NCBI GenBank assembly: GCA_937120535.1
Contig: CAKZJX010000033.1
Span: 1-60,683, forward strand
Reading direction: 5' to 3'
Source of the DNA: an uncultured Anaerolineae bacterium
Lineage (GTDB): Bacteria; Chloroflexota; Anaerolineae; Anaerolineales; Villigracilaceae
DNA: 60,683 nt
The notes beneath the pieces are model-generated. The model searched no databases. It was not told where the DNA came from and worked only from the letters and a program-made list of their open reading frames with translations. The position numbers and the translations under genes are program-made. The first letter of the stretch is position 1. Every line of letters begins with the position of its first letter. This document shows positions 1-60,683 of this stretch, piece after piece.

Positions 1-27
1 CATTTCAGATACGGAAAGCGTTAACAT
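1..27 (-). CDS. N-terminus of an unidentified protein (runs off the window)
   Basis: An ATG at 27-25 on the minus strand follows a good ribosome site (GGAG, eight bases upstream) about 100 bases downstream of the dehydrogenase-like gene that ends at 129. Only nine residues (MLTLSVSEM) are inside the window, so the family cannot be told. It is probably the third gene of the deoR-dehydrogenase operon and would be the best clue to the operon's substrate. Confidence 0.45.
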
Positions 28-128
28 AGCACACTCCTTTGACACTCCTTTGGCGAACGTTCCTGATAAATCTGATAAATCAGAGAGAGCTGTCTCTCTC
101 AACAAACCGCTTTCATCGGTGCGCAGCT

Positions 129-2558
129 TCAGGCGCGCAACCGCTCCCCTTTGGGATCAAACAAGACCGTGGGGGTGACCACCACCGCTTGTCGTCCCTC
201 AATCAGATCCGCTTCGAACCGTTGACCCACTCGGGCCAGCTCGATCGGCAGGTAGGCATACAAAATGTTTTTGCCCACCGTGTATCCCCAACCGCCGCTG
301 CGAACGCGTGAGATCACCTCTCCCCGATGATAAATCGCCTCGCCGCCATAAATTTGGGTGAAATCCTCGCGCTCCACCACCAAGGTGCATAACTTACGGC
401 CAATCCCTTCGGTCTTCTGACAAAGCAGCGCCGCCTTGCCGATAAAGTCCGTCTTGTTCAAATCCACGCAGAATCCCAGGCCGGCCTCGTAGGGCGTCTC
501 CAGTTGAGTCATATCCACGCTGTAGTAGCGGTATCCCTTCTCTAAGCGCAGCGAGTCCAACGCCTTGTAACCACCGACTTCGATCCCCACCTCCTGGCCG
601 GCCTCCATCAGCAGATCCCACACCATGGTGGCACGATGGGCTGGGACGTACAATTCCCATCCCAGCTCGCCGGCATAACTCAGCCGCTGAGCATAGACCC
701 GCACCCCGTTGATCTCGATCGGGCGAGTCAGCATGTAAGGATGGGCTTGGTTGGAGAGATCATCGGCGCTGATCTTGCTCAACACCTGACGAGCACACGG
801 CCCCCACAGCGCCAAACAGGCCCACTCTTCGCTAATATCGCGCAGGAAGACCTCGCCATCGGCCAGATCGGCATGCATCTCGAGCCAGGCTTTATCGTTC
901 CCGACGAACGCCGAGCCGGTGATCACCCAAAAGCGGTCTGGGCCGAGACGGGTGACGGTGAGATCGGCTTCGATACCCCCATTCAGGTTCAGGAACTGAG
1001 TGTACGTCGCCTTGCCAATCGGCGTGTTCATCTCGCTGTCGGCCAGCCGATTCAACAAAGACAACGCTCCGGGCCCGACAACTTCGATCTTGCCAAACGG
1101 CGTGAGATCAAAGAGCGTCACCCGTTCCCGAGTCGCTCGATGCTCCTGACCGACTCGCTCAAAGAACAGCGGCTTGATCCAACCACCCCACTGACGTTGA
1201 TCCTCGCCCATACGTCGCCAGGGTTTTCCCGGCTCAAAGTAATTCACCCGCTCCCAGCCGAACTTCTCGCCGAATACGGCGCCCATTTCCTGCAAGCGAT
1301 GGTGGAGCGGGCTAATCCGCCGAGGGCGCGCCCACTCATACTCGTCGTGTGGGAAACGCAGGCGATAGTAGTACTTGACGCATTCGCGCGTACGTTCGGC
1401 AGCATAGGAAGGATCGGCGTAGTAATGGCCGAAGCGGGTTGCTTTATAGGCGTACACATCGGTCGTGGGTTGGCCGCCGAGGATCCACTCGGCTATTAGC
1501 TTGCCCACGCCGCCGGCCCCGCCGAAGCCGTGGAGCGAGAAGCCGGCCGCCATCCAGAAACCGCGCACGCCGGCCATCGGCCCCAATAGGGGCTGACAGT
1601 CGGGGGTATAGGCGCCCGGATGGCAGATCAGGCGAATGATCCCGGCCCGTTCCAAGAAAGGAATGCGTCGGATGGCGCCTTCGAGCAACGGCTCAAAGCG
1701 CTCCATATCCGGGGGCAGCGAGGCGTTTCCGTGCTCCCACGGCGCGCCGTCGATCCAGCGCGCTCGAGGGTTAAGTTCATAACCTCCGATGATCAGGCCG
1801 CCGTGTTCGGGTCGCATATAGACCAAATTCTCCGGATCGCGCAGGCAAGGCGTATCGGCGTCGAATTCATGGCCCGGCACCGCTTGCAGGGCGACATGTT
1901 GGTGATCTACCGGCGTGGTGGGGATATGACGGCCGGCCATAGCCGCTACCCGCGGCGCCCACATGCCGGCGGCATTCACCACCATCTCGCAGCGGATTGT
2001 TCCCTTCTCGGTCACCACCTCACGCACCTCCCCCTTCGGTGAAAGTCGGATACCTGTCAGGCGCGTGTTGGTATACACTGCTACGCCCAGCGATTTCGCC
2101 AAGTGGACGATGGTGGTCGTTGTAATGTACGGATCGAGATAGCCATCCCGAGGCAGATAGATCGCCCCATACAAACCCTTCTTGCTGATCTGGGGTAGGA
2201 TACGCGCCGCCTCGTCCGGCCCGATCACCTCGCACTCCAGCCCCAAGGCTTTGGCGCGGCTCACACTTCGCTGCAGCTCCAACAACGACTCGCGGCTGGA
2301 AGCCAAGCGCAAACTGCCCACATGGCGAAACAATCCCAACTCGCTGTACAGATCCACGCTGTACATGCGAAACTTTAGCATCGCTTGCGAGGTTGCAAAC
2401 TGGGTCACCAAGCCGGCCGCATGAGATGACTCGCCGCTGGCGATCTCTCCCTTCTCCAACAAGACGACATCCGTCTGCCCCATCTTGGCCAGATGATAGG
2501 CGATCTGAGCGCCAACAATGCCTCCACCGATGATGACAATTTGCGCCTGGGTTTTCAT
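129..2558 (-). CDS. FAD-dependent dimethylglycine/sarcosine dehydrogenase-like protein with GcvT domain (copy 1)
   Basis: An 809-residue protein of the dimethylglycine dehydrogenase family. These enzymes oxidise an N-methyl group with FAD and pass the one-carbon unit to tetrahydrofolate. The N-terminal Rossmann motif is GGGIVG (residues 11-16). A SSHAAGL segment puts His46 where family members attach FAD covalently. The DAO domain covers roughly 6-365, a linker 370-425, and GCV_T plus its C-terminal barrel roughly 430-800, with the GcvT motif ALDSLRLEKGYRYY. The ATG overlaps the stop of the deoR gene (ATGA, 2555-2558) and has an AAAGGAG ribosome site, so translation is coupled to the regulator. 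A paralogue lies at 5225-7657 on the other strand. The family is clear; the substrate (dimethylglycine, sarcosine or another N-methyl amine) is not. Confidence 0.88.
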   Translation of the reverse strand: MKTQAQIVIIGGGIVGAQIAYHLAKMGQTDVVLLEKGEIASGESSHAAGLVTQFATSQAMLKFRMYSVDLYSELGLFRHVGSLRLASSRESLLELQRSVSRAKALGLECEVIGPDEAARILPQISKKGLYGAIYLPRDGYLDPYITTTTIVHLAKSLGVAVYTNTRLTGIRLSPKGEVREVVTEKGTIRCEMVVNAAGMWAPRVAAMAGRHIPTTPVDHQHVALQAVPGHEFDADTPCLRDPENLVYMRPEHGGLIIGGYELNPRARWIDGAPWEHGNASLPPDMERFEPLLEGAIRRIPFLERAGIIRLICHPGAYTPDCQPLLGPMAGVRGFWMAAGFSLHGFGGAGGVGKLIAEWILGGQPTTDVYAYKATRFGHYYADPSYAAERTRECVKYYYRLRFPHDEYEWARPRRISPLHHRLQEMGAVFGEKFGWERVNYFEPGKPWRRMGEDQRQWGGWIKPLFFERVGQEHRATRERVTLFDLTPFGKIEVVGPGALSLLNRLADSEMNTPIGKATYTQFLNLNGGIEADLTVTRLGPDRFWVITGSAFVGNDKAWLEMHADLADGEVFLRDISEEWACLALWGPCARQVLSKISADDLSNQAHPYMLTRPIEINGVRVYAQRLSYAGELGWELYVPAHRATMVWDLLMEAGQEVGIEVGGYKALDSLRLEKGYRYYSVDMTQLETPYEAGLGFCVDLNKTDFIGKAALLCQKTEGIGRKLCTLVVEREDFTQIYGGEAIYHRGEVISRVRSGGWGYTVGKNILYAYLPIELARVGQRFEADLIEGRQAVVVTPTVLFDPKGERLRA

Positions 2559-3352
2559 GGGCTCCTTTGTAATGCCGGCATAGCCATCCGAACATTGACC
2601 GAATGCGCAGACAATTCTTCGCTGGCGATCGAATCGAACTTGTCATCCGTCACCAGCACATCGATCTCATCCACCGTTGCCACCTGGAAATTCGAGACCA
2701 CACCCCATTTACTATGATCGGCTACCACGATAATCTCCCCCTTGGTGCGCTCGATCATCGTACGAACCACTTCCGCCTCAGCGTTGGTCGGCACCGTGCA
2801 ACCGTGTTTGAGGCTGATCCCATCCACACCGATAATGGCTTTATCGGCATAGACTTGCCGAACGTTTTCAATCGCAAAACGTCCAGCGGAGGACTTTGAA
2901 ACTGGTTGATACTCTCCGCCTAACACATACAACTCACATCCCCCGTTCCCGCTCTCCAGCACGGCCCGCAAGTTGTTGGTGAACACCACAATGCCGGCGT
3001 TGGGACGAATATGGTACAACACTTGAGCTGTGGTTGTACCACTGTTGATAAACACAATATCGCCATCTTCGATCAACGAAGCCGCTAAGGCGCCAATCGC
3101 CCGCTTCTCCTCCGGATGTCGTTGCAAACGTTGGAGATATTCCGGTTCGGTGATCAAACGCTGATTGAGGATCGCTCCCCCGCGGGTGCGCTCCAACACC
3201 CCTTCAGCTTCCAGCCATTCCAGGTCGCGGCGGACGGTCGCCTCCGACGCATTCAACAAAGCGCACAACTCGTCAATGCGAGCGATGCGGTGAATGGCCA
3301 GATATTCTTGGATTCGCTCTCGCCGCTGGGCTGGAATAAGCGATCGGCTCAT
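2555..3352 (-). CDS. DeoR-family transcriptional regulator
   Basis: A 265-residue DeoR/GlpR-type repressor. The N-terminus (residues 1-60) is a winged helix with the family pattern RRERIQEYL...ASEATVRRDLEWLEAEGVLERTRGG (quoted in parts). The remainder is the DeoR sensor fold, with FINSGTTT near residue 100, the loop where family members bind phosphorylated sugars or similar effectors, and the GVDGIS segment. It is the first gene of its operon, starts 48 bases downstream of a consensus promoter at 3400-3428, and overlaps the following dehydrogenase by four bases. It likely controls that gene and, through the shared divergent promoter, the rightward operon from 3565. The effector is unknown; a sugar-phosphate-like compound would be usual for the family. 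Confidence 0.9.
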   Translation of the reverse strand: MSRSLIPAQRRERIQEYLAIHRIARIDELCALLNASEATVRRDLEWLEAEGVLERTRGGAILNQRLITEPEYLQRLQRHPEEKRAIGALAASLIEDGDIVFINSGTTTAQVLYHIRPNAGIVVFTNNLRAVLESGNGGCELYVLGGEYQPVSKSSAGRFAIENVRQVYADKAIIGVDGISLKHGCTVPTNAEAEVVRTMIERTKGEIIVVADHSKWGVVSNFQVATVDEIDVLVTDDKFDSIASEELSAHSVNVRMAMPALQRSP

Positions 3353-3399
3353 TCAACCATCTGCTCAAACTTGAAAAGAATTGATGTTTTCTGGTGGAT

Positions 3400-3428
3400 A
3401 TTATAGGCGAATATGAAAAAAATTGCAA
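3400..3428 (-). promoter_or_regulatory. deoR operon promoter
   Basis: On the minus strand TTGCAA (3428-3423), a 17-base spacer and a perfect TATAAT (3405-3400) form a sigma70-type promoter. The start would fall near 3393, about 40 bases before the deoR ATG. The -35 box is self-complementary and is shared with the opposite promoter. Confidence 0.75.
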
Positions 3429-3451
3429 GCTTTTGAGTTTTTTATTATAAT
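3423..3451 (+). promoter_or_regulatory. Rightward promoter sharing its -35 box with the deoR promoter
   Basis: On the plus strand the same TTGCAA (3423-3428), again a 17-base spacer and a perfect TATAAT (3446-3451). The start would be near 3458, giving a leader of about 107 bases to the ATG at 3565. Two polymerases could not occupy both promoters together. Confidence 0.72.
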
Positions 3452-3564
3452 GCCCTTGCCGACGTGCATCATGCCCTCTCAGACACCCCGGCATTCCCAG
3501 CGATGGTCTCGATCTCAGCGCGCCGTTGGCACACCTGGCGGTATCCTAATGAGGAGGACGGCGG

Positions 3565-4356
3565 ATGGCACAAACGACGATCGGAATGGGCCGGCAAAGC
3601 CAGGCCGAACGCGAAAAATTCGAACAAGAACTACAACGCATCCTAAAAGCCAGCGAAGAGGCCGGCATTCTGCTACGGGTGATCGGCTCGCTGGCTTTTC
3701 AAATGCACTGTCCCAGCTACGGCTATCTCCAAGCCGCACTAGGACGGGCGTACACCGATATTGACTTTGCCGCGTATAGCCGTCAGTCCAAGCCCATTCA
3801 AGAAATAATGACGGCCTTAGGATATCGCGAGAACCGCGAGGTGTTTATCGTCTCCGAAGGCAGCCGGGCCATCTTCGACAACCCTCAAACCGGCCTGCAC
3901 GTGGACATCTTCTACGAAAAGCTCGACTTCTGCCACACCATCTGGTGGAAAGACCGGCTCGAAGTGGATTCGCTGACCATTCCACTGGCCGAACTCCTGC
4001 TCGAAAAAATGCAGATCGTCCAAATCAACGAGAAAGACATCATCGACACGATCATGCTCCTGCTTGAACATTCCCTCGGCGATACAGATCACGAGACCAT
4101 CAACATTCAACGCGTGGCTGCGCTGTGTGCGGCCGACTGGGGCCTGTGGCGCACCACGACCATGAATCTGGAAAAGGTCCGTCAGATGGCACACACCTAT
4201 CCCCAATTGACCGACGAACAAAAAGCCCGAGTTGAACAACAGGTACGGGAATGCCTGGCCCGCATCGAACGTGAACCGAAACCCCTGGCCTGGAGGCTGC
4301 GCGCTCGCGTCGGCGATCGGGTCAAGTGGTACAAAGACGTGGATGAAGTCGGATAA
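3565..4356 (+). CDS. Nucleotidyltransferase-fold protein of unknown role
   Basis: A 263-residue protein with the signature of the Pol-beta-like nucleotidyltransferase fold: GS at residues 41-42, two acidic residues in RAYTDIDF (Asp65, Asp67) and a third in LHVDIFY (Asp114). This spacing resembles AbiEii-like and other minimal nucleotidyltransferases, which move a nucleotide onto protein, RNA or a small molecule. The C-terminal third is helical and charged. A GAGGAGG ribosome site precedes the ATG. It is the first gene of the rightward operon, 11 bases before the CBS protein. No AbiEi-type antitoxin is next to it, so a toxin role is not supported. A regulatory partner for the CBS protein, or an unrelated housekeeping role, is possible. 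Confidence 0.7.
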   Translation: MAQTTIGMGRQSQAEREKFEQELQRILKASEEAGILLRVIGSLAFQMHCPSYGYLQAALGRAYTDIDFAAYSRQSKPIQEIMTALGYRENREVFIVSEGSRAIFDNPQTGLHVDIFYEKLDFCHTIWWKDRLEVDSLTIPLAELLLEKMQIVQINEKDIIDTIMLLLEHSLGDTDHETINIQRVAALCAADWGLWRTTTMNLEKVRQMAHTYPQLTDEQKARVEQQVRECLARIEREPKPLAWRLRARVGDRVKWYKDVDEVG

Positions 4357-4367
4357 GGAGAACTGCT

Positions 4368-5183
4368 ATGACCCAACTCGTTCGTGACCTGATGCACCGC
4401 GGTTTGATCACCTGCCCGCCGCACACCCGACTCGGCGAGGTGGCCGTGCTCCTCAACCAACACCACATCCACGCCCTGATCGTAACCGACCGCAGCGGCG
4501 CCCCGCTGGGCATCATCACCGACTTCGACCTGCTGGCCGGCGAATGGCTCTCTGCCACCCCTGAGAGCTTGACCGTGATGCGACGATTGACCGCGGCCGA
4601 CCTGATGTCCTCGCCCATCGAATCAGTGGAGGCTGATCTTCCCCTTTCCGAGGCCGTGCACAACCTGCTCGAAAAAGAGATCAGCCGGCTGATGGTCACG
4701 GAGAACGGTCAGCCGGTTGGGGTCATTTCGATCTCCGACTTTGTGGCCAGCTTGGCGCGCCGCATTCCACCCAAGCGGGATACGGTGGGCGATGTGATGT
4801 CCGATGCGATGTTGGTCTGCCGCGATAAAACGCCGATCTACTCGGCGGCGCAAGCCATGACCGAGGCCGGCTATCGCTCGGTGTTGGTGGTTAATGAAAG
4901 GGGCACAGCCATTGGGATTGTCAGCGGGCGTAGCCTGTTGCCGTTCATCGAAAGTGGTCTGGATGAACATCTGACCGTGAGAGACGTGATGCATACCCCG
5001 ATCACGATTGACATCAACGCCAGTCTGCGCGAGGCCGCTGACAAGATGATCCACCACCACCATCACCGCCTGGTGGTGGTGGACGATGCCAACCCGGAAA
5101 ACTTTCCGCTAGGAATCATCTCCACATTTGACATTGTGGCAGCCATGGCACGGCCCGGCTCTGTTTGGCAAGAAGAACCCTAG
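4368..5183 (+). CDS. Four-CBS-domain protein
   Basis: A 271-residue protein made only of four CBS motifs (roughly 7-60, 75-130, 137-190 and 201-260), which should fold as two Bateman modules. Such modules bind adenosine nucleotides, S-adenosylmethionine or similar ligands and act as sensors. Each repeat has the usual pattern, for example DLMHRGLITCPPHTRL and DVMHTPITIDINASL. The last repeat carries five consecutive histidines (His229-233) where most CBS motifs have one. The ribosome site is AAGGAG. It lies between the nucleotidyltransferase-like gene and dehydrogenase copy 2. There is no attached enzyme or membrane domain, so it probably acts on a partner protein. Confidence 0.85.
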   Translation: MTQLVRDLMHRGLITCPPHTRLGEVAVLLNQHHIHALIVTDRSGAPLGIITDFDLLAGEWLSATPESLTVMRRLTAADLMSSPIESVEADLPLSEAVHNLLEKEISRLMVTENGQPVGVISISDFVASLARRIPPKRDTVGDVMSDAMLVCRDKTPIYSAAQAMTEAGYRSVLVVNERGTAIGIVSGRSLLPFIESGLDEHLTVRDVMHTPITIDINASLREAADKMIHHHHHRLVVVDDANPENFPLGIISTFDIVAAMARPGSVWQEEP

Positions 5184-5224
5184 CCTGCAACCGTTTCTGC
5201 GTTGACACCCTTCAAGGAGCATCT

Positions 5225-7657
5225 ATGACAGACCTTCCCAAACATGCGCAAGCCGTGATCATCGGCGGCGGCGTAGGGGGATGTAGCATTGCCTATCACC
5301 TGGCCAAAATGGGTTGGAAGGACATCGTCCTGGTCGAGCGCCATGAGCTTACTGCCGGCTCCACCTGGCACTCGGCCGGCCTGGTGGGTCAGCTGCGCTC
5401 CGATGCCAACTTGACGCGCATGATGCACTACAGCACTGACTTGTATCGTCGCCTCAAAGACGAAACTGGCGTGGACACCGGCTGGCACGAAGTCGGCGGC
5501 ATCCGTTTGGCTTCTTCAGCCGAACGAGTAGAAGAGCTCAAGCGCTTGGTGGGCATGGCCCGCTCGTTTGGCGTGCCGATGGAGCTGATCTCACCCAGAC
5601 AAGCCCAGGAACTGTTCCCGCTGATGGACATCAAGGGAGTCCTGGCGGCCGCCTATACCCCAAACGATGGGGTCATCGATCCCACCGGCTTGACCAACGC
5701 CCTGGCGGCCGGCGCCAAGAAATATGGCGCACAAATCTTGACCGGCGTGAACGTGGAAGCGATTCGGGTCAGGAACGGTCGAGTTCGCGAGGTGGTCACC
5801 GAGCGAGGGGTGATCCAGAGCGAGGTGGTGGTCAACGCCGCTGGGATGTGGGGACGCGAGGTCGGCTTGATGGTGGGGCTTAAGTTGCCTGTGGTCCCCA
5901 TGGCCCACTTGTACCTCCTGACCAAGCCCATTCCGGGAATCACCTCCAAATTGCCTACCCTGCGCGATCCCGATCTATTGGTCTATTGGCGGGAAGAAGT
6001 CGGTGGGTTAGTTACTGGCGGTTATGAGCGTCAGCCGGCGCCCTTCGGCCTGAACGGCATCCCGCGCGATTTCAAGTACCAGCTCTTGGCGCCCGATTGG
6101 GAGCGCTTCACCCCACTGATGGAAAACTCCATCCGACGCGTGCCGGCGATCGAAACCGCCGAGATCGTCAAGCTGATCAACGGCCCAGAAGGCTTCACCC
6201 CCGACGGAGAATTCCTGCTCGGCCCCACGTCCGTGAAGGGCTTTTGGGTAGCCTGTGCGTTCTGCGCCCATGGCCTGGCCGGCGCAGGCGGGATCGGCAA
6301 GGTGATGGCTGAGTGGATCATCGAAGGACAACCGGAATGGGATGTATGGCGTTTGGACGTGCGCCGCTTCGGCCCCAACTACGACAGCTTGGATTACACC
6401 CTAGCACGCACCATCGAGACCTATAGCCAATACTACGACATTCACTATCCGGGCGAAGAACGCCTGTCGCGCCGCGGCCAGCGCCTCTCCCCCACCTATT
6501 TCCGTCTGCGCGAGCTGCGTTGCTCCTTCGGCGAAAAATTTGGCTGGGAACGTCCCAACTGGTTTGCTATCTACGAAGAAAAAGCCTCTCACGGTCACGA
6601 ACCGCGCGGTTGGGCGCGCCACAACTGGTCGCGCGCCATCGGCCACGAACACCTGATGACCCGCGAACACGCCGGCCTGTTCGACGAAACCTCGTTCAAC
6701 AAGTTCGACGTGAGCGGACCAGGGGCGCTGAAGTTCCTCAACTACGTATGCGCCAACCAGATCGACGTGCCGATTGGCGCCATCGTCTACACTCAATGCC
6801 TGAACAAGCGCGGCGGCATTGAATGCGACTTCACCGTCACCCGGCTGGGCGAACAACACTTCCGCATCATCACTGGCACAGCCTTCGGCCAGCACGATCT
6901 CTCCTGGCTCTCGCTACACATGCCCGAAGATGGCTCGGTGACTCTCGAGGACGTCAGTTCGGCCTATGCCTGCATCGGTTTGTGGGGCCCCAAGGCACGC
7001 CTGATCCTACAAAAGGTGACGCGAGACGATGTTTCAAACCAAGCCTTCCCGTATATGACTGCCAAATTCATCACGGTCGGCGATGTTCCTGTGCTGGCTT
7101 GTCGCGTGACCTATGTGGGGGAATTGGGATGGGAGTTCTACTGCCCGATGGAATATGGCCTGCGCCTATGGGATACGCTGTGGGAAGCTGGCGTTGCGGA
7201 GGGCATGGTGGCAGCGGGGTACAAAGCGCTCGATTCGTTGCGGCTGGAGAAGGGCTATCGCTATTGGAGCAGCGAGATCGGCCCCGATTACAACCCCTTC
7301 GAAGCCGGCCTGGGCTTTGCCGTGAAGCTCGACAAACCAGACTTTCTCGGCAGGGATGCTCTGCTCAAGATCCAAGAAAACGGCCTGAAGCGCAAACTGG
7401 CTTGTCTACGCCTGGCCGATGATCGCGCCATCGCCCTGGGCAAGGAACCGATCTGGGCCGGCGATCATGTCGTCGGTTGGGTGGCTTCGGGCGGCTATGG
7501 GTATTCGATCAAGATGAGCATCGCCTACGCCTATCTCCCTATCGAATACACACGCCCAGGGATGAAGTTATCGGTTGAGTTTTTCGGGGAGCAAATCGAG
7601 GCCGAAGTGGTCTCCTCCCCGTTGTGGGATCCGAAGGGAGAGCGGATCCGAGCCTAA
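5225..7657 (+). CDS. FAD-dependent dimethylglycine/sarcosine dehydrogenase-like protein with GcvT domain (copy 2)
   Basis: An 810-residue paralogue of the protein at 129-2558, with the same architecture: Rossmann motif GGGVGG (14-19), STWHSAGL with His49 at the covalent-FAD position, a linker, then GCV_T and its C-terminal barrel ending in LWDPKGERIRA (copy 1 ends LFDPKGERLRA). The start at 5225 is chosen for its AAGGAG site seven bases upstream and because the protein then begins just before the flavin fold; an in-frame upstream ATG at 5165 overlaps the CBS gene. It lies in one operon with an aldolase, an aminotransferase and a HAD phosphatase. The expected reaction is oxidative N-demethylation with transfer of the one-carbon unit to tetrahydrofolate. 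The substrate is not known. Confidence 0.88.
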   Translation: MTDLPKHAQAVIIGGGVGGCSIAYHLAKMGWKDIVLVERHELTAGSTWHSAGLVGQLRSDANLTRMMHYSTDLYRRLKDETGVDTGWHEVGGIRLASSAERVEELKRLVGMARSFGVPMELISPRQAQELFPLMDIKGVLAAAYTPNDGVIDPTGLTNALAAGAKKYGAQILTGVNVEAIRVRNGRVREVVTERGVIQSEVVVNAAGMWGREVGLMVGLKLPVVPMAHLYLLTKPIPGITSKLPTLRDPDLLVYWREEVGGLVTGGYERQPAPFGLNGIPRDFKYQLLAPDWERFTPLMENSIRRVPAIETAEIVKLINGPEGFTPDGEFLLGPTSVKGFWVACAFCAHGLAGAGGIGKVMAEWIIEGQPEWDVWRLDVRRFGPNYDSLDYTLARTIETYSQYYDIHYPGEERLSRRGQRLSPTYFRLRELRCSFGEKFGWERPNWFAIYEEKASHGHEPRGWARHNWSRAIGHEHLMTREHAGLFDETSFNKFDVSGPGALKFLNYVCANQIDVPIGAIVYTQCLNKRGGIECDFTVTRLGEQHFRIITGTAFGQHDLSWLSLHMPEDGSVTLEDVSSAYACIGLWGPKARLILQKVTRDDVSNQAFPYMTAKFITVGDVPVLACRVTYVGELGWEFYCPMEYGLRLWDTLWEAGVAEGMVAAGYKALDSLRLEKGYRYWSSEIGPDYNPFEAGLGFAVKLDKPDFLGRDALLKIQENGLKRKLACLRLADDRAIALGKEPIWAGDHVVGWVASGGYGYSIKMSIAYAYLPIEYTRPGMKLSVEFFGEQIEAEVVSSPLWDPKGERIRA

Positions 7658-7693
7658 CCATCCATCCGTCTATTGTCTTGAAAGGAGTCTGCC

Positions 7694-8569
7694 ATGTCTA
7701 TTGTCAATGCTAAAGAGATCATGATCGAAGCTGCCAAGAACGGCTATGCGATCGGCGCATTTAACATCACCGACCTGGTCCAGTTTGAAGCAGTGATCGA
7801 TGCGGCGATTGAGAAACGATCCCCTGTAATCGTTCAGACCTCGGTGAAGCCTTCAAAATTCTTGGGGCGGCATGTGCTGGTAGCCATCTACCGAACGTTG
7901 GCTGAGTCGGCGCCAGTGCCGGTCTGCTTGCACCTCGATCACTGCACCGAGGTGGACTATTGCAAGCAATGCGCCGACGCCGGTTACACTAACATCATGA
8001 TTGACGCTTCAAAGCTGCCTTTCGAGGAGAACATCCGCGTCACCAAGGAAGTGGTGGATTATTGCCACTCAGTGGGCAACATCTCGGTCGAGGGCGAACT
8101 GGGGACGATCGGCGGCGTCGAAGACGACATCAAGGTCGGAGATGAAGAATCACGCCTGGCCAATCCTCAACAGGCTGTGGAGTTCGTGGAACGCACCGGC
8201 GTGGACATCTTTGCCCCGGCGATCGGCACGGCGCACGGCGTCTACAAGACCAAAAACCCGCGCGTGGATTTTGAGCGCCTGGCCACCATCAATCGCTTGC
8301 TGAACGGCAACGGCATTCGGACCCCGCTGGTGGTTCACGGCGGCACCGGCTTGCCGGAGGACTACATCAAACGTCTCATCGAGGCCGGCGGAGCTAAGTT
8401 CAACGTCTCCACCGAGCTGAAGCACACCCTGATCGACACCAAGTACGAATACATCACCGCTCATCGCGACGAATACGACCCAGGCAAGATCGACTCTGCC
8501 GTCCGTGATGCCATTCGCAAGGTGGTGATGCATTGGATCGACATGCTCGGCTCGGCCGGCAAGGCATAA
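7694..8569 (+). CDS. Class II fructose-bisphosphate aldolase family protein
   Basis: A 291-residue zinc aldolase of the FBA/GatY/IolJ family, which reversibly splits ketose-1,6-bisphosphates or related phosphates into dihydroxyacetone phosphate and an aldehyde. Visible motifs: LHLDHC with His80, Asp82 and His83 (the catalytic Asp and zinc His region), VEGELGTIGG near 132-141, GTAHGVY, and VVHGGTGLP for phosphate binding. The ribosome site AAAGGAG lies eight bases before the ATG. It is 36 bases after the dehydrogenase and 37 before the aminotransferase. Its place in a demethylase operon suggests a substrate other than ordinary fructose bisphosphate, but a housekeeping aldolase cannot be excluded. 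Confidence 0.9.
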   Translation: MSIVNAKEIMIEAAKNGYAIGAFNITDLVQFEAVIDAAIEKRSPVIVQTSVKPSKFLGRHVLVAIYRTLAESAPVPVCLHLDHCTEVDYCKQCADAGYTNIMIDASKLPFEENIRVTKEVVDYCHSVGNISVEGELGTIGGVEDDIKVGDEESRLANPQQAVEFVERTGVDIFAPAIGTAHGVYKTKNPRVDFERLATINRLLNGNGIRTPLVVHGGTGLPEDYIKRLIEAGGAKFNVSTELKHTLIDTKYEYITAHRDEYDPGKIDSAVRDAIRKVVMHWIDMLGSAGKA

Positions 8570-8606
8570 CCGCCTCTCTTGCATCTCAGGTATCGGGAGC
8601 ATATCA

Positions 8607-9719
8607 ATGACCAAACCTATCGAAGAGTACTTTGCACCCTGGATTCGGGGCATCCCAATGTACGTCTCAGATCACATCGAACTGGCATGGCGCCAGCCCG
8701 AACTCCACCGCATGATGTCCAACGAGAACCCGCTGCCTCCCTCCGAGAAGGTCATGCAGGCGATCCTGAAATATGGCAAGATGGCCAATCGCTACCCCGA
8801 TCAAGGGCTGGTGGTGCGTAGCAAAATCGCCGAGATCAACGGCCTGGACGGCCCGGAAAATGTGATGATCGGAAACGGCTCGAGCGAGGTGTATGATAAT
8901 ATCTTCCGAATGTTCATTATCCCCCAGCAGGATGAGATCATTCAGCATACCCCGTGCTTTGCCATTTACCAGTTGCGGGGCCGGCTGCTGGGCGCCAAGA
9001 TGGTGGACGTGCCGATGATCTACAAGGACAACTACCTGCACTTCGACCCCGACGGCATTTTGAACGCCATCACCGAACGCACCAAGATCATCGTGATTGC
9101 CAACCCGAATAACCCCACTGGAAACTTCATGGCACCCGAGCATTTCGTCCGCATTGCCGAGACGGGGATCCCCTTTGTGATCGATGAGGCCTATGTCGAA
9201 TATGCCGGCCTACAAATGTCCCAGGTCCCTCTGATCAGAAAATACAAAAACGTGATCATCACTCGCACCCTGTCAAAGGCCTACGGCCTGGCCGGCCTGC
9301 GCTTCGGCTACGCCCTCGGCCACAAAGACGTCATCGCCCAGATCTCAGCGGCCCTTCTCCCTTGGAATGTCGGAACGATCCCGATGTGGGTCGCCCTGGC
9401 CGCCCTGGAGGATCAAGACGCCCTGGCCGAACGTGTCCGCTTCAACAACGAAGAAGTAGACTACATCACCGAAGCCCTGAGCGACATCCCCGGCCTGGTG
9501 GTTTTCCCCTCCAAAGCCAACTATATCCTGTTTGACTGTGGCCCCACCGGCCACACCAACAAGGAGGTATTGGAGTTCGCCCTGAGTCGTGGCATTATCC
9601 TGCGCGGCGAGAGCAAGAAGTATGGGAGCGATGGTTGGTTCCGCGTCACCATCGGCACCCGTGAGGAGAATCGCCTGTTCGTCAAGACAATTCGCGAGTT
9701 CTTCGGCACGAAAGACTGA
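8607..9719 (+). CDS. HisC-like PLP-dependent aminotransferase (fold type I)
   Basis: A 370-residue class I/II aminotransferase closest in pattern to histidinol-phosphate aminotransferases. It has PNNPTG (167-172), DEAY (193-196) and the PLP lysine in TLSKAYGLAGLRFGY (Lys224), followed by the arginine that binds the PLP phosphate. HisC makes histidinol phosphate in histidine synthesis, but no other his gene is nearby, and the operon holds a demethylase, an aldolase and a phosphatase. It may therefore act on another amino or keto phosphate. A GGGAG site precedes the ATG by eight bases. Family certain, substrate open. Confidence 0.85.
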   Translation: MTKPIEEYFAPWIRGIPMYVSDHIELAWRQPELHRMMSNENPLPPSEKVMQAILKYGKMANRYPDQGLVVRSKIAEINGLDGPENVMIGNGSSEVYDNIFRMFIIPQQDEIIQHTPCFAIYQLRGRLLGAKMVDVPMIYKDNYLHFDPDGILNAITERTKIIVIANPNNPTGNFMAPEHFVRIAETGIPFVIDEAYVEYAGLQMSQVPLIRKYKNVIITRTLSKAYGLAGLRFGYALGHKDVIAQISAALLPWNVGTIPMWVALAALEDQDALAERVRFNNEEVDYITEALSDIPGLVVFPSKANYILFDCGPTGHTNKEVLEFALSRGIILRGESKKYGSDGWFRVTIGTREENRLFVKTIREFFGTKD

Positions 9720-9788
9720 CCCTGTGGAGAAGAGCAAAGGTCTCTCCTTCCTGGGCCGGCCCCTCTGCCCAGTCCGATGGAGGTAACG

Positions 9789-10550
9789 ATGTCCAAAATC
9801 AAAGCTGTACTTTTCGATCAGGACGGCGTGATCATCGACACTGAGCGCGATGGTCACCGTGTCTCATTCAACCTGATGTTCAAAGAATTTGGCTTCACTG
9901 ACGAGTGGGACGTGGACTACTACCACGAACTGCTGCAAATTGCCGGCGGCAAAGAGCGCATGAAACACCATTGGAAGACCCGAGGCTTCTCTCGGCCCTT
10001 CACTGAGGAAGAGATTGACGCTCTCATCCCCCAAATGCATAAGCGCAAAACAGCTATCTTTGTGGAACTGATCGAGTCCGGGAGTCTCCCTTTGCGGCCG
10101 GGTATTCGCCGGTTCATGAAAGAAGCCATGGAAGCAGGGCTGAAAATAGGTGTATGCACCACCTCCAACGAACAGGCTGCAAAAGCCATCACCGAAAAGA
10201 TTCTGGCCGACATTCGCTTCGATATTGTGCTGGCCGGCGACGTGGTGAGCAAGAAAAAACCCGACCCAGAAATCTACAACCTAGCCCTTGCCCGTCTCGG
10301 CCTGAGCCCTGATGAAGCTTTCGTTGTGGAAGATTCACGCAACGGTGTGCTGGCCGCCAAAGCCGCCGGCCTGAAGACCTTGGTGACCACCAACTATTAC
10401 ACAGAGAAGGAGGACGTCAGCGGCGCTGACATTATTGTCACCTGCCTAGGCGACCCAGAAGGCGAGAAAGCCATCTTGCGCCAGGGCGAATTACCGGGCT
10501 TTGACGGCGTCGTTCACGCGAGCCAAGTGTTAGAAGTCTTCGGCAAGTAA
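9789..10550 (+). CDS. HAD-superfamily hydrolase (beta-phosphoglucomutase-like)
   Basis: A 253-residue HAD phosphatase or phosphomutase. Motif I is LFDQDGVIIDTE (nucleophile Asp10, acid/base Asp12), motif II lies around CTTSNEQ, motif III is the lysine in SKKKPDPEIY, and motif IV is VVEDSRNG. A helical cap (about 20-95) places it with the beta-PGM/CbbY group acting on small phosphorylated metabolites. The start at 9789 has GGAGG five bases upstream; the earlier in-frame ATG at 9777 lies within that ribosome site. It ends the rightward operon and is followed by a strong hairpin. With the aldolase and aminotransferase it suggests a pathway through phosphorylated intermediates. Confidence 0.87.
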   Translation: MSKIKAVLFDQDGVIIDTERDGHRVSFNLMFKEFGFTDEWDVDYYHELLQIAGGKERMKHHWKTRGFSRPFTEEEIDALIPQMHKRKTAIFVELIESGSLPLRPGIRRFMKEAMEAGLKIGVCTTSNEQAAKAITEKILADIRFDIVLAGDVVSKKKPDPEIYNLALARLGLSPDEAFVVEDSRNGVLAAKAAGLKTLVTTNYYTEKEDVSGADIIVTCLGDPEGEKAILRQGELPGFDGVVHASQVLEVFGK

Positions 10551-10571
10551 CCGCCCCACACATTCCAGGTC

Positions 10572-10615
10572 ATCGAAGGCCAAACGTTGAGGCTTGCCGA
10601 CGGTTGGCCTTCGAT
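10572..10615. terminator. Bidirectional hairpin between convergent genes
   Basis: A perfect 12-base-pair inverted repeat (ATCGAAGGCCAA at 10572-10583, its complement at 10604-10615) with a 20-base loop separates the HAD gene from the converging phosphate transporter. It touches the transporter stop codon. There is no clear U-run on either side, so termination is likely but weaker than for a classical site. Confidence 0.6.
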
Positions 10616-11604
10616 CAGAATAACAAGGCCCGTTGCAACAGCCAGTACGTGCTGGCGGCGATCAGGGCCGTGGCTGGAATCGTCAGAAACCAGGCAATTG
10701 CGATCTCCTGGGCCACCCCCCAGCGAATCTTATTCACCCGTTCGGCCGCACCCACGCCTATGATCGAAGAACTTACCACCTGAGTGGTGCTCACCGGTCC
10801 CCCCACCACAGAGGCCCCTACGATCACGACAGCCGAAGCCAGTTGCGAAGTAAAACCATCCACCGGCCGAATCTTGAAAAATTTATATCCCAAGGTGCGG
10901 ATCAAACGCCACCCCCCCAAGGCCGTTCCCAACCCCATCATTGAAGCACAACTCAGAATCACCCAAAACGGCACGTAGAAGGTTGGCAAGTAGTTGCCGA
11001 TCACCAGGGCCAGGGTGATAATGCCCATGGTCTTCTGAGCGTCATTCGTGCCATGGCTAAGCGAGAGCGCCGAAGCGGTCAACAACTGGCAGCGTCGAAA
11101 CAGAGAATTCACGCGCGGGGTGGCTTTCCAGCACAGCAAGAGCGTGATGCGCAACACTACGTATCCCACCACAAACCCCAAAATCGGGGACGCGAATAAA
11201 GCGATCAACACCTTCTCCAAGCCGCTGATCCGGATCGCTCCCCAGCCGGCGCCCATCACCACAGCCCCTAAAAATCCCCCAATCAGGGTATGCGAGGAGC
11301 TGCTTGGAATGCCCAGATACCAGGTCAGCAAATTCCAACTGATGGCGCCTATTAGCGCCGCCAGAACCACCGCAACGTCAATCGCCTGAGCAGACACAAT
11401 CTCCTCGCCGATGGTCTTCGCAACCGCCATCCCAAAGAGAAAGGGGCCGGCCAAATTGGCCAGAGCAGCCACGCTCAGCGCAGAGCGCGGCGCAAAGGCC
11501 TGCGAAGAGATCATCGTAGCCACGACATTGCTGGAATCGTGCATGCCGTTCAAGAAATTGAACAACAGCGCCAAGACAATCACAATCAGCGTCAACGGGT
11601 CCAT
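10615..11604 (-). CDS. pit: PiT-family inorganic phosphate transporter
   Basis: A 329-residue integral membrane protein of the PiT (PHO4) family, which takes up phosphate by symport with a cation. The duplicated family signature is visible: FLNGMHDSSNVVATMI near the N-terminus and ALSLSHGTNDAQKTMG in the second half, plus GGPVSTTQVVSSSIIG near the C-terminus. It is short compared with E. coli PitA (about 500), which is usual for the compact bacterial and archaeal form that pairs with a PhoU-like protein. It lies 10 bases after the PhoU-like gene in one operon from the promoter at 12263-12291. Confidence 0.93.
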   Translation of the reverse strand: MDPLTLIVIVLALLFNFLNGMHDSSNVVATMISSQAFAPRSALSVAALANLAGPFLFGMAVAKTIGEEIVSAQAIDVAVVLAALIGAISWNLLTWYLGIPSSSSHTLIGGFLGAVVMGAGWGAIRISGLEKVLIALFASPILGFVVGYVVLRITLLLCWKATPRVNSLFRRCQLLTASALSLSHGTNDAQKTMGIITLALVIGNYLPTFYVPFWVILSCASMMGLGTALGGWRLIRTLGYKFFKIRPVDGFTSQLASAVVIVGASVVGGPVSTTQVVSSSIIGVGAAERVNKIRWGVAQEIAIAWFLTIPATALIAASTYWLLQRALLF

Positions 11605-11614
11605 TCTTGACCTA

Positions 11615-12235
11615 TCACGTGCTCTTCACCACGATATTGGCGATGATATTGGCGGCCTCATCCCCCCGATCGGCGGCATTGCTCAAATGACGATAGACCT
11701 CGCGCAGTTTCAACATTCGAACCACCTGTTGAAGATCGTGCACATGACTAAACAAATCGGCCAGGGCTTCGCGATACACCCCTTCCACGCGATTTTCTAG
11801 CGCTTTTGCCCGTTGCGCATGCTCAGCAGCCACATTGGGATGACGTTCCAGGCGATCCACCGCCATCAACAGTTCATAGGCTGCATCTCGCAGCAAAGTG
11901 GCCATGCGTTGCATGTAAACGGTCGGCTCAACGTTGAGAATTTCCATTTCACTCACCGTGGTATAGGCATAGTCCACCACATCATCAATGCTGCGAGAAA
12001 GGGCAAACAAATCCTCGCGATCAAAAGGCGTGACAAAGGTACGGTTCAGCTCATCGATAAAAATACGACGCACTTCGTCGGCTTCTTTCTCCTTGCGAGT
12101 TACCTGCTCCGAAGCAGACTGATCATACGTTGCCAAATAGCGGCACAATGCATCCATGCCTTCTAAGGTGAGCGTTGCTTGCTCATGCAGCAATTCAATG
12201 AACTTATTATGACGTTTCTTCAGCCAAGACGGCAT
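11615..12235 (-). CDS. PhoU-like DUF47 family protein
   Basis: A 206-residue, largely helical protein of the DUF47 (TIGR00153, PhoU-like) family. Genes of this family commonly sit beside pit and are thought to regulate it. The start at 12235 follows AAGGAGCTGGCT and gives the family-typical beginning MPSWLKKRHNKF; an in-frame upstream start would run through the promoter. The helical repeats contain conserved acidic clusters (KEADEVRR, SIDDVVDYAY) that in PhoU-like proteins bind metal. It is the first gene of the phosphate operon. Confidence 0.9.
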   Translation of the reverse strand: MPSWLKKRHNKFIELLHEQATLTLEGMDALCRYLATYDQSASEQVTRKEKEADEVRRIFIDELNRTFVTPFDREDLFALSRSIDDVVDYAYTTVSEMEILNVEPTVYMQRMATLLRDAAYELLMAVDRLERHPNVAAEHAQRAKALENRVEGVYREALADLFSHVHDLQQVVRMLKLREVYRHLSNAADRGDEAANIIANIVVKST

Positions 12236-12262
12236 AGCCAGCTCCTTGAAGGGGTGCAACGG

Positions 12263-12291
12263 ATTGTACACCAACCTAACGATAATGTTAA
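12263..12291 (-). promoter_or_regulatory. Promoter of the DUF47-pit operon
   Basis: On the minus strand TTAACA (12291-12286), 17 bases, TACAAT (12268-12263). A start near 12256 gives a 20-base leader containing the ribosome site. A perfect 10-base palindrome TTCGATCGAA (12299-12308) lies just upstream, between this promoter and the rightward -10 box, and could be an operator. Confidence 0.65.
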
Positions 12292-12313
12292 GGATGAATT
12301 CGATCGAACTACG

Positions 12314-12319
12314 TATAAT
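12314..12319 (+). promoter_or_regulatory. -10 box next to the ankyrin gene (possible leaderless start)
   Basis: A perfect TATAAT lies seven bases before a GTG codon (12327) that begins the conserved part of the ankyrin protein. The transcription start would fall on or next to that GTG. No good -35 box is seen at the usual distance. Confidence 0.4.
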
Positions 12320-12326
12320 CTTAAAC

Positions 12327-13007
12327 GTGACGTTGGACTTCTTTGCAGCCATCCGAGCAGGCAATCGTCAAAAGGTCGAGCAACTGCTGCTGCTCGACCC
12401 GAGTCTGGTTCATGCCCGCGAGCGCGGCCTTACGCCGGTTTTGGTGGCCGCCTACCACTTTCACATGGATCTGGCTAACTTCCTGGCCGATAAAACGGTG
12501 GTGCTCAACATCTTCGAGGCCGCCGCCACCGGCCGCATCACCCACCTAGCTCGCATCCTGGCGCGCACCCCAGACCTGGTCAACACCTTCTCAGAAGATG
12601 GCCTTCATCCCCTGGCGCTGGCTTGTTTCTACGGACACGTTGATGCCGCCCTTTACTTGATTCGGGCCGGCGCATCGCTCAATGCACCGACTAACAACGC
12701 GTGGCAAGCCACAGCACTTCATTTAGCGACCATGAACCGGCATGCTGAGATCGTCAGGTTGCTGCTCGAGCACGGCGCCAATCCTAATGTCCGTCAACGC
12801 GGCGGCCTCACGCCCCTCCACCTTGCGGCCGCCAACAACGATGTCCAAATCATTCAAATGCTGATCCTCGGCGGGGCAGACCTACACATCCGATCCAACG
12901 ACGGCAAACTGCCGGTAACTCTTGCGCGCGAGTTGGGCAATGAGCAGGCGATGGATCTCCTGCAGCGCGAAATCACCAAACGCTTGCGAATTGGCACCGG
13001 CAAGTAA
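12327..13007 (+). CDS. Ankyrin-repeat protein
   Basis: About 226 residues, nearly all ankyrin repeats. Five to six 33-residue units are visible, with the consensus clearest in TALHLATMNRHAEIVRLL and TPLHLAAANNDVQIIQML. Such repeats bind other proteins and carry no activity themselves. There is no signal peptide or membrane segment, so it should be cytoplasmic. The start is uncertain: GTG 12327 sits at the expected transcription start of a TATAAT box and begins at VTLDFFAAIRAGN, a typical opening; ATG 12294 and 12246 are in frame but lie in the divergent promoter region. It is transcribed away from the phosphate operon. The partner is unknown. Confidence 0.8.
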   Translation: MTLDFFAAIRAGNRQKVEQLLLLDPSLVHARERGLTPVLVAAYHFHMDLANFLADKTVVLNIFEAAATGRITHLARILARTPDLVNTFSEDGLHPLALACFYGHVDAALYLIRAGASLNAPTNNAWQATALHLATMNRHAEIVRLLLEHGANPNVRQRGGLTPLHLAAANNDVQIIQMLILGGADLHIRSNDGKLPVTLARELGNEQAMDLLQREITKRLRIGTGK

Positions 13008-13165
13008 GCACATCGTCGGCGCAGCACTTATTCAGCGTGGATCTACCTGAGCGATGGGGAGGATAACCTTAAAAACTCCGTTTTGCCTTACAATCATGTA
13101 GAGTAAAGGATTAAAATGGTTATATAATATCAACAAACCCAAAAACAATGTAAGGAGGAAATACG

Positions 13166-13570
13166 ATGACTTCACTCATAGCAATTGAAGGAATCGGGGA
13201 GGTATACGCCAAAAAATTGGCTCAAGCCGGCATCCGCTCGACGGAGGCATTGCTCGCTCGGGCGGCCACGCGCAAAGACCGCAAAGCCCTTGCTCAAGAA
13301 ACCGGCATCTCTGAGGAGAAAATTCTCGAATGGGTCAACCGCGCCGATCTATTCCGTGTCCCCGGCATTGGAGAGGAGTACAGCGATCTGCTGGAGAATG
13401 CCGGGGTGGACACGGTCGCAGAACTCAGCCGACGCAATGCAGAGAATCTGCACGAGGCGATGGTCAAGGTCAACGCAGAGAAGAATCTCGTCAACCGCAT
13501 GCCTTCGGTCAAAATGGTCCAAGCCTGGATCCAGGCTGCCAAGTCGCTGCCGCGCCTGGTGGAATACTGA
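13166..13570 (+). CDS. DUF4332 helix-hairpin-helix protein
   Basis: A 134-residue protein with two helix-hairpin-helix-like units: IEGIGEVYAKKLAQAGI (residues 6-22) and VPGIGEEYSDLLENAGV (about 69-85). This is the DUF4332 pattern, related to the DNA-binding HhH motifs of ligases and polymerases. A strong ribosome site (TAAGGAGG) precedes the ATG and a TATAAT lies at 13123-13128, without a clear -35 box. A textbook terminator follows, so it is a single-gene unit. Family members are believed to bind nucleic acid, but no activity is established. Confidence 0.85.
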   Translation: MTSLIAIEGIGEVYAKKLAQAGIRSTEALLARAATRKDRKALAQETGISEEKILEWVNRADLFRVPGIGEEYSDLLENAGVDTVAELSRRNAENLHEAMVKVNAEKNLVNRMPSVKMVQAWIQAAKSLPRLVEY

Positions 13571-13613
13571 GGCCGGCCCTTCCACAGCTATCACCACTGT
13601 CTTTCCGCAAGCC

Positions 13614-13656
13614 AACAAAGCGCTTCCGGCAACAGCAAGAAGCGCTTTGTTTTTTC
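13614..13656 (+). terminator. Rho-independent terminator after the DUF4332 gene
   Basis: A 13-base-pair stem (AACAAAGCGCTTC at 13614-13626, complement at 13639-13651), a 12-base loop and a run of six T. It acts only in the plus direction. Confidence 0.9.
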
Positions 13657-13673
13657 TTGGCACGCTGCGTGGC

Positions 13674-14021
13674 CTATTCTTTGGGGATCCCTATCTGAAT
13701 CATCCCATCTACAACCCGCACCGGATAGGCCGGAATATCCACCACGGCCGGCATCTGCATCACCCGGCCAGTACGAATATCGAACTCAGCGCCGTGGCGC
13801 GGACAGATAATATGATAGCCCTCTATGTCCCCATCTCCTAGGGGGCCATCGTCGTGGGTGCAAATATCGCTAATAGCAAAATATTGGCCGGCAATATTGA
13901 ACACAACGATTGAACGATCGCCTACGTTTACGAACAATCGCTCTCCATTGGGAAGCTCCAAAACTGGGGCGATATCCACGTAGTCGAGTTGATCGGCAGG
14001 ATAGGTCGTATAGTTGAACAT
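13674..14021 (-). CDS. Rieske [2Fe-2S] protein (NirD/ferredoxin type) at the end of the suf cluster
   Basis: A 115-residue soluble Rieske domain. Cluster ligands are Cys54 and His56 (CTHDDGPLGDG) and Cys73 and His76 (CPRHGAEFD), the standard C-x-H and C-x2-H pattern. There is no membrane anchor. The ATG at 14021 follows GAGGAAGCA. It lies 47 bases after sufU and is probably co-transcribed with it. Small Rieske ferredoxins close suf clusters in several Gram-positive-like lineages, where an electron-supply role in assembly is likely but not proven. Confidence 0.9.
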   Translation of the reverse strand: MFNYTTYPADQLDYVDIAPVLELPNGERLFVNVGDRSIVVFNIAGQYFAISDICTHDDGPLGDGDIEGYHIICPRHGAEFDIRTGRVMQMPAVVDIPAYPVRVVDGMIQIGIPKE

Positions 14022-14068
14022 TGCTTCCTCGATCAAGAAATCGGTGAGGCAACAGCAGGTTCTCGGGA

Positions 14069-14464
14069 TTACTCTACCAGCTCGTCGCCAGCTTCGCCCA
14101 GACCATAGGCGCCTGCCTTGAGCGCCTTGAGCGAGAGCAGGGCGCACTTCAGCCGCACTGGGCCAAGCTCAATGCCGAGCATGTCCAAGATGTCCTGTTT
14201 CGTCAGGCGCTTGATCTCTTCGAGCGACTTGCCGATGATCGACTCCATGAGCAAATCCGCCGAGGCCTGAGAGATGGCGCAGCCGCGGCCATCAAAGCGA
14301 GCGTCGGCTACTCGTCCATCTGAGTCCAGTCGCAGATACACCTCAATGTGATCACCGCATAGAGGGTTGCTGTCGGCAAAGAAAATATCGCACGGCTCGA
14401 GCTTTCCCCGATAGGAGGGATTTTTGTAGTGCTCGATGATCAGTTCACGGTAGAGATCATCCAT
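14069..14464 (-). CDS. sufU: SufU iron-sulfur assembly protein
   Basis: A 131-residue SufU/IscU-fold protein. The zinc or cluster ligands are Cys36 and Asp38 (NPLCGDH), Cys62 (GRGCAIS) and Cys107 (RLKCALL). The insertion between the second and third ligands (LEEIKRLTKQDILDML) marks SufU rather than IscU. In Firmicutes, SufU accepts persulfide sulfur from SufS; here it directly follows sufS, six bases apart, which fits that role. Confidence 0.95.
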   Translation of the reverse strand: MDDLYRELIIEHYKNPSYRGKLEPCDIFFADSNPLCGDHIEVYLRLDSDGRVADARFDGRGCAISQASADLLMESIIGKSLEEIKRLTKQDILDMLGIELGPVRLKCALLSLKALKAGAYGLGEAGDELVE

Positions 14465-14470
14465 GGAAGA

Positions 14471-15694
14471 TCAGCCAAAGAGTTTTTTGACTTTGTAAAT
14501 CCCGTCCACCAACAGATCGATCTCCTCGCAGGTATTGTATAAGTAGAACGAAGCGCGCGTGGTGGCCGGAATGCCAAATTTCTCATGCAGCGGCTGCGCA
14601 CAATGATGCCCAGCGCGCACAGCAATACCCTCCCGATCGAGAATTTGCGCCACATCATGAGGATGGACACCATCCAGGACAAACGCTGCAACTCCACCTC
14701 TCTTCTCTGCCGGGGGACCAAAGACGCGCAAGCCGGGGATCTCCTCCAGGCGATCAAGGGCGTAGGCGATCATCTCGCGCTCATGGGCGGCAATCGCCGG
14801 CATGCCGATGCCAGACAAATAGTCCACCGCTGCGCCAAAGCCAACGGCCTCGGCGATGGCCGGCGTGCCGGCCTCGAATTTATGAGGCAGGACGTTGGGC
14901 CGGAAGGAGCGCAGTTTGACCTCCTTGATCATATCGCCGCCGCCTATGAAGGGAGGCATGGCCTCCAGAAGATGCGCCTTCCCATAAAGCACGCCGATGC
15001 CGGTAGGCCCACACATCTTATGCGCCGAGAAGACCAGAAAGTCGGCATCGAGCGCCTGCACATCCACTTGAAGATGAGGCACAGACTGGGCCCCATCCAC
15101 CAGGGTCACTGCGCCGGCCTGATGCGCCAAACGGATGATCTCCTGGGCTGGGTTAATCGTCCCCAACACGTTCGAGACGTGGGTGAAGGCCACCAACTTT
15201 GGCATGCGTTCCAGGAGCGAGCGATAGGCATCTAGATCGAGGAGGCCATCTTCGGTGACGGGGATAAACGCCAACTCCAGACTGCGCTCAGCAGCCAGAA
15301 TCTGCCACGGCACCAGGTTCGAATGGTGCTCCATCTCGGTGAGCACAACCAGATCGCCGGCCTTGAGTTGCGAACGTCCCCAAGCGTAAACCACGAGGTT
15401 GATCGCCTCTGTGGCATTGCGCGTGTAGATCACTTGGCGGGCCGAAGGAGCATTAATGAACCGGGCGATTTTCTCGCGCGCCTGTTCATAAAGCGCTGTC
15501 GACTCCTCAGCCAAGGTATGCACGCCGCGGTGAATGTTAGCGTTCGAACGACGATAGAAGTCGTTCATCGCCTCGATCACTGCCAGAGGCTTTTGCGAGG
15601 TGGCGGTCGAATCTAAGTAGACCAGCCGGGCACCACTGGCTACCTGACGGGCGAGGATCGGAAAATCGTTGCGGACTACTTGAACATCCAACAT
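14471..15694 (-). CDS. sufS: SufS cysteine desulfurase
   Basis: A 407-residue group II cysteine desulfurase that takes sulfur from cysteine for iron-sulfur cluster assembly. The PLP lysine is Lys226 in FSAHKMCGPTGIGVLYG, and the persulfide cysteine is Cys365 in VRAGHHCAQPLH. The short loop around Cys365 is typical of SufS rather than IscS/NifS. The start at 15694 has only a weak ribosome site, so it may depend on coupling to the small gene upstream. It forms a unit with sufU. Confidence 0.95.
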   Translation of the reverse strand: MLDVQVVRNDFPILARQVASGARLVYLDSTATSQKPLAVIEAMNDFYRRSNANIHRGVHTLAEESTALYEQAREKIARFINAPSARQVIYTRNATEAINLVVYAWGRSQLKAGDLVVLTEMEHHSNLVPWQILAAERSLELAFIPVTEDGLLDLDAYRSLLERMPKLVAFTHVSNVLGTINPAQEIIRLAHQAGAVTLVDGAQSVPHLQVDVQALDADFLVFSAHKMCGPTGIGVLYGKAHLLEAMPPFIGGGDMIKEVKLRSFRPNVLPHKFEAGTPAIAEAVGFGAAVDYLSGIGMPAIAAHEREMIAYALDRLEEIPGLRVFGPPAEKRGGVAAFVLDGVHPHDVAQILDREGIAVRAGHHCAQPLHEKFGIPATTRASFYLYNTCEEIDLLVDGIYKVKKLFG

Positions 15695-15717
15695 CGCACA
15701 AAGGGCCTAATCGGACA

Positions 15718-16098
15718 CTAGTAATCGGGGATCTCTGTTTGCTTCTGCTTCTTAGCCGATTTCTTGCTGCTTGCCAGTCGAATGTGCTCCGAATTAATTG
15801 GATACCATAGAATGCGATCGGGAACCATCCAGCCGTCAGTCAAGAAGACATTGGAACGGAACTGAACCGCTACCAGTTTGTTATCTACCTGCACCACAAT
15901 TCCTTTGACCCAGCCACGTACACGTTCACCGTTTTTCTCGTGATCGCAATAGACTTCCACCGCGTCGCCAACCTCAAACAAACACTCTGTCACTGGCGCG
16001 CGCATGTAGGAGATTTGGGAGGTCAAGCGCAGATCTCGGATCAATCGTCGCTCAGGAGGAGGGGTTGTGGATTTGGTAGGTTTGTTGTTCATTTTCAT
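15718..16098 (-). CDS. Conserved small protein of unknown function inside the suf cluster
   Basis: A 126-residue protein that I do not recognise. The first 30 residues are basic and proline-rich. The middle (about 38-100) reads as a compact beta-rich fold with FEVGDAVEVYCDHEKNGERV and GIVVQVDNKLVAVQF, reminiscent of Tudor/KOW/SH3-like barrels. The C-terminus is lysine-rich (SSKKSAKKQKQ), which suggests nucleic-acid or protein binding. It is the first gene of the sufS-sufU-Rieske unit and has its own promoter (16221-16248) and an adjacent palindrome, so it may be functionally tied to cluster assembly or its control. Confidence 0.7.
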   Translation of the reverse strand: MKMNNKPTKSTTPPPERRLIRDLRLTSQISYMRAPVTECLFEVGDAVEVYCDHEKNGERVRGWVKGIVVQVDNKLVAVQFRSNVFLTDGWMVPDRILWYPINSEHIRLASSKKSAKKQKQTEIPDY

Positions 16099-16220
16099 GA
16101 CCCTATCTCTCTCGCAAGGTGGGATAAATAAAGATCAAACGACAGGTGGGTAACATCCTATCACCACAGGGTGAGAAACCCGCCAGAGCTGGGCGTTGAT
16201 GTATTCCTTTCAAATTGTTC

Positions 16221-16248
16221 ATTATATTACTAACTTGTCTCTTTGCAA
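16221..16248 (-). promoter_or_regulatory. Second suf promoter (drives 15718-16098, sufS, sufU)
   Basis: On the minus strand TTGCAA (16248-16243), 16 bases and a perfect TATAAT (16226-16221). The start near 16214 leaves a leader of about 115 bases. Confidence 0.65.
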
Positions 16249-16251
16249 ACC

Positions 16252-16267
16252 TTTGCACTTGTGCAAA
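16252..16267. promoter_or_regulatory. 16-bp palindrome, candidate operator
   Basis: TTTGCAC-TT-GTGCAAA is a perfect 7-2-7 inverted repeat three bases upstream of the -35 box at 16243-16248. The position fits an activator or repressor site. It does not match the SufR or IscR motifs that I know. Confidence 0.5.
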
Positions 16268-16461
16268 ATTCGAAAGTTTGTCCTTAAGATCTGCTTGAGC
16301 GCACTTCAAAAGAGTTAGGCTCATGCTAGCCGAGGGGTGGGTGAGGCCCCCTCCTCCCACACAGGCCAGAGCTCGCCCTGGCCGGCATGAACACACCCCT
16401 CTGAGGAGCAGTCTCCTCTCCTTGCCGCTCCATGGCGATGTCTGGCGACATAGGAAGCGCA

Positions 16462-16499
16462 AAGGGGCATTCCCTCTCGAGGAGAGAGGGAATCCCCTT
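16462..16499. terminator. Strong hairpin after sufD (no U-run)
   Basis: AAGGGGCATTCCCTCTC (16462-16478) pairs with 16484-16499 around a five-base loop, 16 pairs with one bulged C. It lies 32 bases after the sufD stop and would end or slow transcription of sufCBD, or protect its 3' end. A smaller hairpin (GGCCAG/CTGGCC, about 16362-16381) lies further on. The rest of 16268-16530 holds no convincing gene. Confidence 0.5.
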
Positions 16500-16530
16500 A
16501 TCCGTAGAGAAAGCCGAGAATTCTCCACCG

Positions 16531-17862
16531 CTAACTCATCTTCCGCAAAATGGCCTCCTGGAAACGCTCGCGAACACCTTCAAAGGGGATGCGCTGCATG
16601 ATGGGATCGAAGAACCCTTCGACCAGCAAGCGCTCTGCGTCGACTTGAGGGATGCCACGGCTGCGAAGATAGAACAGCGGTTCCTGCTCCAGCTTGCCCA
16701 CTGTGGCGCCGTGGGTGCAGCGCACATCGTCGGCTTGAATCTCCAGGCCAGGGATGGAATCGGCGCGAGCCTCGTCGCTCAAGATCAGGTTACGGTTGGC
16801 TTGGTAACCATCGGTCTTCTGGGCGCCAGGAGCAACGTAGATCATGCCCTGCCAGACCGAGCGGCTCTTCCCTTTGAGGGCGCCCTTGAAGAGCAGGTCG
16901 CTGGTGGTATGCGGGGCCAGATGGTTTTGCTGGGTATCGTGGTCCAGGTGTTGGGTTCCATCGGTGAAGTAGAAGCCCGACATTCGTCCGGTGGCGCCCT
17001 CTCCGATCAGGTCTAGGTCGGAGAAGTTTTTGGTCAGGCGCGATCCCACAGCGCCGAAGATCCAGTCCAGGTTGGCATCGCGATCGACGCGCGCTCGCTC
17101 GTGACTGAAATTCCACACATGCCGGCCCCAGGATTGCAGTTCCACGAAACGCAGGTTAGCGTTCTTGCCGACGTAAATCTCCACGATGCCGGCATGGAGC
17201 GTATCGCCTTCCTCGTCGGGCGAGGCCGCTTCGTGGACGTAGGTGACCGACGCGCCGTCATCCACATAGACAATCAGGTGCGAGAAGTGGGCCAGATTCA
17301 CGCCGGGACCCCAGAGCACAGAATGCAGCGGCTCCTCGACAATGACGTTCTTGGGGATGTAGAGCAGCACGCCGTTTTGCACCAGAGCCGAGGCCAGGGC
17401 GGCAAATTTGCCGTCCTCCGGGCGGACGACTCGGCCGATGAGGCGAGTTAGCAGGTCGGGGTGAGTCTGAAGCGCCGAGCGGAAATCGGTGAAGATCACG
17501 CCTCGGGCGGCTAGAGACTCCGATAGGAAGGATTGGGCTCCACCGGGCAGGAGGACGATCTGTCCGCCGTGCTGGTTTCCCACCAGGGGGTTGAGCAGTT
17601 CCTCCAGAACCGGCGGGAGGTCTTCGTAGGTGCCTTCCTGGGGCAGACGAAAGACTTCGGCCGGCATCAAGCGGATGTCGGTGCGGCGCCAGGCCTCGTC
17701 GTTGATTGAGGGAAAAGGCAAGCTCTGGTAGGCCGACCAGGCTGAGGTCCGAAAGGGAGCTAGACTGTCTTGGGGCAGATCGGCCAGGGTGAAGGAGAAG
17801 TCCTTGACGGCAAACTCCGGGCGGCGCCCGCGGGAAATAACGACTTTGGGTTTTTCTTGCAT
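16531..17862 (-). CDS. sufD: SufD, Fe-S assembly scaffold subunit
   Basis: A 443-residue SufB/SufD-family protein. SufD joins SufB and SufC in the SufBC2D scaffold, where clusters are built. The beta-helix core and C-terminal family motif are visible, ending in EPLFYLRSRGIPQVDAERLL (exactly the pattern shared with SufB). The conserved DVRCTHGATVGKL carries the histidine important in SufD. The start at 17862 follows CGGAGAGATTC; a TTG 27 bases upstream is less likely. It lies 35 bases after sufB. Confidence 0.94.
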   Translation of the reverse strand: MQEKPKVVISRGRRPEFAVKDFSFTLADLPQDSLAPFRTSAWSAYQSLPFPSINDEAWRRTDIRLMPAEVFRLPQEGTYEDLPPVLEELLNPLVGNQHGGQIVLLPGGAQSFLSESLAARGVIFTDFRSALQTHPDLLTRLIGRVVRPEDGKFAALASALVQNGVLLYIPKNVIVEEPLHSVLWGPGVNLAHFSHLIVYVDDGASVTYVHEAASPDEEGDTLHAGIVEIYVGKNANLRFVELQSWGRHVWNFSHERARVDRDANLDWIFGAVGSRLTKNFSDLDLIGEGATGRMSGFYFTDGTQHLDHDTQQNHLAPHTTSDLLFKGALKGKSRSVWQGMIYVAPGAQKTDGYQANRNLILSDEARADSIPGLEIQADDVRCTHGATVGKLEQEPLFYLRSRGIPQVDAERLLVEGFFDPIMQRIPFEGVRERFQEAILRKMS

Positions 17863-17897
17863 GAATCTCTCCGAAGCGACAGAGTTCAAACGTGGGA

Positions 17898-19307
17898 TCA
17901 GCCGATCGAGCCTTCCATTTGCAGTTGGATTAGGCGGTTCATTTCTACGGCGTATTCCATCGGTAATTCTTTGACCAAGGGCTCAATGAAGCCGGAGACG
18001 ACCATGGTCGTGGCTTCTTCTTCGCTCAGGCCGCGCGACATGAGATAGAAGAGCTGCTCCTCGCCGATCTTGCTCACCGAGGCCTCGTGACCGATGGTGA
18101 CATCGTCTTCGTCGATCTCGATGTAGGGGTAGGTATCGGTCCGAGACTGAGGATCGAGCAGCAAGGCATCACACACCACGGTTGACTTGACGCTTTTGGC
18201 GCCCTTGTACACTTTGAGCAGGCCGCGATAGGAGGCACGGCCGCCGGCCTTGCTGATCGACTTGGAGGTGATCTTGCTGCTGGTGTAGGGCGCAAAGTGG
18301 ATCATCTTGGAGCCGGCATCTTGGATCTGTCCAGGGCCGGCGAAGGCCATCGAGAGCATCTCACCGTGGGCGCCAGGCTCCATCAGATAGCAGGAGGGAT
18401 ACTTCATGGTGATCTTAGAACCGATGTTGGCGTCTACCCACTCGTGCACAGCATCTCCATAGACCTTGGCGCGCTGGGTCACCAGGTTATACACGTTGGT
18501 GCTCCAGTTCTGGATGGTGGTGTAGCGCGAGCGAGCGCCACGCTTGACCACGATCTCGATCACACCACTGTGGAAGGAGTCGGTGGAATAGATGGGGGCA
18601 GTACATCCTTCCACGTAGTGCACCTGGGCCCCTTCATCCACGATGATCAAGGTGCGCTCGAACTGACCGATGTTGGCCATGTTGAGGCGGAAGTAGGCCT
18701 GCAACGGCAGGTCTACCTTGACCCCCGGCGGCACGTACACGAACGAACCGCCCGACCAGACGGCCGAGTTCAATGCGGCAAACTTGTTGTCCTCAATCGG
18801 CACTACAGTGCCGAAGTATTCGCGGAACAAGTCGGGGTAACGCCGCAAACCCTCTTCGATCGAGACGAAGATCACGCCCTGCTCTTCCAGATGCTTATGG
18901 ATGGAGTGATAGACCATCTCGGACTCATACTGTGCGCCCAAGCCAGCCAAGAACTTGCGTTCTGCTTCCGGAACGCCGAGGCGGTCAAACGTGCGCTTGA
19001 TGTCTTCCGGCAGATCATCCCACGAGCGCCCTTCCTTCTCGGTGGGCTTAGCATAGTAATAAATGTCATCCAGGTTCAACTCCTTCAAGCTCGGCCCCCA
19101 GCTGGGCATGGGGCGCTTGAGGAAATGATCCAGGGCTTTCAGGCGAAACTCCAACATCCATTTGGGTTCGCCCTTCATGTAAGAAATCTGTTCGACCACT
19201 TCGCGATCTAGTCCTTTTCGGGCCTTGAAGACGTAGAAATCATCCCGATCGCGAAAACCGTAGCGGTATTCTCCTATGCCTTCCAAAATCTTGGCATCAT
19301 CGGTCAT
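17898..19307 (-). CDS. sufB: SufB, Fe-S assembly scaffold subunit
   Basis: A 469-residue SufB. It scaffolds nascent clusters in the SufBC2D complex. Family landmarks: the N-terminal [15 protein letters not shown], the central [17 protein letters not shown], and the C-terminal [20 protein letters not shown]. The ATG at 19307 has GGAG ten bases upstream. It lies 72 bases after sufC and 35 before sufD. Confidence 0.97.
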
Positions 19308-19379
19308 GGCATACTCTCCGTATAAGTTATAGAAGAACCAAAAGCAATCAACACCTCTAAACTCAACCCCAAACGTTCA

Positions 19380-20150
19380 TCAAGCGTTCTCTTCGGCCTT
19401 TTCGCGCAACCAGTGATATCCATGTTCTTCCAGATGCAGAGCCAGGTCGGGCCCACCCGACTCGACAATACGGCCGTCGAGCATTACGTGTACGAAATCG
19501 GGCTTGACGTAGTTCAGCAAGCGCTGATAGTGGGTGATCAGCAAAACGCCCAAATGAGGCCCCATCAGGGCGTTGACTCCTTCGGCCACGATCCGCAGGG
19601 CGTCAATGTCGAGGCCAGAGTCGGTCTCATCCAAGATGGCGATCTCCGGCTGCAGGGTGGCCAGTTGCAAGATCTCGGCGCGCTTTTTCTCGCCGCCCGA
19701 GAAGCCATCGTTCAAGTAGCGGCCGGCAAAGCTATGATCCATCTTCAGCAGGTCCATCTTCTCCTTGAGCATCTTGCGAAACTCAGGGATCGGAATGCCC
19801 TTATCTTCGGGATTCTCGGCGCGACGGCGAGCATTCATGGCCGAACGCAGGAAGTTGGCCACCGTCACTCCGGGGATGGCCACCGGATATTGGAAAGCCA
19901 GGAAGATGCCCAACCGAGCACGCTCATCGGGTTCCAGCTCCAAAATGTTTTGGCCCTTGAAGATCACCTCACCTTCGGTCACTGTGTAGGCCGGGTGCCC
20001 CATCAGGGTGTAGGCCAAGGTGGATTTTCCCGTGCCATTCGGGCCCATGATGGCATGGATCTCACCCTGTTTGACGGTCAAGGTCACCCCCTTGAGAATT
20101 TCTTTGTCTTCCACGCTCACATGCAGATTGCGGATCTCGAGTTGCGACAT
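19380..20150 (-). CDS. sufC: SufC, ABC-type ATPase of the SUF system
   Basis: A 256-residue ABC ATPase with Walker [10 protein letters not shown], the SufC-type signature [14 protein letters not shown], Walker [14 protein letters not shown], and the late [17 protein letters not shown] typical of SufC. It drives conformational change of SufB-SufD during cluster assembly. It is the first gene of the suf operon, 94 bases downstream of a consensus promoter, with a CAGGAG ribosome site. Confidence 0.97.
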
Positions 20151-20250
20151 GCGTTCTTACTCCTGAGATAGAATACAAGTGATTTGGCCGGCCACCGATC
20201 CCATGGTTCGCATTCCGGCCCAAAATCGATCTTCTTTTTTGTGCGTTGGC

Positions 20251-20279
20251 ATTATAGCAGGATTGAGGGAATATGTCAA
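20251..20279 (-). promoter_or_regulatory. Consensus promoter of sufCBD
   Basis: On the minus strand TTGACA (20279-20274), a 17-base spacer and TATAAT (20256-20251): a full consensus match. The region just upstream is AT-rich (ATTTATGATATTTTTC on the plus strand), like an UP element. The start is near 20244. A promoter this strong normally needs a repressor, but no known SufR or IscR site was recognised. Confidence 0.85.
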
Positions 20280-20458
20280 TATTTATGATATTTTTCTAGT
20301 AAATTCGAGACGTTTCTCCATAGCAACGCCCATTATCGTGCTCTCTGGGTCTCGGCATGAGCCCACGCCCCTCTGCTATGGACAAAAATCCCTCTGCCCG
20401 TTGCGTCGCGCGATTCGCCCACACCTCTCCTTACTGATCTCATCTCTCTCCCCAAACC

Positions 20459-20487
20459 TTGCCAGATCTCTTCTCAACCCATATAAT
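20459..20487 (+). promoter_or_regulatory. Promoter of the FHA-FHA-RodA/PBP operon
   Basis: TTGCCA (20459-20464), 17 bases, TATAAT (20482-20487). The start near 20494 gives a leader of about 70 bases; no strong ribosome site precedes the ATG at 20566. The rest of the 415-base gap to sufC holds no gene. Confidence 0.7.
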
Positions 20488-20565
20488 GCCCTACATACCT
20501 GCTTGCTCTCCTCGAGGCGCTATCTTCGCTTCACGACGCAACGGTTGTCCCTATCTTGATCCGCT

Positions 20566-21369
20566 ATGAACTTGAGCCTTGAACAACTCGAGAATCGCAT
20601 TCGGCAAATAGTAGAGTTCCAAAACTTGCTCTCCGGCCAGCCGGGAGAAGGTGTGGTCATCAGGCGTCTGGCTGAACTCCTGCATCGCCAGGCTTCTGAG
20701 GGCGCGGCCGTTCCGAACGTATACACTTTGGTCACCCACCCTGATGATGCCGCTCGCTGGGAGATCCCAGAGCTACTTGAGATGTTACGCAATGCCATCC
20801 GCACCATCGGCGCCGAACTCGGGATCACATTCTCTGCCCCTCCACTGCTTTCGCTCGCCACCGACTTGCGTATCGCACCTGGAGAGATCCAGATCATCGT
20901 CTCCTACAACCCCCAACCGGTCGGTGACACCCATGCCATGCCCAGCTCCTCCCCGGCCAAGGAGGAAGAATCGCCGATTCCAGAGAACGCCTTTCTGGTC
21001 ATCGAGGGCCGCCGGGTGTTTCCGCTAAACGCTCCTGTGATCAACATCGGCCGGCGCTTGGAAAATCACCTGGTGATTGACGATCCGCGGGTCTCGCGTC
21101 AACATGCCCAACTGCGGGCCATTCGCGGCCGCTACGTGATCTTTGACCTGAATTCCACCGGAGGAACCTTTGTCAATGGGCAACGAGTCAACCAGAGCAT
21201 TCTTTACCCGGGCGATGTGATCTCCCTGGCCGGCGTCACCCTGATCTACGGACAAGACACCCCACCGCCGCGCACCGACCTGCGTGATACTGGGCCAATC
21301 GCCTCCCAAGGCAAAGATCGCGACACTGTCGTCTTCCGCCCATTCTCCGATCCCAACTCTTCCTCATGA
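20566..21369 (+). CDS. FhaA-like protein (DUF3662-type N-terminus plus FHA domain)
   Basis: A 267-residue protein. Residues 1-115 resemble the DUF3662 domain found at the N-terminus of actinobacterial FhaA. Residues about 145-235 are a forkhead-associated domain with the phosphothreonine-binding residues in NIGRRLENHLVIDDPRVSRQH and NSTGGTFVNGQRV. It should bind phosphorylated partner proteins at the membrane. It overlaps the next FHA gene by four bases (ATGA). The order fhaA-fhaB-rodA-pbpA is that of the mycobacterial cell-wall operon, but no Ser/Thr kinase or phosphatase gene follows here. Confidence 0.85.
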   Translation: MNLSLEQLENRIRQIVEFQNLLSGQPGEGVVIRRLAELLHRQASEGAAVPNVYTLVTHPDDAARWEIPELLEMLRNAIRTIGAELGITFSAPPLLSLATDLRIAPGEIQIIVSYNPQPVGDTHAMPSSSPAKEEESPIPENAFLVIEGRRVFPLNAPVINIGRRLENHLVIDDPRVSRQHAQLRAIRGRYVIFDLNSTGGTFVNGQRVNQSILYPGDVISLAGVTLIYGQDTPPPRTDLRDTGPIASQGKDRDTVVFRPFSDPNSSS

Positions 21370-21836
21370 GCGACATCCTGGTCCTTGTCCTACGCCTAGC
21401 GATGGCCATTGCCCTATACGCTTTCCTAGGATGGGCTTTGCTCCTCCTTTGGAAAGACCTCCAAGAACGCGGCATTGCCCTAGTCACTCGTCGCGCCCTT
21501 CCCCTAGAGCTCCTGGTTCACCAGCCGAACAGCAGCACGACGCGGCGCGCCTTCTATCAACGCGAGCTCCTGATCGGCCGCGACCCTACGTGCGACATCT
21601 CCCTGCAAGATGAGACGGTTTCCGCACGTCACGCTCGCATCAGCTATCACCATGGTCAATGGTGGCTAGAAGACCTAGGCTCCACCAACGGCACACAGCT
21701 CAACCGCCTTCGGCTAGACACGCCCACCGTGCTCACCAGCGGCGATGAAATCGAATGCGGGCGCGTCGCCTTGGTGGTGAGCATTGGCATACCTACCGAC
21801 ACCTCCCCCACCGTTCGCCTCTCCAACTCCTCGTGA
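21366..21836 (+). CDS. FhaB-like membrane-anchored FHA protein
   Basis: A 156-residue protein: one N-terminal transmembrane segment (about 4-27) and a C-terminal FHA domain (about 55-150) with LLIGRDPTCDISLQDETVSARH and DLGSTNGTQLNRL, the complete phosphothreonine-pocket signature. The start overlaps the previous stop (ATGA) and its own stop overlaps the next GTG (GTGA). It is likely to recruit a phosphorylated regulator to the elongation machinery encoded next to it. Confidence 0.87.
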   Translation: MSDILVLVLRLAMAIALYAFLGWALLLLWKDLQERGIALVTRRALPLELLVHQPNSSTTRRAFYQRELLIGRDPTCDISLQDETVSARHARISYHHGQWWLEDLGSTNGTQLNRLRLDTPTVLTSGDEIECGRVALVVSIGIPTDTSPTVRLSNSS

Positions 21837-24316
21837 ATACCCCTTTGCGCTCTCGCCGTCTCTTTGGAGCCTCAGCGAGCTTCCTTGCCCTCTTTTCGCT
21901 GATCCTAACGCTCTCGCCGGCGGTGCGTGAGCGAACGTGGGAGGTGCCTCTGCGTTGGGATCACTGGTTTGGATTCGGCGTCTGGATCTTATGCTACCTA
22001 TTGGCCCAACGCTTTAGCCGGCGCTTGCTCTCCGATCCCGATCCCTACCTCCTAGCCGGCGCTTTCTTCTTGAGCGGATGGGGATTGCTCACCGTGTGGC
22101 GTCTTGAGCCCACCTTTGGCGCTCGCCAAACCGTCTGGCTAGCAATCGCAACCCTGGCCCTGGTGTTTGCGCTCCGCTATCCGAGGAATCTGGCCCTGCT
22201 ACAACGATACAAGTACCTGATCTTGCTGAGCGGCCTTCTACTCACCGCCCTGACATTGATCTTGGGCTCCAACCCGTCGGGCGCTGGGCCGCGCCTATGG
22301 ATCGGTGGAGCCAACCTGTACTTCCAACCCTCCGAACCGCTCAAACTGCTGCTGGTGATCTACCTGGCCGCCTATTTTGCCGGCCGCCTGCCGGTGGAAA
22401 CCTTCGAGTCCCAGCGCGCCCGCAACCTGCGCCAGATCCTATCCATCCCTCTGATCATCCCCACAGCCATCATGACCGGCTTGTCCTTGCTCATCTTGCT
22501 CATCCAGCGAGATCTAGGCACGGCCTCCCTGTTTCTACTCGTTTACTCCTTTATCCTGTTTCTTGCCACCGGTAAACGTCGCGTGCTGATCGTCACAGGG
22601 CTCGTACTGGCCTTCAGCGCGCTGATCGGCTACTTCTTCACGGAAGTGATTCAGGCCCGCCTCCAAGCCTGGCTCAACCCGTGGGACGATCCAAGTGGCC
22701 GCTCATACCAGATCATCCAATCCCTGCTAGCCGTTGCCAACGGCGGCGTCTTTGGGCGCGGCCCCGGCCTAGGGGCCCCCCGCTTGGTGCCAGTCGCCAT
22801 CTCCGACTTCATCTTTGTGGCCATGGTCGAAGAAACCGGTCTGATCGGCGCCGTCGGCCTGCTGGCTTGGATCGGCCTGCTCTTGGCCCGCGGCCTGCGC
22901 GCTGCCCTGCTGGCCCCCGATCGCTTTCAGCGCCTGCTGGCCGGCGGATTGACCATCTACCTCGGCCTGCAGAGCCTGCTGATCTTGGGCGGCAACCTAC
23001 GTCTGCTGCCTCTCACCGGCATCACCCTGCCCTTTGTCTCCTACGGCGGCTCGTCGCTGATGACCGCCTTTCTAGCCCTGGCCTTGCTGTTGCGCATCGG
23101 GAGCGATATCGAAGAAGAACCGGCCCCCCTGTCCAACCATCGCTCCTACACTCTGCTGGCCGGCCTCTTCTTCTTAGGCCTGTTCACCATCGCCCTGGGA
23201 GTTGGCTGGTGGACCATTGTGCGCGGTCCGGCCCTGCTGGCTCGGACCGACAACCCCCGTCGGTCGATCGCCGATCGCTACGTCCGTCGCGGTTCCCTGC
23301 TCGACCGCAACCACCAACCGATCACCGTGAGCGAACGGCAAGGGAGAGAATATACCCGCCTCTACCTCTACCCCGATCTAGCACCAATTATCGGCTACAC
23401 CCACCCCATCTACGGCCAGGCCGGTCTCGAAGCCACTCTCGACAACTACCTTCGCGGCCTACAAGGCAACCCCACGCGCCTTCTGTGGTGGAACTTCCTG
23501 ATCTACGGCACCCCGCCGCCTGGCCTGGACGTGCGCCTCAGCCTTGACCTGTCTCTGCAGCGCACCGCTGACCGCCTGTTGGGTGCGCGGGCCGGCGCGA
23601 TCGTCCTGCTCAACGCCCAGAGCGGTGAAATCCTGGTCATGGCTTCCCATCCAACCTACGACCCGAACCTGCTGGACGAGACGGGTCCGCGCCTCCAAAC
23701 CGATCCCAACGCCCCCTTGCTCAACCGCGCCGCCCAGGGCAGCTATCCCCCCGCCTCCTTCCTGGACCCCTTGCTGATAGCCCACTTCGGGCCAGATGCC
23801 TCTCCCTCGGCAGATCAACGGCGCGCCTTCCTCGACCAGCTCGGCCTCTACCGAGCTCCCAACCTGCATCTACCGGTGGCCCAGCCGGCGCGCCACGACA
23901 CGCTGCGCGTCAGCCCGCTCCAGATGGCCTTGGCCTACGCTTGCCTGAGCAATCGGGGGACCCTGCCGGCCGGCCGCATCGTCCTGGCGGTGAACACACC
24001 CGCCCAGGGATGGGTGATCCTGCCGGCCCTCGACCAACCGCGCCCCGTTCTCGAAGCCGACAAGGCCCAACAGGCCGCTGAACAGTGGCAAGTGCCGGAT
24101 CGCCCCTTCTGGAGGGTCAGCGCTCTCTCCCAAGAAAACCGCCGATCGTTCACCTGGCTTGCGATGGGCACCCTCCCCAACTGGCAAAGCGTCCCACTGA
24201 CCCTGGTGGTCCTGCTGGAAGAATCCAACCTCCCCTTAGCAACCTGGATCGGTGAAACCCTGATGCATGAAACACTCAGGCCTCGCTTGTTCTCCCAGGC
24301 TCTACCCAATCACTAA
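21833..24316 (+). CDS. RodA/FtsW (SEDS) glycosyltransferase fused to a degenerate transpeptidase-like domain
   Basis: An 827-residue fusion. Residues about 10-425 form a SEDS peptidoglycan polymerase with the usual multiple membrane helices and the late motif PFVSYGGSSLMTAFLALALL. After another membrane helix (about 440-460) comes a periplasmic part resembling class B penicillin-binding proteins, with the pbpA-like DRNHQPITVSERQGREYTR, AGLEATLDNYLRG and GAIVLLNAQSGEILVMASHP. The SxxK site reads SFLD (Ser642 to Asp645), so the catalytic lysine is missing, and no KTG motif is found before the C-terminus. The start is the GTG overlapping the FHA stop. The polymerase half should be active; the transpeptidase half probably is structural, activating the polymerase as PBPs do. 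Confidence 0.87.
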   Translation: MNTPLRSRRLFGASASFLALFSLILTLSPAVRERTWEVPLRWDHWFGFGVWILCYLLAQRFSRRLLSDPDPYLLAGAFFLSGWGLLTVWRLEPTFGARQTVWLAIATLALVFALRYPRNLALLQRYKYLILLSGLLLTALTLILGSNPSGAGPRLWIGGANLYFQPSEPLKLLLVIYLAAYFAGRLPVETFESQRARNLRQILSIPLIIPTAIMTGLSLLILLIQRDLGTASLFLLVYSFILFLATGKRRVLIVTGLVLAFSALIGYFFTEVIQARLQAWLNPWDDPSGRSYQIIQSLLAVANGGVFGRGPGLGAPRLVPVAISDFIFVAMVEETGLIGAVGLLAWIGLLLARGLRAALLAPDRFQRLLAGGLTIYLGLQSLLILGGNLRLLPLTGITLPFVSYGGSSLMTAFLALALLLRIGSDIEEEPAPLSNHRSYTLLAGLFFLGLFTIALGVGWWTIVRGPALLARTDNPRRSIADRYVRRGSLLDRNHQPITVSERQGREYTRLYLYPDLAPIIGYTHPIYGQAGLEATLDNYLRGLQGNPTRLLWWNFLIYGTPPPGLDVRLSLDLSLQRTADRLLGARAGAIVLLNAQSGEILVMASHPTYDPNLLDETGPRLQTDPNAPLLNRAAQGSYPPASFLDPLLIAHFGPDASPSADQRRAFLDQLGLYRAPNLHLPVAQPARHDTLRVSPLQMALAYACLSNRGTLPAGRIVLAVNTPAQGWVILPALDQPRPVLEADKAQQAAEQWQVPDRPFWRVSALSQENRRSFTWLAMGTLPNWQSVPLTLVVLLEESNLPLATWIGETLMHETLRPRLFSQALPNH

Positions 24317-24365
24317 GCGCAAGCCGAGCGCCCGCTGCAACACAGCGATCGCCGCCCACGCCATA

Positions 24366-24394
24366 TTGCCCGTCTACCCATCTTGTGCTATAGT
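24366..24394 (+). promoter_or_regulatory. Promoter of the M23 peptidase gene
   Basis: TTGCCC (24366-24371), 17 bases, TATAGT (24389-24394), about 30 bases before the ATG. The ribosome site is AGAGGAGC. Confidence 0.55.
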
Positions 24395-24427
24395 TACTTC
24401 ACGCTAACCTAGAGAGGAGCTTTTCAC

Positions 24428-25108
24428 ATGACCATCTCCTTGATTCACCCCGTCAATGGTCCGATTACCCAAAAATTTGGTGAGAATCCAGAGTACTACT
24501 CCCAATGGGGCTTTCCGGGTCACAACGGCATTGACTTTGCCGTTCCGAATGGGACCCCAGTCGTAGCCGCAGCTGATGGGACGGTAGACAAGATCGCCTT
24601 CGAAAACGGCGGCTACGGCAACTACGTCCGTCTAAAGCACCTAGCTGGAACGAGTGTCTTTTATACCTATTATGCTCACTTGATGCACACTGTTGTTGCC
24701 GTCGGCCAATCGGTCAAAGCCGGCACTGTAATCGCCTACAGCGACGACACTGGCGCCAGCACGGGTCCTCATCTCCACTTTGGCCTACGCTCATCCAATC
24801 AAAGCGGTCCTTATAAAGGATACATGGACCCCCTCCCCCATCTATCCTCGCCCCAACCAACTCCACCCTCCTACGCCGACTTTCCCGGCTCCATCCCCTT
24901 ATCCGACGTCAAATTTGAAGTCATCGTACACGAACTCAACGTACGCAACGGACCAGGAATTACGTACAGCATCGTAGACAAACTGAAACGGGGCACCGTG
25001 ATCACCCCACGACGCATCCACTCCCAAAGCGCTTGGGTAGAAATCGCCAACGGGAAATGGTGTGCGATCACTTTCAGCGGGTCAGCCTTTGTGAAAATGG
25101 TGAAATAA
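24428..25108 (+). CDS. M23-family metallopeptidase with C-terminal SH3-like domain
   Basis: A 226-residue LytM/lysostaphin-type endopeptidase. The zinc ligands are His32 and Asp36 (HNGID) and His117 in GPHLHF (His115-Leu-His117), with a catalytic His84 in YYAHL. A proline-rich linker (about 128-150) leads to a bacterial SH3-like domain with ELNVRNGPGITYSIVDKL, which binds cell wall. It should cut peptidoglycan cross-bridges. It has no signal peptide or membrane anchor, unusual for a secreted wall hydrolase and more like phage endolysins. It is a single gene with its own promoter. Confidence 0.88.
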   Translation: MTISLIHPVNGPITQKFGENPEYYSQWGFPGHNGIDFAVPNGTPVVAAADGTVDKIAFENGGYGNYVRLKHLAGTSVFYTYYAHLMHTVVAVGQSVKAGTVIAYSDDTGASTGPHLHFGLRSSNQSGPYKGYMDPLPHLSSPQPTPPSYADFPGSIPLSDVKFEVIVHELNVRNGPGITYSIVDKLKRGTVITPRRIHSQSAWVEIANGKWCAITFSGSAFVKMVK

Positions 25109-25273
25109 CACACCCTACAGCCGGCCCAGGATCGCAAGATTGCGACTCGGATACACACAAACATTACCGCCTCATAACCCGTGACCACCTGTGCAATCTG
25201 TGGCAAATCCGAGCAATCTGTGGCGAATCTGCGCACAGGCGCACAGAACCGCCCCCGCCCTTCGCCCTTTCTC

Positions 25274-25282
25274 TGGTATAAT
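25274..25282 (+). promoter_or_regulatory. Extended -10 promoter of rpsO
   Basis: TGGTATAAT (25274-25282) is an extended -10 element and explains the absence of a good -35 box. A hairpin (GCAGG/CCTGC, about 25319-25337) lies in the leader near the ribosome site and could be the usual S15 autoregulatory target. Confidence 0.55.
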
Positions 25283-25369
25283 ATCGATTTGTGACTGGTC
25301 CTGTCCTGCGGTTCCGGCTGCAGGCATGGAGACCTGCAAATCCCCGTTCATGAAAGGATAGCATACGTC

Positions 25370-25642
25370 ATGCCACTTCTAAAAGAAATCAAGGAGCAAA
25401 CCATCGCTGAATTTCAACGTCACGAGAGCGACACCGGCTCGCCAGAGGTGCAAATCGCGCTGCTCACCCAGCGCATTCACCAACTCACCGAGCACTTGCG
25501 CATCAACAAACATGACGAGTCATGTCGCCGCGGCTTGCTCAAATTGGTCGGGCAGCGTCGAAGGCTGTTGGCCTACCTGCGTCGGACAGATTACCTACGC
25601 TACCTGGCCCTGACCGAACGCTTGAAACTCCGCCAGAAATGA
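25370..25642 (+). CDS. rpsO: Ribosomal protein S15
   Basis: A 90-residue S15, the 16S rRNA-binding protein of the small subunit platform. The family signature [19 protein letters not shown] and the later [18 protein letters not shown] are intact, and the length is normal. The ribosome site is AAAGGA. It is followed by a terminator and pnp, the classical rpsO-pnp order. Confidence 0.97.
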
Positions 25643-25652
25643 TCTTCCTGCG

Positions 25653-25704
25653 AAGACCCTAAAGGCACCTCGGCCCGCACCCGAATTCACCTTTAGGGTC
25701 TTTT
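25653..25704 (+). terminator. Rho-independent terminator between rpsO and pnp
   Basis: A 13-base-pair stem (AAGACCCTAAAGG at 25653-25665, complement 25690-25702) followed by TTTT. It probably allows partial read-through into pnp, as in other bacteria. Confidence 0.85.
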
Positions 25705-25873
25705 ACAAGCCGCCTGTCAGGAATTGAATAGTGATGGCAAGCTGCTTGCCGCCGCTCTTCAGTCCCTGACATGGGCGGACAGGGTGCGGAGTACCCTCTA
25801 AACGATATTGTGGCCCGACGCGAACCCTCCAATCGCAAAGCCGCGGACTCCGTAAACCAAACAGGAGACAAGA

Positions 25874-28138
25874 ATGAAACCGGAAGCAAAACGTTACCAA
25901 GCGACCATAGGGTCGCATACTATCATATTCGAGACAGGCCAACTGGCCTCCCAGGCCGGCGGAGCCGTCACCGTGCGCCTAGGCGATACGGTGGTCTTTG
26001 CTGCCGCCACCATGGGTGAAGCACGCCCCGAGACCGACTTCTTTCCCCTCTCAGTGGAATACGAAGAGCGCCTGTATGCCGGCGGAAAGATCCCAGGGTC
26101 CTTCTATCGACGCGAAGGCCGTCCCAGCACCGAAGCCATCCTCACCGCCCGCCTTACCGACCGACCCTTGCGCCCGCTCTTCCAACATGGCATGCGCAAC
26201 GAGGTGCAGGTGATCATGTTCTCTCTCTCGGCTGACAACGAAAACCCGCTCGACATCCTGGCCATCAACGCCGCCTCAGCCGCCATAATGATCTCCGATA
26301 TTCCCTGGGCCGGCCCGGTGGGAGCTGTGCGAGTCGGGCGCGTGGGCGGCCAGTTTGTGATCAACCCCACCTTCCAGGAGATGGAGCGCTCCGACCTCGA
26401 CCTGCGCATCGCTGGCACCAAAGACGCCATCCTTATGGTGGAATGTGGCGCCAACGAGATCCCAGAAGACGTGATGGTGGCTGCGCTTGAATTCGGCCAC
26501 CAGGCCCTGCAGCCCCTAGTAGACGTTCAACGCCAAATGGCGGCCGAGATCGGCAAGCCCAAGCGCCAGCCGACCCTGCTTTTGCCCTCGGAAGAGCTCA
26601 ACCAGAAAGTGTTCGAGCGCGTTCAAGAGCCGATGAACGCCCTGCTCGAGCGGCCGCTTAGCAAAAACGAATTCAACGAGGGCATGGATGCCCTACTCCA
26701 ACAACTGATCGCTGAACTGTGCGTAGAGGGCGACCCGAACGCCTCCCAGAAAACCGATGTCGAGATCGCTTTTCGCGAGGCCGAAAGCCGAGTCGTGCGT
26801 GAGCGCATCTTGCGCCTCGGCAAGCGCTCCGATGGCCGCAGTCCCACCGATATTCGACCGATCTGGTGCGAGGTAGACATCTCGCCGCGGGCCCACGGCT
26901 CTGGCCTGTTCACCCGCGGCGAAACCCAGGTGCTCAGCCTGGTCACGCTAGGCACCTTGGGCGAAGCTCAAGAACTCGACACCCTTACCCCGATCGAAAC
27001 CAAACGCTACATGCACCACTACAACTTTCCGCCGTTCAGCACGGGCGAAGTCAAACCCCTTCGAGGCCAGAGCCGGCGCGAGGTCGGGCACGGCGCGCTG
27101 GCTGAACGCGCCCTGGATCCGGTGATCCCGCCCGAGGAGACCTTCCCCTACACCATCCGCGTGGTCTCTGAGGTGCTGTCCTCCAACGGTTCGACCTCGA
27201 TGGGTTCGGTGTGCGGCTCCACCTTGGCGCTAATGGATGCCGGCGTCCCGATCAAGGCACCTGTGGCCGGCGTGGCTATGGGTCTGGTCACCGACTCCAC
27301 TGGCCGCTACCAGATCCTGACCGACATCCAAGGCGCAGAAGACCACTTGGGCGATATGGACTTCAAGGTGGCCGGCACCGCCAAGGGCATTACTGCCCTG
27401 CAGATGGACATCAAGATCTCAGGCATCAGCGCCCAGATGATGCGAGAGGCCCTAGAGCAAGCCCGCCAAGCCCGAATGATCATCTTAGACCACATGCTGG
27501 CGGTGATCGATAAACCACGCCCCGACCTGAAACCCCATGCGCCGCGCATCACCACCGTGAAGATCCCAATCGACAAGATCGGCCTGCTGATCGGTCCGGG
27601 CGGCAAGAACATCCGCGCCCTGCAAGAGGAAACCGGCACTCAGATTGACGTGCGCGAGGACGGCACCGTCTACATCGCCTCAACCAACGGAGCAGGCGCC
27701 CGAATTGCCGAGGAGCGCATCCTTTCCCTGGGCGAGACAGCGGTGATCGGCAACATTTATACCGGCAAGGTGGTGCGCATCGAGCCATTTGGCGCCTTCG
27801 TCGAGATCCTGCCCGGCGTAGATGGCATGGTACATATCTCCCAGCTGGATACCGAGCGCGTAAAAAAGGTGGAAGATGTGGTCTCGGTGGGTGACGAGAT
27901 CACAGTCATGGTGACCGATATTGATAGCCAGGGCAAGATCCGCCTCTCACGGCAAGCGGTTCTAGAAGGCTGGACCACTGAGGAGGCTCGCGAGCGCGAT
28001 CAGCGCGGCGGATCCGCCTCTCGCAGCGGTTCACGCCCTGTGCGCAGCGATTCCGCTTCTTCTGGAAAACCGCCGGCCCACCGCGGCGATCGCAACCGTC
28101 GCAGCAGTGAGCGCGGACGAGGTGGACCACGCAAATAA
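25874..28138 (+). CDS. pnp: Polyribonucleotide nucleotidyltransferase (PNPase)
   Basis: A 754-residue PNPase, the phosphorolytic 3'-5' exoribonuclease. Order of domains: first RNase PH-like (about 10-145, with the RREGRPS segment), helical linker, second RNase PH-like (about 320-545, with FPPFSTGEVKPLRGQSRREV and EDHLGDMDFKVAGT, which carry the active-site and metal residues), KH (about 555-615, IGPGGKNIRALQEETG) and S1 (about 620-695, GKVVRIEPFGAFVEI). The last 50 residues are an arginine-, serine- and glycine-rich tail. The ribosome site is AGGAGA. Confidence 0.97.
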   Translation: MKPEAKRYQATIGSHTIIFETGQLASQAGGAVTVRLGDTVVFAAATMGEARPETDFFPLSVEYEERLYAGGKIPGSFYRREGRPSTEAILTARLTDRPLRPLFQHGMRNEVQVIMFSLSADNENPLDILAINAASAAIMISDIPWAGPVGAVRVGRVGGQFVINPTFQEMERSDLDLRIAGTKDAILMVECGANEIPEDVMVAALEFGHQALQPLVDVQRQMAAEIGKPKRQPTLLLPSEELNQKVFERVQEPMNALLERPLSKNEFNEGMDALLQQLIAELCVEGDPNASQKTDVEIAFREAESRVVRERILRLGKRSDGRSPTDIRPIWCEVDISPRAHGSGLFTRGETQVLSLVTLGTLGEAQELDTLTPIETKRYMHHYNFPPFSTGEVKPLRGQSRREVGHGALAERALDPVIPPEETFPYTIRVVSEVLSSNGSTSMGSVCGSTLALMDAGVPIKAPVAGVAMGLVTDSTGRYQILTDIQGAEDHLGDMDFKVAGTAKGITALQMDIKISGISAQMMREALEQARQARMIILDHMLAVIDKPRPDLKPHAPRITTVKIPIDKIGLLIGPGGKNIRALQEETGTQIDVREDGTVYIASTNGAGARIAEERILSLGETAVIGNIYTGKVVRIEPFGAFVEILPGVDGMVHISQLDTERVKKVEDVVSVGDEITVMVTDIDSQGKIRLSRQAVLEGWTTEEARERDQRGGSASRSGSRPVRSDSASSGKPPAHRGDRNRRSSERGRGGPRK

Positions 28139-28146
28139 ACCGCAAG

Positions 28147-28173
28147 ACGGGGTGGATCGCCCACCTCGTTTTT
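28147..28173 (+). terminator. Rho-independent terminator after pnp
   Basis: ACGGGGTGG (28147-28155) pairs with CCACCTCGT (28161-28169) across a five-base loop, with one G-U pair, and TTTTT follows. It starts nine bases after the stop. Confidence 0.85.
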
Positions 28174-28670
28174 ATCCCCCATCTTCGCCGTCCTCTCGTC
28201 CCCACCGGTTGGGATCACCCACTTCCGCCTAGGGGCATCTCTGCGCCACATCTGGCGGTCCAATTTTGCGAGAGCGAGCGGGCAACCGGCCGGCGTTGAC
28301 CCTCTCGCAACCGCTGCACCCTGCCCAAGGCCATTCCCACAACAGCCTGAAGACCAGCTGCCGACCATCTGCGCCAACCGCCTGCCAAAGACAGCCGCCT
28401 AGCCCCTGCTCCATGCTGTCGAGCAACCCAGGCCTACCCCGCCCATCATCCTACCCTCTCCACCGCCCACGATCGCTCACCATCGGATGGCCTTCGGCGC
28501 ACCGTTGCCAGAAGAACCTGGTCGAGATCGGCATCGAGTCCACCCTGGGCTGTGGCCGACAGGCAAGGCCGGCGCCTCAACCCTAAGACCTCTCAACCCA
28601 CACCTTCCCCGAATCGTCCAGAGCGGCCGAACAAGCGATCGTCCGACATCGTGCCCCTCTCCAAAGACAC
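28174..28670. other. Gene-free stretch between convergent units
   Basis: About 500 bases between the pnp terminator and the end of the acetyltransferase gene. Open frames here are short and have a skewed, proline- and arginine-rich composition with no recognisable family. I see no RNA gene, repeat or mobile element. It may contain the 3' end of the long minus-strand unit. Confidence 0.5.
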
Positions 28671-29264
28671 TCACCCCTCCTCATACTTCCTCATCAACCC
28701 CTCCAACCGCGCCTTGATCGCCGGCCACTCGGCATCCACAATGCTATAAACAACCGAATGGCGCACCGTCCCATCGGGCAAAATCATGTGATTGCGCAAC
28801 ACCCCCTCCTTCACCGCCCCCAAGCGCTCAATCGCCTTCTGCGACCGGATATTGCGCACATCCGCCTTGAGCTGCACTCGGATAGCCCCTAGCGTCTCAA
28901 ACGCATGGCGCAGCAGCAAATACTTGCTCTCGGTATTGACCACCGTCCGCTGAAACTCCACGCCGTACCACGTCCCGCCGATCTCCAAACCGCGGTCCAT
29001 CGGGCTGATGTTCAAATAACGAGTAGCGCCGGCCGCCCGTCCCGAAGGAAGATGCACCACCACAAACGGCACATCGTTGACCCGCGCAAGAATCTTGCGC
29101 ACCCAATGGCGCATATCCTCCTCGGACTTCATCTCGCCGTACAACATAAACTTCCAAAACGATTGCCCCACCCCGATCTCCGCCAAGGCCGGGATATGAT
29201 CCTCTGTCATCGGCTCCAGGCGGACATAACGGCCGATCAGCGTGATCGGTGTTACCCAAGTCAT
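28671..29264 (-). CDS. GNAT acetyltransferase (RimJ/RimL-like)
   Basis: A 197-residue GNAT-fold N-acetyltransferase. The N-terminus TLIGRYVRLEPMTEDHIPAL and the late RVQLKADVRNIRSQKAIERLGAVKEGVLR are typical of the RimJ/RimL group, which acetylates protein N-termini, amino acids or antibiotics. Cytosolic. The start overlaps the previous gene's stop (ATGA), so it is coupled to the SRPBCC gene. The substrate is not predictable. Confidence 0.88.
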   Translation of the reverse strand: MTWVTPITLIGRYVRLEPMTEDHIPALAEIGVGQSFWKFMLYGEMKSEEDMRHWVRKILARVNDVPFVVVHLPSGRAAGATRYLNISPMDRGLEIGGTWYGVEFQRTVVNTESKYLLLRHAFETLGAIRVQLKADVRNIRSQKAIERLGAVKEGVLRNHMILPDGTVRHSVVYSIVDAEWPAIKARLEGLMRKYEEG

Positions 29265-29722
29265 CTTCCACCCCCGAACAACTCAGCGATGCGCCGGGCG
29301 CGATAATCGAAAATCTGCTCCAACCGCCGGTGGATCCACAAAGCGTGCACCACATCGCCCAGCCACGCAAAAGGTGGGATATACGTCACATGGTCGGTCA
29401 TCCACACCCCATTCCCCTGGGGCCGAAAGCGATGCTCATGATACCAAAAGCGATAGGGTCCTAGGCGTTGCTCATCCACGAAATATTCGCCCGGACGCAC
29501 ATGGGCGATCTCAGTCAACCAGACAGAGCGCCACCCCGGAACGAACTGCACCCGATACTCGATAATCTGCCCCTCATACATCGGCTCATCGGCGCCAGCG
29601 ATGATCTCGAAATGCAGATCGGGCGGCGTGATCTCATTCAGATTTTTGGGATTAGAAAAGTACGCCCACACCTCTTCGATCGATGCCGAAAGAAACTGTT
29701 TGCGATGCAGTCGGTAGATCAT
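29261..29722 (-). CDS. SRPBCC-family (START-like) protein
   Basis: A 153-residue helix-grip protein of the SRPBCC/polyketide-cyclase-like group, seen in FLSASIEEVWAYFSNPKNLNEITPP at the N-terminus (quoted loosely by position 8-32) and the beta-strands ending at VTYIPPFAWLGDVV. Family members bind hydrophobic ligands; many have no known activity. The start is the ATG that overlaps the murE stop (29719-29722); a GTG 12 bases upstream is less likely. It is sandwiched between murE and the acetyltransferase with four-base overlaps on both sides. Confidence 0.8.
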   Translation of the reverse strand: MIYRLHRKQFLSASIEEVWAYFSNPKNLNEITPPDLHFEIIAGADEPMYEGQIIEYRVQFVPGWRSVWLTEIAHVRPGEYFVDEQRLGPYRFWYHEHRFRPQGNGVWMTDHVTYIPPFAWLGDVVHALWIHRRLEQIFDYRARRIAELFGGGR

Positions 29723-31341
29723 CCCGTACACCACTCCTCTTCAGGACGATCCTGAGTAGGAAGATAGGGCATAGCCGGCCCCGGCACACCGAGCAACTCG
29801 GCCAAAGCAGCCCGCATTGCAATGCGGTCATCCCATGAATACTCCACTGTTCCAAAACACATCGACTGCTCATGACCCTTCCCACAAGCCAACACGACAT
29901 CGCCCGGCCGGGCCAGCCGAACCGCAAAGCGGATTGCCTCCCCCCGATCGGGGATGCGCCAGAACGTCTCGCCCTCGCGTCCGCCGTGCGATCGGATGCC
30001 TGTGGCCATGGTCTCCAAGATCTCGTTCAACGACTCAGTGCGCGGGTCCTCAGCAGTCAGCACGGTGTAATCGGCCAACTCCCCGGCCACCTCAGCCATC
30101 AAGCGGCGTTTCTCCCGATCCCGCAGGCCGGCCGAGCCAAACACCACAATCACCCGTCCCGCCGGCCGCCCTTCCGCTTGAGCATGGGCCATCTGCCGAG
30201 CAGTCTTCAAGGCCTGTTGCAAGGCGTTTGGCGTATGTGCAAAATCCACGATGGCGGTGAACGGCTGTCCCATGTCGATCCGCTCCATGCGGCCGGGGAT
30301 ACCCTCCAACGAAGCAATGCCGCGCGCCGCTGTCTGTGGATCCACGCTCAGACCGTAGACCGTTGCTGTCAGAGCGGCCAAACAATTCGAAACGTTATAA
30401 GCGCCCACCAGCGGGCTGGTCACACGAACCCGAAAATCGGACGAGACGGCAACAAACTCAATCCCCGCCGGCGCATAGGCCACCTGTTCCGCCCACACAT
30501 CGGCGCCGGCCTGCAAACTGTAGCAACGCTGGCTGAGCGCCGGGCGTTGGCGCACCAGGTCAGACAAAAAGCCATACGACGAATCGTCACGGTTCAACAC
30601 CGCCAAACGAGGCGGAGGCCGATCCACAAATTTCGGTTGCGTCCACTCCAGGCTCTCGAACAGCCGCGCTTTGGCAGCGCGGTAATTCTCATACGAACCA
30701 TGCTCGTCCAAGTGTTCATGGGTGATGTTAGTGATCACCCCGACGTCGAACTCACAAGCATCCACCCGATGTTGCGACCAGCCATGCGAGGTAGTTTCCA
30801 ACACCACATGGCTTAGGCCGGCGGCAACCATGCGCGCCAGATACGCCTGGACGTCATGGGCATCGGGGGTGGTGACGTGAAAGCCCGTATCCAACACCTG
30901 ATCGCCGATCACAGCATGGACGGTGGAGATCATGCCGGCCCTCAAGCCGGCCTCCAGCAAGATGCGGTAGATCAGGTTGGTGGTGGTAGTCTTCCCGTCG
31001 GTGCCGGTCACACCGATCACGTTCAGGTGGCGGGCCGGCCAATCGTAAAAGGCCGCGGCCAGCCAGGTTAGAGCGCGACGCGTGTTCTCCAAGCGCAGGT
31101 AAGGCACTGTACCCAAGCGGGCCGGCAACGCCCGCTCCCCGATCGCCGCCGCCGCTCCATTGCGGATGGCCTGCTCGATATAATCATGCCCATCGGCAAC
31201 GCCTCCCCTCATCGCCACAAACAAGTTGCCGGCTTGAACCCGACGGCTATCGATCGCGATGCCTGTGATCGTCACGTCAGGGATCTCGGAGGGAGGGGCA
31301 TACGGAAAGTCAAGGAAGAGATGGGAAAGCGGTTTGTGCAT
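29719..31341 (-). CDS. murE: MurE, UDP-MurNAc-tripeptide synthetase
   Basis: A 540-residue Mur ligase that adds the third amino acid to the peptidoglycan stem peptide in the cytoplasm. ATP site GVTGTDGKTTTTNL; central motif FDVGVITNITHEHLDEHGSY; C-terminal domain with VVFGSAGLRDREKR. The residue-selecting motif reads AEDPRTES in place of the usual DNPR. The arginine, which contacts meso-diaminopimelate in known enzymes, is kept, so the third residue could be diaminopimelate, but ornithine also occurs in this phylum. It stands apart from other mur genes, behind the ATP synthase genes and a terminator. No clear ribosome site precedes the ATG. Confidence 0.9.
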   Translation of the reverse strand: MHKPLSHLFLDFPYAPPSEIPDVTITGIAIDSRRVQAGNLFVAMRGGVADGHDYIEQAIRNGAAAAIGERALPARLGTVPYLRLENTRRALTWLAAAFYDWPARHLNVIGVTGTDGKTTTTNLIYRILLEAGLRAGMISTVHAVIGDQVLDTGFHVTTPDAHDVQAYLARMVAAGLSHVVLETTSHGWSQHRVDACEFDVGVITNITHEHLDEHGSYENYRAAKARLFESLEWTQPKFVDRPPPRLAVLNRDDSSYGFLSDLVRQRPALSQRCYSLQAGADVWAEQVAYAPAGIEFVAVSSDFRVRVTSPLVGAYNVSNCLAALTATVYGLSVDPQTAARGIASLEGIPGRMERIDMGQPFTAIVDFAHTPNALQQALKTARQMAHAQAEGRPAGRVIVVFGSAGLRDREKRRLMAEVAGELADYTVLTAEDPRTESLNEILETMATGIRSHGGREGETFWRIPDRGEAIRFAVRLARPGDVVLACGKGHEQSMCFGTVEYSWDDRIAMRAALAELLGVPGPAMPYLPTQDRPEEEWCTG

Positions 31342-31400
31342 CGTCTATTTCGCGCAGCACTCCGATCGGCCAATGTCCAGGCCAACGGCTTTCTTTAAAG

Positions 31401-31435
31401 AAAAAGAGGGTCTCGGCGATTCTACCAAAACCCTC
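31401..31435 (-). terminator. Terminator after the atp genes
   Basis: On the minus strand GAGGGT and ACCCTC (31435-31430 and 31411-31406) enclose an 18-base loop, followed by TTTTTCTTT. It separates the atp genes from murE; the stem is short. Confidence 0.6.
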
Positions 31436-31456
31436 CACTCCATGCGAATGGCCACT

Positions 31457-32191
31457 CTACTTCAAGCTCTGGCGCAAACTCTCCAGCTTGCCGGCTACCG
31501 AGCCATCGAGGACTTTATCGCCGACCCGGATCACCAGGCCGCCCAAAATATTCGGGTCCACACGGAACGTGATGGCCTGGGCGCCCACGCGGGCCAGCAC
31601 ATCCTGCTTGATCACCGCTTCTTCCTCGGGTGTCAGCGGAAGTGCGCTGGTGACGATGGCCGATTCACTCTTGAGATCAGAGTCTTCCAACACCACCACC
31701 TTGCCGCTCTTCACGCCCGAGAAGAACTCGTTGATCAGGGCATGCTGACGTCTCTCATCCAGGGCCTCGCCGATCAACTTTTGTGCTGCCGCAATGGCCA
31801 GAGCGGCCACTTGACCGCGCAGATCGGCCAGGATGCGATTACGCTCGCTTTCCACCTCAGCCAGAGCGGCATCACGGGCCTTGGCGACCTCGGCCTCAGC
31901 GGCGGTGCGGTACTCCTTAGCCACGGCTTCGGCGCGTTCCGTTGCCTCGCGCACGATGCGGGCTGCTTCAGCTTGGGCCTCAGCCAGGATCTTGGCTGCT
32001 TCCTCCTCGGCATTGGCGCGCGCTTCAGCAGCTACGCGCGCGTCCTCCAGGCTCTGGGCGATCTTCTGGCGACGATTTTCTAGGGCACGCACAATCGGCT
32101 TGTATGCCCAGGCATACAGCAAAATCGCCATAACGGTGAAATTGAAGATTTGGAACAGGAAAAACCCGAGGTTGATGCCTAGTTGTTCCAT
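31457..32191 (-). CDS. atpF: ATP synthase subunit b fused to the C-terminal domain of subunit delta
   Basis: A 244-residue protein. Residues 1-30 hold the b-subunit membrane helix (INLGFFLFQIFNFTVMAILL). Residues 30-160 are a long alanine- and glutamate-rich coiled coil, the peripheral stalk. Residues 165-244 match the C-terminal half of delta (OSCP), ending with ITFRVDPNILGGLVIRVGD and LDGSVAGKLESL. The N-terminal six-helix domain of delta, which holds the top of the alpha3beta3 head, is missing, and no atpH gene follows. The start at 32191 has GAGGGAG upstream; an earlier in-frame start overlaps atpE. It links the Fo sector to F1, whose genes are not in this window. Confidence 0.88.
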   Translation of the reverse strand: MEQLGINLGFFLFQIFNFTVMAILLYAWAYKPIVRALENRRQKIAQSLEDARVAAEARANAEEEAAKILAEAQAEAARIVREATERAEAVAKEYRTAAEAEVAKARDAALAEVESERNRILADLRGQVAALAIAAAQKLIGEALDERRQHALINEFFSGVKSGKVVVLEDSDLKSESAIVTSALPLTPEEEAVIKQDVLARVGAQAITFRVDPNILGGLVIRVGDKVLDGSVAGKLESLRQSLK

Positions 32192-32210
32192 CCGGACTCC
32201 CTCTCGATCC

Positions 32211-32453
32211 TTATCCCACAAAGATGATGATCAGCGCCACAGCCAGGGCGTAGATAGCCACAGCCTCCGCAAAAGCCATACCCAGGATCATGTTGGTCTG
32301 AATAATCGAAGCTGCGTCTGGATTGCGTCCCATTGCCTGCACACCGCCGGCGGCCGCAATGCCAACGCCGGCGCCGGCGCCGATCGCGCCCAGCATGGCG
32401 ATGCCTGCTCCCAAAAGTTTCATACCTTCAACAAAGAACTCATTGAACTCCAT
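32211..32453 (-). CDS. atpE: ATP synthase subunit c
   Basis: An 80-residue hairpin of two membrane helices. Helix 1 is glycine- and alanine-rich (GAIGAGAGVGIAAAGG), the polar loop is RNP, and helix 2 carries the ion-binding Glu63 in GMAFAEAVAIYAL. The residue after Glu63 is alanine rather than Ser/Thr, which points to protons rather than sodium. It is 52 bases after atpB. Confidence 0.96.
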   Translation of the reverse strand: MEFNEFFVEGMKLLGAGIAMLGAIGAGAGVGIAAAGGVQAMGRNPDAASIIQTNMILGMAFAEAVAIYALAVALIIIFVG

Positions 32454-32505
32454 GTTTCTCTACTCCTTTACAGCAAGTTGGGTTCAGGGTTTGGTGAGAT
32501 TTGGT

Positions 32506-33570
32506 TTAGTGATGCTCGTCATGGCCATGGGCTACGGTTGCCCCACTGAGGAAGATCGTCGCCAGCAGGAAGAACACGTAAGCCTGAATGACGCCGAAAA
32601 ACAACTCAAACAAATAGAGGCCGGCTGGAACGGCCACTGCCGTCAGCGCACCGACGATCGAGAGCAGCAGGGTGCCGGCAAAGATGTTGCCGAAAAGACG
32701 GAAGCTGAACGACAAGATCTTGGCGAACTCCAGAATGATCTCCAGCAAACCAACACCGAAGTTGATGGCCCCAAAGGGTCCACCGCTAACCAGCTGACGG
32801 AACTGGAAGAACTTCTCAAAGTAGCGCGGCCCCAGCGCCCAAACACCGAACACCTGGGTTAGGAAGACGGTGGTGACGGCCAGGGCAAACGGGAAGTTAA
32901 TATCGGTTGCTGTGCCGCGCAAGAAAGGCACCACTTCACAGGCATGGCAGGGCGCGCCATCGCCTTTGGCCGGATCTCCCTTGGCCGGCTCGCCCTTTGC
33001 TGCGCTCTCTTCGTTGTGATCCTCAACCTCTACCGGCTTTCCCTTATCGATCGTCCACAGCGTGAAATCGCCGATCTGCAGCAGAGGCATCGGAGCATAG
33101 CCAGTCCCGTGATGGATCTCCTTGATGCGTCCGATGCTCTCGAAGCCTGGGAGCAGCTTGATCAGGTTGGCGGTGAAGATCAGCAGGAAAATCGTGGCCA
33201 CGATCGGCATGATGCGCATGGCCCACTTGCCGGCCGCATTCTGCACCGTATTCCACAAGAATTGCACGATGACTTCAAACGCGTTCAACAAGCCCTGAGG
33301 GACATCCTCGCGTTGCCGATAGAACCGGTAGGCCGAGAGAGCGATCAGGATCAGCACCAAATCGGTCAGCAGAGTAGCGGCAATGGTGTTCGTGATGGGA
33401 AAACCGAACACGCTCAAGCCGGTCTCCTCGGGCGGCAGGACCACCACCGGGCTGATCGGTCTCAAATACGTAGGGCCGAGAAACGCAGTGTAAATGCCCA
33501 GCCCAAACAGGATCAGGATCATCGTCGTTTTGACATGGAATCGCTTCTTCGGTTTTGCCTCGCTAGTCAC
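32506..33570 (-). CDS. atpB: ATP synthase subunit a
   Basis: A 354-residue Fo subunit a, the proton channel next to the c-ring. The essential arginine is in FSFRLFGNIFAGTLLLS. The C-terminal helices end at FLSGATVAHGHDEHH. It is longer than E. coli subunit a (271), owing to an N-terminal extension and an insertion at about residues 180-205 with three KGEP/KGDP/KGDG repeats and a CHAC pair. The GTG start at 33570 has GGAGG upstream and overlaps the end of the previous gene; upstream in-frame codons lie inside that gene. Confidence 0.93.
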   Translation of the reverse strand: MTSEAKPKKRFHVKTTMILILFGLGIYTAFLGPTYLRPISPVVVLPPEETGLSVFGFPITNTIAATLLTDLVLILIALSAYRFYRQREDVPQGLLNAFEVIVQFLWNTVQNAAGKWAMRIMPIVATIFLLIFTANLIKLLPGFESIGRIKEIHHGTGYAPMPLLQIGDFTLWTIDKGKPVEVEDHNEESAAKGEPAKGDPAKGDGAPCHACEVVPFLRGTATDINFPFALAVTTVFLTQVFGVWALGPRYFEKFFQFRQLVSGGPFGAINFGVGLLEIILEFAKILSFSFRLFGNIFAGTLLLSIVGALTAVAVPAGLYLFELFFGVIQAYVFFLLATIFLSGATVAHGHDEHH

Positions 33571-33868
33571 TCTCGTTATCCTCCTTCTGACCAGATTGGG
33601 ATGTGGAGGGGCGCGGCGGCGGTGGCAAATCCCGCACCGCCCGCATAGCAAGCTTAAACGTAAGGAACAGGGACAGGGGGCCGATAGCAATCACCAAGGC
33701 GATCAGAAAGGCGTGTCCGGTGCCGAACAGGCGATCCAACCATTGGCCACCGAACACCGCACCAAAGATCAGCAATAGGCTGACCCCGGCGATCTGCGCG
33801 GCCAAGCTTCCCATCCGATTGAACAGGGAGACTATCGAAAGGGGCTCGCGTTTCTCTGGTTCACTCAT
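33563..33868 (-). CDS. AtpI/AtpZ-like protein
   Basis: A 101-residue protein with two membrane helices (about 22-42 and 53-75), the second followed by a basic stretch and a proline-rich acidic tail. Size, topology and position before atpB match the AtpI/AtpZ family, which helps c-ring assembly or ion uptake. Sequence similarity is only loose. It overlaps atpB by eight bases. Confidence 0.72.
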   Translation of the reverse strand: MSEPEKREPLSIVSLFNRMGSLAAQIAGVSLLLIFGAVFGGQWLDRLFGTGHAFLIALVIAIGPLSLFLTFKLAMRAVRDLPPPPRPSTSQSGQKEDNESD

Positions 33869-33903
33869 AACAGTTGGATTATATCAGAGGCTCCAAGCGA
33901 CGT

Positions 33904-35355
33904 CTAGAAAAACGCCGCCGCAGCGCCTTCAGCCAGGCTGAACCATGGGCCAAAGACCGTGCCAAGCAAGAGAACGCCCAGCGCCAAAACGACCAGAGCG
34001 ATGGCATACGGGCCGGGAATGGGCAGGGGTTGCCCCTCCAGCGCCTCGTTGCGATACAGGTAGACGTGCTTCAGAACGATCAAATAGTAGTACAAGCCAA
34101 CGATCGAATTGAGCACACCCACCACAGCAAGCCAGATCAGGCCTACCTTGATGGCCGCAGCAAAGATCACCACCTTAGCGATGAAGCCGCCGAAGGGGGG
34201 CATGCCGGCCAGAGAGAGCAGGGCTGCCAGCAACGCCAATGCCAGCCAGGGATGCCGCCAACTCAGACCGTTGTAGGCCGGAATGTCATCCGAACCGACA
34301 ACCCGATAATAGGTAATCACCACGCCGAAGGCCAAGAGGTTGGTCACCAAATAGACCAGCAAATAAAAAGCCACGCTGGAGATACTGAAGGCAAAGAATT
34401 CCCCTGACTCGGTCGAGATAGCTGCCACCCCGATCAACACATATCCCGCATGAGCGATCGACGAATAGGCCAGCAAGCGCTTGATGTTCTTTTGGGCCAG
34501 GGCCAGCAGGTTGCCCAGCGTCATGGTCAGCGCTGCCAGGATGGCCAACACCAAGGACCACTGCACCGCCTCCAGCGGGAAGAGAACCAAAAACACACGG
34601 AGCAGGACCACAAACGCAGCCGCTTTCGAAGCGGTGGATAGGAAGCCAGCAATCGGGGTCGGCGCGCCTTCATACACGTCCGGGGCCCAAAAGTGGAAGG
34701 GTACAGCCGCCACCTTGAAGCCAAAGCCCACCAACAACAACAGAATGACCCCGATGACCGAGAAGAGCGGCAAGCCCGACCGACGCAGCGCCTCCACCAT
34801 GGCATACATATCGGTGGTACCACTAAACCCAACCAGGAGCGAGAAGCCATACAACATCACTGCCGAGGCCATCACCCCAAACAGCAGATACTTGAACCCC
34901 GCCTCGGTTGACTTATCGTCGGTGCGCAAGAAGCCGGCCAACACGTACAATGGAATGGACGTCGTTTCAATCGCCAGGTAAAGCATCACCAAGTTGGCCG
35001 AGCTCACCATCAAGTTCATGCCCAACAGTGAGGCCAAGAGCAACACATATACCTCACCGCGGCGGTTGATCTGCTCCACACCCATCAGGAAGAGCACCGT
35101 GGCTGCGCCGCCGAACAAGAAGAGCATCTTGAAGAAGAAGCCCAGCCAGTCAAAACGCAGCATCCCGCCCCAAACCAGCTCGGGGGCACTGGGCCGGCCG
35201 AACAGTAGACTCACCAAGGCGGTCAGCACCAATCCGCCGGCCGTCAACCAACCCAAGCCGTGCCGATCCTCGGGCTTCCAGAACGGTTCCACGATCAGGA
35301 TCAAAATCCCGATCGCCAGGATCAAAATCTCAGGGAGTACGGAGATCAAGTTCAC
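33904..35355 (-). CDS. nuoN: NADH-quinone oxidoreductase subunit N
   Basis: A 483-residue antiporter-like membrane subunit of complex I. The TM7 segment keeps its lysine (GFGFKVAAVPFHFWAPDVY), followed by the broken-helix TPIAGFLSTASKAAAF. The start is a GTG directly after the TAA of the preceding nuoM (GGGAGGCGCCTAAGTG), so translation is coupled. It is the last nuo gene, 35 bases before the AtpI/AtpZ-like gene. Confidence 0.95.
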   Translation of the reverse strand: MNLISVLPEILILAIGILILIVEPFWKPEDRHGLGWLTAGGLVLTALVSLLFGRPSAPELVWGGMLRFDWLGFFFKMLFLFGGAATVLFLMGVEQINRRGEVYVLLLASLLGMNLMVSSANLVMLYLAIETTSIPLYVLAGFLRTDDKSTEAGFKYLLFGVMASAVMLYGFSLLVGFSGTTDMYAMVEALRRSGLPLFSVIGVILLLLVGFGFKVAAVPFHFWAPDVYEGAPTPIAGFLSTASKAAAFVVLLRVFLVLFPLEAVQWSLVLAILAALTMTLGNLLALAQKNIKRLLAYSSIAHAGYVLIGVAAISTESGEFFAFSISSVAFYLLVYLVTNLLAFGVVITYYRVVGSDDIPAYNGLSWRHPWLALALLAALLSLAGMPPFGGFIAKVVIFAAAIKVGLIWLAVVGVLNSIVGLYYYLIVLKHVYLYRNEALEGQPLPIPGPYAIALVVLALGVLLLGTVFGPWFSLAEGAAAAFF

Positions 35356-36858
35356 TTAGGCGCCTCCCAACAGGTTCAGGATGTGATCCACCCCTGTCTG
35401 GACCATGGGCACCATCAGGGATGGGAACAAGCCAAGACCAACCATGAACAGACAGAGAAAGACGATCGCCAATTCGTCCATAAAGGTGAGCGGCGGCAGA
35501 TGACCATGGAACTTCTCGGGAATCTCGCCGAAGAACACCATGCGAACATTGCGCATAATGTAGCCGGCCGTGATCACGATCGAAATGCTGGTGATTACCG
35601 CCACGAACCATTGGGTCTTCCACACCCCCATAAAGATCGGGAACTCGGCCACGAACCCCGAAAAGCCGGGCATGCCCATCGATACCAGACCGCCAATGAT
35701 AAAACCGATGCTAGCGAACGGCATCACCTTGTGCATGCCTTCCAGCTCTGGAATCTCACGAGTGTGAGCGCGGTCATACACCATACCCACCACAGCAAAG
35801 AACAGCGCCGTCATCACCCCATGGGAGAACATCTGAATACCCGAACCCAGCAACCCCTCGCGAGTCAGCGTCGAAAAACCAAGCATCACCAACCCCATGT
35901 GCGAGACCGAGGAGAAACCGACCATGTATTTGAAATCAGTCTGCACAAACGCAATGTACGCGCCGTAGACCACCCCGATCGCAGCGAGAGTCATGATCAA
36001 CCAGGACCAATATTTGGCCCCTTCGGGGAGCAACATGATCCCCACTCGCAGGGCGGCAAACGCACCCAACTTCATCAACACGCCGGCATGGAACATCGAG
36101 ACGGCGGTCGGAGCCGCAACATGACCATCCGGCGACCAGTTGTGGAACGGCCAGATGCCTCCCAACACCGCAAAGCCCAAGAACACCGGCAAGAACCAGA
36201 AGATTTGGAACTCCGTCGGGAAGTTGGCCTGCTCTAACAGGCGCATGTCGAACGTGTTCATTCCCGATTGGAAATACATAGCCAGCGCGCCGACCAGCGA
36301 GATCACCGATCCAATGAAGAGATACAGGGTGAGTTTCATGGCCGCATACTCGCGCGTCACCACCCATCCCCAAATGACGATCAACAAGTACATCGGAAAG
36401 ACGGCGATCTCGTAGAAGAAGAACAGCATGAACAGGTCAAGCGACGCGAATACGCCAAACACGCCCGAGGCTAAGATGAACAAGAACGCAAAAAACTCGC
36501 GCGGCCGTTCCTGGATGCCCGTTGGGGTATGGGGATCGTCAATACCCCACGAGATCAACACCCCCGTAAACATAACGATGCCGGTCAGTAAGACCAACGG
36601 AGCGCTCATACCGTCTACGCCGAAGATCAACTTCAAACCCAGGGCCGGCAACCACTCGTACTCCTCAACAAATTGGTAACCGCTCAGACCGCGAATCAGA
36701 TAGGTGGCATATATCCAAATCGAAAGCAGCAAGGCAAAGGTGGCCGCCGCCAAAGCCAGAGCGCGGGTTTCGTTGCGCTTCTCGGCCGGCATCAACAAGA
36801 TTAACACCGCCGCCACCATCGGCGTAAAGACAATCAAGCTGAGAACAGGAAAGTTCAT
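35356..36858 (-). CDS. nuoM: NADH-quinone oxidoreductase subunit M, second copy, TM7 lysine missing
   Basis: A 500-residue antiporter-like subunit. The TM5 glutamate is present (FFFYEIAVFPMYLL), as are the TM8 lysine (AGVLMKLGAF) and the TM12 glutamate (FSGFVAEFPIF). The TM7 segment reads FAVLGGIWPFHNWSPDGH, with Leu232 where NuoM normally has the proton-pumping lysine (Lys232 in the neighbouring copy, Lys234 in E. coli). The ATG at 36858 has GAGG upstream. It lies 197 bases after the first nuoM and abuts nuoN. It is probably an extra subunit in the membrane arm; whether it pumps protons is uncertain. Confidence 0.93.
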   Translation of the reverse strand: MNFPVLSLIVFTPMVAAVLILLMPAEKRNETRALALAAATFALLLSIWIYATYLIRGLSGYQFVEEYEWLPALGLKLIFGVDGMSAPLVLLTGIVMFTGVLISWGIDDPHTPTGIQERPREFFAFLFILASGVFGVFASLDLFMLFFFYEIAVFPMYLLIVIWGWVVTREYAAMKLTLYLFIGSVISLVGALAMYFQSGMNTFDMRLLEQANFPTEFQIFWFLPVFLGFAVLGGIWPFHNWSPDGHVAAPTAVSMFHAGVLMKLGAFAALRVGIMLLPEGAKYWSWLIMTLAAIGVVYGAYIAFVQTDFKYMVGFSSVSHMGLVMLGFSTLTREGLLGSGIQMFSHGVMTALFFAVVGMVYDRAHTREIPELEGMHKVMPFASIGFIIGGLVSMGMPGFSGFVAEFPIFMGVWKTQWFVAVITSISIVITAGYIMRNVRMVFFGEIPEKFHGHLPPLTFMDELAIVFLCLFMVGLGLFPSLMVPMVQTGVDHILNLLGGA

Positions 36859-37061
36859 AATCACCTCAGGTTTGTCGGATAGCTGTCTGGTTCAGGACCT
36901 CACGCCAGCGCTGCCGAGAGCATCCGGACAAGTTTCTATCGTCGGCAAACGCACCCCATCCTACCAAGATCAGGAAGAAGGTGGTGAGCAGCGAGGGTGT
37001 GGCGGGCAGGGAGAGGATATGAAACTCTCCGCCCACCCCTACCCCACGACAGGACCAGCCA

Positions 37062-38579
37062 TCAGAACAACATGTTCATCGCCTTGTTGATCACATCCAG
37101 AATCCAAACCGGATAGACGCCGATCCACAACAACAAGACCATCAGCGGCGCCATCACCAGCACCTCACGCGGATAAATATCGCTCAATCGGTGATCACCA
37201 TGTGCCCAATGTTCGTTGAGTGGACCATGCAACACCTCGCGAATCGCCTTCAAAACGTAGGCGCCCGTGAACAGCAGGCCCAACATGGCCACCGCTGTGT
37301 AAACGGTTAAGATCGGCCAAGCGCCTCGCACCACCAAGAACTCGGAGACAAAGCCAGCCAATCCCGGCAAACCAAGCGACGCCATGGACGTGAAGATCAA
37401 AATGCTGCCGTACACTGGCACAATCGGAAAGATCCCTCCAAAGTCCTTCAAGTTGCGCGTGTGCGCTCGCTCATAAATCACACCCACTAAGAAGAACATA
37501 CCGGCCGCCGACAAGCCATGGTTGAACATCTGCAAGACAGCGCCGTTCAAGGCAATGTTAGCATCCAGTGTGCCGGTCGCTTTAGCGGCCGCAGCAATCC
37601 CCAGCAACACAAACCCCATGTGGTTGACCGACGAATAAGCTACCAGGCGCTTGAAATCGGTTTGCCCATAGGCCGCAAACGCGCCGAAGACGATCGCCGC
37701 AACAGCCAAGAAGGCCAAGGCGCCGGCATATTCCTGCGCCTGCTGCGGATAGAGCGGCAACACCAGCCGCAGGAAACCGTAGGCGCCCAGTTTCAGCAGC
37801 ACGCCGGCCAGGATCATCGAGCCGGCCGTCGGAGCCTCGGTATGCGCATCGGGCAACCAGGTGTGGAACGGCCAGACCGGCACCTTGATAGCAAAGGCCA
37901 CCACAAACGCCCAGAAGATCACTCGCTTCACCGTCTCCACTGGAAGACCCAACAACAACCCCTCCACGTTGTTCCACTCGGTGACGATGATCTGCAAATC
38001 AAAGGTGCGGAAGAGCACACCCAGCAGCTGGATGCCCAACAACAAGCCGAGTGAGCCAGCCATGGTGTAAATCATGAACTTGATCGACGCATAGTTGCGA
38101 TTGGCGCTGCCCCATTGATTGATCAAGAAATACATCGGCACCAAGCCGATCTCCCAAAACACAAAGAAGATCAACAAGTCCAGCGCCAGAAAGACCCCCA
38201 ACATCCCTGTCTCTAGGAACAGGAACAGGATCATATACGCCTTAACCCGATCGGTGATGCTAAACGAGGCCAGGATCGCCAAGGGGGTCAACAACGTGGT
38301 CAACAACACCATCGTCAGCGATAAGCCATCCACCCCGAGGTGCACGGACGAACCGATCGCTTCATACCAAACATACTTCTCCACGAACTGGTGCCCTGGT
38401 TGATTCGGGTCAAAGTTAAACCAGAGCACCAACGAGAGCCCAAAGGGGATCAAACTGCTCAAGAAAGCCGTCCATCGAATCAGCTTGACCTGCTGAGCCG
38501 GGAAAAACAGCATCACCAACGCCGCAATCGACGGGACGAACAAGATCAGGCTCAGGAGGGGCAGACTCAGCACATCCAT
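37062..38579 (-). CDS. nuoM: NADH-quinone oxidoreductase subunit M, first copy
   Basis: A 505-residue NuoM with all expected pumping residues: TM5 glutamate (FFVFWEIGLVPMYFL), TM7 Lys232 (FAIKVPVWPFHTWLPDAH), TM8 lysine (AGVLLKLGAYG) and TM12 glutamate (GLAGFVSEFLVV). The start at 38579 follows AAGGAG; a longer in-frame reading would enter nuoL. It lies 11 bases after nuoL. The 197-base gap to the next nuoM has no gene. Confidence 0.96.
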   Translation of the reverse strand: MDVLSLPLLSLILFVPSIAALVMLFFPAQQVKLIRWTAFLSSLIPFGLSLVLWFNFDPNQPGHQFVEKYVWYEAIGSSVHLGVDGLSLTMVLLTTLLTPLAILASFSITDRVKAYMILFLFLETGMLGVFLALDLLIFFVFWEIGLVPMYFLINQWGSANRNYASIKFMIYTMAGSLGLLLGIQLLGVLFRTFDLQIIVTEWNNVEGLLLGLPVETVKRVIFWAFVVAFAIKVPVWPFHTWLPDAHTEAPTAGSMILAGVLLKLGAYGFLRLVLPLYPQQAQEYAGALAFLAVAAIVFGAFAAYGQTDFKRLVAYSSVNHMGFVLLGIAAAAKATGTLDANIALNGAVLQMFNHGLSAAGMFFLVGVIYERAHTRNLKDFGGIFPIVPVYGSILIFTSMASLGLPGLAGFVSEFLVVRGAWPILTVYTAVAMLGLLFTGAYVLKAIREVLHGPLNEHWAHGDHRLSDIYPREVLVMAPLMVLLLWIGVYPVWILDVINKAMNMLF

Positions 38580-38590
38580 AGTTTCGCTCC

Positions 38591-40735
38591 TTAAGCCGCC
38601 ATTTGGAAGAAGATGAAGAGCACCACGCTCACCAAGAGAAAAGCCAATATGGCCGAGATCATGTACTGTTGAATGCGTCCGGTCTGAATCGGAGTCATCT
38701 TGCGACCTGCCTTCTGGGTGCCATAGCCGACCAGATCGCCAAACCCGTTGACGATCCACACATCAATGTAGTAGCGAATTCGATCCCCAAGCCATTGCGT
38801 CGCTTGAGCCGAGAAGTGCAGGATGCCGTCAATCACGCTCTGATCTATCCAGCGATACACCAAGACCTCGGCCAACCAGTACGACGGACGGACAAACAGG
38901 AAGCCATATGCCTCATCGAAATACCACTTATTTTTGAGCACCGGCAGTTGCAAGGGATCCTCGGCCGGCGATTTCACATTGCGATACACCAACCAGCCGA
39001 GCAACAAGCCGCCCAACGCTACCCCAAACGAAGTCAGCAAGGGAACCCAACTGAATTCCGGCGCTTTGGGTACCTCAGGAAGGGTATGCCCGACAAAATC
39101 ATGAAACCAGTTCGGCAACAGGCCGCCGATCAAGGGGAATTTCTCCGGAATACCAACCCAGCCATACCCTACCGCAAACACCGAGAGCACGATCAGCGGG
39201 ATGGTCATCGTCCAGGGCGTCTCCTGCGCGTGACGGGCCTCCTCGGTGCGCGGCTCGCCCAGGAACACCAGCGTGATCTGCCGCATGGTGTAAAAGGCAG
39301 TCAGGAAAGCGGCCACAGCCAAGGTGATGAAGACAATATAGTGATGATGGGCCCAAGCATCGGCCAAGATCTCATCCTTCGACCAGAAGCCGGCCGTCAC
39401 CAACGGGAACCCCGCCAGAGCAAAACCGCCGATCAAGAAGGTCCAGAACGTGATCGGCATGCGCTTGCGCAAACCGCCCATATTGAACATATCCTGCGGA
39501 TCCATGTGGTGATTGCCGGTGTGTAACACGCCATGTTCCATCCCATGGATCACCGAACCGGAGCCCAGGAAGAGCAACGCCTTGAAAAAGGCATGAGTGA
39601 TGAGATGGAACGCCGCCGCCACATAAGCGCCGATGCCCAGTGCGGCGATCATGAAGCCGAGTTGCGAGATCGTGGAATAAGCCAATACCCGCTTGATGTC
39701 GTTCTGGGCGACGGCGATCGTCGCTGCAAACAGCGCCGTGAACGTCCCAATAAAGGTCACAATCGCCATTGCGCCGCTATCCAAACTCAACAGCGGGAAC
39801 ATGCGCAACACCGCATACACACCGGCCGACACCATGGTGGCTGCATGGATCATGGCGCTGACCGGAGTGGGGCCCTCCATCGCATCCGGCAACCACACAT
39901 GGAGCGGCCATTGTGCCGACTTACCGATGGTGCCGATGAACAATAGCACAGCAATCAGGCCGGCCGCTGAGAGACCCAAGATCGGCGTCGGAGTCGCTTC
40001 CAGAGCATGCAGCACCTTCTCGGTGAAGATCTCACGAAACGTCAACGTGCCCGTGGCCGAATACAGAAAGGCGATCCCTATCAACATGAACATATCGCCG
40101 ATACGGGTGGTCATAAACGCCTTCACCGCCGCATCGCGCGCCGAGGGCTTACCATACCAGAACCCGATCAGCAAATACGAACACAAACCCATGATCTCCC
40201 AGCCGACGAAAAAGGTCAGCAAATTATCAGAAACCACCAGCAAATACATACCAAAAGCAAACAGGCCCAAAAAGGCAAAGAAGCGAGAATACATCGGCTC
40301 CACCGATGGGACCACATGCTTGTGCCCACGCTCATCGGTGACCGTCGCCCCATGGGGAGGCAGGCCAGGATGATCGTGATCGCCGGCCGGCTGACCGTAA
40401 TTGTGATAACCGATGCTATACAGGAAGATCATCAAGATCGTCCACGCCACAAAGAACAAAGTTGCTGCCCCTAGCGGATCCACTAGCACCCCGATCCGCA
40501 GCCACGTTTCCCCGGTTGGCAACCACGGGAACGACATCTCAAACGGATGTTCACCGAGATGCTCCACCCCCAAGGCGCGGACAAACACCATCATGCTTCC
40601 CAACCACGAGAGGGCCACGGCGCCCACCGCCAACGTATGGCTTAACCCCTTGTTCTGGTTGGTGAAAACCACAATCAAGAAAAAGGCCAACAGGGGCGGC
40701 AAGGGCAGGAGCCAGATCAACGTCTCAGTCGCCAT
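38591..40735 (-). CDS. nuoL: NADH-quinone oxidoreductase subunit L (long form)
   Basis: A 714-residue NuoL, about 100 longer than E. coli NuoL (613). TM7 lysine in GTIGKSAQWPLHVWLPDAM; MVSAGVYAVLRM for TM8. Two extra segments stand out: a histidine-, glycine- and proline-rich loop (about 120-155, YGQPAGDHDHPGLPPHG) and a long C-terminal lateral region with two similar units, IDQSVIDGILHF and IDVWIVNGFGDL, before the final QTGRIQQYM helix. A longer lateral helix would suit a membrane arm with one extra antiporter subunit. The start at 40735 follows TGGAGG. Confidence 0.95.
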   Translation of the reverse strand: MATETLIWLLPLPPLLAFFLIVVFTNQNKGLSHTLAVGAVALSWLGSMMVFVRALGVEHLGEHPFEMSFPWLPTGETWLRIGVLVDPLGAATLFFVAWTILMIFLYSIGYHNYGQPAGDHDHPGLPPHGATVTDERGHKHVVPSVEPMYSRFFAFLGLFAFGMYLLVVSDNLLTFFVGWEIMGLCSYLLIGFWYGKPSARDAAVKAFMTTRIGDMFMLIGIAFLYSATGTLTFREIFTEKVLHALEATPTPILGLSAAGLIAVLLFIGTIGKSAQWPLHVWLPDAMEGPTPVSAMIHAATMVSAGVYAVLRMFPLLSLDSGAMAIVTFIGTFTALFAATIAVAQNDIKRVLAYSTISQLGFMIAALGIGAYVAAAFHLITHAFFKALLFLGSGSVIHGMEHGVLHTGNHHMDPQDMFNMGGLRKRMPITFWTFLIGGFALAGFPLVTAGFWSKDEILADAWAHHHYIVFITLAVAAFLTAFYTMRQITLVFLGEPRTEEARHAQETPWTMTIPLIVLSVFAVGYGWVGIPEKFPLIGGLLPNWFHDFVGHTLPEVPKAPEFSWVPLLTSFGVALGGLLLGWLVYRNVKSPAEDPLQLPVLKNKWYFDEAYGFLFVRPSYWLAEVLVYRWIDQSVIDGILHFSAQATQWLGDRIRYYIDVWIVNGFGDLVGYGTQKAGRKMTPIQTGRIQQYMISAILAFLLVSVVLFIFFQMAA

Positions 40736-40749
40736 GAAGCCTCCATCCG

Positions 40750-41058
40750 TTACCATTTCATCAAATCAATCTCGTCAGCGATCACCGTCTTGCGGCGACG
40801 ATAGACCGAGATCACCAACGCCAGACCCACGGCCACTTCAGCAGCTGCCACGGCAAACACAATCACGGCAAACACCTGGCCGTCCATGCGGGTCGGATCC
40901 AAATAACGCCAGAACGAGACCAGGTTAATATTCACCGCATTCATCATCAATTCCACGCCCAACAAGATAGCAATGGCGTTCTTACGCGCCAACACACCGA
41001 ACAACCCAATGCTGAACAGCGCAGCGGACAAGATCAAATACCAGGAGAGCGGGATCAT
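40750..41058 (-). CDS. nuoK: NADH-quinone oxidoreductase subunit K
   Basis: A 102-residue NuoK with three membrane helices. The two conserved glutamates are in LLGVELMMNAVNIN and AAAEVAVGLAL, both needed for proton transfer. The start overlaps the nuoJ stop (ATGA). Normal length. Confidence 0.97.
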   Translation of the reverse strand: MIPLSWYLILSAALFSIGLFGVLARKNAIAILLGVELMMNAVNINLVSFWRYLDPTRMDGQVFAVIVFAVAAAEVAVGLALVISVYRRRKTVIADEIDLMKW

Positions 41059-41576
41059 TCTTCTTTCCCCTTGCGTTGGAATGCAATATATACAGCACCG
41101 ATCAGAGCAGCCAACAACAACACAGACGCCACCTCAAACGGCAAGACGAACGCCTCGGGCGAAACCAACGCCTGCCCCAAGGCCTGCACCGAATCAAACT
41201 CCGACGGATACGCGGGCGCAGCCGCCCAAAGGCCTTGCCATCCCCCCAACACCAACACCAGTCCGCTGAACATCAGCAACGCCAAGATCGCCGCTAACCA
41301 CCAACCTGGATTCAACTGCGGCCCCCGATCGCGCAGCTCGCGACGCGTCAGCATCACTGCAAAAATAAAGAGGATAGCGATCGCACCGATATACACCACC
41401 ACCTGGATCACCGCCATAAAGCCGGCCCTCAACATGGCGAACAAGACTGCAGCGCCGAACAACGTCACGATCAACCACAACGCCGCATGGATCAGATTGC
41501 GCGTGGTAACCACGCTCACGGCGGCAACCAACATCACCGCCGCCGTGACTAAAAACAAAATTTGCTCTGCTGTCAT
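41055..41576 (-). CDS. nuoJ: NADH-quinone oxidoreductase subunit J
   Basis: A 173-residue NuoJ with five expected membrane helices. The pi-bulge TM3 region is VVYIGAIAILFIFAVML with the conserved YxGAI. GAGGAG ribosome site. It follows nuoH by 30 bases; nuoI, which normally lies between them, is absent. Confidence 0.96.
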   Translation of the reverse strand: MTAEQILFLVTAAVMLVAAVSVVTTRNLIHAALWLIVTLFGAAVLFAMLRAGFMAVIQVVVYIGAIAILFIFAVMLTRRELRDRGPQLNPGWWLAAILALLMFSGLVLVLGGWQGLWAAAPAYPSEFDSVQALGQALVSPEAFVLPFEVASVLLLAALIGAVYIAFQRKGKEE

Positions 41577-41606
41577 AACGCTATCTCCTCGGCAAAGTCC
41601 TAGCGA

Positions 41607-42788
41607 TCAGGTTTTCTGCCCAGCGTTCACTGCGGCTCGAGCACCCTCAACGCGGCTCCGTTCCTGGCGTGCCTGGCGGCGCAAGATCTCCACCGTCACC
41701 CAACCGAAGACAACATTTGAGAGGAACATCCCCAAGACATACACCTCTGTCCCGCGTAACAACGAATGCATAAACGCCAGGAACATCAGCAAGGCAAAGG
41801 AGAAGGGAACCAAGAACTTCCAGTTTAAATCCAGCATCTTATCAATGCGAATGCGCGGCAACGTGTAGCGAATCCAACCAAACACCCAATACCCGATCAA
41901 CGTCTTGACCAAGAACCACAACAACCCCAGCATCGGGTACTGATCCACCCACGGGCCGCGCCAACCGCCGAAGAAAAAGGCCGCAATAAAGCCGCCAAAC
42001 GTAAAGGCATGCAACAATTCAGCGGCATAAAACAGTCCGAACTTCATGCCCGAATATTCAATGTGATGGCCGGCGATCAACTCCGATTCGGCTTCGGTCA
42101 GGTCAAACGGCGCACGTCCCATCTCGGCCAGAGCGCTGATCAAAAAGACCAAGCACGCCAACGGGGCCAGCACGATAAACCACGTGCTCTGGGCCTGCAC
42201 GATCCCATTGATCCCCATCGTCCCGGCCAAGATAGTCGGGATCATCAACGAAACCACCATCGGAATCTCATACGAGATCATCACCGCCACCTGGCGGAAC
42301 GCGCCCAAAAGCGCATACTTATTGTTCGACGACCAGCCGGCCATGATGATCGCCAGCGTGCCCAACGCCCCCACACCAACGATATACAGCACACCCACGT
42401 TCAAATCCACCCCAAACAAGATCGGCGAGAGCGGCAACACCGCCCACAACAGCAACACCGACATCATCATCAAGACCGGCGCCAAGTCATACACCACCTT
42501 ATCTGCCCCCCTCGGATAAATATTCTCCTTGACGATCAGCTTGATGATGTCAGCAATCGGCTGGATCAACCCAAACGGCCCTAAGCGATTCGGGCCGAGG
42601 CGGTCCTGGAAGCGTGCCACGATCTTGCGCTCCATCCACACCAGAAAGATATCTAAAACCATCACCACCGAAATCAGCACCAGCACGGCAAGAAAGGCCG
42701 TCAGCACATGTGCTGCTTCTGGGGAAAGGCCCCAACTCACCAACAAGCCAGAGACCCAATCTGTGACCGGATTTCTCCAAAAATCCAT
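41607..42788 (-). CDS. nuoH: NADH-quinone oxidoreductase subunit H
   Basis: A 393-residue NuoH, the membrane subunit at the quinone site. Visible: WMERKIVARFQDRLGPNRLG in the first loop, AEMGRAPFDLTEAESELIAG (acidic quinone-channel loop) and the C-terminal IRYTLPRIRIDKMLDL. GGAG ribosome site. The last 35 residues are arginine-rich and extend beyond the usual C-terminus. Confidence 0.97.
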   Translation of the reverse strand: MDFWRNPVTDWVSGLLVSWGLSPEAAHVLTAFLAVLVLISVVMVLDIFLVWMERKIVARFQDRLGPNRLGPFGLIQPIADIIKLIVKENIYPRGADKVVYDLAPVLMMMSVLLLWAVLPLSPILFGVDLNVGVLYIVGVGALGTLAIIMAGWSSNNKYALLGAFRQVAVMISYEIPMVVSLMIPTILAGTMGINGIVQAQSTWFIVLAPLACLVFLISALAEMGRAPFDLTEAESELIAGHHIEYSGMKFGLFYAAELLHAFTFGGFIAAFFFGGWRGPWVDQYPMLGLLWFLVKTLIGYWVFGWIRYTLPRIRIDKMLDLNWKFLVPFSFALLMFLAFMHSLLRGTEVYVLGMFLSNVVFGWVTVEILRRQARQERSRVEGARAAVNAGQKT

Positions 42789-42866
42789 GCGTCGCTCCTA
42801 TCGTTTGGCTTCCCCATCTATGCGTCTGCGTGCCACAGTGGGGACCAGAATACAGATAACATAAAG

Positions 42867-42896
42867 AAAAGCTGAAAAGAACTCCTTTCAGCCTTT
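42867..42896 (-). terminator. Attenuator-like hairpin between nuoA and nuoH
   Basis: On the minus strand GAAAGGCTGAAAG (42897-42885) pairs with CTTTTCAGCTTTTC around a five-base loop, followed by TTTATG. The stem has one mismatch and one bulge. It may reduce transcription from nuoA into the rest, or stabilise an RNA end. Confidence 0.4.
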
Positions 42897-42914
42897 CGTG
42901 TCGATTTGGCTCCC

Positions 42915-43271
42915 TTATACCCACTCCAACATCCCTTTGCGCCAGGCATAGATCAGCCCTGCCAGGAGAATACCGATAAAGATCAGGCCCTCGACCACTA
43001 CAAACACCCCCAACTGGTTTAGGGCCACTGCCCAAGGAAAGAGGAACACCACCTCCACATCGAACACCAGGAAGACCAGCGCAAAAATATAGTACTGGGC
43101 CTTAAACTGCACCCAGTTCTCCCCAACGGTTTCAACTCCACACTCATAGGTGCTTTCCTTGATTTGATTCGATTTCCGGGGAGAAAGAACTGCTGAAACG
43201 ATAATCGCTGCTGCAGGGATGAGCGCGCCTACCACCAAAAATAGGCCAATATAGATCCACTCGTTCTGCAT
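42915..43271 (-). CDS. nuoA: NADH-quinone oxidoreductase subunit A
   Basis: A 118-residue NuoA with three membrane helices. The TM1-TM2 loop carries YECGVETVGENWVQFKAQYY (the conserved cysteine loop near the quinone site) and TM2 is FALVFLVFDVEVVFLFPW with its conserved acidic residues. The start at 43271 has GGAG upstream. nuoB, C and D, which normally follow, are absent. Confidence 0.96.
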   Translation of the reverse strand: MQNEWIYIGLFLVVGALIPAAAIIVSAVLSPRKSNQIKESTYECGVETVGENWVQFKAQYYIFALVFLVFDVEVVFLFPWAVALNQLGVFVVVEGLIFIGILLAGLIYAWRKGMLEWV

Positions 43272-43349
43272 GGTTGCTCCGTCTATGAGGGTTCGCAAAG
43301 CGGTATGTGAATTGTACCACGAAGTCCCACGGCACAGAATGACACACGG

Positions 43350-43997
43350 TCAATTTTTCGGGTGATCATCGTCATATATCTCCGTATGCGCTCGAACGAA
43401 TATATGCAAACCTCTCAAACGACGCCCCACAAACGCCATGACCGCCCCAGCCAGCATCCCGACCAGACCCCACATTCGCGCCTGCCGGCCCGTCCATCCC
43501 CACCACGATGTAGAGCGGATCACAACTGCTGGGGCGGCGATCACCTGCTGCCCCTCCTCCCCACCTGCAGCGTGAGAGGGCCGGCGTAGATACATCCACA
43601 GCCTTCCCCGCACCTCTTCAACAAAGTGCGGTTTCACCTCCCAATAAAACGACGCCCCTCGACCTTCTGCCAGCGTAGTGCTCACCGCCTCCGACGGGCG
43701 GACCTCGGTCAACGGCAGATCCAACCGAGCAGCGAGGACCATCGGCGTCGCCGCTTCCTTCTTTCCCTCAACGTGCAATTCCACGATCTGCGAATCCCCC
43801 GCTCGCATCGCCGGTTGAAACACGAAGCGAGCCGCAGACTGGATCGGCGCCTCCTCTGGCAAAGCCAACCCAACCACCTGGGTGTGTCTGGGCAACGGCC
43901 ATACCCCCCAACCAAACAACGCTACCGATAGCGCGGTCCCGATCCAAGCAGCTCCCTCGACAGCCCACACCACCAATCGTCTAGTCGTGTACACCGG
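43350..43997 (-). CDS. Membrane protein of unknown function downstream of the nucleoside transporter
   Basis: About 215 residues, family not recognised. An N-terminal membrane helix (about 8-28), an exported beta-rich region (about 35-170) and a second helix near 190-208, ending in a short basic tail. The central part (SQIVELHVEGKKEA, TLAEGRGASFYWEVKP) resembles small extracellular beta-sandwich domains. The GTG at 43997 overlaps the ATPase stop, so it is probably translated with the transporter; nearby GTG/TTG codons are also possible. It may be an accessory of the importer or an unrelated membrane protein. Confidence 0.6.
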   Translation of the reverse strand, partial: PVYTTRRLVVWAVEGAAWIGTALSVALFGWGVWPLPRHTQVVGLALPEEAPIQSAARFVFQPAMRAGDSQIVELHVEGKKEAATPMVLAARLDLPLTEVRPSEAVSTTLAEGRGASFYWEVKPHFVEEVRGRLWMYLRRPSHAAGGEEGQQVIAAPAVVIRSTSWWGWTGRQARMWGLVGMLAGAVMAFVGRRLRGLHIFVRAHTEIYDDDHPKN

Positions 43998-45552
43998 CCA
44001 TCCACAACCCGATCTGCTCTCGCCTGGCGCTCTGTGCATCCACCTCGGCCACGATCTGCCCACGATACATCACGGCGATCCGATCGGCAAGCGCCATGAT
44101 CTCATCCAGTTCGGCCGAGACCAGCAACACTGCTATCCCTTGATCGCGCATCGCCACGATCTCGCGGTGGATGTATTCGATCGAGCCGACATCCAAGCCG
44201 CGCGTCGGCTGGTTGGCGATCAACAGGCGGATCGGCCGGCTCAGCTCGCGCGCCACAACCACCTTCTGCTGATTGCCGCCCGAAAGCTTCGACGCGGCCA
44301 CATAGGCTGAGGGTGTGCGGATGTCGAAGTCCTGGATCAAGCGGCCGGCGTAGCTGTCAATTGCTTTGGGCTGCAGCACCGAGCGCACGCCAAACGGCGG
44401 CTGATAATAGGTGCACAACACCAAGTTGTCGGCAACAGCGTAAGGGAGCACTAGGCCGTGTCGCTGGCGATCCTCGGGGATGTGGGCCGTGCCGGCTTCG
44501 AGGATGGCCCGCGGCGAGAGATCCTCCAGCTCGCGTCCAGCGATCAAGATCCGTCCAGCATGGGGAAGGCGCAGACCGGTCAGGGCCTCCACCAGTTCGG
44601 TTTGCCCGTTCCCCTGTACCCCGGCAATCCCCAGGATCTCCCCGGCGCGGATCGAAAACGACACCCCGCGCACCGCCTCCAACCCACGCGCATCGCGGAT
44701 GCGCAACCCCTCGACGCGCAGCACCTCCTCGCCGGCTTGGGTTGGCTTCTTCTCCACCGTCAAGATCACATTCCGCCCGACCATCATCGAAGCTAGCTGC
44801 GCCTCATCGGTTGCCTGGGGTGTCACCGTCCCAACCACCCTGCCGGCCCGCATCACCGTGATCCGATCGGCAACCGCCATCACCTCCTTGAGCTTGTGAG
44901 TGATGAAGATGATCGAGACGCCGCGCTCCCGCAATTGATTCATAATGCGGAAGAGCTCTTCTGCTTCCTGGGGAGTGAGCACGGCGGTCGGTTCATCTAG
45001 GATGAGAATGTTTGCCTGGCGATAGAGAGCCTTGACGATCTCCACCCGCTGCTGAATGCCCACCGGCAGATCGCCAACCATCGCATCCGGATCGACATCC
45101 AATCCATATTGGTGCGATAGCTCGGCTATCTTCTTAGCCACTCCCTGTCGATCCAACACGTCCAGTTGGATAGTCTGCCACCAGCGTTGCCAGCCGGTCA
45201 CAGGCATCCCTCCCATCTCTCGGTGCAAGGTCTCCGCACCGAGCATGATATTTTCGGTCACCGTGAAGACCGGCACCAGCATGAAATGCTGATGCACCAT
45301 GCCGATACCCAGGCGGATCGAATCACGAGGGGAGTGCAGGGTGACCTGCCGGCCGTTCACCCATATCTCACCGGCATCCGGCCGATAGAGACCGTAGAGG
45401 ATGTTCATCAAAGTCGTCTTCCCGGCGCCGTTTTCACCTAGCAGAGCATGGATTTCCCCTTTGCACAGATCGAAATCCACCCGATCGTTGGCCAAAACCC
45501 CTGGGAAGCGTTTGGTGATGCCTTTCGCCTGGAGGACAATCTCATCGGTCAT
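43981..45552 (-). CDS. ABC transporter ATPase, nucleoside/simple sugar type (two ABC domains)
   Basis: A 523-residue tandem ABC ATPase. Domain 1: Walker A GENGAGKTT, signature LPVGIQQRVEIVKAL, Walker B ILILDEPTAVLTPQE. Domain 2: a GVQGNGQTE-type Walker A, LSGGNQQKVVVAREL, and the degenerate LIANQPTRGLD. This is the RbsA/MglA/YufO/NupO architecture. Together with the permeases and BMP lipoprotein it should power nucleoside uptake. GGAGAG ribosome site. Confidence 0.93.
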   Translation of the reverse strand: MTDEIVLQAKGITKRFPGVLANDRVDFDLCKGEIHALLGENGAGKTTLMNILYGLYRPDAGEIWVNGRQVTLHSPRDSIRLGIGMVHQHFMLVPVFTVTENIMLGAETLHREMGGMPVTGWQRWWQTIQLDVLDRQGVAKKIAELSHQYGLDVDPDAMVGDLPVGIQQRVEIVKALYRQANILILDEPTAVLTPQEAEELFRIMNQLRERGVSIIFITHKLKEVMAVADRITVMRAGRVVGTVTPQATDEAQLASMMVGRNVILTVEKKPTQAGEEVLRVEGLRIRDARGLEAVRGVSFSIRAGEILGIAGVQGNGQTELVEALTGLRLPHAGRILIAGRELEDLSPRAILEAGTAHIPEDRQRHGLVLPYAVADNLVLCTYYQPPFGVRSVLQPKAIDSYAGRLIQDFDIRTPSAYVAASKLSGGNQQKVVVARELSRPIRLLIANQPTRGLDVGSIEYIHREIVAMRDQGIAVLLVSAELDEIMALADRIAVMYRGQIVAEVDAQSARREQIGLWMAGVHD

Positions 45553-45563
45553 GCAACTCTCTC

Positions 45564-46634
45564 CTATTTCTCATATGGCTGTCCATCGGCGGCCGGCGGG
45601 ACGGTCTTGCCTACGATGCCGGTCAAAATGATCATGGTCAGGATATACGGCGCTAACCCCACCACATACGAGATCTGCAAAATGGCCAACTGAGGCGGGA
45701 TCACCTCGCGGAAGAACTGCATGTTGATCTGCAACGCCTGGGCTGCGCCGAAGATAAGGGCGGCCGCCCAAGCCCCAAAGGGCGTCCAATTGCCGAAGAT
45801 CATAGCCGCCAACGAGATGAACCCCCGGCCGTTGGTCATCAGCGGCTCAAACGAGGAGACCGACTCGAGGGTGAAATAGGCCCCTCCCAGGCCGGCCATC
45901 AAGCCCCCAATCACCACATTCATATAACGCACGCGCTCCACCGAAATCCCAACCGTATCCGCCGCTCGCGGATGCTCACCCACCGCCCGGGTGCGCAACC
46001 CCCAGCGGGTGTAGAACAGCACAAAATGCGTAACCATGACCAGCAGGATAGCGGCAAACGTGATCGGCTGTTGATCAAAAATGCGACCGACCACCGGAAA
46101 ATCAGCCAGGATCGGGATAGCGATACGCGGCAGCGTGCCGGGAGCGTGAGGCACATCTCCGCCAAAAATGCTGCCTTCCTCGAAGAACAATTGCCGATTG
46201 AGAAAGCCGGTGATCCCTACCGCCAGGATGTTGATCACCGTACCGCCGATGATCTGATCCACCTTAAAGGTGACCGAGAGCAGAGCATGCAGCAGGGCAA
46301 ACAGCCCGCCGGTCAGCACGGCAGCGACCACTCCGCCAATCAGGCTGGGTAGGGGGGCGAATTTATAGACGTGATTCAAGTAGATCGATGCTAGCCAGCC
46401 GAAAAACGCCGCAGCCAGCATCATGCCCTCGATGCCGATGTTGACCACGCCGGCCCGTTCGCAAAAAATGCCGGACAGGGCGCCCAATGTCAACGGCGTT
46501 GCCACGGCAATCGTGGTCGCCATCATGCTGGTCACGATCACGATCGGCGAGGTCTGCACCCGGCCGATAAGCACCATTACACTGAACAGAATAGCAATGA
46601 TCAGAGCGATGAAACCAAACCGGCGCCAGTCCAT
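45564..46634 (-). CDS. ABC transporter permease (BMP/nucleoside type), second
   Basis: A 356-residue permease of the BPD_transp_2 family, NupQ/YufQ-like. Typical features: TPLTLGALSGIFCERAGVVNIGIEGMML (split here as TPLTLGALSGIFCE and VVNIGIEGMML), a hallmark of this permease group, and the late EHPRAADTVGISV loop that contacts the ATPase. The start at 46634 follows GGGAGG and is one base after the previous stop. Several membrane helices throughout. Confidence 0.92.
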   Translation of the reverse strand: MDWRRFGFIALIIAILFSVMVLIGRVQTSPIVIVTSMMATTIAVATPLTLGALSGIFCERAGVVNIGIEGMMLAAAFFGWLASIYLNHVYKFAPLPSLIGGVVAAVLTGGLFALLHALLSVTFKVDQIIGGTVINILAVGITGFLNRQLFFEEGSIFGGDVPHAPGTLPRIAIPILADFPVVGRIFDQQPITFAAILLVMVTHFVLFYTRWGLRTRAVGEHPRAADTVGISVERVRYMNVVIGGLMAGLGGAYFTLESVSSFEPLMTNGRGFISLAAMIFGNWTPFGAWAAALIFGAAQALQINMQFFREVIPPQLAILQISYVVGLAPYILTMIILTGIVGKTVPPAADGQPYEK

Positions 46635-46635
46635 C

Positions 46636-47775
46636 CTAACCTCCCCATCCGCGCGTGAGCACCACCCGCTCCTCTGCAACCCGAATACGATACAGGTAAC
46701 GCACGATTCGGTCAGCAGCCACAAAGAGCAGAATCAAACCCTGGATGACCGAAATGATGTCGACTGGGATCTGGGTTAAGAATTGCATGCGCGTGGCGCC
46801 GTTTCTCATGGCGCCGAACAGGAGCGCCGCCAGCACCACGCCCAGGGGATGGGTCTTGCCCAACAGGGCGATGGCAATCGCGTCGAAACCGTATCCGATC
46901 GAAAATCCCAACTCATGCCGATAGTTCAAACCGGTGACCTCGATAGCGCCGGCCAGGCCGGCCAAGGCGCCCGAGAGGGCCATAGTTAACACCAAGATGC
47001 GCTTGACGCGAATGCCGGCGTAGCGCGCCGCCTCAATGTTTGTCCCCACGGTCCGGATCTCGAACCCGAGCGTTGTGCGCCACAACAACCACCACACCAA
47101 ACAGGCGATCAGAAAAGCCAGCGGAAAGCCCCAGTGAATGCGCAACGGTTCAACGATCGGAGGAATGCGCGCATTTTCATCAATCAACGGCGTGCGTGCG
47201 ATCACGTTGAGCGGGTCGGGATCCTTCATCGGGCCGTTGAGGAGATAACTCACCAGATTCAACGAGATGTAGTTCATCATGATGGTGTTGATCACCTCAT
47301 GCCCGCCAGTATACGCTTTGAGCGCTCCCGGAATAGCCGCCCATATCGCCCCGACCACGATCCCCGCTCCGATCGCCAACGGCAAATGAACGATCGGAGG
47401 CAGCGAGAGGCCCAACACCTCCGGCAGGGCATAACCCACCCAAGCGGCGGCCACGGCACCAAAGGCTAGCTGTCCCTCAGCGCCGATGTTAAACAGACCG
47501 CCGCGAAAGGTCAGAGAAACCGCCAGGCCGGCGAAAATGTAAGGCGTGGACCAAACCGCCGTCTCGCTCAGTGCTCGCGCGGACCCAAATGCCCCCTGGA
47601 ACAACCCGACATAGGCAGCGATCGGATTGCCCCCTGCCAGGGCGATCACCACGCCCCCAGTCAACATGGCTGTGAACACCGCCAACAAGGGGATTAGCAT
47701 AGCCCGAAGCGCAGCGCGCACCGCGGAGAGAACTGATCTCCAGAACATACCCCGAGATTCGTTATCGAGCTGCAT
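46636..47775 (-). CDS. ABC transporter permease (BMP/nucleoside type), first
   Basis: A 379-residue permease of the BPD_transp_2 family, NupP/YufP-like. FRGGLFNIGAEGQLAFGAV is the family hallmark, and GTNIEAARYAGIRVKR the cytoplasmic coupling loop. It partners with the following permease. The start (47775, or 47748) has no strong ribosome site. It lies 200 bases after the terminator of the BMP gene, so it is expressed less than the binding protein or from its own weak promoter. Confidence 0.9.
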   Translation of the reverse strand: MQLDNESRGMFWRSVLSAVRAALRAMLIPLLAVFTAMLTGGVVIALAGGNPIAAYVGLFQGAFGSARALSETAVWSTPYIFAGLAVSLTFRGGLFNIGAEGQLAFGAVAAAWVGYALPEVLGLSLPPIVHLPLAIGAGIVVGAIWAAIPGALKAYTGGHEVINTIMMNYISLNLVSYLLNGPMKDPDPLNVIARTPLIDENARIPPIVEPLRIHWGFPLAFLIACLVWWLLWRTTLGFEIRTVGTNIEAARYAGIRVKRILVLTMALSGALAGLAGAIEVTGLNYRHELGFSIGYGFDAIAIALLGKTHPLGVVLAALLFGAMRNGATRMQFLTQIPVDIISVIQGLILLFVAADRIVRYLYRIRVAEERVVLTRGWGG

Positions 47776-47975
47776 GAGAGTTCAACCCATGAAAGAGATG
47801 GTTTTCCATGGCACCGACAAGAAATGGCTTTCCTTGCAATGCAAGATTCTCGTTACTGGACTACCGAGCCATCCACAAGTCCATTCATTCTCTTCGGACA
47901 ACTTTTGGCAAGGTTTTGAGATTATATCATGCGCCAATGAGCGGCCGTTTTCGGTTTTGGCAGCCTCTGTCCATG

Positions 47976-48012
47976 AAACAAACATGGGGAAAGGAAGACA
48001 CCTTTCCCCATG
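47976..48012 (-). terminator. Strong terminator after the BMP lipoprotein gene
   Basis: A perfect 12-base-pair stem (CATGGGGAAAGG and its complement, 47983-47994 and 48001-48012) with a six-base loop, followed on the minus strand by TTTGTTTC. It allows more binding protein than permease, a common arrangement in ABC importers. Confidence 0.85.
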
Positions 48013-48032
48013 ATCACTGCTTAACGAACGGC

Positions 48033-49100
48033 CTACTCGGATGGCTTGGCAGGAAGCACGTTGGTCTGCAGGGTGCCATCCAGCAACATCCGATTGATCT
48101 CTTCCATCTTAGCCTTGACCTCTGCCGGCACTTCGTTTTCCAGCTCATGGAAGGGAGCGTAACCACACTTGCCCAGGTAGTTGCCGGCTGGGAAGGCGCC
48201 GACGCCGGCCTGGTCGTCCTTGGCAAACTTGATCAATTCAAAGGTGCCTGGGGTCAGCAACTTCATGGCGCTGGTAAGCAAGCGCGACGCAGCTTCAGGC
48301 AACGTATAGTACTGATCCGTATCCACGCCGATGGCGTAAATGCCGCGTTGAGCGGCTGCGATCACTGCACCGTTGCCGGTCTTGCCGCCGCCGCCGAAGA
48401 TCACGTCAACGCCCTTGTCCACCATCGAGTTTGCTGTCTGAGCGCCCCATTCCGGATCAGTGAAGGTCTTATCGAAACCAACATCGTTGTGATAGACGAT
48501 GAAGATCTCGACATTCGGATTGATATACAGGGCGCCGGCACGATAGCCTTCACCAAAGCGCCAGACAGGCGGCACGGCATCCGTGCCGAAGACGCCGCCG
48601 ATCTTGCCGGTCTTGGTCATCATGGCAGCCAACGCGCCCACCAAGAAGCCCGCCTGATCCTCGGGGAAGATCAAGCCAGCCAGATTGGGCAAATCGTTCG
48701 TTGGATCGTCATCCACAGCCCAGGCTTGGAACTGATCTACACCGATGAAATACACGTTCGGATACTTCTTGGCGGCGGCAATCGACGCTTCGCCCAACCC
48801 AAACCCGACCGTCACAATCACATCGTAGCCAGCATCGACGAAGGTAGCGATGTTCTTATCGTAGTCCTTAGCGTCGGTGGTCTCAATGTAATTCACGATC
48901 GCTCCAAGCTCTTTCTCGGCTTGCTTCACACCGTCCCAGGTGGACTGGTTGAAGGACTTATCATCGATCTTGCCCACATCCGTTACCAAACCGACGCAGA
49001 ACACCTCTGGCTTGGAACAATCCGGCGCCTGGGGGCCACAGGCTGACAGGATCAGCGCCATCGTCAACAAAACAGCAAGCAGAACTCGTGATATCTTCAT
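48033..49100 (-). CDS. BMP-family nucleoside-binding lipoprotein
   Basis: A 355-residue substrate-binding lipoprotein of the BMP/PnrA/YufN family. Signal peptide with lipobox LSAC and lipid-bearing Cys21. Binding-site segments: VGKIDDKSFNQSTWDGV, VGFGLGEASIAAAKKYP, VWRFGEGYRAGAL and IFGGGGKTGNGAVIAA, as in purine-nucleoside-binding members. Outer face of the membrane. GGAG ribosome site. The nearby methylthioadenosine genes on the other strand make a purine nucleoside a sensible ligand, but this is inference. Confidence 0.94.
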   Translation of the reverse strand: MKISRVLLAVLLTMALILSACGPQAPDCSKPEVFCVGLVTDVGKIDDKSFNQSTWDGVKQAEKELGAIVNYIETTDAKDYDKNIATFVDAGYDVIVTVGFGLGEASIAAAKKYPNVYFIGVDQFQAWAVDDDPTNDLPNLAGLIFPEDQAGFLVGALAAMMTKTGKIGGVFGTDAVPPVWRFGEGYRAGALYINPNVEIFIVYHNDVGFDKTFTDPEWGAQTANSMVDKGVDVIFGGGGKTGNGAVIAAAQRGIYAIGVDTDQYYTLPEAASRLLTSAMKLLTPGTFELIKFAKDDQAGVGAFPAGNYLGKCGYAPFHELENEVPAEVKAKMEEINRMLLDGTLQTNVLPAKPSE

Positions 49101-49172
49101 ATGTCAGTTCTCCTCAACAAAGGGTTAGGATGGAAAACGTACAGAGAAAAGGCCCTTCAAGACGATTTTTGC

Positions 49173-49188
49173 TAGGAAGCACTTCCTA
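49173..49188. promoter_or_regulatory. 16-bp palindrome in the BMP leader, candidate operator
   Basis: TAGGAAG-CA-CTTCCTA is a perfect 7-2-7 inverted repeat about 20-35 bases downstream of the expected transcription start. The position suits a repressor, possibly one sensing nucleosides. It could also form a small RNA hairpin. Confidence 0.5.
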
Positions 49189-49214
49189 CAAGAACAGATA
49201 AAGTCAGTGTGATA

Positions 49215-49242
49215 TCATAATACATATCAAGATTTTGACAAG
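49215..49242 (-). promoter_or_regulatory. Promoter of the BMP/nucleoside transporter genes
   Basis: On the minus strand TTGTCA (49242-49237), 16 bases, TATGAT (49220-49215), with an AT-rich surround. The leader is about 108 bases. Confidence 0.6.
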
Positions 49243-49340
49243 GTTAAGTGTTGTTCCAAAGTTAGTAAAAGTGTGGTTAAATTGGCTGTGAGGCAGTCCG
49301 AAAACCACCTCACAACCCATGAAGAAAGGGGCACACTGAG

Positions 49341-49460
49341 ATGCACCTAAACTTGATTTTACCAAAAGTTGAGCCGATTCAATATGAATTCCCAACACCG
49401 GGAGTGGCTAAATTATGGGTTGATAAACTGAAACACATGAGCGGGATAGTTCGGAAAACG
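49341..49460 (+). pseudogene. Possible N-terminal remnant of a transposase
   Basis: An ATG with weak ribosome signal opens MHLNLILPKVEPIQYEFPTP, similar from memory to the beginning of ISL3-like or unclassified transposases, where a zinc-binding cysteine pattern should follow. Here it does not; the frame runs into low-complexity sequence. It lies next to a MITE and short repeats, a place where mobile DNA has accumulated. Weak evidence. Confidence 0.25.
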
Positions 49461-49688
49461 CTGCTTGCGCCATGGACGGCAGTGGAAGCAGTACAGAAAA
49501 ATCTTCCAGGCTGCCTTCCAGGCTTCTGGACCACGCGAAAAACCGCGCGAGCGTCGCGCCAGGCGAGCGAGATTCATGGCCTCGCTCTGCGTCCTTCCCT
49601 TCGGGGTCGGCCTGTGCTTGGGATCCGGCCTCCACTCCGCCGTGCAACGCGAGTCGCATGGGAACGCAATACGTAGACCACAGAGCCT

Positions 49689-49714
49689 CTCCGTGTCTTT
49701 GTGTCTCCGTGTGA
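49689..49714. repeat. Short 8-bp-periodic intergenic repeat
   Basis: On the minus strand CACGGAGA-CACAAAGA-CACGGAGA, three units of an 8-base motif. Its translation gives the FHTETQRHGE string that recurs in spurious proteins of many bacteria, so the element is probably a widespread non-coding intergenic repeat. Confidence 0.45.
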
Positions 49715-49755
49715 AAAAATCCCCTTTTTATCCACTCCCCAAGCCCTACCTTAAT

Positions 49756-49919
49756 GGGCTTGTTCAATAAGTCTCTTTGGATGGTACGAACTGTCTCAAA
49801 AAGAGCTGCAAGAAGGCCGTTTGACCCTTCAATCGGCGGTTGATTCCTCGCTGATTTCCCTCCCATGCCTGCTCTACCGGGCTTTCCTTGCGCGTCAAGG
49901 GTGCTTATTGAACAAGGCC
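49756..49919 (+). mobile_element. 164-bp MITE with IS903-like ends (copy 1)
   Basis: Terminal inverted repeats GGGCTTGTTCAATAAG and GGCCTTGTTCAATAAG (15 of 16 bases match), closely resembling the IS903-group ends of IS5-family elements. It is flanked by a perfect 9-base direct repeat TACCTTAAT (49747-49755 and 49920-49928), the size that IS903-type transposition makes. No transposase inside. A second copy of the same length lies at 60216-60379 in opposite orientation. The right-hand repeat ends in the first base of the mtnA -35 box. Confidence 0.85.
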
Positions 49920-49927
49920 TACCTTAA

Positions 49928-49956
49928 TTGACGAACTTCTCTATCTTGTTTACAAT
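49928..49956 (+). promoter_or_regulatory. Promoter of mtnA
   Basis: TTGACG (49928-49933), 17 bases, TACAAT (49951-49956). The start near 49963 leaves a 38-base leader. It abuts the MITE, whose insertion duplicated the 9 bases ending at the first T of this -35 box. Confidence 0.72.
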
Positions 49957-50000
49957 TGAACAACCTTCCTTATCTTTATCTCTCCCTGAGAGGCTTCTCT

Positions 50001-51044
50001 ATGCAAACCGTTTTCTGGGAAGATCAACAACTCAAGATGATCGATCAACGCCGTCTGCCGGCCAGCCTAGAAGTGGCGACCTTCGACCGCTACGAAGAAG
50101 TCGCTCAAGCCATCCGCTCTATGGTGGTGCGCGGCGCGCCGGCCATCGGCGTTGCTGCTGCCTTCGGCTTGGCTCTCGCCGCTCGACAATCCACCGCCTC
50201 CTCCCCAGCAGAGTTGCTCCAGGACCTTCAGGCGGCAGCCAACCTGCTCAAAGCCGCACGGCCCACCGCAGTCAACCTGGCCTGGGCTGTAGATCGCATC
50301 CTGCGCAGCATAGACTCAACCGCCTCAAACGCGGATGCTATACGCCAATCCATTCTCGACGAAGCCCAGCGGATAGCCGACGAGGATATGGAAGTCAACC
50401 GACGCATGGCCCAGCACGGCGCAGCTCTGATTGAGGACGGCGATACCATCATCCATCACTGCAACACCGGCGCCCTGGCGGCCGTGGATTGGGGCACCGC
50501 CCTTGGGGTGATCCGCATGGCCCACGAGCAGGGCAAGCGCGTTCATGTCCTGGTGGATGAAACCCGCCCTCGTCTGCAGGGGGCCCGCCTGACCGCCTGG
50601 GAGCTAGAACAGTACGGCATCCCTTATGAGATCATCAGCGACAATATGGCGGGATATTTCCTGCGCAGCGGCAAAGTCCAAAAAGTGCTCTTCGGCGCTG
50701 ATCGGGTAGCCGCTAACGGCGACGTAGCCAACAAAATCGGGACCTACATGCTGGCCCTGGCCGCCTGGGACAATCACATCCCGGTCTACAGCGTTGTTCC
50801 CACTTCCACTATCGACCTTAGCCTTCAAGACGGCAGCCAAATCCCTATCGAGGAGCGCGACCCACAGGAGGTCCTTGGCATCCAATTCCAAGGTGAGCGC
50901 GTGGTGCCGGCCAACGCCCGGGCTCGCAACCCGGCCTTCGACGTCACCCCCCACCATCTGATCACAGCCATCGTGACCGAGAACGGTGTCGTCTATCCGC
51001 CTTTCCGCAGCAACTTACCCAAATACGTCCACCGCGCTGCATAA
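50001..51044 (+). CDS. mtnA: Methylthioribose-1-phosphate isomerase
   Basis: A 347-residue MtnA, which converts 5-methylthioribose-1-phosphate to the ribulose form in methionine salvage. The substrate loop is [10 protein letters not shown], the catalytic Cys154 is in HHCNTGALA, and the catalytic Asp lies in [19 protein letters not shown]. The start at 50001 has GAGAGG upstream; an in-frame ATG at 49956 overlaps the -10 box. It is followed by mtnP, its metabolic predecessor. Cytosolic. Confidence 0.95.
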
Positions 51045-51185
51045 GATATACTAGTCCCAGACGCAACAATGCCGGCCCAGTCATGACCCCGCCTATCCGC
51101 TCGATCAGACCCGTCGGAGAACCGAAAGGCTAACGCCCTACCGGTTGAAAATCTCCCTTCACTCATTCAGCCCAGGAGAATCCCC

Positions 51186-52055
51186 ATGCAAGAAACCGTT
51201 TCAATCGCTATCATCGGCGGCTCCGGCTTGTACCACATGGAACATCTGGAAAACATCCGGGAGTACGACCTGGACACGCCCTTCGGAAAACCCAGCGCGC
51301 CGATCGTGGCCGGCACTCTGGAAGGCATGCGCGTCGCCTTCTTAGCGCGTCACGGCATCGGCCACACTCTGACCCCCAGCGAAGTGCCCTATCGGGCCAA
51401 CATCTACGCCCTGAAATCTCTCGGCGTGGAGCGGATCATCAGCGTGAGCGCCTGCGGTTCTCTGCGCGAGGAATACGCTCCGGGACACATTGTGATCCCC
51501 GATCAAATCTTTGATAACACGCGCAGCCGCATCCGTTCCTTCTTCGGCGACGGCCTGGTCGCTCACATCAGCACAGCAGACCCCTACTGCTCAGATCTCT
51601 CTGACCAACTCGAACAAGCCGTCCGCGCCGCCGGTGCCACCGTCCACCGCGGCGGCACCTTCGTAATTATTGAAGGGCCGCGCTTCTCGACCAAGGCCGA
51701 ATCGCACCTGTACCGCTCGTGGGGCATGTCCATCATCGGCATGACCGCTGCCCCAGAAGCCTTCTTGGCCCGCGAAGCCGAAATCTGCTACGCCACTATG
51801 GCCCACGTCACCGACTACGATGTCTGGCATGTCAGCGAAGCACCGGTCACCGTAGAGATGGTGATTCGCATCCTGAATCAGAACACTCGCATCGCCCAGG
51901 ATGCCATTCGTCACCTAGTGCGCCACCTCAAGGCGGAGCGCTCTTGCGAATGTGATCATGCCTTGGCTAACGCCCTGATCACCCAGCGCGAGCGCATTCC
52001 CCTCTCCACCTTGCGAACCTTGCGACCTTTGATCCAAAAATACCTCCCATCCTAA
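51186..52055 (+). CDS. mtnP: S-methyl-5'-thioadenosine phosphorylase
   Basis: A 289-residue purine nucleoside phosphorylase of the MTAP group, releasing adenine and methylthioribose-1-phosphate, the substrate of MtnA. Motifs: GGSGLY at the start, the phosphate loop RHGIGHTLTPSEVPYRANI, EGPRFSTKAES and the base-binding MTDYD-like HVTDYDVW. AGGAGA ribosome site. It lies 141 bases after mtnA. The MTAP or related inosine specificity cannot be settled by eye, but mtnA next door favours methylthioadenosine. Confidence 0.93.
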   Translation: MQETVSIAIIGGSGLYHMEHLENIREYDLDTPFGKPSAPIVAGTLEGMRVAFLARHGIGHTLTPSEVPYRANIYALKSLGVERIISVSACGSLREEYAPGHIVIPDQIFDNTRSRIRSFFGDGLVAHISTADPYCSDLSDQLEQAVRAAGATVHRGGTFVIIEGPRFSTKAESHLYRSWGMSIIGMTAAPEAFLAREAEICYATMAHVTDYDVWHVSEAPVTVEMVIRILNQNTRIAQDAIRHLVRHLKAERSCECDHALANALITQRERIPLSTLRTLRPLIQKYLPS

Positions 52056-52152
52056 TCCAAAAGCTGCCTGCTCGTCGTTCCTTAGCTCATTATGTTCGAC
52101 CGCGATCCGAAGGTTATCTGATGTCTCCTGGCTCGAGGAGGGGCCCCACTTC

Positions 52153-53100
52153 ATGCAAGCGCTCTGGTTGGAAAATCGGCAGATCGCTATTCACTCCATC
52201 CCTGATCCGCAAAGCGATCAGGAAGCGCTGATCCGCGTTCGTCTGGCCGGCATCTGCAGCACCGACCTGGAACTGGTTAAGGGATACTACCCTTACGCCG
52301 GCGTCTTGGGGCACGAGTTCGTCGGCGAGGTGGTGCAAGCCCCCGATCCGGCCTGGGTGGGCGCACGAGTGGCGGGAGAAATCAACGTTGTCTGTGGAGC
52401 CTGCGAACCCTGTCGGAACGGCTATCCTACTCACTGCGAACGCCGCACTGTGCTGGGCATTGTCAACCGCAATGGCACGTTTGCCGAATGGACCACCCTG
52501 CCTCTGGTCAACCTCCATCGCGTGCCGGCCTCGGTCCCCGACGAAGCGGCCGTCTTCACCGAACCACTGGCCGCCGCGCTGGAGATCCGCGAGCAGGCGC
52601 CGATCAAGCCCACCGATCGGGTGTTGCTCGTGGGGGCCGGCCGCTTGGGACAATTGATCGCCCAATCCTTGGCGCCTATCGGCTGCGACCTGCGCGTCCT
52701 GGCCCGACACCCCCGCCAAAAAGACCTGCTCTCTGCCCGCCGCATCCGCCTGATCGACGAAACGGACATCCGCCCTCGCGGCTGGGATGTGGTGATCGAA
52801 GCCACCGGCTCGCCGCAGGGGTTTGATGTGGCGCGTCGGGCCGTCCGGCCGCGGGGTGTGTTGGTAATGAAGTCCACCTACAAAGGCGACCTGACCGTCA
52901 ACTTTTCGTCCATCGTCGTGGACGAGATCACCATCGTCGGCTCGCGCTGCGGCCCCTTTGGGCCGGCCCTGCGTCTGCTGGAGAGCGGCCAGGTAGATCC
53001 CACACCGCTGATCGAAGCGGTCTACCCGCTCAGCCAGGGGCTCCAAGCCATGGAACACGCCGCCCAGGCCGGCGTGCTGAAAGTCCTGATCCGACCATAG
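52153..53100 (+). CDS. Zinc-dependent medium-chain alcohol dehydrogenase
   Basis: A 315-residue MDR-family dehydrogenase. Catalytic zinc: Cys in AGICSTDLEL, His-Glu in GHEFVG, Glu in FTEPLAAALE. Structural zinc: CGACEPCRNGYPTHC. The cofactor fold has GAGRLGQLIAQ. The family oxidises polyols or alcohols with NAD(P)+. It is 97 bases after mtnP, perhaps co-transcribed. Polyol dehydrogenases such as threonine or sorbitol dehydrogenase share these features; the substrate is unknown. Slightly shorter than the usual 340-350. Confidence 0.9.
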   Translation: MQALWLENRQIAIHSIPDPQSDQEALIRVRLAGICSTDLELVKGYYPYAGVLGHEFVGEVVQAPDPAWVGARVAGEINVVCGACEPCRNGYPTHCERRTVLGIVNRNGTFAEWTTLPLVNLHRVPASVPDEAAVFTEPLAAALEIREQAPIKPTDRVLLVGAGRLGQLIAQSLAPIGCDLRVLARHPRQKDLLSARRIRLIDETDIRPRGWDVVIEATGSPQGFDVARRAVRPRGVLVMKSTYKGDLTVNFSSIVVDEITIVGSRCGPFGPALRLLESGQVDPTPLIEAVYPLSQGLQAMEHAAQAGVLKVLIRP

Positions 53101-53158
53101 GCCTTTCCCCAGCCAGCACTTCCTCGGCACCGTTCTTCTTGCACATTCTAGCGCGTCC

Positions 53159-53596
53159 ATGCACCCACCCGATCCCCCTCATCCCTACTTCCGCACCGAT
53201 CTACTCACCGGCAGCCTAAACCTGCTGCAATTCTCCGAAGCCCTCTCGAACAACTTCGGCAACCATCGCTTAGCTCCGCTCTCCCTAGTTGCCCTAGACA
53301 TCTGTGATTTGCGAGGGATCAACGCCCGTCGCGGGCACGACTTTGGCGATCAAGTGCTGCGTTGGATGACCTTCTGCATCAAGGACCTGATCTCGAAAGA
53401 AGTCTACCGCATCTCCGGCGACGACTTCATCGCTGTCCTGATCGGAGAAACCCACCAAGCCCACGTCCAAAAAGCCAGAGCTTTGTTCGATAAAATCAAC
53501 CGAGATTCCGCCCAACTTGGCTTATCCGTTCCTCTAGCCCGCATCACCGTCTTTAACATCCCTGAAGGCGTCGTCTGCAACCCGGCATTGATTTAG
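53159..53596 (+). CDS. Degenerate GGDEF domain protein, first half of a split tandem GGDEF gene
   Basis: A 145-residue reading that covers one GGDEF-fold domain: DLLTGSLNLLQFSEAL, then LVALDICDLRGINARRGHDF, and YRISGDDF at 86-90 where an active cyclase has GGDEF. It ends at a TAG (53594-53596), but the frame continues without a break into the next reading, so the two are probably one gene with a nonsense codon (CAG to TAG would restore NPALIQKAINEHHKF). Without the second half the fold lacks its last strands. It is unlikely to make c-di-GMP alone. Confidence 0.7.
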   Translation: MHPPDPPHPYFRTDLLTGSLNLLQFSEALSNNFGNHRLAPLSLVALDICDLRGINARRGHDFGDQVLRWMTFCIKDLISKEVYRISGDDFIAVLIGETHQAHVQKARALFDKINRDSAQLGLSVPLARITVFNIPEGVVCNPALI

Positions 53597-53653
53597 AAAG
53601 CCATTAATGAGCATCACAAATTCTCGCACGGCGAGCCGTTCTTCGCGATCACA

Positions 53654-54247
53654 ATGATTGACCACACGCTGGAACTATCGCCCGACACCGCCCAAGCGCT
53701 GATACAAATGGCCGATCGCATCACCGACCTGGCCTACATGCTCGATAAAACTTTTCACCTGGCCTACACCGATCCCATCAGCGGCGCACCCAACATGCTG
53801 GCCGTACAGTACAAACTGGAGCTGACCATCACCGAAGCCACTCGAACCAACCGGCCGATGAGCATCTTCCTGGCCGACGGCGACAATCTGCGGCGGTACA
53901 ACGAGAGCGACTTCCTAGCCGGCGACCGAGCTATCCTTCACCTCTACCAAGCGCTGAAAGTAGCCCTGCGTTCTCAAGACTTCGTTGGACGTTGGCGAAT
54001 GGGAGATGAGTTTTTGATCATCCTGCCCGATACCGATCTCTCCCAAGCAATTCTCCTGGCCGAACGCGTGCGCGCCGTGGTCCAACACAGCCTGCGCACC
54101 CTGCCCCAGCCGATTACCATCTCCGTGGGCGTGGCGACCTTTCCCGATCACGGCCGCTCGATCAGCGCCCTGTTATCTGGCGCCGAACGGTCCCTTAAAC
54201 GAGCCAAGCAGAACGGCAAAAACCGCATTGCCCTGCCCGATCCATGA
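53654..54247 (+). CDS. GGDEF domain protein, second half of the split gene
   Basis: About 197 residues in the same frame as the gene above, with its own ATG at 53654 but no ribosome site, so independent translation is doubtful. An N-terminal helical linker leads to a second GGDEF domain: LAYTDPISGAPNMLAVQY, FLADGDNLRRYNESDF, and LRSQDFVGRWRMGDEF at 105-120. The RSQD fits the product-inhibition RxxD site, but the signature is MGDEF with one extra residue. The stop overlaps the next ATG. Likely role: c-di-GMP or nucleotide sensing rather than synthesis. Confidence 0.75.
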   Translation: MIDHTLELSPDTAQALIQMADRITDLAYMLDKTFHLAYTDPISGAPNMLAVQYKLELTITEATRTNRPMSIFLADGDNLRRYNESDFLAGDRAILHLYQALKVALRSQDFVGRWRMGDEFLIILPDTDLSQAILLAERVRAVVQHSLRTLPQPITISVGVATFPDHGRSISALLSGAERSLKRAKQNGKNRIALPDP

Positions 54248-55119
54248 ACAGCCTCTCGGCCCCACTCAACCTAACAGCCTACGCCACCCCTACCGCCTGC
54301 GTGGAACCGTTGGATAACGGCTGGCGCATGAGCCTGCCGGCCGCTCGCTCCTTGCGCTACCGCCTGGCCGAACTGCACGACTACACCCACCGACCGCGCC
54401 GCCGCTTTCCCTGGCGCCCGCCGTTTACTGTCCACCTCGAGGCTCGCGTCTCCGAGGCAAGATTGCCCGGCACGTGGGGCTTCGGCCTATGGAACAACCC
54501 ATTTGGACTCGCCCTCGGATTCGGCGGCCATTTTCTTCTGCCGGCCCTGCCCAACGCCATCTGGTTCTTCTACGCCTCGCCAGAAAACTGGCTCTCCTTT
54601 CGGGGAAACGGCTCCCTCTCGACTCGATCCAACACCCCGAGCGTCTCCTCATCCAAGCAGAACGCTTCTTTCCTGAACCCCACACCGGATACGTCCTACC
54701 CAGGCAACGGCCTCTTGGCCCAGGTGTTTTCTGCGCCGCGCATCCCGTCCCTACTGCTCGCAGCCGCCGGCCTATTGACAAGCCCCATCCTCCTGTCCCT
54801 ATTTGCTACACGCACCACGCGACGCTGGCTGCGACGAGCCGCCCGCTTGCTGATCGGTGAGGAGGCGGTGCGCCTGAGCATGGACCCGACCGATTGGCAC
54901 AGCTACCGCATCGAGTGGAGTCGGAACCGCTCCGTGTTTTGGGTAGATGGGGTCCGGGTGTTGGAAACGCCAGTAAGCCCGCGTCCGCCGCTCGGGTTGA
55001 TCCTGTGGATCGATAATCAGTTCGCCGTCTTCACTCCCCAAGGAGACATCGCTTCAGGCGTATTGCCCAATCCAGAGAGCCATCTGATGGTGCGCAACCT
55101 TCAGGTGCAGCAGGGATGA
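54244..55119 (+). CDS. Concanavalin A-like (GH16-like) protein with a central membrane helix
   Basis: A 291-residue protein of unknown role. The first half has a beta-rich domain (PFTVHLEARVSEARLPGTW, GFGLWNNPFGLALGFGG) and the last 75 residues have DWHSYRIEWSRNRSVFWVDG and GLILWIDNQFAV, the pattern of GH16/laminarinase-like jelly rolls, but no catalytic ExDxxE motif was found. A hydrophobic stretch (about 165-185) followed by arginines could be a membrane helix. It overlaps the GGDEF stop (ATGA). A serine- and asparagine-rich segment (about 125-155) may be a lineage-specific insertion. Confidence 0.65.
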   Translation: MNSLSAPLNLTAYATPTACVEPLDNGWRMSLPAARSLRYRLAELHDYTHRPRRRFPWRPPFTVHLEARVSEARLPGTWGFGLWNNPFGLALGFGGHFLLPALPNAIWFFYASPENWLSFRGNGSLSTRSNTPSVSSSKQNASFLNPTPDTSYPGNGLLAQVFSAPRIPSLLLAAAGLLTSPILLSLFATRTTRRWLRRAARLLIGEEAVRLSMDPTDWHSYRIEWSRNRSVFWVDGVRVLETPVSPRPPLGLILWIDNQFAVFTPQGDIASGVLPNPESHLMVRNLQVQQG

Positions 55120-55131
55120 GCTAGCAGGCGT

Positions 55132-56196
55132 TCAGCTCCAATAGCGGGCAATTAGATCTGCTGTGAGGGGGAAGATGCGTAGTAGGCTATCGAGCAGCAA
55201 GCCCAAAATGAACAGGCCGCCGAACATGCGATTGTGGTAGAAGGCAAAGCCAGAAAACCAGGTGGGCCAGGCCGGCCACCCTGGCGGCGGCTCGGCTGGG
55301 CGCGGATGGTTCAGGGTGCGTAAGACCAACCAGGCGCGTCGCACAGCAAACAACACGATCAACGAGACCGGCGTGAAGTAGCGCACAATCACCAAATAGA
55401 GCGCCAGCGCATAGATGGCCACCACGGCCAGCTGCGTGATGCGGCGCGCCAAATGCTCGCCGGCCCGCACCGGAAAAGTGCCCACCCCTTTTTGCAGATC
55501 GTCCTCCCGCTTATCAATGTGCTTACCCACGTTGATGCTGGCCACGCTCAGCCCGAACGGGATGCCGGCCAAGATCACATAGATCAGATTGACCGGAGCA
55601 GGCTCGCCTGCGCCAGCAGCCAACACAAAATACACCCCGCCGACCAGAACTGGCCCCCAGATCAAAAAGATGGCCAATTCCCCTAACGCCCAATATTTGA
55701 GCGGCCAGGTGTAAAAGAGCAGAACCAGCGCACCAAACAGGAACAGGCCGATCACATAGGGGTTGAAATTGGTATAGAACAGGGCATAAATGCCGCCCAA
55801 GGTAGCCAACACACCGCTGACAACGAACCAACGCAACTGCTGCGCTTCGGTCCAGAACCCCTGAACCAGAGGATGGACGCCATATTGAGTGCGGAAGTAA
55901 TTGTCCTTGTCCACGCCGCGACGGTAATCGGTGTAGTCATTGAGCAAGTTGTTTGTGCCATGGGCGATGAACAGGCTCAGAGTGACGATCAGAAAGGGGC
56001 CCCAAGCAAAGAAACCATCGCGCCAAGCCAATAATCCAGCGATCAGGCAAGAATAGATGGTGACCATGGTCACAGCCGAGCGCGTGGCAATCAACCACTT
56101 GGAAATCACATCCAGGGCCTCCCAGTCTTCCTTGCTCTCCATTTTGACAAGCTGCCACAACGCTGTTCGCCACATCGAAGGGTTCGGTTTGGCCAT
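55132..56196 (-). CDS. UbiA-family prenyltransferase (MenA-like)
   Basis: A 354-residue membrane prenyltransferase. The first aspartate motif is NLLNDYTDYRRGVDKDN and the second lies in NVGKHIDKREDDLQKGV, both needed for Mg-diphosphate binding. It has eight to nine membrane helices. The family attaches an isoprenoid chain to an aromatic acceptor in menaquinone, ubiquinone or heme biosynthesis; MenA-type use is plausible since the complex I here needs a quinone. The gene follows pheT by 16 bases with AAAGGAGG before the ATG, and may be co-transcribed with pheST. Confidence 0.88.
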   Translation of the reverse strand: MAKPNPSMWRTALWQLVKMESKEDWEALDVISKWLIATRSAVTMVTIYSCLIAGLLAWRDGFFAWGPFLIVTLSLFIAHGTNNLLNDYTDYRRGVDKDNYFRTQYGVHPLVQGFWTEAQQLRWFVVSGVLATLGGIYALFYTNFNPYVIGLFLFGALVLLFYTWPLKYWALGELAIFLIWGPVLVGGVYFVLAAGAGEPAPVNLIYVILAGIPFGLSVASINVGKHIDKREDDLQKGVGTFPVRAGEHLARRITQLAVVAIYALALYLVIVRYFTPVSLIVLFAVRRAWLVLRTLNHPRPAEPPPGWPAWPTWFSGFAFYHNRMFGGLFILGLLLDSLLRIFPLTADLIARYWS

Positions 56197-56212
56197 TCCA
56201 CCTCCTTTGGGA

Positions 56213-58753
56213 TCAGATGCTGCGTAGTCGGGCGCCGATCTCCTGCTCCAGGTGTTTCACGATGCGATTGCGAATGTCTGCTGCTTCTCGGTCGGTGAGC
56301 GTCCGGTCGGGCGCCTGATAGGTTAGATTATACGCTAGAGATTTCTTGCCGGCCCCAATCTGTTCGCCGCGATAGACGTCGAACAGACGCACGTCAGTCA
56401 CCATCGGGCCGCCGGCCTGGCGGATCAGCGCCTCGACGCGCACCGCTGGGATGGTCTCATCTACGATCAGGGCGATGTCCTCATAGATCGGCGGGAATTC
56501 TGGGATGGGCCGGAAGCGATAGGACGGAGGAACGGCGCGCAGGGCCTCCACATCGAATTCGGCGACCAAGACCGGCGTCGGGCCAAGCTCGTATTTTTGC
56601 TTGACCAGGGGATGTAGCTCGCCAAAGACCCCGACAACCCTCTCGCCCACCTGCACGTAGGCGGCCTTGCCGGGATGCAGATAGGACACCGAAGCTGTAG
56701 GCACGTAGGAGACCTGCTCGCTCTCCAATGAGAGACCTTCCAAGAGCGACTCGATACAGCCTTTCAGATCGTAGAAATCTAGGGTGGGAGGTTGTTGGGG
56801 ATCCCAGGAGGGAGGCGTGCGCAGGCCAGCCATCACAATCGCCAGTTTGGGGATCTCACGCGGCAGGTCGTTTTTCACGGGCTCAAAAACCGGGCCGATC
56901 TCGAACAATTCCAGGGTATGGGCCTGGGTGTTCTTCTCGGCTACGTCCAGCACCGAGGCGAGCAGGTTGCGGCGCAATACCCGACGCTCCGGGGTGATCG
57001 GGTTGGCAATCACGGCGTATTCATCATATTTCACCAGCCGGCCCTCTCGCTCCGGCGACGTCATGCGATAGGTCACCACTTCTTGTAGCCCCAGGCGTAC
57101 CAGCAGGTCGCGCAACTGCTCCTGCCAAGCGAAGACCGGATTGCCCAGCTGCGGTGGGAGCGGATCGGCCAGACGGGTTTCGGGGATGCGATCAAAGCCA
57201 TGGATGCGGGCGATCTCTTCCATGATGTCGGCTACGCCGACCGCGCCTTCGCCGATATCCAAGCGAAATGGGGGGGTATGGACACGAATGCGGTCCTGTT
57301 TGGGATCGCCGCTAGGGGCCGCCTCATGTTCACCACGGAACTCCAAGCGGCTCAACAAATCGACGATCTCCTGAGCAGTCAGCTCCAAACCGAGCAAGCG
57401 ACGCACGTCCGCAGGAGTGATCTCCACCACCGAGGGCTTGGGAGGCAGCGGATAGTTATCCACCAAACCAGGGTCGACCTGACCGCCGGCCCATGCGGCC
57501 ATGAGCTGTAAGCCGCGTCGCACACCGATCTCGGCCAAAGCCGGATGCAGGCCGCGCGAGAAGCGGAAGGAGGCTTCGGACAGCAGATTGTGTTCGCGCG
57601 CCGTGCGGCGGATGTTGATGAAATTCCAGGTAGCCCCTTCGAGCAGCACATTGCGCGTGGTGTCTTTCACTTCGGATTCGGCCCCTCCCATCACGCCGGC
57701 AATAGAGAGCGGGCCCTGCTCATCACACACCAAGACGTTGATCGGCGATAAGGTGCGCTCCTGTCCATCCAGGGTGACCAAGGTCTCGCCCGGGTGCGCC
57801 GCTCGGGTGATGATCTTGACCGGCTTGGCGCCGGCGCGGGCCTGCAACACGTCAAAATCGAAGGCATGGAGGGGTTCGCCCAGCTCCAGCATCACGTAAT
57901 TGGTGGCGTCTACGATGTTGTTGATCGGGCGCATGCCAGCCAATTTCAAGCGGCGTTGCACCCAATATGGGCTGGGCTTGATCGCCACGTTGCGGATCAA
58001 GCCGAGCACAAAGCGCGGATTGAGGTGGGGATCGACGATCTCAATGGCGGCGAAATCGCCGGGGCGGTCGGGAAAGGTAGGGATCTCCGGTTGTTTGAGG
58101 GGCCGGCCGGTCACAGCCGCAAGTTCTCGCGCCAGCCCAAGCACATTGGCGTTGCGGGCCATGTTGGGATTGATCTTCACCTCCAGCACGACATCGCCCA
58201 TGTAATCCGCCAAGGGCATACCGACTGGCGCATCCTCGTCGAGCACGATCACCCCCTCGTGGTCATCGCTGATCCCCAGCTCCTTCTCTGAGCAGACCAT
58301 GGAGTAGGAATCTACGCCGCGAATGCGGGCGCGCTGGAGGGTTGTTGGCACAAATCCGATCGCATGACCGTCGTAAATGACCGCCCCTTCCTTGGCGTAG
58401 GCCACCTTGATCGACTTGGTCAACTTCCCCTGCCGTTTGTAGGGGAAGAGATTGGGCGCGCCGGTGAGCACCACATGTTGTTGTTGACCATCGAATAGGT
58501 CACACAACACCAGCCGATCGGCATTTGGATGGGGATAGACTTCGCGGATCTCAGCGACCACGATCTTCTCCCGATCCCACGCCAGACCGCTGGTCTTGAA
58601 TTCGTGCTGCTCGCTCGGCTCAGGCATCGGCCAGCCGACATAGCGGATCTCTTCCACCTCCAAGCCGGCAAACGTCAGCCGGCGGGCAATCTCCTCCGCC
58701 GTCAAATCACGCACATCCACAAAATCGTACAGCCACGAAACAGGAAGTTTCAT
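56213..58753 (-). CDS. pheT: Phenylalanine-tRNA ligase beta subunit
   Basis: An 846-residue PheT. Domains in order: B1 and tRNA-binding EMAP-like (about 40-155, with VVAEIREVYPHPNADRLVLC), B3/B4 editing (about 215-395), B5 (about 405-490), catalytic-like core (about 500-700) and the C-terminal anticodon-binding ferredoxin-like domain (about 750-846, PEFPPIYEDIALIVDETIP). It forms the alpha2beta2 enzyme with PheS. GGAGG ribosome site. 12 bases after pheS. Confidence 0.97.
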   Translation of the reverse strand: MKLPVSWLYDFVDVRDLTAEEIARRLTFAGLEVEEIRYVGWPMPEPSEQHEFKTSGLAWDREKIVVAEIREVYPHPNADRLVLCDLFDGQQQHVVLTGAPNLFPYKRQGKLTKSIKVAYAKEGAVIYDGHAIGFVPTTLQRARIRGVDSYSMVCSEKELGISDDHEGVIVLDEDAPVGMPLADYMGDVVLEVKINPNMARNANVLGLARELAAVTGRPLKQPEIPTFPDRPGDFAAIEIVDPHLNPRFVLGLIRNVAIKPSPYWVQRRLKLAGMRPINNIVDATNYVMLELGEPLHAFDFDVLQARAGAKPVKIITRAAHPGETLVTLDGQERTLSPINVLVCDEQGPLSIAGVMGGAESEVKDTTRNVLLEGATWNFINIRRTAREHNLLSEASFRFSRGLHPALAEIGVRRGLQLMAAWAGGQVDPGLVDNYPLPPKPSVVEITPADVRRLLGLELTAQEIVDLLSRLEFRGEHEAAPSGDPKQDRIRVHTPPFRLDIGEGAVGVADIMEEIARIHGFDRIPETRLADPLPPQLGNPVFAWQEQLRDLLVRLGLQEVVTYRMTSPEREGRLVKYDEYAVIANPITPERRVLRRNLLASVLDVAEKNTQAHTLELFEIGPVFEPVKNDLPREIPKLAIVMAGLRTPPSWDPQQPPTLDFYDLKGCIESLLEGLSLESEQVSYVPTASVSYLHPGKAAYVQVGERVVGVFGELHPLVKQKYELGPTPVLVAEFDVEALRAVPPSYRFRPIPEFPPIYEDIALIVDETIPAVRVEALIRQAGGPMVTDVRLFDVYRGEQIGAGKKSLAYNLTYQAPDRTLTDREAADIRNRIVKHLEQEIGARLRSI

Positions 58754-58765
58754 CGGTCACGCCTC

Positions 58766-59824
58766 CTAAAACTGCTCCAAGAATCGCAAATCGTTCCCCC
58801 AGAAGTAGCGGATATCGTCGATCTTATAGCGCAACATCAACTGGCGCTCTGGGCCCATGCCCCACGCAAACCCTGAGTAGCGCCTCGGGTCATATCCACC
58901 GTTTTGCAAGACGATCGGATGGACCATCCCGCAACCCAGGATCTCCAACCACCCCGAGCGCTTGCACACCGAGCACCCTTGACCGCCACACACAAAGCAT
59001 TCCACGTCCATCTCCGCCGATGGCTCGGTGAAGGGAAAGTGATCGGGCCGAAAACGTGTGCGCACATCCTGGCCGAACATGCGGCGGGCGAAATCGGTGA
59101 GCGTGCCCTTCAAGTCGCTGAAGGTGATGCCCTCGCCTACTGCCAGGCCTTCCACTTGGTTGAATTGCATCTCTGAGCGAGCCGTCACCTGTTCATAGCG
59201 AAAGCACATCCCGGGCAAGGCGATGCGAATAGGCGGCGGGTTCTCCGGGTTTAGGGACGAGAAATAGCGCATGGCGTGAATCTGGCCAGGCGAGGTGTGG
59301 GTACGCAGCAAGACAGGATTCTCGCTACGCCCCTCGGTCTCAATATAAAACGAGTCCTGCATCTCGCGCGCAGGGTGATGGGGTGGAAAGTTTAAGAGCT
59401 GGAAGTTAAACTCATCGGTCTCTACTTCACGGGAGAGGAAAACCTGAAACCCCATCTCCTTGAGAATATCCAACACCAAGCGCAATTGCTGGGTAGAGGG
59501 GTGCAAGCGTCCCATGCGCGCTCGACGTCCGGGCAGGGTCACATCCACTCGCTCCTGCTCCAGCGAACGCGTCAGGGCGGCGGCCTGAATCGCCTCGCGA
59601 CGGGCCTCAAACGCCGCCTCGAGCGCCGCCTTCACCCGATTGGCTTCCTGACCAACCGCCGGCCGCTCCTCCTTCGGTAACTTTCCTAGAGCGGCGAATA
59701 CCTGCATCAACGGCGAATTCCGTCCCAAGTGGGTCGCCCTCCATACCTGCAAGGCCTCTTCGGTTTCCGCCGAATTGAGAGCCTCAAGAGCCACCTGTTG
59801 AAGAGCCTTTAACTGTTCCAGCAT
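58766..59824 (-). CDS. pheS: Phenylalanine-tRNA ligase alpha subunit
   Basis: A 352-residue PheS with an N-terminal coiled coil (about 1-90) and a class II catalytic core. Motif 2: PGMCFRYEQVTARSEMQFNQVEG; motif 3: YSGFAWGMGPERQLMLRY. A four-cysteine zinc-like cluster (CFVCGGQGCSVCKRSGW) sits in the catalytic domain. The start at 59824 has GGAGG at ideal distance; the upstream ATG at 59854 lies in the terminator region of the leader. Controlled by the T-box. Confidence 0.96.
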   Translation of the reverse strand: MLEQLKALQQVALEALNSAETEEALQVWRATHLGRNSPLMQVFAALGKLPKEERPAVGQEANRVKAALEAAFEARREAIQAAALTRSLEQERVDVTLPGRRARMGRLHPSTQQLRLVLDILKEMGFQVFLSREVETDEFNFQLLNFPPHHPAREMQDSFYIETEGRSENPVLLRTHTSPGQIHAMRYFSSLNPENPPPIRIALPGMCFRYEQVTARSEMQFNQVEGLAVGEGITFSDLKGTLTDFARRMFGQDVRTRFRPDHFPFTEPSAEMDVECFVCGGQGCSVCKRSGWLEILGCGMVHPIVLQNGGYDPRRYSGFAWGMGPERQLMLRYKIDDIRYFWGNDLRFLEQF

Positions 59825-59860
59825 GCCTACCTCCAGCGACTTCAGGTCATTCATAGCCAC

Positions 59861-60135
59861 AAACAAATCTCCCGTCCCCATGGGACGGGATGAGATTCCC
59901 GCGGTACCACCCAACTTAATCGCTTATGCGATTCCCTCTGCGCCGACCGATGATCGGCTCTCCGGATAACGTCGGAGGGACGGCCCGAACTACTGGCAGC
60001 GCCTGATTGAAGGGCTGCGTTCCCTCGGGCGGCTCGAGAGGGAACTTCAACCGGCTTCCACCGAGCGCAGGTTCCAGCCTCGCCATGCGCCTCTCTGGCG
60101 GCTTCCCCCGGCCTACTTTCCTCCGTCATCGCCTT
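59861..60135 (-). ncRNA. T-box riboswitch leader (phenylalanine tRNA) of pheST
   Basis: On the minus strand the T-box AGTTGGGTGGTACCGCGG (59916-59899) is followed by a terminator stem (CCCGTCCC/GGGACGGG) and TTTGTTTG. Stem I begins near 60132 with GATGACGGAGGAAAGTAG, the usual AGTA region. A TTC triplet at 60042-60044 lies in the expected specifier region, matching Phe, though the exact specifier loop was not modelled. Uncharged tRNA-Phe should stabilise the antiterminator and turn pheST on. Confidence 0.9.
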
Positions 60136-60142
60136 TGGTTCA

Positions 60143-60158
60143 AACGTCTGTAGACGTT
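60143..60158. repeat. 7-2-7 palindrome at the 5' end of the pheST leader
   Basis: AACGTCT-GT-AGACGTT, a perfect inverted repeat at about +16 to +31 of the expected transcript, before Stem I of the T-box. It could be a 5' stabilising hairpin or an operator. Confidence 0.45.
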
Positions 60159-60180
60159 CTATGTGAGCTTGTTGGGATGA

Positions 60181-60208
60181 ATTATCTGCAAAACCGAGAG
60201 GATGTCAA
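60181..60208 (-). promoter_or_regulatory. Promoter of pheST
   Basis: On the minus strand TTGACA (60208-60203), 16 bases, GATAAT (60186-60181). The start near 60174 gives a leader of about 350 bases containing the T-box. The MITE at 60216 begins seven bases upstream of the -35 box. Confidence 0.7.
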
Positions 60209-60215
60209 GGAGGGC

Positions 60216-60379
60216 GGCCTTGTTCAATAAGTACCCTTGACGCGCAAGGAGAGCCCGGTAGAGCCGGCATGGGAGGGGAGCAGCGATGGAATCAGCCGCC
60301 GATTCAAGGGTCAAACGGCCTTCTTGCGGCTCTTCTAGGGACAGTTCGAATCATCCAAAGAGACTTATTGAACAAGCCC
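60216..60379 (-). mobile_element. 164-bp MITE with IS903-like ends (copy 2, inverted)
   Basis: Same length and same ends as the copy at 49756-49919, in opposite orientation, with most bases identical on alignment by eye. No 9-base direct repeat flanks it, so it is older or was rearranged. It carries no coding region. Confidence 0.82.
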
Positions 60380-60433
60380 TCATCCTCCTAATCAAAACCG
60401 CCTTGCTCGTTCTACAGCACCCAAGCATATCTC

Positions 60434-60541
60434 TTACCTCTCAAATCGGTAAACTTCCACCGTATCGTTTTCCTGAGACACTTGTCCTTCAAATCCAAAC
60501 TCTTGGCTGTCCACCAGCACACGGACCGTGAAAGGTGTATA
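60434..60541 (-). pseudogene. C-terminal remnant of a gene cut by the IS5-family element
   Basis: On the minus strand a frame runs from the IS boundary to a TAA at 60436-60434: FYTPFTVRVLVDSQEF, then GFEGQVSQENDTVEVYRFER. The composition is that of a real protein end, and the frame is broken exactly where the IS begins. I do not recognise the family. Its remaining N-terminal part, if present, would lie beyond the element outside this window. Confidence 0.45.
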
Positions 60542-60550
60542 GAAGTCATC

Positions 60551-60683
60551 TCATAAATAGTGTCTGAGCAAAATGATGATGCAGCCAAGCTGCACGAAGC
60601 CGAAGCAGTTCACAAGATGACGCTCGTAGCGAACCACCAGCCGTCGGAAGTTGCTCAACCAGGCAAACAGGCGCTCGACCTTC
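60551..60683 (-). mobile_element. IS5-family transposase, C-terminus (continues off the window)
   Basis: The last 43 residues of a DDE transposase: [20 protein letters not shown] (the conserved region after the catalytic Glu), then [19 protein letters not shown] and HYL before a TGA at 60553-60551. This is typical of the IS427-like IS5 group. The end of the element probably starts at about 60542 (GAAGTCATCTCATAAATAG), overlapping the stop codon, after a TA that may be the target. Most of the element is outside the window. Confidence 0.85.

Follow-up and report, generated by a model that had tools for sequence, protein, structure and literature searches.

The window analysed here, a stretch of 60,683 nucleotides from an uncultured bacterium of the class Anaerolineae, encodes a SEDS polymerase and a class B PBP as a single chain, in which the transpeptidase site of the PBP half has been lost. 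We consider it probable that this domain is an ancient pseudo-transpeptidase, kept as the partner or activator of the SEDS protein, and that cross-links are made by other enzymes.

The fusion gene and its neighbours

The SEDS-PBP fusion (positions 21833..24316, forward strand; 827 aa) was defined by its open reading frame, profile matches and an AlphaFold2 model. It starts with GTG at 21833 and has its stop codon at 24314-24316. The SEDS half (residues 1-430, 21833..23122) matches PF01098 over aa 94-423 (1.9e-69; 234.8 bits against a cut-off of 26.4), and in the model it resembles FtsW (8bh1) with a fold similarity Z of 36.5. D325 (codon 22805-22807) corresponds to the catalytic residue of RodA, for it aligns with the position occupied by Asp in RodA 6bar and by Ala in 6bas; in Thermus RodA the catalytic residue is D255. 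In E. coli RodA it is D262 (PMC6207328, excerpt). Asp occupies this column in 203/203 SEDS rows of our collection and in 133/133 of those with a dead PBP (dead rows), and at each of 12 SEDS positions compared the residue of the window is present in at least 131 of the 133 dead rows. The scores for both equivalogs fall under their cut-offs (TIGR02614 for FtsW, 239.4 bits against 337.5; TIGR02210 for RodA, 203.3 against 336.7), thus by the equivalog rule the fusion is neither FtsW nor RodA. The genome holds two further SEDS genes, which we took for FtsW and RodA, with the fusion as a third SEDS polymerase. A plasmid search returned no record with a place spanning 80% of the query.

In the model, whose pLDDT for the fusion is 91.5, the PBP half begins with a helix (residues 436-463, 23138..23221) that, by analogy with class B PBPs, would be a transmembrane anchor. 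It is followed by the pedestal (residues 464-570, 23222..23542), a weak match to the PbpA dimerisation domain PF21922 (25.9 bits, slightly below the cut-off of 27), and by the pseudo-transpeptidase domain (residues 571-827, 23543..24313), which has the PBPA fold and no catalytic motif. Both pedestal and head of a class B PBP are recognisable in the predicted structure, and the closest fold is that of M. tuberculosis PBPA (3upn), with Z of 37.6 and rmsd of 2.8 over 334 aligned residues for the segment 478-816. With PF01098 and a PbpA-type class B PBP half in one reading frame, the natural fusion claimed in the initial annotation is real, and the structure prediction proposed there returned a half confidently predicted to fold as a PBPA-like class B PBP. 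The proposed domain search gave a divided answer: PF00905 scores above its cut-off (41.6 bits against 22.1), but the match is confined to positions 1-44 of the 299 in the profile (aa 588-642).

Two FHA genes precede the fusion on the same strand, encoding FHA protein 1 (20566..21369, 267 aa, FhaA-like; PF00498, 1.2e-19) and FHA protein 2 (21366..21836, 156 aa, FhaB-like; NF049868, 4e-24). The stop of the former overlaps the start of the latter in ATGA, and the TGA of the latter overlaps the GTG start of the fusion in GTGA. The N-terminus of FHA protein 2 is hydrophobic, as judged by eye. Protein 1 scores under the cut-off for FhaA_N (0.0013; 19.5 bits against 25) and protein 2 under that for the FhaB equivalog NF049868 (85.4 bits against 125), and by their profile scores both are classed as FhaA/FhaB-like only. 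Of the 56 fused-dead loci whose upstream sequence spans 1.8 kb or more, 44 have two FHA matches upstream, counted in a fixed interval of -2.6 kb to +0.6 kb (56 of the 109 fused-dead loci).

The order FHA, FHA, SEDS, PBP on one strand is that of the actinobacterial RodA-PbpA operon, from which the window differs in that its SEDS and PBP are fused, the transpeptidase is dead and there is no kinase nearby. The actinobacterial operon SCO3843-SCO3848 comprises FHA, FHA, phosphatase, FtsW/RodA, PBP and Ser/Thr kinase (PMC6273383, excerpt). In gene names the actinobacterial order is fhaA-fhaB-pstP-rodA-pbpA-pknA-pknB, pstP encoding a PP2C phosphatase. A kinase match, counted anywhere within each locus stretch, occurs in no fused-dead locus that extends 4 kb or more downstream (0/31), upstream (0/35) or to both sides (0/28), and the five kinase matches of the genome all lie on other contigs, none adjoining the fusion. 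Synteny and kinase scans therefore agree with the initial description of an actinobacterial-like order minus the kinase. Kinase matches are present in 10/12 fused-active loci and in 4/8 separate-active loci extending 4 kb or more downstream. The idea that kinase loss distinguishes the dead form was rejected, since many listed active Chloroflexota loci have FHA and no kinase.

Loss of the transpeptidase site

All three catalytic motifs of class B PBPs (SxxK, SxN and K[TS]G) are absent from the fusion. SFLD (residues 642-645, 23756..23767, forward strand), at the start of a predicted helix (641-652), occupies the SxxK site and was placed by phmmer opposite STVK of PBP2 (6tii). According to the alignment columns, VSA (about residues 762-764, 24116..24124, forward strand), on a predicted strand (759-768), stands in the KTG column. 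The SxN column is a gap; a mid-domain stretch including this site is also missing from most of the window's family and from families f8 and f4. A pattern scan of residues 431-827 found no S..K, S.N, K[TS]G or R[TS]G, and the sole lysine in this region is K744. The missing SxxK and KTG, as first reported from this gene, are thus confirmed. Ser642 itself is incidental: Ser is found in its column in 14 of 107 dead rows. PBPs with an altered SxxK have reportedly been described in Streptomyces.

Relocation of SxxK or KTG within the PBP half was rejected on the pattern scan and the list of conserved columns: in fused-dead PBP halves no Lys, His or Cys is conserved at 90%, and the single Ser conserved at this level, S605, is also kept in active rows. 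The evidence that the initial annotation had named against itself, another Ser-x-x-Lys and a KTG-like motif in the correct sites, was sought in the sequence and none was found.

Purifying selection acts on the dead domain: dN/dS lies at 0.071-0.272 in 13 of 14 pairs taken from 215 close ones (the pairs share loci, and in 4 of the 13 the dS of the head region exceeds 1); for the pair L012/L014 dS is about 0.01 and dN/dS uninformative. The absence of motifs together with these values bears out the view of the PBP half as a preserved pseudoenzyme. In 12 of the 13 pairs dN/dS is higher for the head than for the SEDS half. Conservation in the neighbourhood of SxxK is 0.319 in fused-dead against 0.641 in active rows, and that of the anchor helix is 0.375 against 0.420; for the pedestal the order is reversed (0.519 against 0.437), perhaps in part because the active rows come from several phyla. 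Residues conserved in the dead partner are R471, D473, N474, R476, R486, G487, R509, G521, E533, L540 and G542.

Distribution and origin of the dead form

Among the 203 SEDS rows, de-duplicated for identical SEDS segments only, no motif was found in 108 fused and 24 separate rows, and all three motifs in 10 fused and 31 separate ones. Two fused rows have the first two motifs and then a contig end, one fused row (L032) has S..K only, one separate row (L190) has KTG only, and for 26 no PBP was found. At least four dead rows are cut by contig ends (L042, L063, L097 and L173), L173 being unsafe. The fusion has counterparts in Levilinea saccharolytica KIBI-1 (L093) and Leptolinea sp. HRD-7 (L085). 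Within the window's order 56/56 PBP halves read are dead, including one with S..K alone and two cut before KTG. Sorting of 120 class genomes by hand gave 29 dead (of which G090 rests on the unsafe L173), 9 active, 5 undetermined and 77 with no orthologue seen, so that the dead form is present in 29 of the 38 genomes scored. The suggested check of the missing lysine in relatives thus revealed a widespread loss. What had been taken for a trait of this gene is real as far as the site is concerned, but the loss is common to the PBP halves read in the order and to most scored genomes of the class. Its recurrence in many independent genomes rules out an assembly error, and decay of a single gene is ruled out by the motif-less rows, fused and separate, and by selection.

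On a SEDS tree of 148 rows, thinned from the 203 (177 with the PBP read), the active and dead states change twice and the fused and separate states eight times, several of the latter changes falling within the dead clade. The quick tree shows two active/dead changes because of L217, which belongs to a different class, yet is dead and shares the xCP state described below; this tree scores 59.3 log units below one grouping all dead rows. A tree that unites the 107 dead rows has a p-AU of 0.935, and a single origin is thus not rejected; the branch of the single loss has a modest support of 77 and is not starred. The SxN column is present in 56 of the 107 dead rows, with Cys in mid-position in 56/56 and xCP in 44, while in active rows it reads SxN (SCN in 16/40). 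In this alignment xCP with its middle Cys is a shared derived state of the dead rows, and favours a single loss. Transpeptidase chemistry was probably lost once, in an early Anaerolineae ancestor in which the polymerase and its partner were two genes. We infer that the loss preceded the fusions and that fusion arose more than once.

The idea that fusion brought about the loss can be dismissed, as unfused dead pairs (24 rows) and fused live ones exist. The fusion is genuine, but it is not what is rare here, the fused and separate states having changed eight times. Fusions with fully active transpeptidase motifs occur in Coriobacteriia and other Actinomycetota (L128, L129, L133, L134, L138, L143, L145, L149 and L150). 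They share with the window the domain order in one chain and, where the flank is present, FHA matches upstream, and differ from it in having SxxK, SxN and KTG as well as the kinase matches mentioned above. Judging by their numbering (523-950), PDB chains of Atopobium parvulum with beta-lactams probably represent the PBP portion of a live fusion of this kind. Natural SEDS-PBP fusions as such had already been noted (PMC10449877, excerpt). In the openly licensed PMC literature, no natural dead SEDS partner is named in titles or abstract openings among the matches listed, and no paper on Anaerolineae peptidoglycan synthases was found.

Discussion

The fusion would act as a SEDS peptidoglycan polymerase with a class B PBP partner built in, its activity and substrate being assumed. 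The transpeptidase of the partner would be dead by descent, and we propose that the dead PBP was retained because a SEDS protein needs a PBP for its assembly and switching on. Cross-linking would be performed by the MecA_N-type PBP, class A PBPs, FtsI/PBP2-type PBPs or L,D-transpeptidases of the same cell, and the FHA proteins would presumably link phosphothreonine signalling to the synthase. We infer the activity of the polymerase, its activation or scaffolding by the dead domain, and this role of the FHA proteins. Our results suggest that many Anaerolineae preserve the partner for a function other than catalysis, for instance to switch on the polymerase.

Known synthases offer precedents. 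The RodA-PBP2 and FtsW-FtsI complexes (6pl5, 8tj3, 8bh1) share with the fusion the SEDS fold, the catalytic Asp, the anchor helix and the pedestal, and differ in consisting of two chains with a live transpeptidase. RodA is activated by changes in the PBP2 pedestal and inactivated by the substitution D262A (PMC6207328, excerpt). As far as the excerpt of PMC10449877 goes, RodA alone has residual activity and is stimulated in vitro by PBP2 or by the PBP2 membrane helix, which suffices alone; activation therefore need not explain retention of the whole head, whose role may just as well lie in binding of glycan, stem peptide or another protein. In S. aureus, FtsW requires PBP1, and septum progression persists, although reduced, with an inactive PBP1 transpeptidase, while correct septal architecture requires this activity (PMC9426605, excerpt). 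The pbp1* protein thus resembles the dead head as a SEDS partner without transpeptidase activity, but it is a laboratory mutant, whereas the Anaerolineae state is natural and old.

A different reading, possible but rather doubtful, and overlapping with the preferred one so that the two do not exclude each other, is that the head docks or guides glycan, recruiting or feeding a separate transpeptidase (the MecA_N-type PBP or an L,D-transpeptidase) that took over cross-linking. The proposed check for active class B PBPs elsewhere in the genome was positive: three (L001, L002 and L003) are intact. L002 is the MecA_N-type PBP (PF05223, PF03717 and full PF00905), and its relatives (E up to 1e-60) are present in 27/29 dead-form and 6/9 active-form genomes, in 4/5 undetermined ones and in 34/77 of those with no orthologue seen; the median number of matches to YkuD, the L,D-transpeptidase profile, is 4 in the 29 dead-form genomes, 1 in the 9 active-form and 3 in the 77 others. 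These differences, as well as selection on the head fold, speak for docking, but the counts are raw, with kin included, absence is defined by cut-off, and G090 is among the dead-form genomes; moreover, L002 relatives are frequent in active-form genomes too, and the L002 and YkuD genes sit on contigs other than that of the fusion.

The remaining explanations appear weaker. It is unlikely that the dead partner serves as an escape from beta-lactams, keeping the polymerase active under the drug by being non-acylatable. No SxxK acylation site remains, many penicillins do not hit L,D-transpeptidases, and these are more numerous in dead-form genomes, but the genome retains PBPs with all three motifs, which are presumably sensitive. 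A substrate other than lipid II, which would make the fusion no peptidoglycan synthase, could be imagined from the subthreshold equivalog scores and the two other SEDS genes; this is very improbable in view of the near-invariance of the twelve SEDS positions in dead rows and the synteny resembling the actinobacterial FtsW/RodA-PBP operon. Slightly more improbable still is that the PBP half is a functionless, decaying remnant carried by the fused polymerase, as the mid-domain deletions, the variable SxxK region and the elevated dN/dS of the head might suggest: dN/dS remains low, the PBP half is in frame in 109 fused and 24 separate rows, dead PBP genes are retained also when separate, and a full fold is confidently predicted.

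SEDS polymerases are thought to be restrained until the cognate transpeptidase is in place, which avoids uncross-linked strands (PMC6207328, excerpt). On balance, and a little less firmly than for the role of the domain, we favour the view that a deep Anaerolineae clade, comprising the entire order of the window as sampled and the majority of the scored families, has natural pseudo-transpeptidase PBPs, uncoupled from cross-linking throughout its radiation. Uncoupling of the SEDS partner would place polymerisation and cross-linking on different proteins, and cells with a dead partner must tie their strands together in another way. The fusion also carries a warning for annotation, as PF00905 is matched above the cut-off, yet there is no Ser/Lys pair of SxxK for covalent penicillin binding. 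If this view is true, the clade represents a natural separation-of-function experiment bearing on the activation of a SEDS polymerase by its class B PBP, and the residues conserved in the dead partner, from R471 to G542, are a candidate activation interface.

Catalytic motifs and predicted fold of the PBP half

The initial annotation described the gene as a SEDS polymerase joined to a class B PBP whose transpeptidase half lacks SxxK and KTG, and both losses were borne out. PF00905 covers the fusion only over profile positions 1-44, and a pattern scan of residues 431-827 found no S..K, S.N, K[TS]G or R[TS]G. SFLD (642-645), to which STVK of PBP2 was aligned by phmmer, opens helix 641-652. The predicted fold is nevertheless that of a PBP: AlphaFold2, given 48 sequences, yielded a model with mean pLDDT 91.5 and pTM 0.87, in which residues 478-816 match the fold of M. 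tuberculosis PBPA with Z of 37.6 (2.8 A, 334 aligned, 24% identity). Residues 431-827 contain one lysine, and a re-invented acyl-enzyme appears unlikely from the alignment, because no lysine is conserved at 90% across the PBP half.

Gene order and kinases

The window lies on contig 33 of a 140-contig, 3.11 Mb genome. Overlaps of ATGA, between FHA protein 1 (20566-21369, + strand) and FHA protein 2 (21366-21836, +), and of GTGA, between the latter and the fusion gene (21833-24316, +), suggest that the three genes form an operon with translational coupling. Directly downstream lies the gene of an M23 peptidase that carries an SH3-like domain (24428-25108, +), a possible operon member; no such gene was seen at the relatives' loci listed in the neighbour survey, which covered genera other than the window's own. 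A MurE-like ligase, recognised by eye at 29719-31341 (-), places another peptidoglycan gene about 5 kb off. Among 56 fused loci with a dead PBP (one without the three motifs) and at least 1.8 kb of upstream sequence, FHA matches within the fixed interval examined around the fusion numbered two in 44, one in 4 and none in 8.

The FHA-FHA-SEDS-PBP order without a kinase, also proposed initially, recurs beyond the window. With the genome's own kinases as queries, fused-dead loci gave a match in 0/31 cases where the downstream flank measured at least 4 kb and in 0/35 where the upstream flank did. The corresponding counts were 5/5 and 7/7 for fused loci with all three motifs (active), Actinomycetota by record titles, and 4/8 and 2/5 for separate active pairs. 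Since most active Chloroflexota loci lack a kinase as well, its absence goes with the phylum and not with the dead form. In six Actinomycetota loci (L128, L129, L133, L134, L143, L150) kinase matches flank FHA-FHA-fusion on either side, and the fusion has live transpeptidase motifs. The five kinase matches of the window's genome, all on other contigs, may be the source of phosphothreonines for the FHA domains.

Distribution and origin of the dead state

A match is present in 60 of 61 genomes (the window's own and 60 relatives). When motifs were read by alignment to two intact PBPs of the same genome (L001 and L003), 0/56 PBP halves of the window's order had the full set; L032 retains S..K alone, and L042 and L063 stop before the KTG column. 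Among 203 SEDS rows, 108 fused and 24 separate had no motif, 10 fused and 31 separate had all three, two fused had the first two before a contig end, one had S..K only (L032) and one KTG only (L190); in 26 no PBP was found. Contig ends truncate at least four of the dead rows (L042, L063, L097 and L173, the last unsafe). When 120 genomes of the class were sorted by hand, the dead form was assigned to 29 (one, G090, depending on L173) and the active form to 9; 5 were undetermined or mixed, and no orthologue was seen in 77. Active rows of the class belong to families f54 (L166, L203), f20 (L175), f48 (L198) and f44 (L196, L197, L200, L202, L204). Outside the class but within the phylum, all three motifs were present in 22 of the 23 PBPs read, the exception being L217, fused and dead.

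In a quick maximum-likelihood tree built from 148 SEDS rows, the active/dead state changes twice (the mixed row L190 standing outside this count) and the fused/separate state eight times, several of them within the dead clade. L217 (genome G185, family f68) is placed with active separate pairs; judging by GCP at its SxN column, a state shared with the Anaerolineae dead clade, it may have arisen by transfer or reflect an older loss. Without L217, a single branch already separates the 106 dead rows from all others (support 77, not starred); with it, a tree constrained to hold all dead rows together beats the free one (p-AU 0.935). The SxN column is retained in 56 of 107 dead rows, with Cys in mid-position in 56/56 and xCP in 44, the pattern that an ancestral SCN would predict. 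Given these tree changes, the p-AU and the shared Cys/xCP state, the simplest account is one loss of the motifs in an unfused ancestor, followed, in an order that we infer, by several fusions and by mid-domain deletions in most of f1 (the window's family), in f8 and in f4. Two losses could also have produced the dead state.

Several individual loci deserve mention. Unfused dead PBPs L061 and L062 (f4) and L165 and L178 (f29), ORFs of 366-507 aa, have shortened heads (transpeptidase domains); the mid-domain has apparently been deleted on more than one occasion. The separate PBP at L190:1628-2767 (G065, f20) keeps KTG and carries a Glu-rich low-complexity run in place of the SxxK-SxN stretch, spanning a 9-base tandem repeat (AGTTCCCCA-like, 2038-2106). 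In L175, from a genome in the same genus, the PBP is fully intact; L190 is perhaps a fresh loss under way, or an assembly fault. Proteins of L075, L077 and L078, from MAG records titled Herpetosiphon, Chloroflexus and Anaerolinea thermophila, share 55-58% identity with that of the window; L077, where it is placed in the tree, falls among Anaerolineales rows, so some of these titles are probably in error.

Polymerase half and other transpeptidases

PF01098 matches residues 94-423 of the fusion (1.9e-69). D325, within SDFIF, aligns to a column that is Asp in RodA 6bar and Ala in 6bas, and is Asp in 203/203 SEDS rows, 133 of them with a dead partner. We take its counterpart to be D262 of E. coli RodA; according to PMC6207328, D262A abolishes RodA-PBP2 polymerase activity. 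By NCBIfam cut-offs this SEDS half is neither the FtsW nor the RodA equivalog. Of two further SEDS genes, that on contig C38, adjoining a MurD-like gene, is taken for FtsW and that on C24, with a PBP gene about 2 kb away, for RodA, both names being unscored and given from context and by eye.

Class B PBPs with intact motifs do occur elsewhere in the genome: L001, L003 and the MecA_N-type L002 have all three motifs, as do L004 and L005, with class A-like N-terminal parts (by eye), and there are seven matches to YkuD, the L,D-transpeptidase profile. The transpeptidase profile gave 4 to 9 matches per genome in the 41 genomes searched. L002 (G000:C27:8647-10899), with a lipoprotein-like N-terminus (by eye), has relatives (E up to 1e-60) in 71/120 class genomes, more commonly with the dead form (27/29 dead, 6/9 active, 34/77 none-seen; uncorrected for kinship). 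Median YkuD matches, likewise uncorrected, were 4, 1 and 3, respectively.

Retention of the dead half

Pairwise Nei-Gojobori dN/dS (own script) of the head in the 14 most similar pairs was 0.071-0.272 in 13, far below 1, exceeding that of the SEDS half in 12 of these and equal in one; the fourteenth (dS near 0.01, dN/dS 1.05) is uninformative. Mean conservation in 86 fused-dead, 21 separate-dead and 40 active rows was, respectively, 0.375, 0.484 and 0.420 for the anchor helix (436-463), 0.519, 0.522 and 0.437 for the pedestal (dimerisation domain), 0.514, 0.524 and 0.508 for the first part of the head, 0.319, 0.444 and 0.641 around SxxK, and 0.360, 0.429 and 0.559 for the late strands. Because the active rows come from several phyla, the dead-versus-active pedestal difference should not be overread; the telling contrast is between pedestal and old active site inside the dead set.

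A polymerase that stays invariant, a pedestal that is preserved and a head that is folded and under selection but dead make up the pattern that would be expected if the PBP half were retained as a partner for SEDS activation and assembly. Pedestal changes in PBP2 stimulate RodA (PMC6207328), and S. aureus FtsW requires PBP1, whose transpeptidase inactivation leaves septum progression reduced yet present, with faulty septal architecture (PMC9426605). According to PMC10449877, however, RodA shows residual activity on its own, and either PBP2 or just the PBP2 membrane helix stimulates it; because the helix suffices in E. coli, activation by itself may not explain the retained head. The main rival explanation is that the head binds strands or recruits a separate transpeptidase.

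Natural SEDS-PBP fusions are already known (PMC10449877), the Atopobium chains numbered 523-950 probably being a further one. Transpeptidase-dead PBPs are known from the laboratory, whereas the dead state in the window's order is natural. Among the matches listed from openly licensed PMC literature, titles and abstract openings name no naturally dead class B PBP as an order-wide SEDS partner.
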